Assembly (NCBI GenBank): GCA_900542255.1
Contig: UQMR01000010.1
Coordinates: 1-46,065 of the forward strand
Source: an uncultured Porphyromonadaceae bacterium
GTDB taxonomy: Bacteria; Bacteroidota; Bacteroidia; Bacteroidales; Barnesiellaceae_A
Length of the DNA: 46,065 bases
Direction: 5' to 3'
The position numbers were made by a program, and so were the translations under genes. Of the stretch, positions 1 through 46,065 are shown in pieces. Below the pieces are notes generated by a model, which was not told the DNA's origin, searched no databases, and saw only the letters and a list, made by a program, of their open reading frames with translations. Position 1 is the first letter of the stretch, and each line of letters opens with the position of its first letter.

Positions 1-96
1 TGCTGCTTATCTTTACTGGTTTTCACCATGCTTTCAATGATCTCTCAGCAACTCCGTGGGGCGTTTTGGCGTCCCCGTTTTTTCGGGTTGCGGGTG

Positions 97-127
97 CAAA
101 GGTAATGCCTCTTTTACTTTCCCGCAA
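97..127 (-). promoter_or_regulatory. Strong Bacteroidetes promoter reading off the left edge
   Basis: On the minus strand a TTG (127-125) is followed by a 20-nt spacer and TACCTTTG (104-97), a full match to the Bacteroidetes sigma consensus. Transcription runs towards base 1. The transcribed leader contains two short GC-rich hairpins, then a GAGATCATTGAAAG-like stretch near base 30-45. From memory, GATC-TTTGA-type stretches occur in rRNA operon leaders of this phylum, so an rRNA operon beyond the edge is possible. The alternative is a protein starting at ATG 30-28 (M-V-K-T-S-K-D-K). The product itself lies outside the window. Confidence 0.6.
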
Positions 128-383
128 GTTTTTTCGCATGTTTTTTCTCTTTATTTTTCAACAAAACGGTGAATAACGTTGTTAATAACCTGTTTATTTC
201 CTATCACACAGCATGTTATAAATATGCTATACATGCATGTTGAAAAACATATTTTTTCATCAGAATAGTGTTTTTCTCCTTTTTCTACCACACAAAAGGG
301 CTGGGTCTCTCACTTTTTCCCGGGAGCTACCCGCAGCAAGAGAGCTTGTAAAACTTGTTGCCAATGCGTATATCGGGCGAAAA

Positions 384-689
384 TCAGAGCGACATCACCC
401 AAAGGAGCATGGCGTAACAGAAGAGCAGCAATATTTGCAGCACCCACGAGACGACAGGCCGTTCGGTATATATTTTGCAACTAAGCCAACAGGTGGCTAT
501 AATATATACGGGGAGCGCATAGATAATGAATTGCGACATGCCGGGGTCGAGCCACGACAAGGGCCGGCTTGTGAAATAGGCCCATACCCACGGGTATGCA
601 AGAATGGGGAGTGCCGTCAATACCGCCAAAACGACGAACCATCGCGGAGGGCGGGACTTTTGATTTTGGTTTTGATTCGGTGTTTCCAT
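384..689 (-). CDS. Small hypothetical membrane protein, 101 aa
   Basis: The family is not recognised. The protein starts with a polar Gln/Asn-rich stretch and Arg/Lys residues (about residues 3-17). Three hydrophobic segments follow, at about residues 18-40, 52-70 and 80-100, so it should be a three-pass inner-membrane protein with no obvious soluble domain. It has its own consensus promoter (803-833), which supports a real gene rather than a chance frame. It sits downstream of nrdJ on the same strand but is separated from it by a terminator-like hairpin (918-950). The long plus-strand frame overlapping it lacks such support. Confidence 0.6.
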   Translation of the reverse strand: METPNQNQNQKSRPPRWFVVLAVLTALPILAYPWVWAYFTSRPLSWLDPGMSQFIIYALPVYIIATCWLSCKIYTERPVVSWVLQILLLFCYAMLLWVMSL

Positions 690-802
690 ACTACCAGATA
701 TATTAAATTTTTCACACAGAGTGCTTCTACACCCAACGGCTTACCTCTTTTCTACGGACGAATTGCCTTATCCTTACAATTATAAAGCCATGTCGTCCGT
801 AA

Positions 803-833
803 CAAAAGTAATAAAAAGATGATTTATTCACAA
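803..833 (-). promoter_or_regulatory. Promoter of the small membrane protein
   Basis: TTG (833-831), a 20-nt spacer and TACTTTTG (810-803) match the Bacteroidetes consensus on the minus strand. The expected start of transcription is near 796, giving a leader of about 100 nt before ATG 689. Confidence 0.6.
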
Positions 834-917
834 TTTTGCTTGATGAAGCATCCGGGATACTTTATAATATATAGAGAGGCCATATCTCTACCCCCTCGGG
901 GAATGGGACAAAAGGCA

Positions 918-950
918 GCGAGGTTTGACCGAAAGACAGCCAAACCTCGC
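918..950 (-). terminator. Hairpin terminator after nrdJ
   Basis: A perfect 10-bp inverted repeat (GCGAGGTTTG and its complement) with a 13-nt loop lies just beyond the nrdJ stop codon. On the minus strand it is followed by a short T-rich run (TGCCTTTTG). Confidence 0.6.
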
Positions 951-971
951 AAAAAACTATAAAGCTATGTT

Positions 972-3530
972 TTATCCGCAACGCGATGTGCCGCAGTTGG
1001 TGCAAATAAGACATCCTTCCTGATATACAAGAGTCTCCTGCTTGCAATTGGGGCAGGTAAGCCCGCCGGCCTTAGTGCCGTTGGGAAGGTACTTTTTCAA
1101 CGCGCGCTCTACACCATTTTTCCATGTATTGATAGACTGGTTGTCGAGGTCGAGACCCGAAACGAGCTTTATCACTTGGTCGATGGGCATTCCATAGCGC
1201 AACACTCCCGAAATGAGCTTGGCATAGTTCCAATATTCGGGATTGAACTTATCGGAGAGTCCCTCGATGGTTGTCTTGTAACCACGCTTATTGACGAACT
1301 GGAAGTCGTACCGCTTGTTTCCATCGGGGTCTACCGCCTTGATAATCTTACCTTTTGTTACGTTTTTGGGGCAGAATATACCATCATCGTCATCGGCAAG
1401 ACCGGTGAATATCTCATACGGACGGCCATTGAGCAACCCGACGAAGGCTATCCACTTCTCTTTGTTATTCTGGAAGCGTACGACATCGGCTTCGAGCTCG
1501 ATAGGACGCTTGTGCACGATAAGCGGCTGGGCTATGGTATCGCCGGCAGCCAATTTGCGCTTCTCTTTCTCCTCTTTCTCCTTATTTACCGAGATGAGAA
1601 CCCCCGAGCGGGAGCCTTCGCGATAAACGGTACAGCCCTTACAACCCGAGCGCCATGCTTCGACATAGAGGTCGTTTACGAGGTCTTCGGTAACATCCGA
1701 GGGGAGGTTGATAGTGACGCTGATGGAGTGGTCGACCCATTTCTGTACCCGCCCTTGCATGCGCACCTTTTTCAACCAATCGATGTCGTTTGAGGTTGCC
1801 TTGTAATAGGGCGACTTTGCCACAAGCGCATCTATCTCCTCCTGAGTATAGTTATTCTTCACCTCATATCCGTTTATCTGCATCCACGTAAGGAATTTGT
1901 GGTGATAAACGATATACTCTTCAAAAGCATCGCCGTTTTCGTCCCAATAGTCGGGATGCACATCGGGGTCGTTGGGATTCACCTTGCGACGGCGTTTGTA
2001 AACAGGCATAAACACAGGCTCGATACCCGACGTGGTTTGCGTCATAAGGCTGGTCGTTCCCGTAGGCGCTATGGTAAGACAGGCTATGTTGCGACGGCCG
2101 TATTGCACCATAAGGTCATACAATTCGGGGTCGGCCTCTTTGAGGCGATTGATAAACGGATTGTTCATTTCACGGGCAGCATCGTATATCTCGAAAGCGC
2201 CGCGCTCATGAGCCAGCTCTACCGACGAACGGTAGGCCGCCAAGGCGAGAGAGCGATGCACTTGCACCGACATATCGGTCGCCTCGTCTGTTCCATAACG
2301 CAAGCCCAAAGCAGCGAGCATATCGCCCTCGGCCGTCGTACCTACTCCCGTACGACGCCCTTGAAGGGTACGTTTCTGTATTTTGCGCCAAAGATTCAGC
2401 TCGGTATTTTTCACCTCGCTGGTCTCGGGGTCTGATATAATCTTGTCGATAATTTTCTCGATTTTTTCCATTTCGAGGTCGATAATATCGTCCATGATGC
2501 GCTGTGCTTTCGTAACATGGTCGCGGAAAAGGTCGAAATCGAAAACAGCCTCAGACGTAAACGGATTCTTTACATACGAATAGAGGTTGATGGCCAACAG
2601 ACGGCAACTGTCGTAAGGACAAAGCGGAATTTCGCCGCAAGGATTGGTAGAAACGGTCTTGAAGCCTAAATCGGCATAGCAATCGGGCACCGACTCGCGG
2701 ATAATAGTATCCCAGAAGAGGACACCGGGCTCGGCCGACTTCCATGCGTTGTGCACAATCTTACGCCATATATCGCGGGCACTCACCTCTTTCTCTACCA
2801 TAGGATGCTCGGCATCGATGGGATATTGCTGCACGTAAGGTATGTTATCGACGGCAGCTTTCATGAAATTATCATCGATTTTGACCGAAACATTGGCGCC
2901 GGTAATCTTACCCTCGGTCAGCTTGGCATCGATAAATGCCTCGGAATCGGGGTGCTTGATAGAGACGGTGAGCATAAGAGCTCCGCGACGGCCGTCTTGC
3001 GCCACCTCGCGCGTCGAGTTGGAGAAGCGCTCCATAAAGGGCACCAATCCTGTCGAGGTCAGGGCCGAGTTTTTGACGGGGGAGCCTTTGGGGCGGATAT
3101 GCGAGAGGTCGTGCCCTACTCCACCGCGACGCTTCATAAGCTGCACTTGCTCCTCGTCGATTTTAATGATACCACCATAAGAATCGGGCTCTCCTTCGAG
3201 ACCAACCACGAAACAGTTGGAGAGCGAACCAATCTGAAAATCGTTGCCAATACCCGTCATAGGGCTGCCTTGGGGCACAATATAGCGGAAATGAGCCATC
3301 AGGTCGAAAAGCTCCTGCGCCGAAAGGGGGTTGGAATACTTCTGCTCTATGCGAGCCAGCTCGTTTGCCAAGCGCCAGTGCATATCGTCAGGTGTTTTTT
3401 CATAGATATGTCCATAGGAATCTTTCAGAGCATATTTATTCACCCATACACGAGCAGCCAGTTCGTCTCCTCCAAAATAACGGAGCGAAGCGGCAAACGC
3501 CTCATCATAAGTGTAGGTTTCTCGTTCCAC
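972..3530 (-). CDS. nrdJ: Adenosylcobalamin-dependent (class II) ribonucleotide reductase
   Basis: Makes deoxyribonucleotides from ribonucleotides using a cobalamin-generated thiyl radical, without needing oxygen; cytosolic. With the GTG start at 3530 the protein is 852 aa. SNCFVVG carries the first redox Cys (C106), and NPCGEIPL carries the radical Cys (C298) and catalytic Glu (E300). The loop APTGTTSLM is present later. The C-terminus is a zinc-ribbon-like tail with CPNC, CLICTNC and a final Cys pair, typical of long class II enzymes. An in-frame ATG 16 codons upstream would add a hydrophobic stretch absent from the family. Family proteins begin at xERxTYTYDEA-like sequence, so GTG is preferred. 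It appears to be transcribed alone. Confidence 0.95.
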   Translation of the reverse strand: MERETYTYDEAFAASLRYFGGDELAARVWVNKYALKDSYGHIYEKTPDDMHWRLANELARIEQKYSNPLSAQELFDLMAHFRYIVPQGSPMTGIGNDFQIGSLSNCFVVGLEGEPDSYGGIIKIDEEQVQLMKRRGGVGHDLSHIRPKGSPVKNSALTSTGLVPFMERFSNSTREVAQDGRRGALMLTVSIKHPDSEAFIDAKLTEGKITGANVSVKIDDNFMKAAVDNIPYVQQYPIDAEHPMVEKEVSARDIWRKIVHNAWKSAEPGVLFWDTIIRESVPDCYADLGFKTVSTNPCGEIPLCPYDSCRLLAINLYSYVKNPFTSEAVFDFDLFRDHVTKAQRIMDDIIDLEMEKIEKIIDKIISDPETSEVKNTELNLWRKIQKRTLQGRRTGVGTTAEGDMLAALGLRYGTDEATDMSVQVHRSLALAAYRSSVELAHERGAFEIYDAAREMNNPFINRLKEADPELYDLMVQYGRRNIACLTIAPTGTTSLMTQTTSGIEPVFMPVYKRRRKVNPNDPDVHPDYWDENGDAFEEYIVYHHKFLTWMQINGYEVKNNYTQEEIDALVAKSPYYKATSNDIDWLKKVRMQGRVQKWVDHSISVTINLPSDVTEDLVNDLYVEAWRSGCKGCTVYREGSRSGVLISVNKEKEEKEKRKLAAGDTIAQPLIVHKRPIELEADVVRFQNNKEKWIAFVGLLNGRPYEIFTGLADDDDGIFCPKNVTKGKIIKAVDPDGNKRYDFQFVNKRGYKTTIEGLSDKFNPEYWNYAKLISGVLRYGMPIDQVIKLVSGLDLDNQSINTWKNGVERALKKYLPNGTKAGGLTCPNCKQETLVYQEGCLICTNCGTSRCG

Positions 3531-3600
3531 GACAAAAATTTTATAAAGTATTAATAACGAAATAGATAAAGACAACACGAAAATTGTCCGAAAAGCGATG

Positions 3601-3634
3601 CAAGTTTACGTAAAATAATCATGCGGCACACCAA
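3601..3634 (-). promoter_or_regulatory. Possible nrdJ promoter
   Basis: TAAACTTG (3608-3601) is a 7 of 8 match to TAnnTTTG. A TTG lies at 3634-3632, but the 23-nt spacer is longer than usual. Transcription would begin near 3593, giving a leader of about 60 nt. No cobalamin riboswitch core was recognised in that leader. Confidence 0.35.
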
Positions 3635-3926
3635 ATTCGGCAATAATTTTTTTATGTTTAAAAACAAAGTTTTCAAAAACCATCTACTACACGGTTGATA
3701 TACAACGATATAAGAAATTTTCGAGACTCAAAAGTTGTCAAAATCTTTCATCACACCAGGAAACAGGCGTGATTACTAAACAATCCACCCCTTATAAACG
3801 TTACGCGATGCGCTACATGCCACACAGCATCACATATTAGCCCGGAAAACTATCACAGGACATCAGCTCGGTAATTTGGGTACAATTTCCCGTAATACAT
3901 ATAGTAAAGGAACATGCCGAAGAAAA

Positions 3927-3934
3927 TATCTTTG
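3927..3934 (+). promoter_or_regulatory. Upstream -7 element for the Fe-S operon
   Basis: A perfect TATCTTTG followed by C, but no TTG at the expected distance upstream. If used, it would give a leader of over 200 nt before the first gene of the operon. Confidence 0.3.
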
Positions 3935-4053
3935 CAATATAGAAAATATAGCAAACAGAGCATCACAAAAAGCCCCAAGAGAGACGCACTGTCCGGCATA
4001 ACCGTCGGCTCTGCCCGGTTTCGGAAACCCTAACATACTTCACAGCCGGAAAG

Positions 4054-4085
4054 TTGGTAAATGTGAGATGAATATGCTACTTTTG
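4054..4085 (+). promoter_or_regulatory. Promoter of the Fe-S/TonB operon
   Basis: TTG (4054-4056), a 21-nt spacer and TACTTTTG (4078-4085) match the Bacteroidetes consensus. Transcription should start near 4092. This lies downstream of the in-frame ATG at 4068, so that ATG cannot be the start, and ATG 4152 is supported. Confidence 0.65.
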
Positions 4086-4151
4086 CAGAAGGAGAGAGCC
4101 TCCCCCCAAAGGAGGTACTATACATTAACAACTACACAATCATTCAACAGC

Positions 4152-5696
4152 ATGTTACGGAAAATAAGAATTATCGCCGCCCTGATTTTCTTCCTTTTCA
4201 TTACACTGTTGTTCCTCGATTTTACGGGGACGATACACCATTGGTTCGGGTGGATGGCCAAGGTACAGTTCCTGCCCGCCGTCTTGTCGCTCAATGTAGG
4301 TATTGTAGCACTGCTCATAGTATTGACACTGATATTCGGCCGTGTATACTGCTCGGTTATTTGCCCCTTGGGCGTATTTCAGGACATCGCTGCACACTTC
4401 GGCAAGTTGCAGCGCAAGAACCGCTACACCTACTCACCGGCCAAAAGCTGGCTTCGCTACGGAATGCTCGCTCTTTTTGTGATTGCCCTTGTTGCCGGCA
4501 TAGGCTCTTTGGCAGCCCTTCTCGCGCCATACAGCGCATACGGCCGCATCGCCAGCAATCTCTTTGCCCCGCTATACCAATGGGGCAATAACCTGCTCGC
4601 ATACTTTGCCGAACGCGCCGACAGCTATGCATTCTATGCCACCGACGTATGGATAAAGAGCACCGCCACATTTGCCATAGCCGCAATCACGGCCATCATC
4701 ATTGTCATATTGGCATGGCGCAACGGCCGCACCTATTGCAACACCATCTGCCCGGTGGGAACCGTACTGGGCTTTCTCTCTCGTTTTGCATGGCTGAAAC
4801 CGGTCATCAACACCCAAAAATGTGTCAACTGCGGATTGTGTGCCCGCAATTGCAAAGCTGCCTGTATCGACGCGAAAAATCACCGGATAGATTACAGCCG
4901 CTGCGTAAGCTGCATGGATTGCATAGAGGCTTGCCACACAAAAGCCATCAGTTATGCACATGTCCAATCCCAAAAACAGACCGAGAAGCAGGCACAGCCT
5001 GCCGACCGCCTGCAAGTAACCGATACACAGGTAGACAATGCCCGCAGGAGTTTTCTTGCGACCACAGCCCTGCTTGCCACAACCGCCGCCATAAAAGCAC
5101 AAGAAAAGAAAGTAGATGGCGGCCTTGCCATCATAGAAGAGAAGAAACCGCCTCGCCGCAAGCAAGCCATTGTGCCGCCGGGTGCCATAGGCGAACAGCA
5201 TTTTACTCAACATTGCACAGCCTGCCAACTCTGCGTATCGGTATGCCCCAATGGCGTACTGCGCCCATCGACCGACCTGACGAAGCTGATGCAACCCGAA
5301 ATGTCGTATGAACGCGGATATTGCCGTCCGGAGTGTACCAAATGCTCCGAAGTATGTCCGACCGGCGCCATCCTGCCTATAACCCGGGCAGAAAAGTCGG
5401 CTACACAGATTGGCCATGCCGTATGGATAAAAGCCAATTGCATACCTCTGACCGATGGCGTAGAGTGCGGCAACTGCGCCCGCCACTGTCCCACAGGCGC
5501 CATACAGATGGTCCCGTTCCACGGACGGCACCGTTACCGGGGCGGAAACGGGAGCGACCAACAAGAGAAGAGCATCATGGTGCCTGCCATCAATACAGAG
5601 CGTTGCATTGGTTGCGGCGCGTGTGAAAACTTATGCCCCGCACGCCCATTCAGCGCCATATATGTAGAAGGGACTGAGTTACACCGAGAACTATAA
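4152..5696 (+). CDS. Membrane polyferredoxin, NapH-NapG-like fusion
   Basis: The 514-aa protein has two halves. Residues 1-265 resemble NapH/NosR-type quinol-oxidising proteins: four membrane segments (about 5-25, 45-65, 103-125, 172-190), two CPxG loops (ICPLG at 70-74, ICPVG at 199-203) and two 4Fe-4S motifs (C224-C234 and C251-C261). Residues 297-316 form a twin-arginine-like hydrophobic segment (ARRSFLATTALLATTAA). Residues 340-514 then resemble NapG, with four more Cys clusters starting near 355, 391, 430 and 485. NapG and NapH are usually separate proteins that pass electrons from menaquinol to the periplasm. I infer the same role here. The stop is 6 nt before the next ATG, so it is co-expressed with the reductase. 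The substrate is unknown. Confidence 0.8.
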   Translation: MLRKIRIIAALIFFLFITLLFLDFTGTIHHWFGWMAKVQFLPAVLSLNVGIVALLIVLTLIFGRVYCSVICPLGVFQDIAAHFGKLQRKNRYTYSPAKSWLRYGMLALFVIALVAGIGSLAALLAPYSAYGRIASNLFAPLYQWGNNLLAYFAERADSYAFYATDVWIKSTATFAIAAITAIIIVILAWRNGRTYCNTICPVGTVLGFLSRFAWLKPVINTQKCVNCGLCARNCKAACIDAKNHRIDYSRCVSCMDCIEACHTKAISYAHVQSQKQTEKQAQPADRLQVTDTQVDNARRSFLATTALLATTAAIKAQEKKVDGGLAIIEEKKPPRRKQAIVPPGAIGEQHFTQHCTACQLCVSVCPNGVLRPSTDLTKLMQPEMSYERGYCRPECTKCSEVCPTGAILPITRAEKSATQIGHAVWIKANCIPLTDGVECGNCARHCPTGAIQMVPFHGRHRYRGGNGSDQQEKSIMVPAINTERCIGCGACENLCPARPFSAIYVEGTELHREL

Positions 5697-5702
5697 AAGA
5701 TT

Positions 5703-7091
5703 ATGGATAAAATACATAAAAAAGAGATAACCCGACGCGATTTCCTGAAAAGATTGGGTATCGCGGGAGTTGCCACAACCGGACTTGCTGCATGTACCGG
5801 CAACGGCTCGGTGCAAGATGCCGGAAGCGAAGGCGAACCGACCGGTAAAATGACCTACCGTACCAACCCCACAACACAAGACCGCGTATCGTTGCTCGGA
5901 TTTGGAATGATGCGTTTACCCTCTGCCAAAGGGAGTGACGCACACGAAGTCATAGACCAAGAAATGGTAAACAGAATGGTAGACTATGCCATTGCCCACG
6001 GAGTAAACTACTTCGACACGTCGCCGGCCTACTGCCAAGGCTTCTCGGAACGTGCCACAGGCATAGCGTTGAGCCGGTATCCGCGCGAGAGTTATTACAT
6101 TGCCACAAAACTCTCCAACTTCTCGCCCTCGACATGGAGCCGCGAAGCATCGATAGCCATGTACCACAACTCCATGAAAGAGTTACAGGTAGATTATATC
6201 GACTACCTGCTGTTGCACGGTATAGGCATGGGAGGCATGGAAGAGTTTGAAAACCGCTATATACGCAACGGAGTCTTGGAATTCTTACTGGAAGAACGCA
6301 AGGCAGGACGCATACGCAACCTCGGATTCTCGTACCATGGCGACGTAGCCGTATTCGACTATTTGCTGTCGCGACATGACTATTACAAGTGGGATTTCGT
6401 ACAAATACAACTCAACTATTTAGATTGGAAATATGCCAAACAAATAAACCCCCGCAATACCGATGCCGAGTACCTGTATGCCGAGCTTGCCAAACGCAAC
6501 ATCCCGGCTGTCATCATGGAACCCCTGTTGGGCGGCCGCCTCTCTAATGTACCCGAGAATATCATAGCTCGGCTCAAAGAGAGAGAACCCGAGCAGAGCA
6601 TCGCTTCGTGGGCATTCCGTTTTGCCGGCAGCTTTCCCGACATTCTCACCGTGCTGAGCGGTATGACGCGCATGGAACATCTCGAAGACAACCTGCGCAC
6701 CTACTCTCCCTTGCAACCGCTTACCGACGAGGAGTTCAGCTTCCTGCAAAGCATCGCCACACAGATGATGGAGTTCGACACGATACCCTGCAACGACTGC
6801 AAGTATTGTATGCCCTGCCCCTACGGAATAGACATACCGGCCATACTGCTGCACTACAACAAATGCCTCAACGAAGGCCATATCGTCACCTCGCCGCAAG
6901 CCTCCGACTACCGACAAGCCCGTCGCGCCTATCTGGTAGGCTACGACCGCAGCGTACCCAAGCTACGGCAGGCCAACCATTGCATCGGATGCGGCCAATG
7001 CGTCGCACACTGTCCGCAACGCATAGATATTCCCAAAGAACTGCATCGCATAGACCGATATGTAGAACAACTAAAACAAAACACTTTATGA
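5703..7091 (+). CDS. Tat-lipoprotein aldo/keto reductase with ferredoxin domain
   Basis: The 462-aa protein begins with a near-perfect twin-arginine signal (TRRDFLKRLGIAG, residues 10-22), then a lipobox LAAC with C31. This predicts a folded, lipid-anchored protein outside the cytoplasm. Residues 57-345 are an aldo/keto reductase barrel keeping the catalytic tetrad D105, Y110, K136 and H172. Residues 363-437 hold two Cys clusters (CNDCKYCMPCP and CIGCGQCVAHCP), typical of ferredoxin-containing members. The substrate is unknown. NADPH is normally absent from the periplasm, so electrons from the upstream polyferredoxin are an attractive alternative, but this is inference. It overlaps the next gene by 4 nt (ATGA). 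Confidence 0.88.
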   Translation: MDKIHKKEITRRDFLKRLGIAGVATTGLAACTGNGSVQDAGSEGEPTGKMTYRTNPTTQDRVSLLGFGMMRLPSAKGSDAHEVIDQEMVNRMVDYAIAHGVNYFDTSPAYCQGFSERATGIALSRYPRESYYIATKLSNFSPSTWSREASIAMYHNSMKELQVDYIDYLLLHGIGMGGMEEFENRYIRNGVLEFLLEERKAGRIRNLGFSYHGDVAVFDYLLSRHDYYKWDFVQIQLNYLDWKYAKQINPRNTDAEYLYAELAKRNIPAVIMEPLLGGRLSNVPENIIARLKEREPEQSIASWAFRFAGSFPDILTVLSGMTRMEHLEDNLRTYSPLQPLTDEEFSFLQSIATQMMEFDTIPCNDCKYCMPCPYGIDIPAILLHYNKCLNEGHIVTSPQASDYRQARRAYLVGYDRSVPKLRQANHCIGCGQCVAHCPQRIDIPKELHRIDRYVEQLKQNTL

Positions 7092-9430
7092 CCGAAATAG
7101 AAGAGGCGGCAACGCTGCTGCGCTCGGGCGGTTACTCGTGTGTCGTGAAAAAAGGAGATGTCACGCACACCTTTACACGTCGGGGTGTTGCCGATTTATA
7201 TACATTTTACCAAGAAACCCCCGAACTCCTTGCCGGAGCCTGCATTGCCGACAAGGTTGTAGGAAAGGCCTCGGCGGCCATTAAGGCGATAGGTGGCGTA
7301 AAAGAGGTTTACGCCGATGTGATAAGCACCGAAGCGCTGTCGCTGCTGCGACAAAAAGGCATTGCCGTCAGCTACGACAAAGAGACCCCTTATATAGAGA
7401 ACCGCGACAAGACCGGGTTGTGCCCGATGGAGACGGCATGCAAACAGCAACACACCCCGCAAGAGATATACAACAGCGTGAAGGCGTTCATTGCAAAACT
7501 GAAACAGCCCAAGAATGCTGCCACAGCCCTTATCGCCTGTATGGTGGGAATATCGCCGTTGCAAAGCCACGCACAGCACGACAGCACTCGCCCCATACCG
7601 GGCGACACCATCAAAGAGATTGTCGTAACCGGAACGCGCAACGCCACCGACACACGCAACCTGCCTACGACCGTATCGGTCATCGACCGACAGACCATAG
7701 AGCAATCGATGCAACCCTCGCTCCTGCCTATTCTCACCACGCAGGTGCCGGGACTCTTCACCACATCACGCGGTATTATGGGATATGGCGTCTCGGGCGG
7801 AGCGGCAGGAAGCATCTCGTTGCGCGGACTGAGCGGCAGCTCGGGGCAGCTGATGGTACTCATAGACGGACACCCGCAATACATGGGACTGATGGGACAC
7901 CCTATTGCCGATGCCTACCAAACGATGCTGGCCGAAAAGGTGGAAGTGGCCCGGGGGCCGGCCTCGATGCTTTACGGGTCGAATGCCATGGGAGGTGTTA
8001 TCAACATCGTAACCCGGCGCATGCAGGAAGAGGGGGTAAAGACCCACATCCACGCAGGATACGGCTCTTTCAACACGTTGGAGACCGAAGCCACCAACCG
8101 GGTGCGCAAAGGGGGCTTCACGAGCGTGGCAAGCGTATCGTATAACCGTACCGACGGGCACAGACCCGATATGAACTTCGAGCAATACGGCGGATATGTC
8201 AAATTGGGGTACGAATTTTCTCCCTATTGGAAAGCCCGTGCCGATGCCAATGTGACACACTTCAACGCATCGCAACCGGGTAGTACCACAACCCCTCTCG
8301 CCGATGCCGACCAACGCATCACGCGGGGCATGACATCGGTAAGCGTAGAGAACAATTACGACTGGACGTCGGGAGCAATAAGCCTCTTTTACAATTGGGG
8401 CGACCATCGGATTAACGACGGATACACGCCCAACCCCAACGACACGAACAACCCCAAAGAATATCGTTTTATCTCGCACGACGATATGATGGGGGTATCG
8501 GTATACCAAAGCGCCCAACTCTTTACCGGCAACAGGCTTACCGTAGGAATCGATTATTTCCATTTCGGAGGTTCGGCACTGAATCGCTACGTCAGCGGCG
8601 ACCGCACCGGGCAAGACGAGCCCATCGTAGAGATTGCGCAAGACGAGATAGCCGGATATGTCGATTTCAGGCAAGACATAACCCGCTGGGTCACCGTTGA
8701 TGCCGGCGTACGTATAGACCACCACAGCCAAACCGGTACCGAATGGATACCGCAGGCCGGCATTTCGCTGCACCTGCCCTACGACATAGAGATGAAAGCC
8801 TTGGCGAGCAAAGGGTTCCGCAATCCTACCATCCGGGAAATGTATATGTTCCCGCCTCAGAATCCCGACCTGCAACCCGAAAGCATGTGGAACTACGAAA
8901 TCGCTCTCTCGCAACAGCTCCTGGGCGGACGGCTCTCATATGGCGTAAACATCTTTTACATCGACGGCAAGAACCTCATCATGACCCTACCCAACCCCAA
9001 CGGCAGCGGTATGCTCAACCAAAACTCGGGGAAAATAGATAATACCGGTGTAGAGGTAGAGGGAAATTTCCGCATAGACAACCGATGGGCGGTAAATGCC
9101 AATTACAGCTTCCTGCACATGGAGAACCCCGTACTTGCGGCTCCCGAACACAAGCTGTACGCGGGCTGCAACTTCACCCATGAGCGTTGGAGTGTCTCGA
9201 CAGGCTTGCAGTATGTCGCAGGGCTGTACACTGCCGTAAAAACCAACGGTACAGGAGAAGAGACAAAAGAGAATTTCCTCTTGTGGAATCTGCAAGGGGC
9301 ATTTCGCGCCACAAAATGGTTGGAGATATGGGTGAGGGGCGAAAATCTGCTGGCACAACAGTATGAAATTATCGCCGGATATCCCATGCCGCGCGCCACA
9401 TTCATGGGCGGTGTCAACATCAACTTCTAA
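7088..9430 (+). CDS. DUF1893 domain fused to TonB-dependent receptor
   Basis: A single open frame of 780 aa starts in an ATGA overlap with the reductase. Residues 1-138 match DUF1893 (cytidine-deaminase-like fold), including ADKVVGKASA at 54-63 and TGLCPMETAC at 109-118. Residues 136-162 look like a signal peptide (lysines, short hydrophobic core, QSHA then Gln). KEIVVTGTR (176-184) opens the receptor plug, with GPASMLYGSNAMGGVINI-type plug sequence later and a beta-barrel ending in Phe at the C-terminus. The DUF1893 part would stay in the cytoplasm while the receptor is exported. An internal GTG at 7478-7480 would start the receptor with a normal signal peptide. No stop codon separates the parts in this sequence. 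The ligand is unknown. Confidence 0.85.
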   Translation: MTEIEEAATLLRSGGYSCVVKKGDVTHTFTRRGVADLYTFYQETPELLAGACIADKVVGKASAAIKAIGGVKEVYADVISTEALSLLRQKGIAVSYDKETPYIENRDKTGLCPMETACKQQHTPQEIYNSVKAFIAKLKQPKNAATALIACMVGISPLQSHAQHDSTRPIPGDTIKEIVVTGTRNATDTRNLPTTVSVIDRQTIEQSMQPSLLPILTTQVPGLFTTSRGIMGYGVSGGAAGSISLRGLSGSSGQLMVLIDGHPQYMGLMGHPIADAYQTMLAEKVEVARGPASMLYGSNAMGGVINIVTRRMQEEGVKTHIHAGYGSFNTLETEATNRVRKGGFTSVASVSYNRTDGHRPDMNFEQYGGYVKLGYEFSPYWKARADANVTHFNASQPGSTTTPLADADQRITRGMTSVSVENNYDWTSGAISLFYNWGDHRINDGYTPNPNDTNNPKEYRFISHDDMMGVSVYQSAQLFTGNRLTVGIDYFHFGGSALNRYVSGDRTGQDEPIVEIAQDEIAGYVDFRQDITRWVTVDAGVRIDHHSQTGTEWIPQAGISLHLPYDIEMKALASKGFRNPTIREMYMFPPQNPDLQPESMWNYEIALSQQLLGGRLSYGVNIFYIDGKNLIMTLPNPNGSGMLNQNSGKIDNTGVEVEGNFRIDNRWAVNANYSFLHMENPVLAAPEHKLYAGCNFTHERWSVSTGLQYVAGLYTAVKTNGTGEETKENFLLWNLQGAFRATKWLEIWVRGENLLAQQYEIIAGYPMPRATFMGGVNINF
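7478..7480 (+). promoter_or_regulatory. Possible internal GTG start of the receptor
   Basis: GTG at codon 131 of the fused frame would begin a protein with sequence (M)KAFIAKLKQPKN, a hydrophobic core and QSHA|Q, a good signal peptide. If used, the receptor would be 650 aa and made separately from the fusion. There is no clear ribosome site, but such sites are weak in this phylum. Confidence 0.35.
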
Positions 9431-9436
9431 ACGAGG

Positions 9437-9545
9437 GTGTGTCAAAGCTCTGTTATCGAGAATATGAACATATAGACTGAGTATCCCGAAAGAGTAAGAA
9501 AAGGGTCGTATCAAGCTCACTGCCGAGTCACGATACGGCCCTTTT
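9437..9545 (+). repeat. Dispersed repeat copy 1, with terminator hairpin
   Basis: It starts with GTGTGTCA just after the receptor stop and ends with the hairpin at 9499-9545. A related arrangement lies on the opposite strand at 20008-20105: the same GTGTGTCA end, a similar AT-rich middle and the same hairpin core (GTATCAA to GATACGG). The likely role is transcription termination between the convergent receptor and NYN genes. Confidence 0.5.
9499..9545. terminator. Bidirectional terminator between receptor and NYN gene
   Basis: A 14-bp inverted repeat (AAAAGGGTCGTATC and GATACGGCCCTTTT, one G-T pair) with a 19-nt loop. The A-run and T-run at the ends allow it to act on both strands. Confidence 0.7.
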
Positions 9546-9687
9546 ATGGGTTATACCTACAATTTTCACCTTACAGAGAACCGGTTTCAGCTTTGCCCAC
9601 CCCTTATAAAACAAGACATTCGCCCGGGGCCGGAGCATCACCCTCGGCTCAGGAATGAGACACGCACCAGCCTCAGCAAGAGCCGCA

Positions 9688-10314
9688 TTACTCTACCCTG
9701 TCGCAGATTCTCGACATGAGAGAGGCATCTTTCTTGCACTCGTTTTTCAGCTCTATATGGTGCCACGCCTCATCGTGCAGCAGACGCGAGGTCGATGAGT
9801 GGCTGCCCAAGTTCCATGTAAGCAATACGGTCTTTATCTTCACTGCATTGAGCTTGCGAGCCAGCATCTCATGGTCGGCATCGCCGGTAACAAGGACTAC
9901 ATAATCGAACTTGCGTATCATCGACAACTCGTATGCCTCCAAGGCAAACCATACGTCGATGCCTTTTTCCATAATATCAGTCTCACCGCCCGTCACAAAC
10001 TTGCGAAGATGTTTGTAATGGAAAACGACATCGTTCTCTATCAACGAATCTTCAAAAGCACGCTCTTCATAGAGGAGGTTCAACTCGGCAGCATCGGCAG
10101 CACGATACCGACCTCTGAAATAGTGACACTCGGTAATAAGCGTATCCTGATGTTTGCTGCCCGAAAGCATTGCCACGCGCGAACAGATAAAATCGAAGAG
10201 CCGAGTAAGATTTATCTTTACACCGGCCTTCCCCATGAGGGCTTCATTTATTTTGGCGTAGTATCCGCCATCGATAAACACACCTATTGTGGTATTGCCT
10301 TTGCATGTTTCCAT
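9688..10314 (-). CDS. NYN-domain (PIN-like) putative ribonuclease
   Basis: 208 aa when started at ATG 10314 (METCKGNT). A longer upstream frame would overlap the DUF2007 gene and adds no family sequence. The NYN/LabA-like fold is indicated by the first acidic strand GVFIDGGYY (D15), a KGIDVWFALEA segment and LVTGDADHEM, which together place the aspartates expected to bind metal. NYN proteins generally cleave or process RNA, so that is the likely role; the target is unknown. It is last in a three-gene minus-strand operon, 25 nt after the DUF2007 gene. Confidence 0.8.
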   Translation of the reverse strand: METCKGNTTIGVFIDGGYYAKINEALMGKAGVKINLTRLFDFICSRVAMLSGSKHQDTLITECHYFRGRYRAADAAELNLLYEERAFEDSLIENDVVFHYKHLRKFVTGGETDIMEKGIDVWFALEAYELSMIRKFDYVVLVTGDADHEMLARKLNAVKIKTVLLTWNLGSHSSTSRLLHDEAWHHIELKNECKKDASLMSRICDRVE

Positions 10315-10339
10315 GAGAAAATTTTTATAATTCGTGTTT

Positions 10340-10618
10340 TTAAGAAAGATTATCGGCAGGAGGAGTGTCGCTACCATCACTGCCAGCCGCATCGTTCAAG
10401 ATAGCCTGCGCTTTCTCGACATCTTTTTCAAACACCATCAACCGCATAGTACCCACGGTTGTAAGAGGGTAAAGGCTCGAAAAGAATTCGCCGGAAAGCA
10501 TGCACGGAATACCCGCCTCCTGCAATTTGGCACGCACCAGATTCGCCTCAAAGTCCGACGTAAAAGTCCTCAATACGACCGTCTGCTCCTCGCTATCGTT
10601 TTTCTTGCTGGTTATCAT
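10340..10618 (-). CDS. DUF2007-family small protein
   Basis: The 92-aa protein matches the DUF2007 'putative signal transducing protein' family: VVLRTFTSDFEANLVRAKLQ, then AGIPCMLSG and a long strand-helix ending in DVEKAQAILND. It has no signal peptide or membrane segment, so it should be cytosolic. Members often have a partner domain, and the precise role is not known. It lies 26 nt after the DnaJ-like gene and 25 nt before the NYN gene, so all three are probably co-transcribed. The C-terminal tail is acidic and low-complexity. Confidence 0.75.
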   Translation of the reverse strand: MITSKKNDSEEQTVVLRTFTSDFEANLVRAKLQEAGIPCMLSGEFFSSLYPLTTVGTMRLMVFEKDVEKAQAILNDAAGSDGSDTPPADNLS

Positions 10619-10644
10619 ATTGTTTTATCTTTGGGATAAAGATG

Positions 10645-11826
10645 TTACACCCACTTGACAATCAAATCGCCACGCTTCCCGGTACCATATATAGGCAATC
10701 CGAGACCCGGCAATACCGTCGAATCGGCACCTAAGATGGGTTCGACAATCTGCACGGTACCATCTAACAGGGGCACCTGCACGGGCGTCCCACAAGCCTT
10801 ACATTTGTCGGAGAGGTGTATTTTATATATTAGATTATATCCGTCGCGCTGAAAAGTAGGGTGTTCCGATATATTCTCTATAATGATATATAAGTCGCCG
10901 GTTTCCGAACCTATCATGTTTCCCCTTCCTTTAATAACAAGTTCCTGACCATTCAATAACCCGGCAGGTATATCGAACGAAACAGTATCTTCCTCGCTGA
11001 TATAACCTTCTCCATCGCACAAGGGACAAAAATCGACGTTAAGAACACCTTGCCCTTTGCAGTCGGGACAATTTTTTTTGACAGGATGAGGATATACCGT
11101 AACGTTGCCGAATATTGTCGAACGGGTTTCGCCCAATCCTTGCTCTTCCCATATAAAACCTTTTCCACCACAGGTAGAACATGGAATCGATATCATACCT
11201 TCTGAGGAACCTTTGCCGTTACATCGATGACAAGTCTTTTTCCTTTTATAACGAATCGTTTTTTTCACGCCGTTAGCCACATCTTCCAAGGTTAGGTTTA
11301 TTTTCATTCTCAGATGAAGCGGTATTTTATGTTCAGACGCTGATTTCTTGGCACTGCCTTCTTGAAATGAACCGAATAAACTCTTACCATTGAACTGCTC
11401 ATTAAATATAGATAAAATATCATCCATGGAAAAACCTTGGTCGCTATTTCCCGAAGCATTTTCTTGACGAGACGATTGTCCGGTATTTTCATTACTCGAC
11501 GGACGGAAAGTCTTCTGGCTGTTATCGGTAGGACGTATTGTTCTCTGCGAATCTGCCTCTTCAGAACTCGTCACAGTCCTTTGACTGCCACCGGTAGGAC
11601 GTATTGTTCTCTGCGAATCTGCCTCTTCAGAACTCGTCACAGTCCTTTGACTGCCACCGGTAGGACGTATTGTTCTCTGCGAATCTGCCTCTTCAGAACT
11701 CGTCACAGTCCTTTGACTGCCACCGGTAGGACGTATCGTTTTCTGCGAGTCTGCCACGCCATCATACTCCTCATCATCCATAGAGGGCTTTATGGTCTTA
11801 CTGCCTTCATTCATATCGTATGCCAT
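10645..11826 (-). CDS. DnaJ-like zinc-finger protein lacking a J domain, with TIRP repeats
   Basis: 393 aa. Residues 1-26 are acidic and include GSKTIKP. Residues 27-114 are four 22-aa repeats with core SQRTIRPTGG-SQRTVTSSEEAD; the fourth is divergent. Residues about 165-290 carry a DnaJ-type substrate domain with four CxxCxGxG motifs (CHRCNGKG, CSTCGGKG, CPDCKGQG, CPLCDGEG). The rest is the DnaJ C-terminal domain. There is no HPD-bearing J domain, so it should not stimulate DnaK in the usual way. It may hold clients, or act through the Thr-rich repeats, whose regular T-I-R-P sites look like phosphorylation or FHA-docking sites (inference). First gene of the operon with DUF2007 and NYN genes. 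Confidence 0.85.
   Translation of the reverse strand: MAYDMNEGSKTIKPSMDDEEYDGVADSQKTIRPTGGSQRTVTSSEEADSQRTIRPTGGSQRTVTSSEEADSQRTIRPTGGSQRTVTSSEEADSQRTIRPTDNSQKTFRPSSNENTGQSSRQENASGNSDQGFSMDDILSIFNEQFNGKSLFGSFQEGSAKKSASEHKIPLHLRMKINLTLEDVANGVKKTIRYKRKKTCHRCNGKGSSEGMISIPCSTCGGKGFIWEEQGLGETRSTIFGNVTVYPHPVKKNCPDCKGQGVLNVDFCPLCDGEGYISEEDTVSFDIPAGLLNGQELVIKGRGNMIGSETGDLYIIIENISEHPTFQRDGYNLIYKIHLSDKCKACGTPVQVPLLDGTVQIVEPILGADSTVLPGLGLPIYGTGKRGDLIVKWV
11485..11748 (-). repeat. 66-bp tandem repeat, 4 units
   Basis: Four in-frame 66-bp units encode the 22-aa TIRP repeats of the DnaJ-like protein. The central units are identical or almost so at the DNA level, which suggests recent expansion. The unit is divisible by three, so changes in copy number would keep the frame. 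Confidence 0.85.
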
Positions 11827-12019
11827 AACTACAAGATTAAAGATTAACTTACCAATTTGTTATAAAGATAATGTACCGCCAAATACAGATTTGCCATATA
11901 AGAACATTCTTTCGAAATGCAACACATCTTCTTTATGCAAATATAAAACATTTCTTATGCGCTACAAATATTTTGAATCGATTTTCACGACTCCATTCTA
12001 TATAGTATCCGCCCCCGCA

Positions 12020-12982
12020 TCAATCTTTATCGGAGCTGCATGCCTCACGCCAAGCATCGAACAACATGGCGGCCATGCGGCAATAACCGGCCGCATCGTG
12101 CGTTTTCAGCAGGGCTTTGCGTTCGCGCCGGGGTGCGTCGGGCAAGAAATATTGCCACAGGGCATGCAGGCGCACCATGAGTTGCGACTCCCCTTGCGAT
12201 GTTGCCTGCAAACGATTATAGATGGCGTCGTGGAAATGTTGCAACCGAGATACGACTGATGGCGTAAAAAGGCGTGTCTCGCCGGCCGCATATGCCGACG
12301 CCAACTGCGGGGCGGCTAACAGCCCGCGGCCTATCATCACCCCTGCCAACCACGGGAAAAGCTCATGCATGCGCGCTATTCCACCCAACGACAAGATATC
12401 GCCATTGTATATCAACGGCAACCGGCACGCATCGCCAAATGCCTCGAAATCGTCTATCGAGGGTGACCCCTTGTATTGCATCTTCCCTATACGGGGGTGC
12501 AGCGTGACATGATGCAGCGGGTAGTCGTTGAGAAGAGGTGCAAGGCGCATGCAATCGTCGGCATTGTCCCATCCGAGCCGCATCTTCACCGAGAAAGAGA
12601 GTTCGGGATAACGGCGCATCGCTTCCAGAATGCCTTCTACCGCATCGGGGTGCGGCAACAAACCGGCGCCCCGCCCGTGCAGCGCCACCGGCGGGAAGGG
12701 ACACGCCATGTTGATGTCGGCACGGGCATATCCGTTCTCTATGAAAAGGTCGGCCATACGACACAACTCGTCGGCATTACGGGGAAGCATCTGCGGCACC
12801 ACGGGGACACCGGCATTGGCCGCCGGAGCGATGTCGGCAAGGTCCTTCCGCCTGAAAGCACCTTTCTCTATACGGACAAATGGCGTATAGTAGGCTGTTA
12901 TCCCGCCCCACAACTCATGGTGCAGCCGGCGGAATGCAGCATCGGTATAGCCCTGCAAGGGGGCAAAATGTATCGATATCAT
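12020..12982 (-). CDS. dus: tRNA-dihydrouridine synthase
   Basis: FMN enzyme that reduces uridine to dihydrouridine in tRNA. The 320-aa protein starts at MISIHFAPLQGYTDAAFRRL, the usual Dus beginning. A longer frame to 13072 is rejected because it runs through the dnaJ terminator. The catalytic Cys is C94 in NMACPFPP. Further Dus signatures are FSVKMRLGWDN and HPRIGKMQYKG, and GVMIGRGLLAAP is the late phosphate-binding part. Which uridines it modifies cannot be told from the sequence. It stands alone on the minus strand after the grpE-dnaJ terminator. Confidence 0.9.
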   Translation of the reverse strand: MISIHFAPLQGYTDAAFRRLHHELWGGITAYYTPFVRIEKGAFRRKDLADIAPAANAGVPVVPQMLPRNADELCRMADLFIENGYARADINMACPFPPVALHGRGAGLLPHPDAVEGILEAMRRYPELSFSVKMRLGWDNADDCMRLAPLLNDYPLHHVTLHPRIGKMQYKGSPSIDDFEAFGDACRLPLIYNGDILSLGGIARMHELFPWLAGVMIGRGLLAAPQLASAYAAGETRLFTPSVVSRLQHFHDAIYNRLQATSQGESQLMVRLHALWQYFLPDAPRRERKALLKTHDAAGYCRMAAMLFDAWREACSSDKD

Positions 12983-13063
12983 AGAGGGTGTCTTTATCGT
13001 CGTCAATCGGGAGGCTTCCTGCATCGGGGACGGCACATAGAAGCCCGTCAAGGAAAAGAAAAA

Positions 13064-13091
13064 GAGGAACACGCCACAAAGGCGCTTCCTC
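13064..13091 (-). terminator. Terminator of the grpE-dnaJ operon
   Basis: An imperfect hairpin (GAGGAA/TTCCTC outer stem and CGCC/GGCG inner stem, loop ACAAA) lies 40 nt beyond the dnaJ stop. On the minus strand it is followed by the T-rich run TTTTTCTTTT. Confidence 0.7.
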
Positions 13092-13131
13092 TTAGAACTA
13101 TATGAATATTGAAAACCATTACAGGTCGCTA

Positions 13132-14310
13132 TCAGTGCCCCAAGATACGTTTTTTATCTTCGGCCGTAGGTTTCACTTCGGGCAGCTCTGCCAGAGCCTT
13201 TATCTTCTCCTTGGCATCGCGACTCAACTTCTCGGGGATGAAAATAGTAACCCTCACAATGAGCGAGCCTATACCGGGACTGCTGATAGAGGGAAGACCT
13301 TTACCCCGCAGCGCATAGATTCTACCGGGTTGTGTGCCGGCGTCTATCTTTATCCGTGCACGGCCGTCGAGTGTAGGTATCTCTATCTTATCGCCCAAAA
13401 CGGCCGTAGGATAATCTATCATGAGGTTATATATAAGGTCCTTGCCTTGACGCTCAAAGTCGGGGTGTTTCTCCTCCTTTATCACTACCAGCAAATCGCC
13501 GTTCACGCCGCCATGGCGCGGAGCGTTTCCTTTGCCCTCGACCGACATCTGCATCCCTTCGGAGACACCGGCAGGGATATTGACGGCAACGACCTCTTCG
13601 CCCCGTACGACGCCCTCGCCGTTACAGTAGGAGCATTTGCTGGTGATGCGTCGGCCTTCGCCATGACAATCGGGGCACTCGACAATCATACGGCTTGTCC
13701 CGAAGACCATGCGTTGCACTTGCGTCACATGGCCCGAACCGTTACAGGTAGGACAGGTGGTATATGCCGTGCCGTCTTTGGCGCCGGTTCCTTTGCAATG
13801 CTCACAAGGTATATATTTGGTGAGTTTCAGCTTTTTCTCTACGCCGGTGGCTATTTCGTTGAGCGACAGCTTGACGGTAACACGCAGGTCTCCGCCGCGA
13901 TTGACGCGTTGGCCGCCCCGTCGGTTATTGCCGTACATCCCGAATATATCGCCAAAGCCGCCTCCGAACGAGCCGCCTCCGAACGAGCCGCCTCCGAATA
14001 TATCTCCGCCAAAGAGGTCGCTCAGGTGCGACAATATATCGTCCATCGAAGCGCTGTATGAGCCACCGCCGGCTGCACCGCCCATCCCTGCATGACCGAA
14101 ACGGTCGTAACGGGCACGCTTATCGGGGTTGCTCAGCACATCGTATGCTTCTGCTGCCTCCTTGAATTTCTCTTCCGCCTCTTTATCGCCGGGATTTTTG
14201 TCGGGATGATATTGAATAGCTTTCTTGCGGTATGCTTTCTTTATCTCCTCGGCAGTAGCATTCTTTTCAACACCTAAAACTTCGTAATAATCTCTTTTTG
14301 TATCTGCCAT
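13132..14310 (-). CDS. dnaJ: Chaperone protein DnaJ
   Basis: Hsp40 co-chaperone that delivers unfolded proteins to DnaK and stimulates its ATPase; cytosolic. The 392-aa protein has the full type-I layout: J domain with YHPDKNPGD near residue 33, a Gly/Phe-rich linker with GGGSFGGG repeats (about 80-125), and a zinc domain with four CxxCxGxG motifs ([32 protein letters not shown]). The C-terminal substrate domain contains [18 protein letters not shown]. It starts 22 nt after the grpE stop, so the two form an operon. The window holds a second, J-less relative at 10645-11826. Confidence 0.98.
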
Positions 14311-14332
14311 AATATGCTGCTCCTCTTCTTCT

Positions 14333-14944
14333 TTACTGCGCTACAACGACTTTCGGGAATCTTATGACGTTATCGTTGAGGGTATATCCTTTTTGTGTAC
14401 AATCTATGATTTTACCTTTCTGCTCGGGCGATGCGGCAGGGATTTGTGCTATTGCCTCATGTTTCTCGGGGTCGAAATCGACATCTTTCGTCTCCATCTC
14501 TTTTACGCCGTTCTGTTCCAGATAGACACGGAACTTGTTATATATGAGATTGAGGCCCTCTTTGAGGGCTGCCATGTCGGAACTTGTCTCTATCGCCTGC
14601 ATGGCACGCTCTACGTCGTCTATGACCGGCAGAATTGCCCTCATACACGACTCACCGCCATTCTTCAACAAATCGGCTTTCTCGCGCAACGTCCTTTTCC
14701 TGTAATTGTCAAATTCTGCCATCAGCAGCAGATAGTCGTTGTGTTGCTTCTCTATCTGCGCCTTCAACGACTCTACCTCGGCTGCCAATTTGTCAGTATC
14801 AGAAAGGACCTCGGCAACCTCTTCTGCCAATTTTTCACCCTCGGCATCTGTTTTTCCACCGGTAGGGGCTGTGTCTGTTTTTTCAGTAGCAACAGCTTCT
14901 TTTTCAAGCTCCTGCTTCTTATCTTTATTCTTTTTCTCTGTCAT
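14333..14944 (-). CDS. grpE: Nucleotide exchange factor GrpE
   Basis: Releases ADP from DnaK; cytosolic. The 203-aa protein has a long Lys/Glu-rich N-terminal tail, then a coiled coil (about residues 50-110) and the conserved [12 protein letters not shown] segment. The C-terminal beta domain ends with [28 protein letters not shown] in family fashion. It is the first gene of the grpE-dnaJ operon. A TGTTTTTG element near 15013-15020 could be a promoter, but the match is imperfect. No CIRCE-type operator was seen. Confidence 0.97.
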
Positions 14945-15064
14945 ATCTTATACTCTTTATATTCATTCTTTCATCGTGTTGCATCTCCGGGACGCAACCC
15001 TTTGTTTTACAACAAAAACATTGCCAGCATGGCGTATTCTGCCAATCCGTCACACATGCAATGC

Positions 15065-15883
15065 CTATACCTCGCACATGGCACTCCAAACAAAGCAATC
15101 GGGGAAGATGTGGGTATAACTGCACGGCCCGTCGAAAATACCGAATACCGATGCTCCCGACCCCGACATAGAGGCATATACAGCCCCCAACTCATAGAGG
15201 CGCTGCTTGACGGCGGCGATACGCGGATGGAGGGCAAACACGCCGGGCTCGAAGTCGTTGACAACCTGCCCGCGCCACAAGGCGGACGGCTGCGACAGCT
15301 CCTCGCGCAACGGCCGCTGCGGGACAGCCGGCACTATGCGGGCATAGGCCTCGGCCGTGGAAACTCCGACGGGAGGTTTCACCAACACGATATGCTTGCC
15401 TCGCAACGTAAAATCGGCAGAACTGAAACAATCGCCTATCCCGGTGGCAAACAGGGGGCGGTTGTATATGAAGAACGGACAATCGGCTCCCAGCGACGCT
15501 GCCATGCGCGCCAGGTCGTCATCGGCAAGCGGCAGGGCAAACATATCGCGCAACATGCGCAGGGTGTAGGCTGCATCGGAGGAACCGCCTCCCAACCCGG
15601 CGCCAAAAGGGATGGCCTTGTGCAAGTGTATCTCTACCGCCGGCAAATCATATTGCGACTGCAACAGACGATAGGCGCGCATTACCAGATTGTCGGCCAC
15701 ATCGCCTGCCGGCGCAAAACCTGTGACGGAAAGGGTTGTGGCGGATGCCGAAGCGGGCACAATCTCCAACACATCGGCCAGCGATATGGGATAAAACAAC
15801 GTCTCGATATTGTGGTAGCCGTCGGGGCGACGCGAAACGACGTGCAAACCTATGTTGATTTTGGCATTAGGAAATGTTATCAT
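15065..15883 (-). CDS. ispE: 4-diphosphocytidyl-2-C-methyl-D-erythritol kinase
   Basis: GHMP kinase of the MEP isoprenoid pathway; it phosphorylates CDP-methylerythritol in the cytosol. The 272-aa protein begins MITFPNAKINIGLHV. It has the ATP-binding glycine-rich loop PFGAGLGGGSSDAA near residue 93, a conserved GADCPFF, and the C-terminal GHMP motif YASMSGSGASVFGIF. It has its own consensus promoter (15904-15934) and is not joined to grpE (120-nt gap). The length fits the family. Confidence 0.95.
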   Translation of the reverse strand: MITFPNAKINIGLHVVSRRPDGYHNIETLFYPISLADVLEIVPASASATTLSVTGFAPAGDVADNLVMRAYRLLQSQYDLPAVEIHLHKAIPFGAGLGGGSSDAAYTLRMLRDMFALPLADDDLARMAASLGADCPFFIYNRPLFATGIGDCFSSADFTLRGKHIVLVKPPVGVSTAEAYARIVPAVPQRPLREELSQPSALWRGQVVNDFEPGVFALHPRIAAVKQRLYELGAVYASMSGSGASVFGIFDGPCSYTHIFPDCFVWSAMCEV

Positions 15884-15903
15884 CTCTTACAATTTTTCGT
15901 CTG

Positions 15904-15934
15904 CAAAAGTACGTTTTCTCATCGAATTATGCAA
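15904..15934 (-). promoter_or_regulatory. ispE promoter
   Basis: TTG (15934-15932), a 20-nt spacer and TACTTTTG (15911-15904) on the minus strand match the consensus. The start codon is only about 20 nt downstream of the box, so the leader is very short. Confidence 0.65.
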
Positions 15935-16001
15935 CTTGCTAAAAATCACCGTACTAATAAGTTTGTTAATAAAAGAGTTGAAAAGAATAAGCAGGCATTT
16001 T

Positions 16002-16031
16002 TTGCCTAAACGGCAACATACGTTACCTTTG
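16002..16031 (+). promoter_or_regulatory. dnaB promoter
   Basis: TTG (16002-16004, within TTTTTTG), a 19-nt spacer and TACCTTTG (16024-16031): a full consensus match. The expected leader to ATG 16069 is about 30 nt. Confidence 0.75.
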
Positions 16032-16068
16032 TCGAAAAACATCGTAACTGCTCAACGTAAAACATATC

Positions 16069-17580
16069 ATGTCACCCGTAAAAAGATACTCCTCAAAAAG
16101 TTATACCAAAAAGGAACCCGACTATATGCCCAAGATGTCGGAGCTGGGGAAACTTCCCCCGCAAGATACCGACGTAGAAGAGGCCGTATTGGGTGCCATC
16201 ATGCTCGAAACCGACGCCTACTCGCGGGTTTGTGACATTCTGAAACCAGAATGTTTCTACGACCCCAACAACCAGAAAATATATCAGGCTATCACCGACC
16301 TTGCGGCCCACCAGCGCCCGATAGACATGATTACCGTCACCGACCAGCTGCGCAACAACGGCACACTCGATGAAGTTGGCGGGGCACTGCACATAAGCGA
16401 ACTGACGGGACGCGTGGTATCGGCATCGCACGTAGAGTATCATGCCCGCATCGTGTCGCAGAAATATCTGGCACGCGAGCTTATCTCGTTTTCGAGCGAG
16501 ATACAGACCAAGGCTTTCGACGACACGCAAGATGTAGACGACCTCATGCAGCTCGCCGAAGAGAAACTCTTCCGCATCTCGCAAAACAACCTGAAAAAAG
16601 ATGTCGTACAGATACGCCCCGTCATAGAACAAGCCATCAAGCAAATCGAGGAGGCCAAGAAACGCGACAACAACATGAGCGGACTGGCAACCGGGTTCCA
16701 CGAGCTCGACCGCGTGACGCTGGGCTGGCAAAACTCTGACCTCATCATCATCGCAGCCCGCCCGGCTATGGGAAAAACAGCTTTTGTGCTCTCTATGGCC
16801 AAAAATATGGCTGTCAACTACAACACTCCCGTGGCCGTATTCTCGCTCGAAATGTCGAACCTGCAACTGGTAAACCGCCTCATCGTGAATACTTGCGAGA
16901 TACCGGCCGACAACATCAAGCGCGGTGACTTGCAACCGTGGCAGTGGGACCAGCTGCTGACAAAAATAAACGTCCTTTACGAGGCGCCGCTGTATATCGA
17001 CGACACACCGAGCCTCTCGGTCTTTGAGCTGAGAACCAAAGCCCGCCGCCTGGTGCGCGAGCACGGCGTGAAAATAATCATCATAGACTACCTGCAACTC
17101 ATGAATGCAAGCGGCATGGAATATGGCAGCCGCGAGCAGGAAGTAAGTACCATATCGCGCTCGCTGAAACAGCTGGCCAAGGAGTTGAACATCCCCATCA
17201 TCGCTCTCTCGCAGCTGAACCGTAGCGTAGAGAGCCGCGGCACGGGCAGCGATGCCACCGGCAAGCGCCCGCAACTCTCGGACCTGCGCGAATCGGGTGC
17301 CATAGAGCAAGATGCCGACTTGGTTTGCTTCATACACCGCCCCGAGTACTACCTGAAAACCAGCGAAGACGGCTCCAACAATGATATACGCGGCAAGGCC
17401 GAAATCATTATTGCCAAGCACCGTAATGGTGCTACGAAGGACGTTGTATTGCGCTTTGTGAGCGAGTTGGCCCGCTTCGAGAACTGGGACGAGAAAGATA
17501 TGCGGCTGGAATCGGCCATAAACCGCAATAGCGATACGCAAGCGGCCCCGGCAGAGGGCAACAACAAAATGCCGTTCTAA
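16069..17580 (+). CDS. dnaB: Replicative DNA helicase DnaB
   Basis: Hexameric 5'-3' helicase at the replication fork. The 503-aa protein has a DnaB N-terminal domain (about residues 28-135, PPQDTDVEEAVLGAIMLE), a linker helix, and a RecA-like ATPase domain. Walker A is ARPAMGKTAF (about 230-239) and Walker B is IIIIDYLQLM. QLNRSVESR and the late RHNGATKDVVLRF segment are also typical. There is no intein insertion. The Lys-rich N-terminal extension before residue 24 is not conserved. It is a single gene between a consensus promoter and a strong terminator. Confidence 0.98.
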   Translation: MSPVKRYSSKSYTKKEPDYMPKMSELGKLPPQDTDVEEAVLGAIMLETDAYSRVCDILKPECFYDPNNQKIYQAITDLAAHQRPIDMITVTDQLRNNGTLDEVGGALHISELTGRVVSASHVEYHARIVSQKYLARELISFSSEIQTKAFDDTQDVDDLMQLAEEKLFRISQNNLKKDVVQIRPVIEQAIKQIEEAKKRDNNMSGLATGFHELDRVTLGWQNSDLIIIAARPAMGKTAFVLSMAKNMAVNYNTPVAVFSLEMSNLQLVNRLIVNTCEIPADNIKRGDLQPWQWDQLLTKINVLYEAPLYIDDTPSLSVFELRTKARRLVREHGVKIIIIDYLQLMNASGMEYGSREQEVSTISRSLKQLAKELNIPIIALSQLNRSVESRGTGSDATGKRPQLSDLRESGAIEQDADLVCFIHRPEYYLKTSEDGSNNDIRGKAEIIIAKHRNGATKDVVLRFVSELARFENWDEKDMRLESAINRNSDTQAAPAEGNNKMPF

Positions 17581-17608
17581 CCCGCAAACGGTGAGCGAAG
17601 GCTTATGG

Positions 17609-17647
17609 GGCTGCATCGGAACGCGGTGTTCCGATGCAGCCTTTTTT
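17609..17647 (+). terminator. dnaB terminator
   Basis: A perfect 14-bp stem (GGCTGCATCGGAAC and its complement) with a 5-nt loop is followed directly by TTTTTT, 28 nt after the dnaB stop. Confidence 0.9.
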
Positions 17648-17714
17648 GAAATAAAAAAGATATGCCTCGATGAAAAATTCAAACGCGTTTCCCTTTTTTA
17701 TACTCGACTTTTCG

Positions 17715-17722
17715 TATATTTG
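17715..17722 (+). promoter_or_regulatory. -7 element of the branching enzyme gene
   Basis: TATATTTG matches the Bacteroidetes -7 box exactly, but no TTG lies 19-21 nt upstream. Transcription would start near 17729, leaving a leader of about 135 nt before ATG 17863. Confidence 0.45.
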
Positions 17723-17862
17723 TAGAATATAGGAGGCGGCTCGGCATAGCCAAACTTGAAAATGTCATTTTCGTTTGTCTCTGCTCTCTCCTTGCACTAT
17801 ATTTTATACCATTGCAAAACCGAAAGGCTCAACAACGCCTTACATCAAAAAAACATAACACT

Positions 17863-19890
17863 ATGGAGACTCTTAAAATTATCCAAAACGACCCATGGTT
17901 ATCGCCTTATAAAGAGGCCATCGAGGGACGGCATCAACGTGCTCTCGATGTGAAATATGACCTGACTGACGGCAATAAGATGCGATTTACCGACTTTGCC
18001 GACGGGCATCTATATTTCGGTCTGCATCGCCAACCCAACGGTCGATGGATATTCCGTGAATGGGCTCCCAATGCCACCGCCATATATCTTATAGGCGATT
18101 TCTCTAACTGGCAGGAGCTTCCCGAATATAAGCTGGAACGGCGAGAAAACGGAGTGTGGGAGATAAAACTTGCCTCGCATCTGCTGCATCACTTAGACTT
18201 ATACAAGCTGTCGGTATATTGGAACGGCGGGCACGGCGAACGCATCCCCGCCTGGGCTCAACGAGTGGTACAAGACGAGAAGACATATATATTTTCGGCA
18301 CAGGTATGGGCGCCCGAAAAGCCCTACAAGTTCCGCAAACGGGTATTCCGACCCGATACGGCCCCACTGCTTATCTACGAATGCCACATAGGTATGGCGC
18401 AAGACGCCGAGCGCGTGGGTACGTATAACGAATTCCGCGAGAAAATCTTGCCCCGCATAGCCCGCGCCGGATACAACGCGATACAAATTATGGCGATACA
18501 GGAGCATCCCTACTATGGCTCTTTCGGATACCATGTATCGAGTTTCTTCGCCCCTTCGTCGCGTTTCGGTACGCCCGATGAATTGAAAGCCCTCATCGAT
18601 GAGGCTCACCGCATGGGCATAGCCGTCATCATGGACATCGTGCACTCGCATGCCGTGAAAAACGAGGTAGAAGGGTTAGGCCGTTTCGACGGGTCGTACA
18701 CGCAATACTTCCACGGAGGCGACCGCCGCGAACATCCTGCATGGGATTCTCTCTGCTTCGATTATGGGAAGCACGAGGTGCTGCACTTCCTGCTCTCCAA
18801 CTGCAAATATTGGCTCGAAGAGTTCCACTTCGACGGATTCCGCTTCGACGGGGTAACTTCCATGTTATATTACAGCCACGGATTGGGACAGTCGTTCGGC
18901 TCGTATGCCGACTATTACAACGGCCACCAGGACGACGATGCCATCGTCTACCTGACGCTCGCCAATATGCTTATCCACGAGGTAAATCCCTATGCCATCA
19001 CCATTGCCGAGGAGATGAGCGGGATGCCGGGCCTGGCAGCAAAATTCGAAGATGGCGGTATAGGGTTCGACTACCGCATGGCCATGGGTATCCCCGATTT
19101 CTGGATTAAAACCATCAAGGAGCGCAAAGACGAAGACTGGAAGCCCTCCACTATCTTCTGGGAGCTCACCAACCGCCGCGCCGATGAGAAGACCATCAGC
19201 TATGCCGAAAGCCACGACCAAGCCTTGGTGGGAGACAAGACCATCATATTCCGCCTGATAGACAAGGAGATGTACTGGCACATGATGGTGGGCGACAACG
19301 ACTTCACCGTAGACCGCGGCATGGCGCTCCACAAACTGATACGACTGGTGACGCTCGCTACCATAAACGGAGGATACCTCAACTTCATGGGCAACGAATT
19401 CGGGCATCCCGAATGGATTGATTTCCCACGTGAGGGGAACGGATGGTCATACAAGTATGCACGCCGCCAGTGGGACTTGGTTGATCGCACCGACTTGAAA
19501 TACCAGTTCCTCAACAACTTCGACCGTGCCATGATAGAGACGATTCACAGTGTACGCCACTTTGAAACGAAACCCATCATAAAAATATGGGACAACGACG
19601 GTGACCAAGTTCTGGCCTTCGAACGTAAAGACCTGCTATTTGTCTTCAACTTCCATCCTTACAGCTCATATACAGGCTACGGGCTTCTGGTGGAACCGGG
19701 CGTGTACGAGACGGTTCTCAACAGCGACCGAGGGGAATTTGGAGGACATGACCTGATAGACGAGAGCGTAGAGCACTTCACGCAACCCGACCCTCTCTAC
19801 AAGAAGGAGCACAAAGAGTGGCTACGACTCTATCTGCCGGCTCGCACGGTACAAGTCTTGCGCAAGAAGAAGCCCGAAAAGAAAAAATAA
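17863..19890 (+). CDS. glgB: 1,4-alpha-glucan branching enzyme (GH13)
   Basis: Introduces alpha-1,6 branches into glycogen. The 675-aa protein starts METLKIIQNDPWL; a longer frame from 17812 is less likely. It has a CBM48-like N-terminal domain (FREWAPNATAIYLIGDFSNW, about 65-83) and a GH13 barrel. Family regions are DIVHSH (258-263), GFRFDG with nucleophile D329, AEEMSGMP with acid/base E383, and YAESHDQAL with the third carboxylate. The short N-terminus and sequence style resemble the eukaryote-like subfamily of branching enzymes. The Lys-rich C-terminal tail (RKKKPEKKK) is unusual. No other glycogen gene is nearby. Confidence 0.92.
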   Translation: METLKIIQNDPWLSPYKEAIEGRHQRALDVKYDLTDGNKMRFTDFADGHLYFGLHRQPNGRWIFREWAPNATAIYLIGDFSNWQELPEYKLERRENGVWEIKLASHLLHHLDLYKLSVYWNGGHGERIPAWAQRVVQDEKTYIFSAQVWAPEKPYKFRKRVFRPDTAPLLIYECHIGMAQDAERVGTYNEFREKILPRIARAGYNAIQIMAIQEHPYYGSFGYHVSSFFAPSSRFGTPDELKALIDEAHRMGIAVIMDIVHSHAVKNEVEGLGRFDGSYTQYFHGGDRREHPAWDSLCFDYGKHEVLHFLLSNCKYWLEEFHFDGFRFDGVTSMLYYSHGLGQSFGSYADYYNGHQDDDAIVYLTLANMLIHEVNPYAITIAEEMSGMPGLAAKFEDGGIGFDYRMAMGIPDFWIKTIKERKDEDWKPSTIFWELTNRRADEKTISYAESHDQALVGDKTIIFRLIDKEMYWHMMVGDNDFTVDRGMALHKLIRLVTLATINGGYLNFMGNEFGHPEWIDFPREGNGWSYKYARRQWDLVDRTDLKYQFLNNFDRAMIETIHSVRHFETKPIIKIWDNDGDQVLAFERKDLLFVFNFHPYSSYTGYGLLVEPGVYETVLNSDRGEFGGHDLIDESVEHFTQPDPLYKKEHKEWLRLYLPARTVQVLRKKKPEKKK

Positions 19891-20007
19891 GGCAACTGCA
19901 CTCATTGCACGCTGTAACAACAAAAACGCAACAATCAAAAGGGCGTAAGGGGTGCGAAACGCCAAGACGGTTACACCCGGAACGTTACAGATTGCAGCCA
20001 TAATATC

Positions 20008-20105
20008 AAAAGGGGCCGTATCATTACTCAACAGAGAGTTTGATACGGCTCCTTTGCTTTGTCTTATATTATACGTATATCTCCAAGTATTGAGTCCTGA
20101 CACAC
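20008..20105 (-). repeat. Dispersed repeat copy 2, with terminator hairpin
   Basis: Read on the minus strand it begins with GTGTGTCA (20105-20098), has an AT-rich middle, and ends in a 15-bp imperfect hairpin (20055-20008, AAAGGAGCCGTATCA and TGATACGGCCCCTTT). It is related to 9437-9545. The hairpin also serves as a terminator for the plus-strand branching enzyme gene. Confidence 0.5.
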
Positions 20106-20270
20106 TTCCCTTTTTGGGGTAGGGAGTACGTTCTCTTAAAGCGCCTATTCCGACAGGCTCTTCCATAACCCTTGCAACAGGGGGGATAACACCCGAGCCA
20201 GCTCCTCTACCCCACACACCTTGCCATATACACCCTCACATGCACCCGCACCATAACCTACCTAAACGAC

Positions 20271-20305
20271 GCGGGGCTGTTCCCTACTGTAAGGAACAGC
20301 CCCGC
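20271..20305 (-). terminator. Terminator of the ppiD-like gene
   Basis: A perfect 13-bp GC-rich stem (GCGGGGCTGTTCC and its complement) with a 9-nt loop lies 27 nt past the minus-strand stop codon. Confidence 0.75.
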
Positions 20306-20331
20306 GGATTATGATGTTTCACGTTATCGCA

Positions 20332-22428
20332 TCAGAAGAAACGGATAAGCGTATTCTCTATGTCGGCCTTATCGCGCAATACTTGCATGAGACGGCTGTT
20401 TACGACAGAGGTGTATTGTCTGTCGAGGCGTGCAATCTCGGCTGCTTCGTCATAGGGTTTTGCCGACTCGTTGACGTTGACAACTTGCAGCACATAAACG
20501 CCGCGGTTGCCCTTGACAGGTGCCGAAATCTTACCTTTCTCCACCGACGGTGCCACACCGGCAACGGCAGGCTCGTAACCCAATCCCGAGATTGAGGGCG
20601 ACGAGAAGGTAACGAATTTGGCCGTATCTACTTTCTCGGCCTTCACGGCTGCTGCATAGGCCGACATCTCGGCAGGTGTCACGGCAGCAAGCTGCTCGGC
20701 GATGATGGCGGCTTTCTTATCATTGCGCACACGCATCGTAAGCATTGTTTCGAGGTCTTTCATAGGTACATAACCGGCAGGCAGAACCTCTTCGAGGGCA
20801 GCTACCACAAAACGGTCGCCTATGGTGAATATCTCTGAAATTTCGTCTTTCTTGGCGTTGAATGCCCAGCGTACTATCTGACGGCCGTCCTGAATACCGG
20901 GGATGGCAATATCCTCGGCACTGCAATCAGCGTTCATCACCGAGTAACCGGCTACTTGCGCGCTATCGGCAAAGGCCTTGGCATCGTCGTTGGCGGCAAC
21001 ATACGACAGCAGACCGTTATGGAGTGCGTTGTATGTGTCGTTGCTGGGATCTACCGATATGGAGATAACGGCAACTTTGGCTTTCTTTACGGGAGCTGTG
21101 CGCTCGGTTACTTGCACAATGTGCGAACCGCCGATGCTCTCGGTCTTGAAGAAACCATCGCCGGCACTGAATACGTCGTTGATAAAGCCGCGACCTACCT
21201 CACCTATCATGCTCTCGGTAAGCCATACGTTTTCTACTGTCATGAGGTCATCGCCGAGGGCAGCAAAGTCACCGCCGTTACGCAGCAGGTTGTAGACGCT
21301 GTCTACGCGCGTATCGCCAACCGGGAAGTTCACCATGCGTACTTGTATGGAGTCGGGAGCTGTTTTCGTATCCATGAGACGATACATAGAGTATGTATCA
21401 TTGGCAAATATGGGAGCGCAGGCTTCGCCCACTTGGGCGTTCTCTACAAAGTTTTTCTCATCGGCATCCATAGAACGCACGGCTACAAAATAGTCGGCAT
21501 AGGGATAGTCTGAGTTGTCATTTACCACTTCGGCAACATCATCGGTGGTAGCGAAAAGCTCTTTGAGCATATTTATTCTCTCCTCGGCTTTCTCATAATC
21601 GGCTGCGGCAGGTTTGATATCTACTGCAATATAGCTGATAGAGCGGCGTTCGGGATTCTCATAGAGTTTTTTCACTTTGTTGTATTCGGCCGTAAGGTCG
21701 CCTTTGGTAACCTCTATTGTAGAATCGGGTATCGATGTATAGGGTTGCATGACATATGCAATGTCTACCGAATTGTTTTGCCCGGCAAATGCCATTTCTG
21801 CATCTACTTTGTTGGGGACAACGGCGGCATCTACAAGGAAGGCCAATTTCTCGGCAGCTCTCGACTGGCGGATACTCTTTTCCATGTTGAGCCATATATT
21901 ACGTTGGGCTGCTATTTGTGCCAACTGTTCGGGTTGCGTGTAACCATTCTCTTCGGGGTGGAAGATAACTTGCAGGAAGTTATTCAAAGCCTGACGGTCG
22001 AATTGCCCAGTCTCGGGGTTGGTGAATGATTGAGCAACTTGCGGCACGATATTGTCGCCGGTAAGCAGGTCATTCAGCTCCTCTTTACTCACTGTGATAC
22101 CCACAGCTTCGAGCTCCTCGCCGAGCAAAATCTCGTTCACCATGGCATCGTAAACTTCTTTGTTGATATAAGCCGATGCTCCGTCGGGCATGGGTATGCC
22201 TCTCTGCTGGTACATAGCCTGCATCTCTTCCGAGCGGGCTTGCACACGTTGCTGATACTCTTCTACACCGATAGAAGTGCCATTGACGGTAGCAACTTTG
22301 TTTTTACTCATCATGAAGAATGACTGCCCCGAATTGAGGAAGTCGCCGATGATAAATGCAAGCAATGCCACACCTATGATAATGACAAGGAAAGCGGCTT
22401 TGCTTCTTATTTTCTCTAACGTAGCCAT
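20332..22428 (-). CDS. PpiD/SurA-like periplasmic folding factor (peptidylprolyl isomerase family)
   Basis: 698 aa. A single N-terminal membrane anchor (about residues 12-31, AFLVIIIGVALLAFIIGDFL) is followed by a SurA_N-type chaperone domain (VATVNGTSIGVEEYQQRVQ). The rest faces the periplasm and includes a diverged parvulin-like region near 345-455 (IQVRMVNFPV to GGSHIVQVTE). The architecture is that of PpiD, which assists folding of exported and outer-membrane proteins. Isomerase activity is uncertain because the parvulin signature is weak. It follows the CorC-like gene by 98 nt, so it could be the third gene of the lptC operon. Confidence 0.88.
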   Translation of the reverse strand: MATLEKIRSKAAFLVIIIGVALLAFIIGDFLNSGQSFFMMSKNKVATVNGTSIGVEEYQQRVQARSEEMQAMYQQRGIPMPDGASAYINKEVYDAMVNEILLGEELEAVGITVSKEELNDLLTGDNIVPQVAQSFTNPETGQFDRQALNNFLQVIFHPEENGYTQPEQLAQIAAQRNIWLNMEKSIRQSRAAEKLAFLVDAAVVPNKVDAEMAFAGQNNSVDIAYVMQPYTSIPDSTIEVTKGDLTAEYNKVKKLYENPERRSISYIAVDIKPAAADYEKAEERINMLKELFATTDDVAEVVNDNSDYPYADYFVAVRSMDADEKNFVENAQVGEACAPIFANDTYSMYRLMDTKTAPDSIQVRMVNFPVGDTRVDSVYNLLRNGGDFAALGDDLMTVENVWLTESMIGEVGRGFINDVFSAGDGFFKTESIGGSHIVQVTERTAPVKKAKVAVISISVDPSNDTYNALHNGLLSYVAANDDAKAFADSAQVAGYSVMNADCSAEDIAIPGIQDGRQIVRWAFNAKKDEISEIFTIGDRFVVAALEEVLPAGYVPMKDLETMLTMRVRNDKKAAIIAEQLAAVTPAEMSAYAAAVKAEKVDTAKFVTFSSPSISGLGYEPAVAGVAPSVEKGKISAPVKGNRGVYVLQVVNVNESAKPYDEAAEIARLDRQYTSVVNSRLMQVLRDKADIENTLIRFF

Positions 22429-22526
22429 TTGTAGTTTATATGTTTTTAGTTTTTATTTATATACTATTTACAAGGGTGCGAATTTACAAAAAAAGCACGG
22501 ATAAGCGAAATTTAGTAATATATTTT

Positions 22527-23786
22527 TCATTCACCTGCGATTTTCAGGTGCACAAGCTCTATTCTATTGGCCCGGCGGCGTGTAATGGTGAAAGCAAAAC
22601 GCCCTATCGTAACCGTTTCGCCTTGCGCCGGGAGGGTCTGATAGTGGTTGAGAATATAGCCGGCGATGGTAAGATAGTCGTCCGACTCGGGTATCTGCAA
22701 CCCGAACTCTTCGTTGATATTGGAAATCTCCATACGCCCCGAGAAGTCGTATTCGCCCTCGGCCGTCCGGCGCGACACAAGGTTGGTGCGGTCGTGCTCG
22801 TCTTCTATCTCTCCGAAAATCTCTTCGACCAAATCTTCGAGCGTAACCAGACCTGCCGTTCCGCCAAACTCATCGACAACGATTGCCATGCTCTTTTTCT
22901 GCTGCATAAAGAGCCGCATCAGCTTGTTGGCCGGCTTCGACTCCGGCACAAAAAGTACAGGACGTACTTTCTGCCGCCAATCTCCTCCCCGAAACATCTC
23001 GGCTACATGATAGTAACCCTCTATATTGTCTATGTTGCCACGGTAGGCCACTACTTTCGACTTGCCGGTCTCAACCAAGAGTTGCAACAGGTCGTCGTCG
23101 GTCTCCTTCTCTATATCCACGGCGATAATCTCGGTACGGGGCACCATGCAGTCGCGCACATATACGCTGCTGAAATCCAGCGCGTTGTGCAGCATCTTCA
23201 TTTCGTTTTCGACCTCGGTCGACTCGGCATTGTTTTCGAGATTATCCTGTATGAGCGCATCGAGCTCTACTTTACTGAGCATAAAGCCCGTGCGCCTTGG
23301 CCGGGGCTTGACGCGGGTAAGACGCATCCATCCGTTCGAGGCGGCCATAACGAGCCATGCAAAAGGATAGAGTATCACATATAACAGGAGCGCAAGGGGT
23401 GACGTACATTGCATCACGACTTGGGCATCGGCACACGAAAAGAGCAATGCCATCAACTCTACCACAAGAAACAACGCAACGGCTGCAACGACGACAAGCA
23501 TTACCACAGCCAGCAATGCGCTGCCGAAAAAGGCCGCAAACGGTGCATAGAGAGCTGCGGCCAACGATATGGCAAAAGTCACAAGAAACGTATGCTCGCC
23601 TATGGTTACTGCGGTAAGATACCCCTCCTCGTTATTATAGAAGATATTACTGAGGCGATGTGCTATACCTTGCTGCCCGGCATCGCCCTCGGTACGCGTC
23701 GCTATCGCCGAAACGAATACCAACTCCATAGCGGCAAACAGGGCGGCCAGAAACAACGAAATGAATATGATTGCTATCCAGTCCAT
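22527..23786 (-). CDS. CNNM/CBS/CorC-HlyC membrane protein (hemolysin family, GldE-like)
   Basis: 419 aa. N-terminal CNNM-type membrane domain with hydrophobic segments near residues 3-25, 57-78, 88-112 and 130-150. It is followed by paired CBS domains (about 205-325, including [16 protein letters not shown] and [20 protein letters not shown]), then a CorC_HlyC domain at the C-terminus. The 'hemolysin' name is historical; such proteins are linked to ion (magnesium or cobalt) transport, and in gliding Bacteroidetes to GldE. The start codon is 5 nt after the lptC stop, so the two are co-transcribed. Confidence 0.9.
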
Positions 23787-23791
23787 AACGA

Positions 23792-24433
23792 TTATTGCAA
23801 AGAGGGTGACGCAAGGGTATCGGCGTCGGCCGTGGCGGCAGTATCGGCAACAGCAGCCGAGTCGCGCTCTACGGTAAAGATACCGCTTGTGCGCAAAATA
23901 GAGTATTTCGTAAGTTGCTCGTTAGATACAAAGCCCACACCCTCGATAACCTCTTCGTCGGTTGTGATGCGGATGGCAGAATCGGAGTAAATCGTACGAC
24001 GGCGCTGATCCCAGAAAAGCTGTTGCGTATCGAAAATGCGCCCCTCGAAGTTTTCTATATGGACATTGCGGTCGAGCTGCCACAGTTGTCGGTCTTCGTA
24101 ATATATCGCCGTATCGCTGAGCACAAGCGCCTCGGTCTGAAAAAGCGTATCGAAACGCTCTACCTTGATACCATCGGGGAAATACCAATACGGCTCCTCG
24201 GCATTGTCATACATATACCATGTGGGAGCCTCTATACGATAACGGGTAATACCCGAGTCGGAAATGAGCGACAGCACATCGCGAGTGTAGAGCGTGGGCA
24301 GAGAGTCTACATTTTCGTAACCCTGCGCCACCTCGGTTTTGGGTTTATTACAGGCCATGGCAAATAGAATGGAGGCCATCATAGCCCACAGGGGCAGCCG
24401 CCGGCTTGCAACAACGATGTGCGTCTTGTACAT
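23792..24433 (-). CDS. lptC: LPS export protein LptC (lipoprotein)
   Basis: 213 aa from ATG 24433. The N-terminus has a basic, hydrophobic signal with lipobox LFAMAC, predicting a lipid-anchored periplasmic protein. The body is a beta-jellyroll of the LptC type: YTRDVLSLISDSGITRYRIEAPTW, then LVLSDTAIYYEDRQLWQL and IFDTQQLFWDQRRRTIYSDS. LptC carries LPS from the LptBFG transporter to LptA. Earlier in-frame ATGs (24475, 24499) are rejected because they lie in or before a strong hairpin (24457-24494). The C-terminal tail is Ala/Asp/Thr-rich. The neighbours fit an envelope operon. Confidence 0.88.
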   Translation of the reverse strand: MYKTHIVVASRRLPLWAMMASILFAMACNKPKTEVAQGYENVDSLPTLYTRDVLSLISDSGITRYRIEAPTWYMYDNAEEPYWYFPDGIKVERFDTLFQTEALVLSDTAIYYEDRQLWQLDRNVHIENFEGRIFDTQQLFWDQRRRTIYSDSAIRITTDEEVIEGVGFVSNEQLTKYSILRTSGIFTVERDSAAVADTAATADADTLASPSLQ

Positions 24434-24456
24434 GCTTCGCTTTCTTTTTTGTGAAA

Positions 24457-24494
24457 GGCGCGGAAGCAGCCTCATGAGAGGATACCGCCGCGCC
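24457..24494 (-). terminator. Hairpin between the C10 protease gene and lptC
   Basis: The outer stem GGCGCGG/CCGCGCC and inner stem CCTC/GAGG form a two-part hairpin just after the protease stop (24518). On the minus strand it is followed by CTTTCACAAAAAAG, with only about 20 nt left before the lptC ATG. It may be a terminator or an attenuating structure in the lptC leader. Confidence 0.5.
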
Positions 24495-24517
24495 TGCAAT
24501 CAATCTATTTACAACAT

Positions 24518-26170
24518 CTATTTTACAATAAAACTCTTCACGCCCACGCCATCGGGATGAACGTATTTGAGCAGGTATACACCTGCGGGCAACGAAGCGA
24601 CAGAGATTTCTGTCTTGTAGCCCTCTATGCTGCCTTCGCCGGCCAATGCGCCGCTCATCGTGCAGATGGCATAGCTGCCGCCGGCAGCGGGTACCTCTAC
24701 CGTGATGCGGTCTTGTGCGACAGCGGGATATACACGTATCTTATCGCTCACTACCGATGCTATGCCGGTTGTAAGGTGCAACTTAAACTCGGCCGTGTAC
24801 GACTCGTTGGTTGCCGTATTGGTAACGGTAATAAGGGCATACTCGAATTTGGCGGCCGAGGTGATGTCTTCTTTCGACACCAGCTTCATGTTCTCTACCG
24901 TATAGGGCGACTCTACCCGGCCGAAAAGACCCTCGGGGCCCTCTATGGTGAATGAGAACTCGGCATCTTCATCTTCACAGCGTACCATAACGTCGGCCAA
25001 TACCGTACCGGCCTTGGCACCCAGCGGTATGTTGGTAGTGCTCAGGCTGAGCCCGTAAGGAGCTGTCGTAGGAGCGCCTACACCTATCACTACACCGTTG
25101 TTATAGGGGAAGCTCATGCCTTGATACTGGTCTTGCATGGCGTCGATGTCGAAATAGGAGTTTCCATATCCGTTCCAGCCCCAGTTGACGTGGAACATTT
25201 GCGTAGCTTGTCTCCATCCGTCGATATTCCAGCAGTGGCCACTGTCTTCGCTGCTACCATGATATACGATGGCACGACCCAACACCAGCTCATCGAGGAG
25301 CAGTGCAATCCACTCGTCTCTATTGGAGAGCTTGTCTACGTGACGTACCAGCTCGGGGTCGTACTGGAAGTTGCGAGGCAGAGCCGTAGCCACTTGCACG
25401 GTATATGCGCCCGAACCGTCGAGTCCATATTGCATATTTACCGACACGCCGCAGTGGTACAACAGACGGGCTATCTCATTGTAATTGCCTGTCTCTTTCG
25501 AGGCATACATGGCATCCCAGTCGTAGGGAGCCTCGGCATCGTAGTCTATCGAGAGATAGCCTACCGTAGGATCGGTATAACTGTATTTCCCCACCGGACG
25601 GTCGGGGTAACGGGCTACCATCATGGCTTGTGCCATACCCACAGCCACACAACCTACGAGAACGCGCTGCCCACTCACCGTGGGGCATTGGCTGTTGAAC
25701 GGCGCCGACTGGTCGAGATTTACCGTAATAAGGGGATTGATATCGGGCGTAGGATTGGTAGCCGCGGCCTTGCGTTGTGCCGCACGGCCCCACCCTATAT
25801 GCTGATAATCGGCATTTTTCTTTGCCGCATCGGCGATGCGCTGCTTGTTGGCTTCGAGTACGGCCTGCATCGGCTCGGGTGCCTCATATTCCCCCGTAGG
25901 ATTATAGGCGATAAGGGGTTTCGACGACGATTGTGCAGCAATGATAGCCCAACCGCCGGCATTATATTCTATCAAATAGTATACAGGAACTCCCTCCTCT
26001 GTAACGGTGGTTACGGTAGCTTCTCCGGCTCCCACAAACTCTTTATCGAGCGAGAGCAGATTATCGGCTGTCGTCTTGGCAACCTCGGGAGTTATCACTT
26101 CTGCCGACACCGGTTGCATCGATGCCATGCATAAAAAGGTAACGGCTAATAGAGAAAAGAATTTTTTCAT
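24518..26170 (-). CDS. C10 family (streptopain-like) secreted cysteine protease, copy 1
   Basis: 550 aa. Signal peptide at 1-24, then an inhibitory Spi-type propeptide-like region to about residue 145 (ITPEVAKTTADNLL to GGWAIIAAQSSSKPLIAYN). The catalytic domain has C174 in VGCVAVGMAQ and H312 in SGHCWNIDGW, with NWGWNGYGNSYF following. The last 75 residues form a type-A T9SS-like sorting domain (IRVYPAV to LPAGVYLLKYVHPDG). It should be secreted or surface-attached and cleave proteins outside the cell. I prefer the second ATG (26170): the upstream ATG at 26188 is out of frame in the neighbouring paralogue. A -7-like TATCTTTG lies at 26225-26218. Confidence 0.92.
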   Translation of the reverse strand: MKKFFSLLAVTFLCMASMQPVSAEVITPEVAKTTADNLLSLDKEFVGAGEATVTTVTEEGVPVYYLIEYNAGGWAIIAAQSSSKPLIAYNPTGEYEAPEPMQAVLEANKQRIADAAKKNADYQHIGWGRAAQRKAAATNPTPDINPLITVNLDQSAPFNSQCPTVSGQRVLVGCVAVGMAQAMMVARYPDRPVGKYSYTDPTVGYLSIDYDAEAPYDWDAMYASKETGNYNEIARLLYHCGVSVNMQYGLDGSGAYTVQVATALPRNFQYDPELVRHVDKLSNRDEWIALLLDELVLGRAIVYHGSSEDSGHCWNIDGWRQATQMFHVNWGWNGYGNSYFDIDAMQDQYQGMSFPYNNGVVIGVGAPTTAPYGLSLSTTNIPLGAKAGTVLADVMVRCEDEDAEFSFTIEGPEGLFGRVESPYTVENMKLVSKEDITSAAKFEYALITVTNTATNESYTAEFKLHLTTGIASVVSDKIRVYPAVAQDRITVEVPAAGGSYAICTMSGALAGEGSIEGYKTEISVASLPAGVYLLKYVHPDGVGVKSFIVK

Positions 26171-26217
26171 ATCAGTCTTTATTTTCATCGTTATAAGTTA
26201 GGTCTTTCTTGAAGTGG

Positions 26218-26225
26218 CAAAGATA
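26218..26225 (-). promoter_or_regulatory. -7 element upstream of C10 protease copy 1
   Basis: TATCTTTG on the minus strand, about 50 nt before ATG 26170. At the expected upstream position there is TTC rather than TTG. The paralogue has the similar TATCTTCG at the same distance. Confidence 0.45.
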
Positions 26226-26533
26226 AAAAAAAAATCACATTTCCGAAGAAGATTAGCGATTTTCTAACAAAAAACCGAAAAAAGCATTCAACAGCCGGCC
26301 TTTCAAAGCGACACATCGTACAAATAGCCCGGCAACACGTTTGTTTTACAGATCTACGAAACTGGGCAAACAATGGTTGCGGAACGAAGCATCGTCAACC
26401 TGCGGGATGTGGAACAGTTACCTATCGATATGATGAAAGAGGTGTGACATGATGAAGGTACGAGGTCGGCCTGCATAATATAAATTGAAAATACGATATA
26501 AAAAAGAACTGCTTCACGTCTTACGATGTAAAA

Positions 26534-26564
26534 AAGGCTGTATCGCATATTGCGATACAGCCTT
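26534..26564 (-). terminator. Terminator of C10 protease copy 2
   Basis: A perfect 14-bp stem (AAGGCTGTATCGCA and complement) with a 3-nt loop, followed on the minus strand by a T-run (TTTTTT), 26 nt after the stop. Confidence 0.85.
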
Positions 26565-26589
26565 ATATATCAGGCATTTATCAGCTTTA

Positions 26590-28254
26590 TCACTTTACAA
26601 TAAAGTTCTTCACGCCTACTCCCTCGGGGTGAACATATTTGAACAGGTATGCACCCGCGGGCAGCGACGATACCGAGATTTGTGCCTCATATCCCTCTAT
26701 GCTGCCTTCGCCGGCCAATGCCCCCGTCATTGTATAGATGGCATATCGGCCGCCTGCAACAGGTACTTCCACCGTGAGGCGGTCGTGTGTGATGGCAGGA
26801 TAGAGACGCATGGCATTGCTGAATACCGAGGATATGCCTCCGCTTCCGTTTTGGAGATACAGGGTAAACTCCCGAGAGAAAGACTCGCCGGTCGAAGTAT
26901 TGGTCACCGTGATAAGTGCATATTTGAACTTCGCAGCATCGGTAATCGTTTCAGTCGAGACGAGCTTCATGTTCTCTACCATATAGGGCGACTCTACCCG
27001 GCCGAAAAGACCCTCGGGGCCCTCTATGGTGAATGAGAACTCGGCCTCCTCGTCCTCGCAGAGCACTTGCACATCGGCCAAAGCCACACCGGCAGCAGTA
27101 CCCAAATAGAAGGTGGTAGTGCTGAGGTTGAGCCCATAGGGAGCGGTAGTAGGAGCTCCTACACCGATGATAGCGTCGTTGTTATAGGGGAAACTCATGC
27201 CTTGGTACTGGTCTTCCATAGCCTCTATGTCGAAGTACGAGTTGCCATATCCGCCCCAGCCCCAGTTGACATGGAACATCTGTGTGGACTGCTTCCATCC
27301 GTCTAAGTTCCAGCAGTGGCCACTATCCTCGCTGTTGCCGCCATAGATAACAGCTCGGCCCAACACCAGTTCATTGAGTATCAGCATCATCCACTCTTCA
27401 CGAGAATAATCCGATTTACTCACATAACGTATCAGCTCCGGGTCGTACTGGAAGTTGCGGGTAAGAGCCGGGGCAATATCTACCGAATAGGCGCCCGAAC
27501 CGTCGATACCATATTGCATACGTACCGACACGCCGCAGTGATATAACAAGCGCGCTATTTCGCTATAATCACCGGTTGTTTCGGAGGCATACATGGCATC
27601 CCAGTCGTAGGGGGCCTCGGCATCGTAGTCTATCGAGAGGTAGCCTACCGTAGCATCGGTATAGCTATACGAACCCACCGGACGCTCGGGATAACGGGCC
27701 ACCATCATAGCCTGTCCCATACCCACAGCCACACAACCTACGAGGACATGCTGCCCACTCACCGTGGGGCATTGGTCGTAGAAAGGAGCTCCCTGGTTGA
27801 GGTCTACCGAGATAAGCGGCGAGACATCGGGGGTCGACAGGGGCTCAGCCGCAGGCTTGCGTTGTGCAGCACGCCTCCATCCTATATGCTGATAATCTGC
27901 ATTTTCTTTTGCTTCTGCAACGATACGCTTCTTGTTGGCATCGAGCACGGCTTGCATGGGCTCGGGTGCCTCGTACTTACCCGTGGGGTTATAGGCAATA
28001 AGGGGCTTCGACGACGATTGCGCCGCTACGATAGCCCAGCCGCCGGCATTATACTCTATTACATAATAGGCCGGAGTGCCATCCTCGGCAACAGTAGTAA
28101 CCGTGGCAGCACCGGCACCGGTAAAGTCCGAGTCAAGCGAAAGCAGATTATCGGCGGTTGTTTTGGCCACCTCGGGAGTGATAACATAACCAAAAGCCGG
28201 CAGAGCAACCCAAAGGGAGAGTGCCAAAGCAGATACAGAAAGAAATTTTTTCAT
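26590..28254 (-). CDS. C10 family (streptopain-like) secreted cysteine protease, copy 2
   Basis: 554 aa, with the same architecture as copy 1: signal peptide (MKKFLSVSALALSLWVALPA), Spi-like propeptide, C10 domain with C174 in VGCVAVGMGQ and a conserved GHCWNLDGW, then NWGWGGYGNSYF. The C-terminal T9SS-like domain ends in LPAGAYLFKYVHPEG. The two are tandem duplicates, with strong similarity over their whole length and a 64-nt identical stretch (24901-24964 and 26982-27045). It has its own -7-like element and terminator, so each copy is likely transcribed separately. Confidence 0.92.
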   Translation of the reverse strand: MKKFLSVSALALSLWVALPAFGYVITPEVAKTTADNLLSLDSDFTGAGAATVTTVAEDGTPAYYVIEYNAGGWAIVAAQSSSKPLIAYNPTGKYEAPEPMQAVLDANKKRIVAEAKENADYQHIGWRRAAQRKPAAEPLSTPDVSPLISVDLNQGAPFYDQCPTVSGQHVLVGCVAVGMGQAMMVARYPERPVGSYSYTDATVGYLSIDYDAEAPYDWDAMYASETTGDYSEIARLLYHCGVSVRMQYGIDGSGAYSVDIAPALTRNFQYDPELIRYVSKSDYSREEWMMLILNELVLGRAVIYGGNSEDSGHCWNLDGWKQSTQMFHVNWGWGGYGNSYFDIEAMEDQYQGMSFPYNNDAIIGVGAPTTAPYGLNLSTTTFYLGTAAGVALADVQVLCEDEEAEFSFTIEGPEGLFGRVESPYMVENMKLVSTETITDAAKFKYALITVTNTSTGESFSREFTLYLQNGSGGISSVFSNAMRLYPAITHDRLTVEVPVAGGRYAIYTMTGALAGEGSIEGYEAQISVSSLPAGAYLFKYVHPEGVGVKNFIVK

Positions 28255-28427
28255 AAAATATTATTTTTCATCGTTTACGGTAAAGGTCTGTTCCATTCTC
28301 ACGGAACGAGGCGAAGATAAAAAAAAGAACGGAAAATACGATAATATTTCACTCTTTTTCTGACAAAAAATGTATGAAACAGAGCCAATAAAGGAGCTAC
28401 GGGAAAAGAAGACAAAGTCATAAAAAA

Positions 28428-28451
28428 CCGCCCGGCCAATTGGCCGGGCGG
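28428..28451 (-). terminator. Perfect 24-bp palindromic terminator of the SusCD operon
   Basis: CCGCCCGGCCAATTGGCCGG plus the rest of a perfect palindrome, followed on the minus strand by TTTTTT, 24 nt beyond the stop of the last operon gene. Confidence 0.8.
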
Positions 28452-28475
28452 TATAATCAGAATGATTGAAATCGA

Positions 28476-29894
28476 TTAAAATCTATTCATCATTTTTTTG
28501 CAAGCAAATTTGGGAGCGGTTGCAGGATTGAAGGCCTTAATCTGCTCACGAATCTTAGCAGACGAAACCATTGCATCTTCTGCGGTATACGAAATGGTTG
28601 CATTGTTAATGTAAGCAACCAGACTTACATAACCGGCCTGATCAGACTCCGTAATCAAAACCAAATTGGGGGTTAAAGGAGAGGGTTGGAGAGTTCCATT
28701 TTCATATTCGAATGTAACATCCGCTCCTACTTGATTACCGTCGAGATATGCCAACCAAATAGGACGTGAGGATCCATCTGTAAACTCAGCAACACCTATT
28801 TGTGCATAATCTTGGAGAGATTCGTCCATGATGATGAAGAAATTCTTTCCCGAATACTCGAATGAGAATCCGTTGAATGTCATCGCCGTTGAAGCATCGA
28901 AGAAGCCTAAATCAACAAGGAATTCGCTGATATCCCACTTATAGGCATCCATTCCATCAAATGTCGTTGCACCGGCGCAAGTAAATTGCGTAGTAGTTGT
29001 CATACCTGCATAAGAAGATTGTGAATCTTCCCAGTCGAACGACCATACATACGTACCTTCCGAGAGGAAGCCATAAACGTCACCGGGGGTATCGCCACCG
29101 CCACCTTCGTTGATATAACGCCACCACGGACCCGAGGGCAGACCACCAGCTTCCAATTGGTTGTTGATAGCAGCCATAGGATTACCATAGACGTCAGCTA
29201 CTGCACCCTCGGCAAATGAGAGAAGCACGGCATACTGTACGCCCTCGGCAAACTCTACGGTTGTGGGCAACGATACACGGAGGTTGCGACCCGAAGCCTC
29301 GATATCGGTCTCGGCTATCGTACCTTTGTAAACCTCGCTCATCGTACCATCCAATACCTGATAGGTAATTGCACCGGCACCGCTCTCGCGTACAATCGTC
29401 TCGTTGAATGTGAGCGTTACGGTATGGCCTTCGTTGGTAGGCGTCAAGGGGAAAGTAGAGGTGATAACAGGAGCTGTCACGTCAATTGCACCGATGGCTT
29501 TGTTGAACGTTGTCTGTACACCGGCTTTGTTAACACCCACAACATAGAGGAAATAGGTGTTGCCTGCTACTACACCCGATACGTTAAGGTCGAGAGTATC
29601 GCCCTCATAATTGGTCTCTATACGCGATGCACCGGGATATTGCTCTTGCAGGAGTGTTGTGTAGTCAATGTTTACCATAGCCGTGTCACTCAAAAGCAAG
29701 GCTACATAGCTTGCATTGCGAGTAATCACTGTAATGGGCAGCTCGGTAGTGGTCACCGTATCGGGAGTCTCCACCGTCAGCTCGCATGCGGCACCCCATG
29801 TATCGGCGGGAAGGGGTTCAAACTCGTCCCATTTGGCGCAACCTGCCATTATAAGGCAGATTGCGAGGGGAAGCATATATATTATTTTTTTCAT
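28476..29894 (-). CDS. SusCD-associated lipoprotein with Ig-like domain
   Basis: 472 aa with a lipoprotein signal (MKKIIYMLPLAICLIMAGC). Residues about 35-140 look like a fibronectin/Ig-like module. Residues about 140-250 resemble a Big_5-type Ig domain (DVTAPVITSTFPL, TVTLTFNETIVRE, GVQYAVLLSFAEGAV). The C-terminal 200 residues are not recognised. It is the last gene of the SusC-SusD operon, 28 nt after the preceding lipoprotein gene. By position it may be a surface protein that binds the operon's substrate, as SusE/F-like proteins do; it lacks similarity that I can see to those families. Confidence 0.75.
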   Translation of the reverse strand: MKKIIYMLPLAICLIMAGCAKWDEFEPLPADTWGAACELTVETPDTVTTTELPITVITRNASYVALLLSDTAMVNIDYTTLLQEQYPGASRIETNYEGDTLDLNVSGVVAGNTYFLYVVGVNKAGVQTTFNKAIGAIDVTAPVITSTFPLTPTNEGHTVTLTFNETIVRESGAGAITYQVLDGTMSEVYKGTIAETDIEASGRNLRVSLPTTVEFAEGVQYAVLLSFAEGAVADVYGNPMAAINNQLEAGGLPSGPWWRYINEGGGGDTPGDVYGFLSEGTYVWSFDWEDSQSSYAGMTTTTQFTCAGATTFDGMDAYKWDISEFLVDLGFFDASTAMTFNGFSFEYSGKNFFIIMDESLQDYAQIGVAEFTDGSSRPIWLAYLDGNQVGADVTFEYENGTLQPSPLTPNLVLITESDQAGYVSLVAYINNATISYTAEDAMVSSAKIREQIKAFNPATAPKFACKKMMNRF

Positions 29895-29922
29895 CGTTTA
29901 TATAGCTTTTCGGATTAGACAA

Positions 29923-30813
29923 TTATTGTTTTACGAACGTAGCGGGTTGCAGAGCTTGATACCAGTAACCGGCTTGGTCGGGAACAGGTACACCATAGCC
30001 TGAACGGAATACGAAACGTACGCTGGTACCCTCGATGTAGAGGTCTGCAATGAGGTTACCCGAGGTATTACCATTAAGGTCAGCGAGCAACATGTTTGTT
30101 TCGCCCGAAGAATACAACGTCTGACCCAACTGTACGTGTATCGTATTGGAAGCTGCGTCGACAGTAGCCGCAACGGGAGAAACTGACGAACCGGGCAGAC
30201 CGCCAAATTCACAAATAGGTTGGATATAAACGACATCGTCGCTCTCGAAATCGCGCTCTATCGTAGCCGACCAGGTCTCAGCAGGCGAGCCTTGGAATGC
30301 ACTCTCGGCAGTTGCCGTGTAGTTACCAATGAGCATGTTCACGGGATCTTCATCGTCGAGGATAGTTACGGTGAAACGTTTGTTAGCACCGAGGTTGCAA
30401 CCTTGGGGCGAAGTAAGCACGAGGTCGAAACGTTTGTTGTTACCACCCTGTACATTGTTGTCGATAGATACGATTTTGATAGTTGCAAAACGGTTATCGG
30501 CATCGAAATGTATTTCCGATTCGCCTTCAATCTTGAAATCGACACCTTCTTTGGCACGTTGGCTTTCGGCATAGGCAGTATCGGTAACAACTACTTGCAC
30601 CGAAGCGGTGATACCGGCAACCGAAGCGCAATAGAGCTCTATTTTGAGCGTATCGGGCACGCCGTCAACAGCCTCGAATACATTACCCGAAGTGGCGCTG
30701 AAGGCAATGAAGGCTTGCGTCGCATCGTCGAAAACAGGCTGCTCGTTGAGGTTGCACGAAGCAAAGAGCAGCGAAGCGGCAAGCGAAGTGTATAATAAAC
30801 TTTTTACTTTCAT
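29923..30813 (-). CDS. SusCD-associated lipoprotein with Calx-beta-like domain
   Basis: 296 aa with a lipoprotein signal (SLLFASC). The N-terminal half resembles a Calx-beta domain: EGVDFKIEGESEIHFDADN, FATIKIVSIDNNVQGG, KRFDLVLTSPQG and FTVTILDDEDP are the usual strands. The C-terminal half (about 150-296) is an uncharacterised beta-rich domain. It lies 24 nt after the SusD-like gene and 28 nt before the Ig-like lipoprotein gene, so it belongs to the same operon. Probably a surface-exposed substrate-binding accessory protein; this is inferred from position. Confidence 0.75.
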   Translation of the reverse strand: MKVKSLLYTSLAASLLFASCNLNEQPVFDDATQAFIAFSATSGNVFEAVDGVPDTLKIELYCASVAGITASVQVVVTDTAYAESQRAKEGVDFKIEGESEIHFDADNRFATIKIVSIDNNVQGGNNKRFDLVLTSPQGCNLGANKRFTVTILDDEDPVNMLIGNYTATAESAFQGSPAETWSATIERDFESDDVVYIQPICEFGGLPGSSVSPVAATVDAASNTIHVQLGQTLYSSGETNMLLADLNGNTSGNLIADLYIEGTSVRFVFRSGYGVPVPDQAGYWYQALQPATFVKQ

Positions 30814-30837
30814 TTTCTTTCCTGTTTAATTAAAGCA

Positions 30838-32268
30838 TTAATAACCGGGGTTTTGTACAAGGTTGGGGTTCACGTCCCTTTCGCTGGTAGCCATGGGCAT
30901 CAACCACAAGTAGCTGTCGGCAGGTACACTTTGGTTTGAAGTACCGGTCACAACATCGACGCGCTCTACACCGCGGCCGAAGCGTTTGAAGTCATGGTAA
31001 ACATGCCCCTCGAAAGCAAACTCTTTGCGGTTCTCATTGAAGATATTGTCGAGCGTAGCAGCCGAATAAGCGGGAGCATTGCGGTTCGACGTTACGGTAG
31101 TAAGGTCGGCCAATGCGCCATCGTGATTATTGAGGAAGTAGCGAGCCTCGGCACGTATCAGATACATCTCAGAGATACGCAAAATAGGCACGTTGCTGTA
31201 AGCGATACCGCTGGCTTTACGATATTTGGCAGGCCAAATGTAACCGGGATAGTTGGGCGAAGTCTCGCACATGGTGAGACGGATGTCGTTTGCGTCGAGC
31301 AATGACGACCAATCCTCCGAAACGCGCACATCGCCGTAACCGTTAACGGGGTCGGTAAGCATACCGTTACCGTTGGAGATTTGTCCCTCAGATTGAACCG
31401 AGAATACACCGAAGATGATTTCGCGGTTGGCCGACCATGTATCCTCTGTCCAAGTAGTAACGAATTGCGAAGCGTTGGCGATGGTGTAGTCACCGCAGGT
31501 AATTACGTTGGTAGCCATCTCCTCGGCTTTCTCATAGTTGTGCATGTAGAGGTAAACACGTGCCAGCAAAGCCTCTATCACATGATAGGTACAAGTAGCT
31601 TTTGTATCGAGTACGTTGGCACGGATATAGGTCTCGTCCATGCAATCGAGCGCCGTGGTAAGGTCAGATACGATATAGTCGTAAACCTTTTGCACCGATT
31701 CGCGAGAGGGAAGAGCTACTGCGCTCACAGCGGGGTCTTCGCTGATGATGGGCACACCCAAGTCGCTGCCGGCCGTAGCTGCGTTGTAGGGCTTAGAGTA
31801 GAAACGTACCAAGTCGAAATAAGAGAGTGCACGCATAAAGAGGCACTCACCCATGAGGTTGTCGAGCATTTGGTCTGTTACACCGCTCTCAGCAAGATAG
31901 GTATCGCGGTCGTTACGGATTTTGAAAATCACGTTGTTACATTGATATATAGCCGTGTAGGCAGAGCCGTAAGTGCTCCATCCGCCATCGGCCGTGAAAA
32001 GCCAGTTGTTGAACATCATACCACGACCGGTATTGATGGGGTCGCCGGCAACAGCATTGCCGCACATTACATCGAGCATAAGGCTGGTGTATGAACCATA
32101 CCAACCTTCACCGCGCAGGTTGACATAGGGGACGGAAGTAGCCTCGTTAAGACCGTCGTAGGTAGCCAACGCAATGTCTGTTTGGAGTGCGGTTACCGGT
32201 TCCTCGGTAAGGTCGCAAGAGGCAAGAGCGAAAAGCGTTACGGCTCCCAATAAAAATATCTTTTTCAT
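30838..32268 (-). CDS. RagB/SusD-like outer-membrane lipoprotein
   Basis: 476 aa with a lipoprotein signal (LFALASC). The sequence has SusD features: GRGMMFNNWLFTADGGWSTYGSAYTAIYQCN near residue 85-115, MGECLFMRALSYFDLVRFYSKPY in the helical region, TPR-like helices (HVIEALLARVYLYMHNYEKAEEMA), and the C-terminal NENRKEFAFEGHVYHDFKRFGRG. It should sit on the outer leaflet as a lid over the SusC-like channel and bind substrate. It starts 24 nt after the susC-like gene. No glycan-degrading enzyme is adjacent, so a peptide substrate (RagB-like) is plausible. Confidence 0.93.
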   Translation of the reverse strand: MKKIFLLGAVTLFALASCDLTEEPVTALQTDIALATYDGLNEATSVPYVNLRGEGWYGSYTSLMLDVMCGNAVAGDPINTGRGMMFNNWLFTADGGWSTYGSAYTAIYQCNNVIFKIRNDRDTYLAESGVTDQMLDNLMGECLFMRALSYFDLVRFYSKPYNAATAGSDLGVPIISEDPAVSAVALPSRESVQKVYDYIVSDLTTALDCMDETYIRANVLDTKATCTYHVIEALLARVYLYMHNYEKAEEMATNVITCGDYTIANASQFVTTWTEDTWSANREIIFGVFSVQSEGQISNGNGMLTDPVNGYGDVRVSEDWSSLLDANDIRLTMCETSPNYPGYIWPAKYRKASGIAYSNVPILRISEMYLIRAEARYFLNNHDGALADLTTVTSNRNAPAYSAATLDNIFNENRKEFAFEGHVYHDFKRFGRGVERVDVVTGTSNQSVPADSYLWLMPMATSERDVNPNLVQNPGY

Positions 32269-32292
32269 TATCTATATTCAGTTTACGGGTTA

Positions 32293-35283
32293 TTAGAATG
32301 TTACATCAAGACCGATAACAAAAGATTTGGTGGTAGGATAGAGACCGAGACCGGTACCCGATACACCACGCTCGGGGTCCATAGAGGTATGAACGTCGTG
32401 GAATGTGAAGAGGTTGTATGCACTCAAATAGATGCGTACATTGCTCATGGCAGCCTTCTTGGTCCACTTTTGGGGCAGAGTATAACCCAAGGTCATATCC
32501 TTGATACGGAGGTAATCGCCGCGCTCGAGGAAACGGGTAGACAATGTATAGGCCGAATTGGTACCGTTATTGGCTACGGGTTTGGGCGAAACGCCGGTAT
32601 CGCCTATGTTCTGCCAGTAGTTACCGGCAACAGCCAGTTGTTGTCCGCCGAAAGAAGCACCGTCGTTCCAGAGAATTTGGTTATCGGGGGTAAGTATGTA
32701 GTTACCGAACTTATACTCGAAGCTGGCGCTAAAATCGATACCGTTCCAGTTGAAAGCGGTATTGAAACCGCCGGTAGCAATAGGCTCGGGCGAGCCTTTG
32801 TAAACGCGACGAGCGTCGGTAAAGTTATTGGTTATCTCACCTGCCTCATTGTACCAAAGAGCCTCACCGTTTACGGGGTTAACGCCTGCATAGTCGTAGA
32901 GGTAGAATTGCATGAGTTGCTCGCCCTCGACAATGTAGAGGCCGTTACCGGCAGAAATACGGGTTTCGCTACCGAGGTCTATAACGTGCGATTTGTTCAT
33001 AGAGAAGTTAAGGCCGATAGACCAGTGGAGGTCGCTGCGGTCGAAGATGGCGAAGTCTAACTGAGCCTCGAAACCTTGGTTCCAAATAGAACCTACGTTA
33101 CGCATCATCGACGAGAAACCGGTAGTATACGGGATACGGGTAGAGAGCAACATATCTTCGGTCGTACGGTGGTAGTACTCGAACGTACCGCTGAAACGCT
33201 CCCAGAAGCGGAAGTCGATACCGACGTTGTGTGCTTTGTTGGTTTCCCAAGAGAGGTCGGGATTGGGCAACTGGGCCGGGCCGAGACCCACCCAACCGTT
33301 GTAAGGATTCAGCAGGGTAGAGTAGAGGCCGTATGCGCCGTATGCGCCGATACCGTTGTTACCGTTTACACCATAGCTGTAACGGAGTTTCAATTGGTTG
33401 ATCCAGGAAACATCTTTAAGGAAGTTTTCTTTCTCCATGTTCCACGATGCACCTACCGACCAGAAGCAACCCCATTGTTTGTTCTGTCCGAAGAGCGAGC
33501 TACCGTCACCACGAACAGATGCTTGCAAGTAGTACTTGTTGAGGTAGTTGTAGTCGACAACTCCGAAGAACGAGAGAAGTTTCTCAGCCGTCTCGCTATA
33601 ATACAAGCGGTTGTAAGATTGGTTACCCGTTGTTACATAAGGAATAAGCGGGTTAACGTCTTGCGTAGAACCTTGGTCGGCAAGAGACTTGGTATATGTA
33701 AACTCCTGACCTACCAATACGCGGAGGAAGTGCTCCTCGTTGAAGTTATCTTCATATACACCGGTATTTGATGTAGTGAAGGCCGAATATTGGCTATCGA
33801 AAGTAGTTACAGCATTCATCTGGTTCTCATACACGTAACCGGGAGAATAGCTGTAAAGGCGCGAGAAGAGCAACTCAGAGCTGTTGTTGGTCTTGAAAGT
33901 AAGTTGCTTGATAGGCTTCCACTCCAAGTACATCGAGCCGTTGAACTTGTAGTGCGTATCATACTCGTTCTTCTCGAAGGCATAAGCCAATGCATTAACA
34001 TCATTAAGCAGAGGGATGTTGCGGTTGTAAGAACCGTCTTCGTTGTAAACGGGAACCGTCGGGGGCAAATACATACCTACGAAGAAGGGGTTGTTGTATG
34101 TCCAACTATCATCTTTGTTGGTTTGCTCACCACGCATACGCATGTAACCGCCATTGACACGGGCACCTATTTTGAGCCACTTGTTCAGCTCGCTGTCTAC
34201 ATTGACACGCATCTGTATGCGCTCGAAATCCGATGCGTAGGTAACACCCTCGTTCTTGCCGTAAGAAGCCGAAGCATAGTAGTTGGTCTTGCCATTGCCG
34301 CCTTGTGCGTTCACCTCATACTCTTGGAGCGAACCTGTGCGGGTAAGGGCATCCATCCAGTTGGTCATGGGTTGCGAAAGCGTACCCAGAGGCATGTAGT
34401 ATTGGCTGGAAGGATCATCGGGATTACCACCGGCGTTGATAACGGCTGTACGATAATAGTTTACCCAAGTCTCGGGGTCCATAGGATCGTAATCACCATC
34501 TTTGGCCAACGTAGTCATACCATAACGTACACGGGCTGAAATGCGAGCTTTGCCTTGGCTGTCGCTACCGCTCTTGGTAGTAATAAGAATTACACCGTTG
34601 GCAGCACGCGAACCGTAGATAGAAGCTGCGGCAGCGTCTTTCAAAACCGTGATGGTAGCAATATCGCTGGGGTTGATAAGGGCGATGGCATTGGTACTCT
34701 CGGCAGCACCACCGGTAGAGATATCACCACTCATGACGGGAACACCATCGACCACATACAACGGCGCATTGGATGCGTTGATAGAAGACGTACCACGGAT
34801 ACGGATACTTGTGGCGGCACCCGGTTGTCCGTTGTTGCTGGAGATTTGCACACCGGCCATCTTACCTTGCAACATTTGGTCGACCGAAGTGGCAGGTATA
34901 GATGCCAAATCGTCACCGGAAACTTGCACTACGGCACCGGTCTTTGCCTCACGGCTTTGCACACCGTAACCAACGACGATAACCTCATCGAGCGTCGTGG
35001 TAGAAGAGAGTTTTACTACCATGCCGTTGCGGGCAAAAGCCTCGGTTTTTTCCATACCGATGTACGAAACGACGAGCGTGTTTGAGCCATCAGGCAACTT
35101 GATAGAGAAGCGTCCATCGGCATCCGTAATAGCCGATACGTTCGTACCCTTAACGAGGACAGAAGCACCGTATATCGGTGAATCGTCGTCGGCAGAAAGC
35201 ACCGTACCTGTAATGGCGGTTTGAGCCATCGCAGACGCTACTCCCACGAAAAGGGCACACAAGAACATTGTTAGTTTTCTCAT
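32293..35283 (-). CDS. SusC/RagA-family TonB-linked outer-membrane protein
   Basis: 996 aa from ATG 35283 (MRKLTMFLCALFVGVASAMAQ signal). A carboxypeptidase-D-like regulatory domain (about 22-95, ITGTVLSADDDSPIYGASVLVKG) precedes the TonB box region EVIVVGYGVQ. The plug contains SVDQMLQGKMAGVQ and IRIRGTSSINASNAPLYVVDG, the SusC signature. The 22-stranded barrel ends in Phe. It imports large ligands with the SusD-like lid using TonB energy. An upstream in-frame start at 35340 is rejected as it adds no signal sequence. First gene of a four-gene operon. Confidence 0.96.
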   Translation of the reverse strand: MRKLTMFLCALFVGVASAMAQTAITGTVLSADDDSPIYGASVLVKGTNVSAITDADGRFSIKLPDGSNTLVVSYIGMEKTEAFARNGMVVKLSSTTTLDEVIVVGYGVQSREAKTGAVVQVSGDDLASIPATSVDQMLQGKMAGVQISSNNGQPGAATSIRIRGTSSINASNAPLYVVDGVPVMSGDISTGGAAESTNAIALINPSDIATITVLKDAAAASIYGSRAANGVILITTKSGSDSQGKARISARVRYGMTTLAKDGDYDPMDPETWVNYYRTAVINAGGNPDDPSSQYYMPLGTLSQPMTNWMDALTRTGSLQEYEVNAQGGNGKTNYYASASYGKNEGVTYASDFERIQMRVNVDSELNKWLKIGARVNGGYMRMRGEQTNKDDSWTYNNPFFVGMYLPPTVPVYNEDGSYNRNIPLLNDVNALAYAFEKNEYDTHYKFNGSMYLEWKPIKQLTFKTNNSSELLFSRLYSYSPGYVYENQMNAVTTFDSQYSAFTTSNTGVYEDNFNEEHFLRVLVGQEFTYTKSLADQGSTQDVNPLIPYVTTGNQSYNRLYYSETAEKLLSFFGVVDYNYLNKYYLQASVRGDGSSLFGQNKQWGCFWSVGASWNMEKENFLKDVSWINQLKLRYSYGVNGNNGIGAYGAYGLYSTLLNPYNGWVGLGPAQLPNPDLSWETNKAHNVGIDFRFWERFSGTFEYYHRTTEDMLLSTRIPYTTGFSSMMRNVGSIWNQGFEAQLDFAIFDRSDLHWSIGLNFSMNKSHVIDLGSETRISAGNGLYIVEGEQLMQFYLYDYAGVNPVNGEALWYNEAGEITNNFTDARRVYKGSPEPIATGGFNTAFNWNGIDFSASFEYKFGNYILTPDNQILWNDGASFGGQQLAVAGNYWQNIGDTGVSPKPVANNGTNSAYTLSTRFLERGDYLRIKDMTLGYTLPQKWTKKAAMSNVRIYLSAYNLFTFHDVHTSMDPERGVSGTGLGLYPTTKSFVIGLDVTF

Positions 35284-35534
35284 ACGTCTGAAATTAGTTA
35301 AAACATTAAATAAGCGATAATATACATTATTAAATAGCAATTCTCTTCTCTCATACCGGCTGCCTGCGGGAGGCTAGGTTTAGGTTATTGTCGGCAAAAC
35401 CGAGGTTTCATTTTATTACTGTCTTTGCACAAAACCCGACAAGGGAGTAACACGACAGGCAAACCATGAAAGCCTTTTCTTTCGTCTCAGACCAAGCCGT
35501 GAGGCTTGCCTCGCTTAGCACAGCATGGCATTTA

Positions 35535-35542
35535 CAAAGATA
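35535..35542 (-). promoter_or_regulatory. -7 element of the SusCD operon
   Basis: TATCTTTG on the minus strand. No TTG lies 19-21 nt upstream, which is common for regulated promoters. It would give a leader of about 245 nt to ATG 35283. Confidence 0.45.
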
Positions 35543-36032
35543 AGAAATAGCGATAAAAAAAATACATGGATGTGATAAAATGTAATATTTTTATCGAAGC
35601 CAACCGCATAAGAGTGGCAGGGTACCCCGAAGGGGGGCGGGCACCCTCCGGATGCATATATCTAATAAGCTGAATACCAGATATATAAAATTAATATTTC
35701 AGCATTATTACATTTCGAAAAGATGACAAAAACAAATAGTTAATAAAGATTAACGATTGAAAATCCAATGAAAAAATCGGCAAGAAAGAACTTAAAACAG
35801 GCCGTTTTTTAACAAAATAATAATTAGTATTAACAAATAAGCCTTACCAAAACGTCATTAATGACCAAGAAATATGTTGAAGAACATACAATAAGTAGGT
35901 ATAAAGCATTTTTTAATAAATCCGTGAGACAAATTGTGAGGATAATACAACAAAATAGGTCTTTTGGGGGTATAATATAACAATTTGATATAAAAAAGAG
36001 AGCAGCACACAATTTCGGGGCAAAATAGTTAC

Positions 36033-36040
36033 TACCTTTG
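36033..36040 (+). promoter_or_regulatory. coaX -7 element, leaving almost no leader
   Basis: TACCTTTG followed by C matches the -7 box. The coaX ATG is only 8 nt downstream, so the mRNA would be leaderless or nearly so. No clear TTG upstream at the usual spacing. Confidence 0.5.
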
Positions 36041-36048
36041 CAGGCGTT

Positions 36049-36846
36049 ATGAGACTTATAATAGACCAAGGAAACAGCTCTATAAAGCTGACTACCTTTG
36101 AAAAGGGGATAGCAACAGCCGGCGCCGCAAGCGAAAGCGACGACGCCGTGCAATTTGTAAGCAACTTCGTAAAAGACTGTCCCATAGAGGCCACGATGTA
36201 CTGCTCGGTAAGAGGGGCTTACAACAAGCCGCTGCAAGAGTGGCTGCAAGCCCACGCCGCAAAGGCGATATGCTTCGACGAGAAGACGTTACTTCCCATC
36301 GCCATAGGCTATCGCACGCCACACACCTTGGGCTACGACCGCATCGCCGCAGCCGTAGGAGCGCAAACTATTTTCCCGCAACGAAACATACTGATTATAG
36401 ATGCCGGGACTGCCATCACATACGATTTATTATCGGCCGATGGAATTTTCGTGGGCGGCAACATTGCTCCGGGCGCCGACTTGCGGCTGCAATCGCTACA
36501 CGAGCATACGGGGCGCCTGCCCCTCGTGGGCACACAGGGCGATACCCCACTCTGGGGATACGACACCGAGACCGCCCTGCGCTCGGGCTCTTTGCAGGGC
36601 ATCGCCTACGAGATAGAGGGCTACATACACGAATGCAGCAAACGCTACGACGAACTTTTGGTTTTCTTAACGGGAGGGGATGCCGAGCGTTTGGCGGCAA
36701 TGACAAAAAGAGTTATCTTTGCCCTTAAAAATGAAGAGATACCGCAGGTACCCGCCACCAGGGAGAGTACAGAGGTTATCTTCCTGGATAGAAATTTAGT
36801 CCCGAAAGGTTTGAACCGAATATTAGAATACAATGTCGAAATATAA
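36049..36846 (+). CDS. coaX: Type III pantothenate kinase
   Basis: Phosphorylates pantothenate, the first step of coenzyme A synthesis; cytosolic. The 265-aa protein has the ASKHA fold of CoaX: MRLIIDQGNSSIKL (phosphate 1), GYDRIAAAVGA near residue 104, IIDAGTAITYDLL (phosphate 2), GGNIAPGADLR, and LTGGDAERLA (adenosine site). The length fits the family. The last 14 nt overlap the next gene, so both are translated from one mRNA. Confidence 0.95.
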   Translation: MRLIIDQGNSSIKLTTFEKGIATAGAASESDDAVQFVSNFVKDCPIEATMYCSVRGAYNKPLQEWLQAHAAKAICFDEKTLLPIAIGYRTPHTLGYDRIAAAVGAQTIFPQRNILIIDAGTAITYDLLSADGIFVGGNIAPGADLRLQSLHEHTGRLPLVGTQGDTPLWGYDTETALRSGSLQGIAYEIEGYIHECSKRYDELLVFLTGGDAERLAAMTKRVIFALKNEEIPQVPATRESTEVIFLDRNLVPKGLNRILEYNVEI

Positions 36847-38053
36847 ATTCACCGCGATACTCTTCGCTATCGTTGCGATGTCGTGCCTCTCGTTCCCTGC
36901 CGCGACCGCACAAACGCCCTATTCTCAATATGGTTACGGAACGCTCGATGACAACGCCACAGGAGCGCAACGTTCTATGGGCGGCACAGGTATAGGCATG
37001 CGCAACAACTTGCAGATAAATGTAATGAACCCGGCGTCATACACGGCGATAGACTCGCTGACGTTTATGTTCGACTTCTCGGCCGACTACAAAGCAAGCT
37101 GGTACGAAGAGAACGGTACCAGCACCGAAGGCCAGAGCGGCGGCCTCAACTATATACTGATGCAATTCCCGCTCGGGAAACGTGTCGCCGCCAGCGCAGG
37201 ACTTACCCCGCTCACACACGTGCAATACACCTACGGCAACTATATCAGCAACGGCAGTTACACACGCATTGGCGAAGGCGGCATCTCGCAGGCGTTTGCC
37301 GGCGTGGCATACGAGCCGTGGGACTGGGTTTCGCTGGGCGTAAACTTCGGGTATATCTTTGGCGACATACAGAACGCCATAGAAGTCAGCCCCGAAGATG
37401 CCGATGCGGGTGCATACTATAAAATACTCTCGGTATCGGACTTCCGCTTCCAGGCCGGTCTGCAACTGATGCACACATTCGCCAAGAAACACGACGTAAC
37501 ACTGGGCTTCGTATATACGCTGGGCAAACCACTGTTGGGTACGGCGGCAGCATACGCCACCAACAGCGATACAACAAGTTTCAACATGAAGAGCTTCTAC
37601 TCGATGCCTCACGGATTCGGAGCCGGCGTAAGCTATGTCTACGACAAACGACTGACGGCCGCCGTAGATGTACGCTACGACTTGTGGGAGCGCGCAAAAT
37701 TCTTCAACCCCAACACAGACTCGTACGAAAACATGAGCAACCGCATGAAGATTGCCGCCGGATTGGAGTTCCGCCCCAAACTCTTGTCGACCAGCTACTT
37801 CGACTACATACGCTACCGCATAGGCGGATACTATGAGCAATCATACATCATGGTAGGGAACAACCACGTAAGAGAATACGGCATAAGCTGCGGCTTCGGC
37901 TTCCCGTTCAGAAGCGACAAGTCGATGCTCAACATAGGGCTCGAATACAGCCACCGCAACAGCTCGCCCAACCGCCTGCTCAGCGAAGACCATCTGAGCG
38001 TAGTGGTTTCCATCACGTTCAACGAAATGTGGTTCTGGCAACGGAAACTCTAA
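36833..38053 (+). CDS. Outer-membrane beta-barrel protein (OmpP1/PorV-like)
   Basis: 406 aa with a signal peptide (MSKYKFTAILFAIVAMSCLSFPAATAQ). The N-terminus after cleavage, TPYSQYGYGTLDD-ATGAQRSMGGTGIG, and the NPASYTAIDSLTF segment are typical of a family of Bacteroidetes OmpP1/FadL-like barrels found next to coaX. Alternating polar and hydrophobic strands run through the rest. Transport function is unknown. The 14-nt overlap with coaX implies translational coupling. In many Bacteroides genomes I recall this pair followed by a TPR protein and lptC, but here lptC lies elsewhere and points the other way. Confidence 0.75.
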   Translation: MSKYKFTAILFAIVAMSCLSFPAATAQTPYSQYGYGTLDDNATGAQRSMGGTGIGMRNNLQINVMNPASYTAIDSLTFMFDFSADYKASWYEENGTSTEGQSGGLNYILMQFPLGKRVAASAGLTPLTHVQYTYGNYISNGSYTRIGEGGISQAFAGVAYEPWDWVSLGVNFGYIFGDIQNAIEVSPEDADAGAYYKILSVSDFRFQAGLQLMHTFAKKHDVTLGFVYTLGKPLLGTAAAYATNSDTTSFNMKSFYSMPHGFGAGVSYVYDKRLTAAVDVRYDLWERAKFFNPNTDSYENMSNRMKIAAGLEFRPKLLSTSYFDYIRYRIGGYYEQSYIMVGNNHVREYGISCGFGFPFRSDKSMLNIGLEYSHRNSSPNRLLSEDHLSVVVSITFNEMWFWQRKL

Positions 38054-38159
38054 CCCTCCTACCACACACAATGCAAGGCGCTGCATCGCCCTGCTTGATG
38101 CCGCACAGACCCATATACACAATGGGCTGCACACTCTTCGTCAGAACCCCGCAAAACAA

Positions 38160-38196
38160 CTCCTGCCTGTCGCACATAGTTGCCGACAGGCAGGAG
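38160..38196 (+). terminator. Hairpin after the barrel protein gene
   Basis: A perfect 13-bp stem (CTCCTGCCTGTCG and complement) with an 11-nt loop. No long T-run follows, so termination may be weak. Confidence 0.55.
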
Positions 38197-38385
38197 TAAT
38201 ACTATATGGACGCCGCACCACAACAACCCGGCATGGCGCCTCACCGACGGCGTGCAAGCCTGCCGCCCCACTCCCTCTTTACAAAACGATGCCCGGGAGC
38301 ATCCCGTCGCTACTCCGAAAGAAGCTCACCGAAGCCTCTCTCTTGCGACAGGAAAGAGGCAGAGGAGACAGAAAACGTATAATCA

Positions 38386-38424
38386 CAGAAAGAGCGGCGA
38401 CTGCGAGAGTCGCCGCTCTTTCTG
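38386..38424 (-). terminator. Terminator of the M16 protease gene
   Basis: A perfect 17-bp stem (CAGAAAGAGCGGCGACT and complement) with a 5-nt loop, 18 nt past the minus-strand stop. Confidence 0.8.
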
Positions 38425-38442
38425 TATCATGCTCATCGACCG

Positions 38443-41361
38443 TTAGAAGTCGAGTGAATCATCGGAATAGAGTTTGGAACGTTGCAATTTGACAACCTTG
38501 CCATATTTCTCCAATGCCTTCACGTCGAAGCTCTTGGGGTTTCCGACAATGGCAATGGCAACGGGCTTGCCCTTGATGTTCTCCTGATAGAAGCGCACGA
38601 TATCGTCGAAAGTGAGGGAGTCGATACGCTTCATATCATCGATGGCGGGGTCTTGGGTATACCCGAGACGTTTCCAGTGCTCAAATACGAGGCTGCGCGA
38701 ACGGAAACCGGGTTTGTGGCTGAGTACCGACTCGCGCATGTTGGCTTTCACGACGTCGAAGTGCTCGCGCGCCTCGGGCATGTCGGCCAGCAATCCCATG
38801 TATACGTCCAAGGCATCGATTGTCTTATCGCCCTGCGTACCTACATAGCCGAAGAAGCACCAGTTCTTACCGGCGAGCTGCGGTGTCTGTATGACACCAT
38901 ACGACGAGTAGGCCATAGCGCGTTTCTCGCGTATCTCATCGACAACGAGGCTTCCGAATCCTGCGCCGAAATAAGACGAGAAGGCTTCGAGGAGCACATC
39001 ATCAGCGATATCGAAAGGTTTGCCCTCTATGAGGAAGTATATGTTGCTTTGCTTAGCCTTGTCGTTGGGGAGGAAATAGATGGTATTCTCGGCATACTGC
39101 ACGCGGTCTTCTACCTCGGGCGAGAGCGACGGAGCCTCATTTTCCATAAGGGGCAGATTGCGGCTCAGTATATCGGTCACCTGCTTAAAGGGTATCGTAC
39201 CCACATAATGTGCCGTAAACTCATACTTCGTGGCTTCCTGGAATGCCTTGGTAAGGTCGGTGATGGTAAGGAATATTACGTCTTTGAGCGGCTTGCGGGT
39301 GATAAGGTCTGAGTTTTCGCCATAGAGAAGATACTGCAACGTTGCCTGTTGCTGCGACTCGACACTCTCTTTCTCCATCATGCGCGCACTGTATTCCGAA
39401 CCGATAATCGACTGCAACTGTTTCTCATCGAGCTGCGGCATGAGGATTTGACGCTGCAAGAGCTGGCAGGCTTGCTGCAAGGAACGCTCGTCGCCATAGA
39501 GGGTTACCGTCATATAGTCATCGCTGACCGAATAGTGGCAGGTGGCATTGATGCGCGCCATAGCTTGCTTGAAGTCGTGCGGGGCGAGGAAGGCCATGAT
39601 GCCGGCATCGTTCATGAGAGGTACGGCATATTCGAGCAACGGCATGCGACGCTTGCCTACGCCATAACGGAGCGTGAGGCTGAATACGTCGTTCTGCGGA
39701 TTGTGTGTATATGAGAGCTTGCTTCGGGTATTGACCTTAGCCTCCTGTACCGAGGCGAAATCGCAATACTCGGGAACGGGAGCCGGCACGGTGATAGATT
39801 CGAGATATTGCGCATAGGCACTCTTCGCACCCTTTACGGCCTCTACCGGCTGGTATCCGGGTTTGGCAACCTTATCGAGCTTCTCAGACTTGCGGTCGCC
39901 GCGCAACTCCTGTACGTTGACAACCATATAATTGTTAGTCAGGTATTTGTCTACTACGGCTTTCACATCGTCGGCTGTGATAGCTGCAACGCGGTCGCGG
40001 TAGGTGATAATATCGGCGGGATTGCTGCCGGTATTGAACAGCGACGCCAACATCATGGCCTTGAACTCGCTCGACTCCATGCTCATGTCGTACTCGCGAA
40101 TCATCGCCTGCTTGACAGCCTCCAACTGCTCGGCGGTAAACTCACCGTTACGCAAGCGGTCTATCTCGTGAAGGATTTTTTTCTCTACCGACTTGTTGCT
40201 GTCGTAGCGGCGTTGCCCGGCATCGTAAGAGGGGAAAGCCTGTACCATAAGGATACCGGCATTGCGGAACGAAACGGGGCTGACCGATGCGCCCATAATA
40301 TCGCCGTCGACCGACAATTTGTCGAGCAAACCGCTCTCCTGATTGTTGGAAAGCAGAGAAGCACATACCGAAAGGGCTATCTCGTCTTGCGAATTGGAGG
40401 GTGCGCCGTTGTACATCATCACGAGGAAGGGACGATAATAGAGCTTCTCGGACAACTCCTTGCGCCCTTTGAAGAGCGTGCGGTCCATCGTTGCATGGGC
40501 ACGGGCTTCGCGCCGCGGCAGGCGTTCGAATTTTTGCCTGATAAGCGGTATGGCAGTCTGTGCATCGACGTTGCCGACAAGTATAATGGCCATATTCTCG
40601 GGCCCGTACCAAGTGTTATAAAACTCGATAAGACGGCTCAACCGAGGATTTTTGAGGTGCTCGGGCAGGCCTATGATAGGACGGGCATAGGGCGTACCCT
40701 CGAAGGCTTTCGAGAAAAGGAATTCCGAGAGGTTGGAACCCATGTTGTCTTTATACATATTGTACTCCTCGTACACAGCTTCGAGCTCGGTTTGGAAGCC
40801 ACGGAAAACGGGGTCGATAAAACGCTCGCTATACAATTCGAGCCACTTTTCGAGCTGTGTGGGAGGAAAGGTATTATAGTATGAGGTTTGGTCCCACCCC
40901 GTACCGGCATTGAGGTTCTGGCCTCCCATGCCATCGACAAGGAGCGACAACTCATTGGCAGCGGCATACTGGGCAGCCTCTACCGAGAGTTTGTTAATTT
41001 CAAGACCAATAGCATCTTTTGCCTGTTGGTCGGCAGCATCGGCCATCTCGTCATACTTGGCGATAATCTGCTCGTAGAGGGGTTTCTCCTTCGCCCAATC
41101 GAGCGCGCCTATCGTCTGCGTACCCTTGAACATCACATGTTCGAGGTAGTGAGCCAGACCGGTGTACTCGGCAGGGTCGTCGATTGCTCCGACATTGAAA
41201 GTAACCATACCGTATACATCGGGCTGCGACTTGTCTTCCCAGATGTATACCGTAGCACCGTTGCGCAGCTTGAATGCGCTCAACCCCTCGGCATTAGCCA
41301 ACAGGCACGAAGAAAAAAGCGCCAACAATACTACAACCAGAGAGAGAGTTCTTGTTTTCAT
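38443..41361 (-). CDS. M16 family zinc metalloprotease (two-repeat, exported)
   Basis: 972 aa from ATG 41361 (MKTRTLSLVVVLLALFSSCLLANA). This is an export signal, and the SSC could be a lipobox. The first M16 unit has the inverted zinc motif H71-Y-L-E74-H75 (HYLEHVMFKG), with the third ligand expected in ELEAVYEEYNMYKDN. The second half (from about residue 500) is the inactive partner domain typical of pitrilysin-like proteins. Such enzymes degrade peptides in a closed chamber, here probably in the periplasm. A 117-codon upstream extension in the same frame is not family sequence and runs through the promoter. Transcribed alone. Confidence 0.93.
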   Translation of the reverse strand: MKTRTLSLVVVLLALFSSCLLANAEGLSAFKLRNGATVYIWEDKSQPDVYGMVTFNVGAIDDPAEYTGLAHYLEHVMFKGTQTIGALDWAKEKPLYEQIIAKYDEMADAADQQAKDAIGLEINKLSVEAAQYAAANELSLLVDGMGGQNLNAGTGWDQTSYYNTFPPTQLEKWLELYSERFIDPVFRGFQTELEAVYEEYNMYKDNMGSNLSEFLFSKAFEGTPYARPIIGLPEHLKNPRLSRLIEFYNTWYGPENMAIILVGNVDAQTAIPLIRQKFERLPRREARAHATMDRTLFKGRKELSEKLYYRPFLVMMYNGAPSNSQDEIALSVCASLLSNNQESGLLDKLSVDGDIMGASVSPVSFRNAGILMVQAFPSYDAGQRRYDSNKSVEKKILHEIDRLRNGEFTAEQLEAVKQAMIREYDMSMESSEFKAMMLASLFNTGSNPADIITYRDRVAAITADDVKAVVDKYLTNNYMVVNVQELRGDRKSEKLDKVAKPGYQPVEAVKGAKSAYAQYLESITVPAPVPEYCDFASVQEAKVNTRSKLSYTHNPQNDVFSLTLRYGVGKRRMPLLEYAVPLMNDAGIMAFLAPHDFKQAMARINATCHYSVSDDYMTVTLYGDERSLQQACQLLQRQILMPQLDEKQLQSIIGSEYSARMMEKESVESQQQATLQYLLYGENSDLITRKPLKDVIFLTITDLTKAFQEATKYEFTAHYVGTIPFKQVTDILSRNLPLMENEAPSLSPEVEDRVQYAENTIYFLPNDKAKQSNIYFLIEGKPFDIADDVLLEAFSSYFGAGFGSLVVDEIREKRAMAYSSYGVIQTPQLAGKNWCFFGYVGTQGDKTIDALDVYMGLLADMPEAREHFDVVKANMRESVLSHKPGFRSRSLVFEHWKRLGYTQDPAIDDMKRIDSLTFDDIVRFYQENIKGKPVAIAIVGNPKSFDVKALEKYGKVVKLQRSKLYSDDSLDF

Positions 41362-41401
41362 CTTGTTTGATAGTTTTAAAATAAGGTTAATTTTGGTTCG
41401 G

Positions 41402-41431
41402 TAAAGATAGCACAAATCGTATGCAAAACAA
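41402..41431 (-). promoter_or_regulatory. M16 protease promoter
   Basis: TTG (41431-41429), a 19-nt spacer and TATCTTTA (41409-41402) on the minus strand: 7 of 8 matches in the -7 box with correct spacing. Confidence 0.55.
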
Positions 41432-41687
41432 AAAACTGCTTCCATTACTTTGGGTGCTACCGTAATATTTTTATCGCTTATGCCGGCAGCCTCAGACGCT
41501 GGCTGTCCGACAGGGCAAAGGTGGGAATTTTTAGCGACACAGGCAAGCGTTTTCAATAAAAAATTACTGTTTTTCGATAAATATATTATCCTTATCAAGA
41601 GTTTCATTGAAACACAGCAAATGAAAAGTATCGGCAGCCGCAATAGATAAAAAACAACAAAAACAACGGGGAAATAAAAAAAATCAC

Positions 41688-41695
41688 TATTTTCG
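41688..41695 (+). promoter_or_regulatory. Weak -7 element of the secreted unknown gene
   Basis: TATTTTCG, a 7 of 8 match to TAnnTTTG, 45 nt before ATG 41740. No TTG lies at the usual upstream distance. Confidence 0.3.
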
Positions 41696-41739
41696 CAACA
41701 AGAGAAAAGCACTATACAAACACTTCAAAAAGGAAAAAT

Positions 41740-42441
41740 ATGAAAGCTCTTGCCATTGCGACCCTGTTGTGCGCAGCCACCGCCGGCTTTGCCGCCGATT
41801 ACGAACCCACCGAAGGATGGCCTTACCTGTTTGACGACTTCGAGCCTGCGACGGTTTATTACCGCAACAGCGCACCTGCTCATGCCAATATAAACATCCA
41901 TCTGTTTAACAACACCCTGCACTTTATCGACGGCGAAGATATAAAGGCCGCAAGCAATGCGCTCTATATCGACTCGGTGGTATGCGACAACAACACCGTC
42001 CTCGAACACAAAGGGAAGTACTACGTCGAGCGCCTCTATGCTACCCCGCATGTATTAGTGGGACGTACCTGCGAGGCCGATTTCAGCTCTATGAACAAGG
42101 GGAGCGGCGCGTATGGCATGGGAACGTCGGTCTCTGCCACGCAAAATGTGGCGGCATTCGATGACTACGGCAACGTCGCCGCCCGGAAATACAACGAAAC
42201 GAAGGCCGACCGCTACAACAGCAGCACGCTACCCACCATCACACGATTTACCATCGTGACCGACGAGGATATATGCCATGCCACCAAAAGGGGCGTAAAC
42301 GGCATACTCTCCAAAGAGGAACGCAAAGCATTCAACGCGTTCTTGAAGGAAAACAAAATCAAGTGGAAAGAGGCTGAGAGCCTGCAAAAGGTTGCCGATT
42401 TCCTCGAAGGCATCATCACCAAACGCAACACATCGGAATAG
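41740..42441 (+). CDS. Secreted protein of unknown function, 233 aa
   Basis: A clear signal peptide (MKALAIATLLCAATAGFAADY, cleavage after AGFA) predicts export. The mature part has aromatic-rich segments (GWPYLFDDFEPATVYYRN, LHFIDGEDIKAASNALYIDS) and a Lys/Glu-rich C-terminal helix (ILSKEERKAFNAFLKEN). I do not recognise the family and see no catalytic motif. It lies alone upstream of the FtsB-like gene, with about 125 nt between. Confidence 0.7.
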   Translation: MKALAIATLLCAATAGFAADYEPTEGWPYLFDDFEPATVYYRNSAPAHANINIHLFNNTLHFIDGEDIKAASNALYIDSVVCDNNTVLEHKGKYYVERLYATPHVLVGRTCEADFSSMNKGSGAYGMGTSVSATQNVAAFDDYGNVAARKYNETKADRYNSSTLPTITRFTIVTDEDICHATKRGVNGILSKEERKAFNAFLKENKIKWKEAESLQKVADFLEGIITKRNTSE

Positions 42442-42540
42442 CCCCACCAGACAAACGCCCCGGTGCAACACCCGACCCTACCCGCCGCCCACGACCAATC
42501 CCATAAGGGCAGGCGGCAAACGGGTGTGAGAAAAAATGGC

Positions 42541-42548
42541 TATCTTTG
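42541..42548 (+). promoter_or_regulatory. Promoter -7 element of the FtsB-like gene
   Basis: A perfect TATCTTTG followed by C, 17 nt before ATG 42566. It shows that the earlier in-frame ATG at 42536 lies upstream of the transcript. Confidence 0.5.
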
Positions 42549-42565
42549 CAGGGAATATAGCGGTT

Positions 42566-42907
42566 ATGAAAAAAATCTTGTCAGACATAGCGTCTTTCAT
42601 CAGAAAATATGTATTCACACATATTTCTCTGCTGCTCATCATAGGATTTACGGTGGCTCATCTCTTCCTGATAGACCATAACTACATGGAGCTCTATAAA
42701 AACGACCGTCGCATACGCTCGCTGCAAAACAATATTGCCAAAGAGAAGTCACTAATACAAGAGTATCGCAACAAACTGCAAGAGTTGGAAAACGACCCTC
42801 AAAGCATAGAACGCATAGCCCGAGAACAATATGGTATGCAGAGGGTACACGAGGATGTATTCCGTGTTGTTACCGACACCGCAACAACACAAGAGACAGT
42901 CAAATAA
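42566..42907 (+). CDS. FtsB/DivIC-like septum formation initiator
   Basis: 113 aa from ATG 42566. One membrane segment (about residues 16-38, THISLLLIIGFTVAHLFLID) follows a short cytoplasmic tail, then a coiled coil (about 45-85, Lys/Glu/Gln-rich). The C-terminal ERIAREQYGM motif is shared by FtsB and DivIC. This should act at the division site with FtsL-type and FtsQ-type partners. Its stop is 4 nt before the next gene, so they form an operon. Confidence 0.88.
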   Translation: MKKILSDIASFIRKYVFTHISLLLIIGFTVAHLFLIDHNYMELYKNDRRIRSLQNNIAKEKSLIQEYRNKLQELENDPQSIERIAREQYGMQRVHEDVFRVVTDTATTQETVK

Positions 42908-42911
42908 CGAC

Positions 42912-43283
42912 ATGAAAGAGACTATAAAAGATATCATTTTCAAGACATCGGCCCTGCTCGTGCTGGCCGGTGCCATATTGCCACTCTTCGTAACAGCCGC
43001 CTGGGTTCCCTACATATTTGCAATAGGAGCGGCAGGAATGTCCATTGTACGGCTCACAACCCCGTATAAGGGCAAAAACACACGATTGCGGCGGCTGGTA
43101 CTGATAGAGCTGTTCGGCACGCTCATGCTGCTGTTTGCCTCCTACCTCATGTTCAGGGGCGGAACCGACTGGCTGGTTATTCTTACCATCTCGGCGGTAC
43201 TGCAAGTATACACGGCATTTCTCATACCTCACGTCGTAGCGCAAGAAAAACAAGGGGAAGAAAAGGGGAACAAGAAGAGGTGA
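42912..43283 (+). CDS. Small hypothetical membrane protein, 123 aa
   Basis: The 123-aa protein starts at ATG 42912 (MKETIKD); a longer in-frame start at 42831 would overlap the FtsB-like gene and is rejected. Four hydrophobic segments (about 12-32, 36-52, 68-85 and 90-108) suggest a four-pass inner-membrane protein. The C-terminal tail is Lys/Glu-rich. The family is not recognised. Its 4-nt distance from the FtsB-like gene suggests a linked role in the envelope. It converges with rodA. Confidence 0.7.
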   Translation: MKETIKDIIFKTSALLVLAGAILPLFVTAAWVPYIFAIGAAGMSIVRLTTPYKGKNTRLRRLVLIELFGTLMLLFASYLMFRGGTDWLVILTISAVLQVYTAFLIPHVVAQEKQGEEKGNKKR

Positions 43284-43331
43284 GATGCGCCATATATGAC
43301 ATCTGCCACTCCCCTGCCGCATACCGGGAAA

Positions 43332-44783
43332 TCAGAAGTGCTCGGAACGGGAGGCATCGATACGCAATAAAATAAACAGCAGTATCGTAAATCCCCATAG
43401 CGAAGAGCCCCCGTAGCTGAAAAAGGGCAACGGTATGCCTATCACAGGACACAACCCTATGACCATGCCTATGTTGACAAGCAAGTGCAGGAAGAATATA
43501 GACAATACGCAGTAGCCATACACCCTGCCAAACGGACGCGGCTGGCGCTCGGCAATAACCATGATGCGCAAGATAAGGGCTGTAAACAATCCTATCACCA
43601 GACACGACCCCCAAAAGCCCTCTTCCTCGCCGATGGTACAGAAGATGAAATCGGTATCTTGCTCCGGTACATAATTGAGCTTCGTCTGCGTGCCGTTGAG
43701 AAAACCTTTTCCCCAGAAGCCGCCCGAGCCTATCGCTATTTTAGACTGGTTGACGTTATACCCGGCACCTCGCAAATCCTCTTCCATCCCCAGCAAGACC
43801 TTGATACGCATCTGCTGGTGAGGTTCGAGAACACTGCTAAACACATAATTGCACGAAAAAAGGAAAGCCACCGAGGCAATCGTTATGGCCGCCACCGCAA
43901 GCAGGCGCGGGGCCAGGGTTACAAAAAACATCACCAACAGATAGAGCACCGATAATGCCACAACGCCAAGGAGCAGATAGAGCATAGGCAACTCCACTCC
44001 CACCCACTGCAATATGGCAATCGCCACAGCCACGACCATATAACCGATGGACAAATTACGCGCTATCTCTTTATGGGCCGCAAAAAACCACACCATGCCG
44101 GCCATCACAACGCATATAATGCCCAGCACCCATATCTCTCCCAAGGGGGCCCCGCACCACAAGACATCGCTATACTTTATGCCCATGACAAAGTAGAGAA
44201 TGGCACACAAACCGCCAAACAGCACCAGCCCGGTCATCCCCTCGCGATACATCATGAGTACAAGCGAGAGATATACCAATGCCGAGCCCGTCTCCCGCTG
44301 CATAATGATGAGCAGCATAGGCAGCAATATGATGAGCACCACTTTGAAAAAGTTTGCCGGGCGGGTAAACTTGAAATTATAGCTATTGAAGAGTTTGGCA
44401 AGGGCAAGAGCCGTGGCAAACTTGGCAAACTCGGCAGGCTGCAAACTCACCGGCCCCAACACAAGCCACGAATGCGACCCTTTGATATCGGGGGCGACAA
44501 AGATGGTTGCTATAAGAAGCAGAATAAGAGTTATATATATGAGATAAGCGTATGTTTCATAAAAGCGGGCCTCGATAGAGAGTATGACCGCGGATATGAC
44601 AAACGACAGGGCAATCCATAACAGCTGCTTGCCCGAGCGCTCGGCAAAATCGAATATGCTCGCCCGGTCGAAATCGTATCCGGCAGCATATATACTCACC
44701 CACCCAAAGAAGACGAGAATCAGGTATATGACTATCGCCACCTTATCGACCGACTTCCATACATTAATGCTTCTTGACGCCAC
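43332..44783 (-). CDS. rodA: Rod shape-determining peptidoglycan polymerase RodA
   Basis: SEDS-family glycosyltransferase that polymerises peptidoglycan with PBP2 during elongation. The 483-aa protein has at least ten membrane segments. Family signatures include GPVSLQPAEFAKFA (near residue 113), NQSKIAIGSGGFWGKGF, LNYVPEQDTDFIFCTIGEE and the final PFFSYGGSSL. It is about 100 residues longer than the E. coli protein, because of extra hydrophobic segments in the middle (about 210-290). From memory, long RodA proteins are common in this phylum. It overlaps the pbp2 end by 20 nt, so the two are translationally coupled. Confidence 0.96.
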   Translation of the reverse strand: MASRSINVWKSVDKVAIVIYLILVFFGWVSIYAAGYDFDRASIFDFAERSGKQLLWIALSFVISAVILSIEARFYETYAYLIYITLILLLIATIFVAPDIKGSHSWLVLGPVSLQPAEFAKFATALALAKLFNSYNFKFTRPANFFKVVLIILLPMLLIIMQRETGSALVYLSLVLMMYREGMTGLVLFGGLCAILYFVMGIKYSDVLWCGAPLGEIWVLGIICVVMAGMVWFFAAHKEIARNLSIGYMVVAVAIAILQWVGVELPMLYLLLGVVALSVLYLLVMFFVTLAPRLLAVAAITIASVAFLFSCNYVFSSVLEPHQQMRIKVLLGMEEDLRGAGYNVNQSKIAIGSGGFWGKGFLNGTQTKLNYVPEQDTDFIFCTIGEEEGFWGSCLVIGLFTALILRIMVIAERQPRPFGRVYGYCVLSIFFLHLLVNIGMVIGLCPVIGIPLPFFSYGGSSLWGFTILLFILLRIDASRSEHF

Positions 44784-46065
44784 TGTATATAATGGTATTT
44801 GAGTTCAACATTCTGTCTTCGAGATATTGTCTCGAAGGGTCTATCTTGCGGTGGAGGTAGAACTCCATCATAAGACTGCCTATGGGCACACCGTAGGTAG
44901 CTCCGAAACCGGCATTCTCTACATACACCGCTATGGCTATCTGCGGATTCTCCATCGGGGCAAACCCCATGAAGGCAGAGTGGTCTTTTCCGTGCGGATT
45001 CTGGGCGGTTCCGGTCTTGCCGCACACCTCTACCCCGGGTATCGCCGCCAGCCGGCAGGTACCGCCGGTTACCGCCATGCGCATACCCTCGACGATATAG
45101 TCGTAGTAATGTGCATCTACGGTAGGATAGTGCGGCACTGTATATTCGGATGAGATAACGCTGTCTTCTATCGCCTTTACTACATGCGGCACGAAGTAAT
45201 GCCCCTTATTGGCTATCGTTGCCGCCAGATTGGCTATCTGCACCGGGGTCGCCAGCACCTCGCCCTGCCCTATGGCTATGGAGATGATGGTGAGCGCACT
45301 CCAACGGTTGCGGCCGTAATACTTGTCGTAATAGGCACTATTGGGCAAGAAACCGCGCTTCTCGCCCGGCAGGTCTATACCCAAACGGTAGCCATAGCCC
45401 ATAGAGACGAGGTGGCGCTTCCACACCTCGAAGGCTTCGGCTGTCGAGGGATAGCGCCTGCGACTGTCTATCATAGCACGCAACCCATAGCAGAAATAGG
45501 CATTGCAAGAGGTGGCAAGCGCCGGCACCAACTGTATGGGCGACGCATGGCCATGACAGCCCACCCGCAAACCGCCGGCTATAAACCCATGCGAGCAGGG
45601 ATATAAAGTGGAGGTCGTCACCACACCCTCTTGCAACAAAATGAGGCCTTGCGTGGGTTTGAATGTAGAGCCCGGGGGGTACATACCCATAATAGCACGG
45701 TCATACAAAGGTTTGTACGGGTCGCGCACAAGAGCGGCATAGTTGGTTCCCCGGTCACGCCCCACGAGCAACGAGGGGTCGTAGGTAGGGCTCGATACCA
45801 GCGCCAGAATTTCGCCCGTGGCGGGCTCTATCGCCACAATAGCCCCTATCTTGTTCTGCATCAACCGCTCACCGTAGGCTTGCAACTCGGCATCGAGCGA
45901 AAGGGTAAGATTGGAACCCGAAACGGGAGGGATATCGTACTTGCCGTCTTCGTACTTGCCCTTGATGCGTCCGTGGGCATCCCGCAAGAGTATCTCCTCG
46001 CCCTTCACGCCCCGCAACACCTTCTCATAAGACTTCTCCACACCCAGGTCGCCCGTATAGTCGCC
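44764..46065 (-). CDS. mrdA: Penicillin-binding protein 2, C-terminal part (cut by window edge)
   Basis: Transpeptidase partner of RodA in elongation. The frame is open to the right edge, so the N-terminus (anchor and most of the pedestal) is missing. 433 codons plus the stop are visible. The first visible residues (GDYTGDLGVEKSYEKVLRG) are the usual pedestal end. The catalytic motifs are PPGSTFKP (SxxK, nucleophile Ser), TSCNAYF (SxN) and CGKTGTAQ (KTG). The order pbp2-rodA matches the mre/mrd cluster, so mreBCD would be expected beyond the edge. Confidence 0.96.
   Translation of the reverse strand, partial: GDYTGDLGVEKSYEKVLRGVKGEEILLRDAHGRIKGKYEDGKYDIPPVSGSNLTLSLDAELQAYGERLMQNKIGAIVAIEPATGEILALVSSPTYDPSLLVGRDRGTNYAALVRDPYKPLYDRAIMGMYPPGSTFKPTQGLILLQEGVVTTSTLYPCSHGFIAGGLRVGCHGHASPIQLVPALATSCNAYFCYGLRAMIDSRRRYPSTAEAFEVWKRHLVSMGYGYRLGIDLPGEKRGFLPNSAYYDKYYGRNRWSALTIISIAIGQGEVLATPVQIANLAATIANKGHYFVPHVVKAIEDSVISSEYTVPHYPTVDAHYYDYIVEGMRMAVTGGTCRLAAIPGVEVCGKTGTAQNPHGKDHSAFMGFAPMENPQIAIAVYVENAGFGATYGVPIGSLMMEFYLHRKIDPSRQYLEDRMLNSNTIIYSGVKKH

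What the first reader, a model, noticed from the sequence alone, without database searches (positions are those of the whole stretch)
7088..9430. DUF1893 fused in frame to a TonB-dependent receptor across an internal signal peptide
One uninterrupted frame carries a complete DUF1893 domain (1-138), a signal-peptide-like stretch (136-162) and a whole outer-membrane receptor. A cytosolic domain in front of a signal peptide is a strange design. After cleavage at QSHA|Q the DUF1893 part would stay tethered to the inner membrane. Alternatively an internal GTG at 7478 makes the receptor alone. Either way it suggests that DUF1893 and the receptor work on the same compound.
Basis: partly seen in the sequence, partly recalled or inferred. 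Interest (0 to 1): 0.85.

Follow-up and report, generated by a model that had tools for sequence, protein, structure and literature searches.

The report
Cytosolic domain fused ahead of receptor
In this gut bacterium and a number of relatives, an outer-membrane uptake protein is encoded as one chain with a cytosolic domain of unknown function placed in front of its export signal, so the cell probably makes both from one chain and lets its signal peptidase cut them apart.

Summary
The join is real. Window 7088-9430 is one open frame of 780 codons: DUF1893, a cleavable-looking signal peptide, a whole TonB-dependent receptor. It is no base error: 73 further protein clusters carry it, including isolate genomes of Bacteroides, Butyricimonas and Breznakibacter. 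Other relatives, some of one genus, have two separate genes. Without a stop, DUF1893 can only be made joined to the receptor. No receptor start codon is conserved: 35 of 74 fused proteins lack Met in the 25 residues before the hydrophobic core, and 4 of 15 fused DNAs have no ATG/GTG/TTG in the 20 codons before it. Best reading: a two-product polyprotein split by signal peptidase I, leaving DUF1893 on the cytosolic side (cleavage inferred). DUF1893's steadier partners are a Tat-signal aldo/keto reductase and a NapG/H-like ferredoxin, often with an ECF-S-like protein downstream; a receptor follows directly in 22 of 80 loci from a scan that favours fused forms. A shared compound is not shown.

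The parts
7088..9430 (+). fused open frame, DUF1893 - signal peptide - TonB-dependent receptor, 780 aa
   Evidence: same join in 73 further protein clusters
7088..7495 (+). DUF1893 (TM1506-like) domain, residues 1-136; Pfam match 7-135
   Evidence: sequence match to PDB 1vk9 and 9e9a; blocks of residues 1-140 modelled with mean pLDDT 75-96
7457..7516 (+). junction: last DUF1893 helix (model helix 124-138) runs straight into the basic n-region of the signal peptide
   Evidence: dN/dS of the junction 0.14, 0.09, 0.25 and no replacement in four close pairs
7478..7480 (+).
   Evidence: I 57, V 17 of 74
7517..7552 (+). hydrophobic core of the internal signal peptide
7571..7576 (+). predicted signal peptidase I cut between Ala162 and Gln163 (SHA|Q)
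   Evidence: motif counts; Q-rule paper PMC5837995 (abstract, passages and one section seen); cleavage itself not tested
7652..7999 (+). TonB plug domain
8153..9349 (+). TonB-dependent receptor beta-barrel
5703..7091 (+). aldo/keto reductase with 4Fe-4S domain and Tat-type signal; its stop codon overlaps the DUF1893 start by 4 nt (ATGA)
4068..5696 (+). membrane polyferredoxin, NapH/NapG-like; taken as first gene of the operon
   Evidence: NapG/NapH models match below their cut-offs

Best explanation
A genuine gene fusion that behaves as a two-product polyprotein. Ribosomes that start at 7088 must make DUF1893 and receptor in one chain (shown by the absence of a stop codon). DUF1893 folds in the cytosol; its last helix leads directly into the receptor's signal peptide, which enters the Sec channel N-in; signal peptidase I cuts at the A-x-A|Q-like site; the receptor goes on to the outer membrane and DUF1893 stays on the cytosolic face of the inner membrane, held by the leftover signal peptide or set free when that is degraded (these steps inferred). 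Because the cut separates the two products, loss of the stop between these closely spaced operon genes is tolerable, which would explain why lineages switch between fused and separate. DUF1893 more likely serves the reductase operon than the receptor as such (inferred).
For: Join in 73 further clusters. DUF1893 and receptor under purifying selection in four close fused pairs (dN/dS 0.09-0.16 for the DUF1893 core, 0.02-0.18 for the receptor). No conserved receptor start: the column where P0013 has Met just before the core is Met in 10 of 74; 35 of 74 have no Met in the 25 residues before the core. In 15 fused DNAs: well-placed ATG 5, GTG/TTG only 6, none 4 (14, L162; W and L031 are near-identical). 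Against this, 17 of 18 separate adjacent receptors have an ATG start (read by eye, so not by the same script); Fisher p = 0.0006 for 5 of 14 against 17 of 18 (rows not independent by descent). In genus g208 L113 has ATG where L034/L112 has ATA. Signal peptide kept: n-region charge at least +1 in 71 of 74; strict [AVSG]xA[QDE] in 37 of 74 against 7.9 in shuffles. Model: two modules with a low-confidence stretch 140-175.
Against: No protein-level data: cleavage and location are inferred. 37 of 74 lack the strict cut-site motif, A.A alone is weak (21 against 12.2 in shuffles), and Gln after the cut is found by my pattern in 35 of 74 (47%), below the 71% mean of PMC5837995. 11 of 15 fused DNAs keep some possible internal start, 5 of them ATG. 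Starts other than ATG/GTG/TTG were not considered. Junction dN/dS is 0.25 in one close pair; in two wide pairs pN/pS at the junction is about 0.5 with synonymous sites near saturation, and L034-L113 is also high in synonymous change. DUF1893 is also found fused to the C-end of the Tat-signal reductase, which would carry it to the periplasm; this conflicts with a purely cytosolic role unless it is also made alone there.
Confidence: 0.7

Rival explanations
1. Two overlapping start sites: the long frame makes DUF1893-receptor at low level, and an internal start (GTG 7478 in the window, ATG in some relatives) makes most of the receptor.
For: 11 of 15 fused DNAs have an in-frame ATG/GTG/TTG within 20 codons of the core with net positive charge; B. 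fragilis L032 and L033 keep ATG AAG AAA just before the core.
Against: 4 of 15 have none; the column of the B. fragilis Met is Met in only 10 of 74; the GTG column is Ile/Val in all 74, so Val there needs no start-codon reason. Separate receptors have ATG in 17 of 18.
Confidence: 0.22
2. Functionally neutral fusion: stop loss between adjacent genes with no benefit, tolerated because signal peptidase undoes it. Same processing as the best explanation, but no shared task (not exclusive with it).
For: Fused and separate states are interleaved on the receptor tree (11 changes among 94 tips; 500 shuffles mean 14.2, minimum 11; 9 changes among 92 tips without L035 and P0026); one genus holds both.
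Against: Some clades stay fused (20 of 20 tips in one) although a stop could arise at many codons. Sampling favours fused forms (79 fused, 15 separate tips) and some tips are the same gene seen twice, so this is weak.
Confidence: 0.35
3. Sequencing or assembly error that removed a stop codon.
For: Separate relatives exist; one close relative of the B. fragilis form, L035, is frame-broken just after the signal peptide, so errors or decay do occur here.
Against: Same join in independent assemblies, among them a B. fragilis record titled complete genome and Butyricimonas and Breznakibacter isolate genomes.
Confidence: 0.01
4. Uncut fusion: DUF1893 stays covalently joined to the receptor.
For: No cleavage has been measured; 37 of 74 lack the strict motif.
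Against: An outer-membrane barrel cannot leave the inner membrane with a cytosolic domain attached (general knowledge); basic n-region in 71 of 74 and cut-site motifs above shuffles.
Confidence: 0.04

Closest known systems
FbcH cytochrome b/c1 polyprotein of Bradyrhizobium (recalled; one search found no held paper, the 6 titles listed and the 6 are not about it; the 1989 gene-cluster paper was seen only as a reference in passages of PMC6256036)
   Same: Two proteins encoded as one chain with an internal signal peptide that signal peptidase cuts (recalled).
   Different: There both products are membrane proteins of one complex; here one is a soluble-fold domain and the other an outer-membrane barrel, and fused and separate states alternate within an order.
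DUF1893 / TM1506 family (PF08973; PDB 1vk9, 9e9a)
   Same: Near full-length profile match, sequence similarity to both solved chains.
   Different: The solved chains are 151 and 150 residues long; here the domain's C-end runs on into a signal peptide. A review (PMC8946771: abstract, passages and one section seen) says the T. maritima prototype auto-ADP-ribosylates; not tested here.
TonB-dependent receptors, nearest solved relative BtuB
   Same: Plug and barrel; best sequence and fold hits are E. coli BtuB.
   Different: 135.6 bits against the BtuB equivalog cut-off of 599.7; 18% identity in the best fold match, with other receptors scoring close behind; substrate unknown. No signal peptide at the chain's N-end.

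Membership tests
DUF1893/TM1506 (PF08973) | Profile match over the curated cut-off, near full length | tested here: met
   160.3 bits against 27, profile 2-130 of 130
DUF1893/TM1506 (PF08973) | Auto-ADP-ribosylation reported for the prototype | not testable with these tools
   only a review passage seen
TonB-dependent receptor | Plug and beta-barrel domains | tested here: met
   PF07715 and PF00593 over cut-off; receptor folds matched; strands not counted, TonB box not tested
TonB-dependent vitamin B12 receptor (TIGR01779) | Score over the equivalog cut-off | tested here: not met
   135.6 bits against 599.7
Signal peptidase I substrate of Bacteroidetes | Basic n-region, hydrophobic core, A-x-A-like site followed by Gln | tested here: met
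   SHA|Q in the window; across fused proteins 37 of 74 strict and 35 of 74 with Gln, against 7.9 and 10.8 in shuffles; Q-rule in PMC5837995
Signal-peptidase-processed polyprotein (FbcH type) | No stop between two products and an internal cleavable-looking signal peptide | tested here: met
Signal-peptidase-processed polyprotein (FbcH type) | Two separate products found in cells | not testable with these tools
   needs proteomics
Tat enzyme maturation chaperone (for the novel case) | Binds the Tat signal or the apo-enzyme in the cytosol | not testable with these tools
   only gene neighbourhood

The most novel reading that the evidence does not exclude
DUF1893 is a cytosolic maturation or cofactor-loading factor for the Tat-exported, 4Fe-4S aldo/keto reductase of its operon, and in fused lineages the leftover signal peptide of the receptor is used as its membrane anchor. 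Every receptor molecule exported would then leave one anchored DUF1893 behind, coupling receptor output to reductase export: a cut signal peptide with a working domain on its inner end.
Probability: 0.13. Interest if true: 0.85.

Novelty: new variant of a known kind. Interest (0 to 1): 0.6.

Why it matters
Outer-membrane receptors are expected to carry their signal peptide at the very start. A recurrent class with a complete cytosolic domain in front suggests that bacteria can use signal peptidase as the splitter of a polyprotein, and it makes the fate of leftover signal peptides testable in ordinary isolates. It also ties the unexplained DUF1893 family to a defined neighbourhood in Bacteroidales (ferredoxin, Tat-signal reductase, ECF-S-like protein, in some genomes TatA/TatC).

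Tried and rejected
Base error: rejected. GTG 7478 as conserved start: rejected as conserved, not excluded for the window alone. Riboswitch or other known RNA: no Rfam family reached its cut-off in the window. B12 receptor: equivalog cut-off not met, although a ribonucleotide reductase lies divergently upstream. ECF-S-like gene elsewhere in the nearest genome: no match in G001 or three congeners with a protein query from another family (no positive control in that call). Papers: no held paper has the word DUF1893; TM1506 occurs in one; searches for precedent or operon gave no paper or listings in which I saw no title on this join (all 6, 8 of 13, 6 of 20,004, 6 of 430). The deaminase-fold paper cited by the review is not held. 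Direction of change (fusion or fission) cannot be told: equal costs give 9 with a fused root and 11 with a separate root, unequal costs can reverse it, and the sample favours fused forms.

Rows dropped: the tree left out P0012 and P0046 among fused proteins and used 46 of the 47 receptors P0075-P0121; these 46 and two non-adjacent receptors (L058, L067) were pruned before counting changes; several L tips repeat P tips. The structure alignment A2 holds 61 of the 74 fused proteins. L162 was missed by the script and done. L054 has a weak receptor hit after DUF1893 that the table hid; one search shows it to be a 56-residue piece of a receptor's end, so it is not counted as a pair. L144 repeats L037 and is counted once. 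In one search, 31 of 67 reductase-DUF1893 gaps could not be placed by my rule. The lipobox rule caught 22 of 66 reductases while the looser RRxF rule caught 64 of 66. Gene layout rests on blastp against window or L034 proteins, on the + strand only; absence of a gene there is not proof of absence. A second ECF-S-like protein (L049) matched no Pfam family and none of three matched NCBIfam.
Full report
The frame. Window 7088-9430 (+) is open from ATG to TAA, 780 codons. Pfam finds DUF1893 at 7-135, the TonB plug at 189-304 and the barrel at 356-754, all over cut-off. Between them lie the end of the last DUF1893 helix, a basic stretch, a hydrophobic core and SHA|Q. AlphaFold2 on 61 of the 74 fused proteins models DUF1893 well, with a helix 124-138 ending at the basic stretch, a low-confidence segment 140-175, and a barrel; parts of the plug (233-276) are also low. 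The model's best PDB fold matches are BtuB-like, with other TonB receptors close behind.

The join elsewhere. A protein search with residues 1-300 listed 120 of 7976 homologues; 73 (P0002-P0074) carry PF08973 and PF07715 in one chain. P0002 is 99% identical over the searched part and stands for 106 sequences. In these a receptor follows DUF1893 within 500 bases in 22: same frame without stop in 7 (L031, L032, L033, L034, L036, L044, L090), frame-broken in 1 (L035), separate genes in 14. Named carriers of the join include Bacteroides fragilis, Butyricimonas synergistica and Breznakibacter xylanolyticus.

How common. In the nearest genome's family, one genus, 1 of 9 genomes has it and the other 8 have no match. 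It is a minority but recurrent state.

Natural comparison. In 7 of the 14 separate pairs the receptor can begin at an ATG that overlaps the DUF1893 stop by 4 nt; in the others it begins within some tens of bases, and all three relative frames occur. One genus (g208, taken as Butyricimonas because L112 and L034 share the junction DNA) has two genomes fused (G405, G407) and three with stop codon and new ATG in the same frame (G403, G404, G406). On a receptor tree, fused and separate forms are interleaved: 11 changes among 94 tips, equal to the minimum of 500 label shuffles (mean 14.2), or 9 among 92 without the frame-broken L035 and the odd P0026. The state is thus partly inherited and has switched several times; direction is not resolved.

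Is the receptor also started internally? Without a stop, DUF1893 can only be made as part of the fusion, so the fusion is made wherever DUF1893 is made. Whether extra receptor is made from inside was tested by start codons. In the column where P0013 has Met just before the core, 10 of 74 fused proteins have Met, and 35 of 74 have no Met in the 25 residues before the core. In 15 fused DNAs, 5 have an ATG within 20 codons of the core with net positive charge, 6 only GTG or TTG, 4 none (L036, L090, L200; L162). W and L031 are near-identical and both counted. In 18 separate adjacent receptors read by eye have an ATG and one (L145) only TTG. Fisher's test with 5 of 14 against 17 of 18 gives p = 0.0006. 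Rows are not independent by descent. The window's GTG 7478 sits in a column that is Ile in 57 and Val in 17 of 74.

Selection. In four close pairs the DUF1893 core has dN/dS of 0.09-0.16, the junction 0.14, 0.09, 0.25 and no replacement, the receptor 0.02-0.18; in two wide pairs pN/pS at the junction is about 0.5 and synonymous sites are near saturation. The strict cut-site motif is in 37 of 74 against 7.9 in shuffles, a small residue followed by Gln in 35 against 10.8, A.A in 21 against 12.2. Gln after the cut fits the Bacteroidetes Q-rule, though 35 of 74 (47%) is below the mean of 71% over species given in PMC5837995 (abstract, passages and one section seen).

Neighbourhood. The gene order ferredoxin - reductase - DUF1893 holds in 57 of 80 loci (40 without and 17 with a receptor after it). 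The reductase has a loose RRxF Tat motif in 64 of 66 and residues like the aldo/keto tetrad in 64-67 of 67 (the tetrad is recalled). Of 72 loci with at least 4 kb downstream, an ECF-S-like protein follows in 40, including 17 of the 19 with an adjacent receptor; TatA in 13, TatC in 9, DUF362 in 4. The ECF-S label is weak: 26.1 bits against a cut-off of 30.7 in one protein and none in another. TatC is in 16 of 16 genomes tested, in several a few kb from DUF1893 on the same contig and strand. In the window's nearest genome no ECF-S-like protein was found and tatC is on another contig. In five loci (L016, L019, L020, L021, L147) DUF1893 is fused to the C-end of the reductase, each with a Met near the DUF1893 start. 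In L054 only the end of a receptor remains after DUF1893.

Mechanism. Shown: one frame, no stop, a kept signal peptide, no conserved internal start, recurrent switching. Inferred: N-in insertion, signal peptidase I cut, DUF1893 left inside. This needs nothing beyond known Sec and signal peptidase chemistry, and a cytosolic domain before a signal-anchor-like helix is ordinary for type II membrane proteins (general knowledge). Unusual here is that the rest is an outer-membrane barrel. What DUF1893 does is open. Its steadier partners point to the Tat-signal reductase; a review says the family's prototype auto-ADP-ribosylates (PMC8946771, passage), which would fit a role with NAD-type cofactors, but nothing here tests it. 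The reductase fusions would place DUF1893 in the periplasm unless it is also made alone from the retained Met; this conflict is unresolved.

Verdict. Observation confirmed; interpretation partly supported; new variant of a known kind (signal-peptidase-split polyprotein, the known case recalled); interest 0.6.

Noticed in passing
L016, L019, L020, L021, L147: DUF1893 fused in frame to the C-end of the Tat-signal aldo/keto reductase, the opposite join to the window's; these five keep a Met near the DUF1893 start.
   Followed up: partly
L034 8298-10784; L044 8285-9797: ECF-S-like protein, TatA and TatC directly downstream of the DUF1893-receptor gene, and DUF362 in L034: Tat export genes inside the operon of a likely Tat substrate.
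   Followed up: partly
L054 6422-6589: Between DUF1893 and the ECF-S-like gene only the last 56 residues of a receptor remain, as if the receptor gene had been deleted.
   Followed up: partly
L035 6321-6522: Close relative of the B. fragilis form whose frame breaks just after the signal peptide; from a metagenome assembly, so error or decay.
   Followed up: no
L090, between signal peptide and plug: Insert of about 60 residues rich in Ala and Pro between the cut site and the plug.
   Followed up: no
P0026: Front half like the B. fragilis fused form, barrel grouping with separate receptors (L041, L057): recombinant or chimeric assembly.
   Followed up: no
L145: Separate receptor whose signal peptide frame has only TTG and no ATG after the DUF1893 stop.
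   Followed up: no
window 10645-11826 (-), beside 13132-14310 (-): A protein that looks by eye like DnaJ without an evident J domain and begins with three to four near-identical repeats (SQRTIRPTGGSQRTVTSSEEAD-like), next to a DnaJ-like gene; seen in the ORF list only, no family search run.
   Followed up: no
window 972-3578 (-): Ribonucleotide reductase large chain, divergent from the operon.
   Followed up: no
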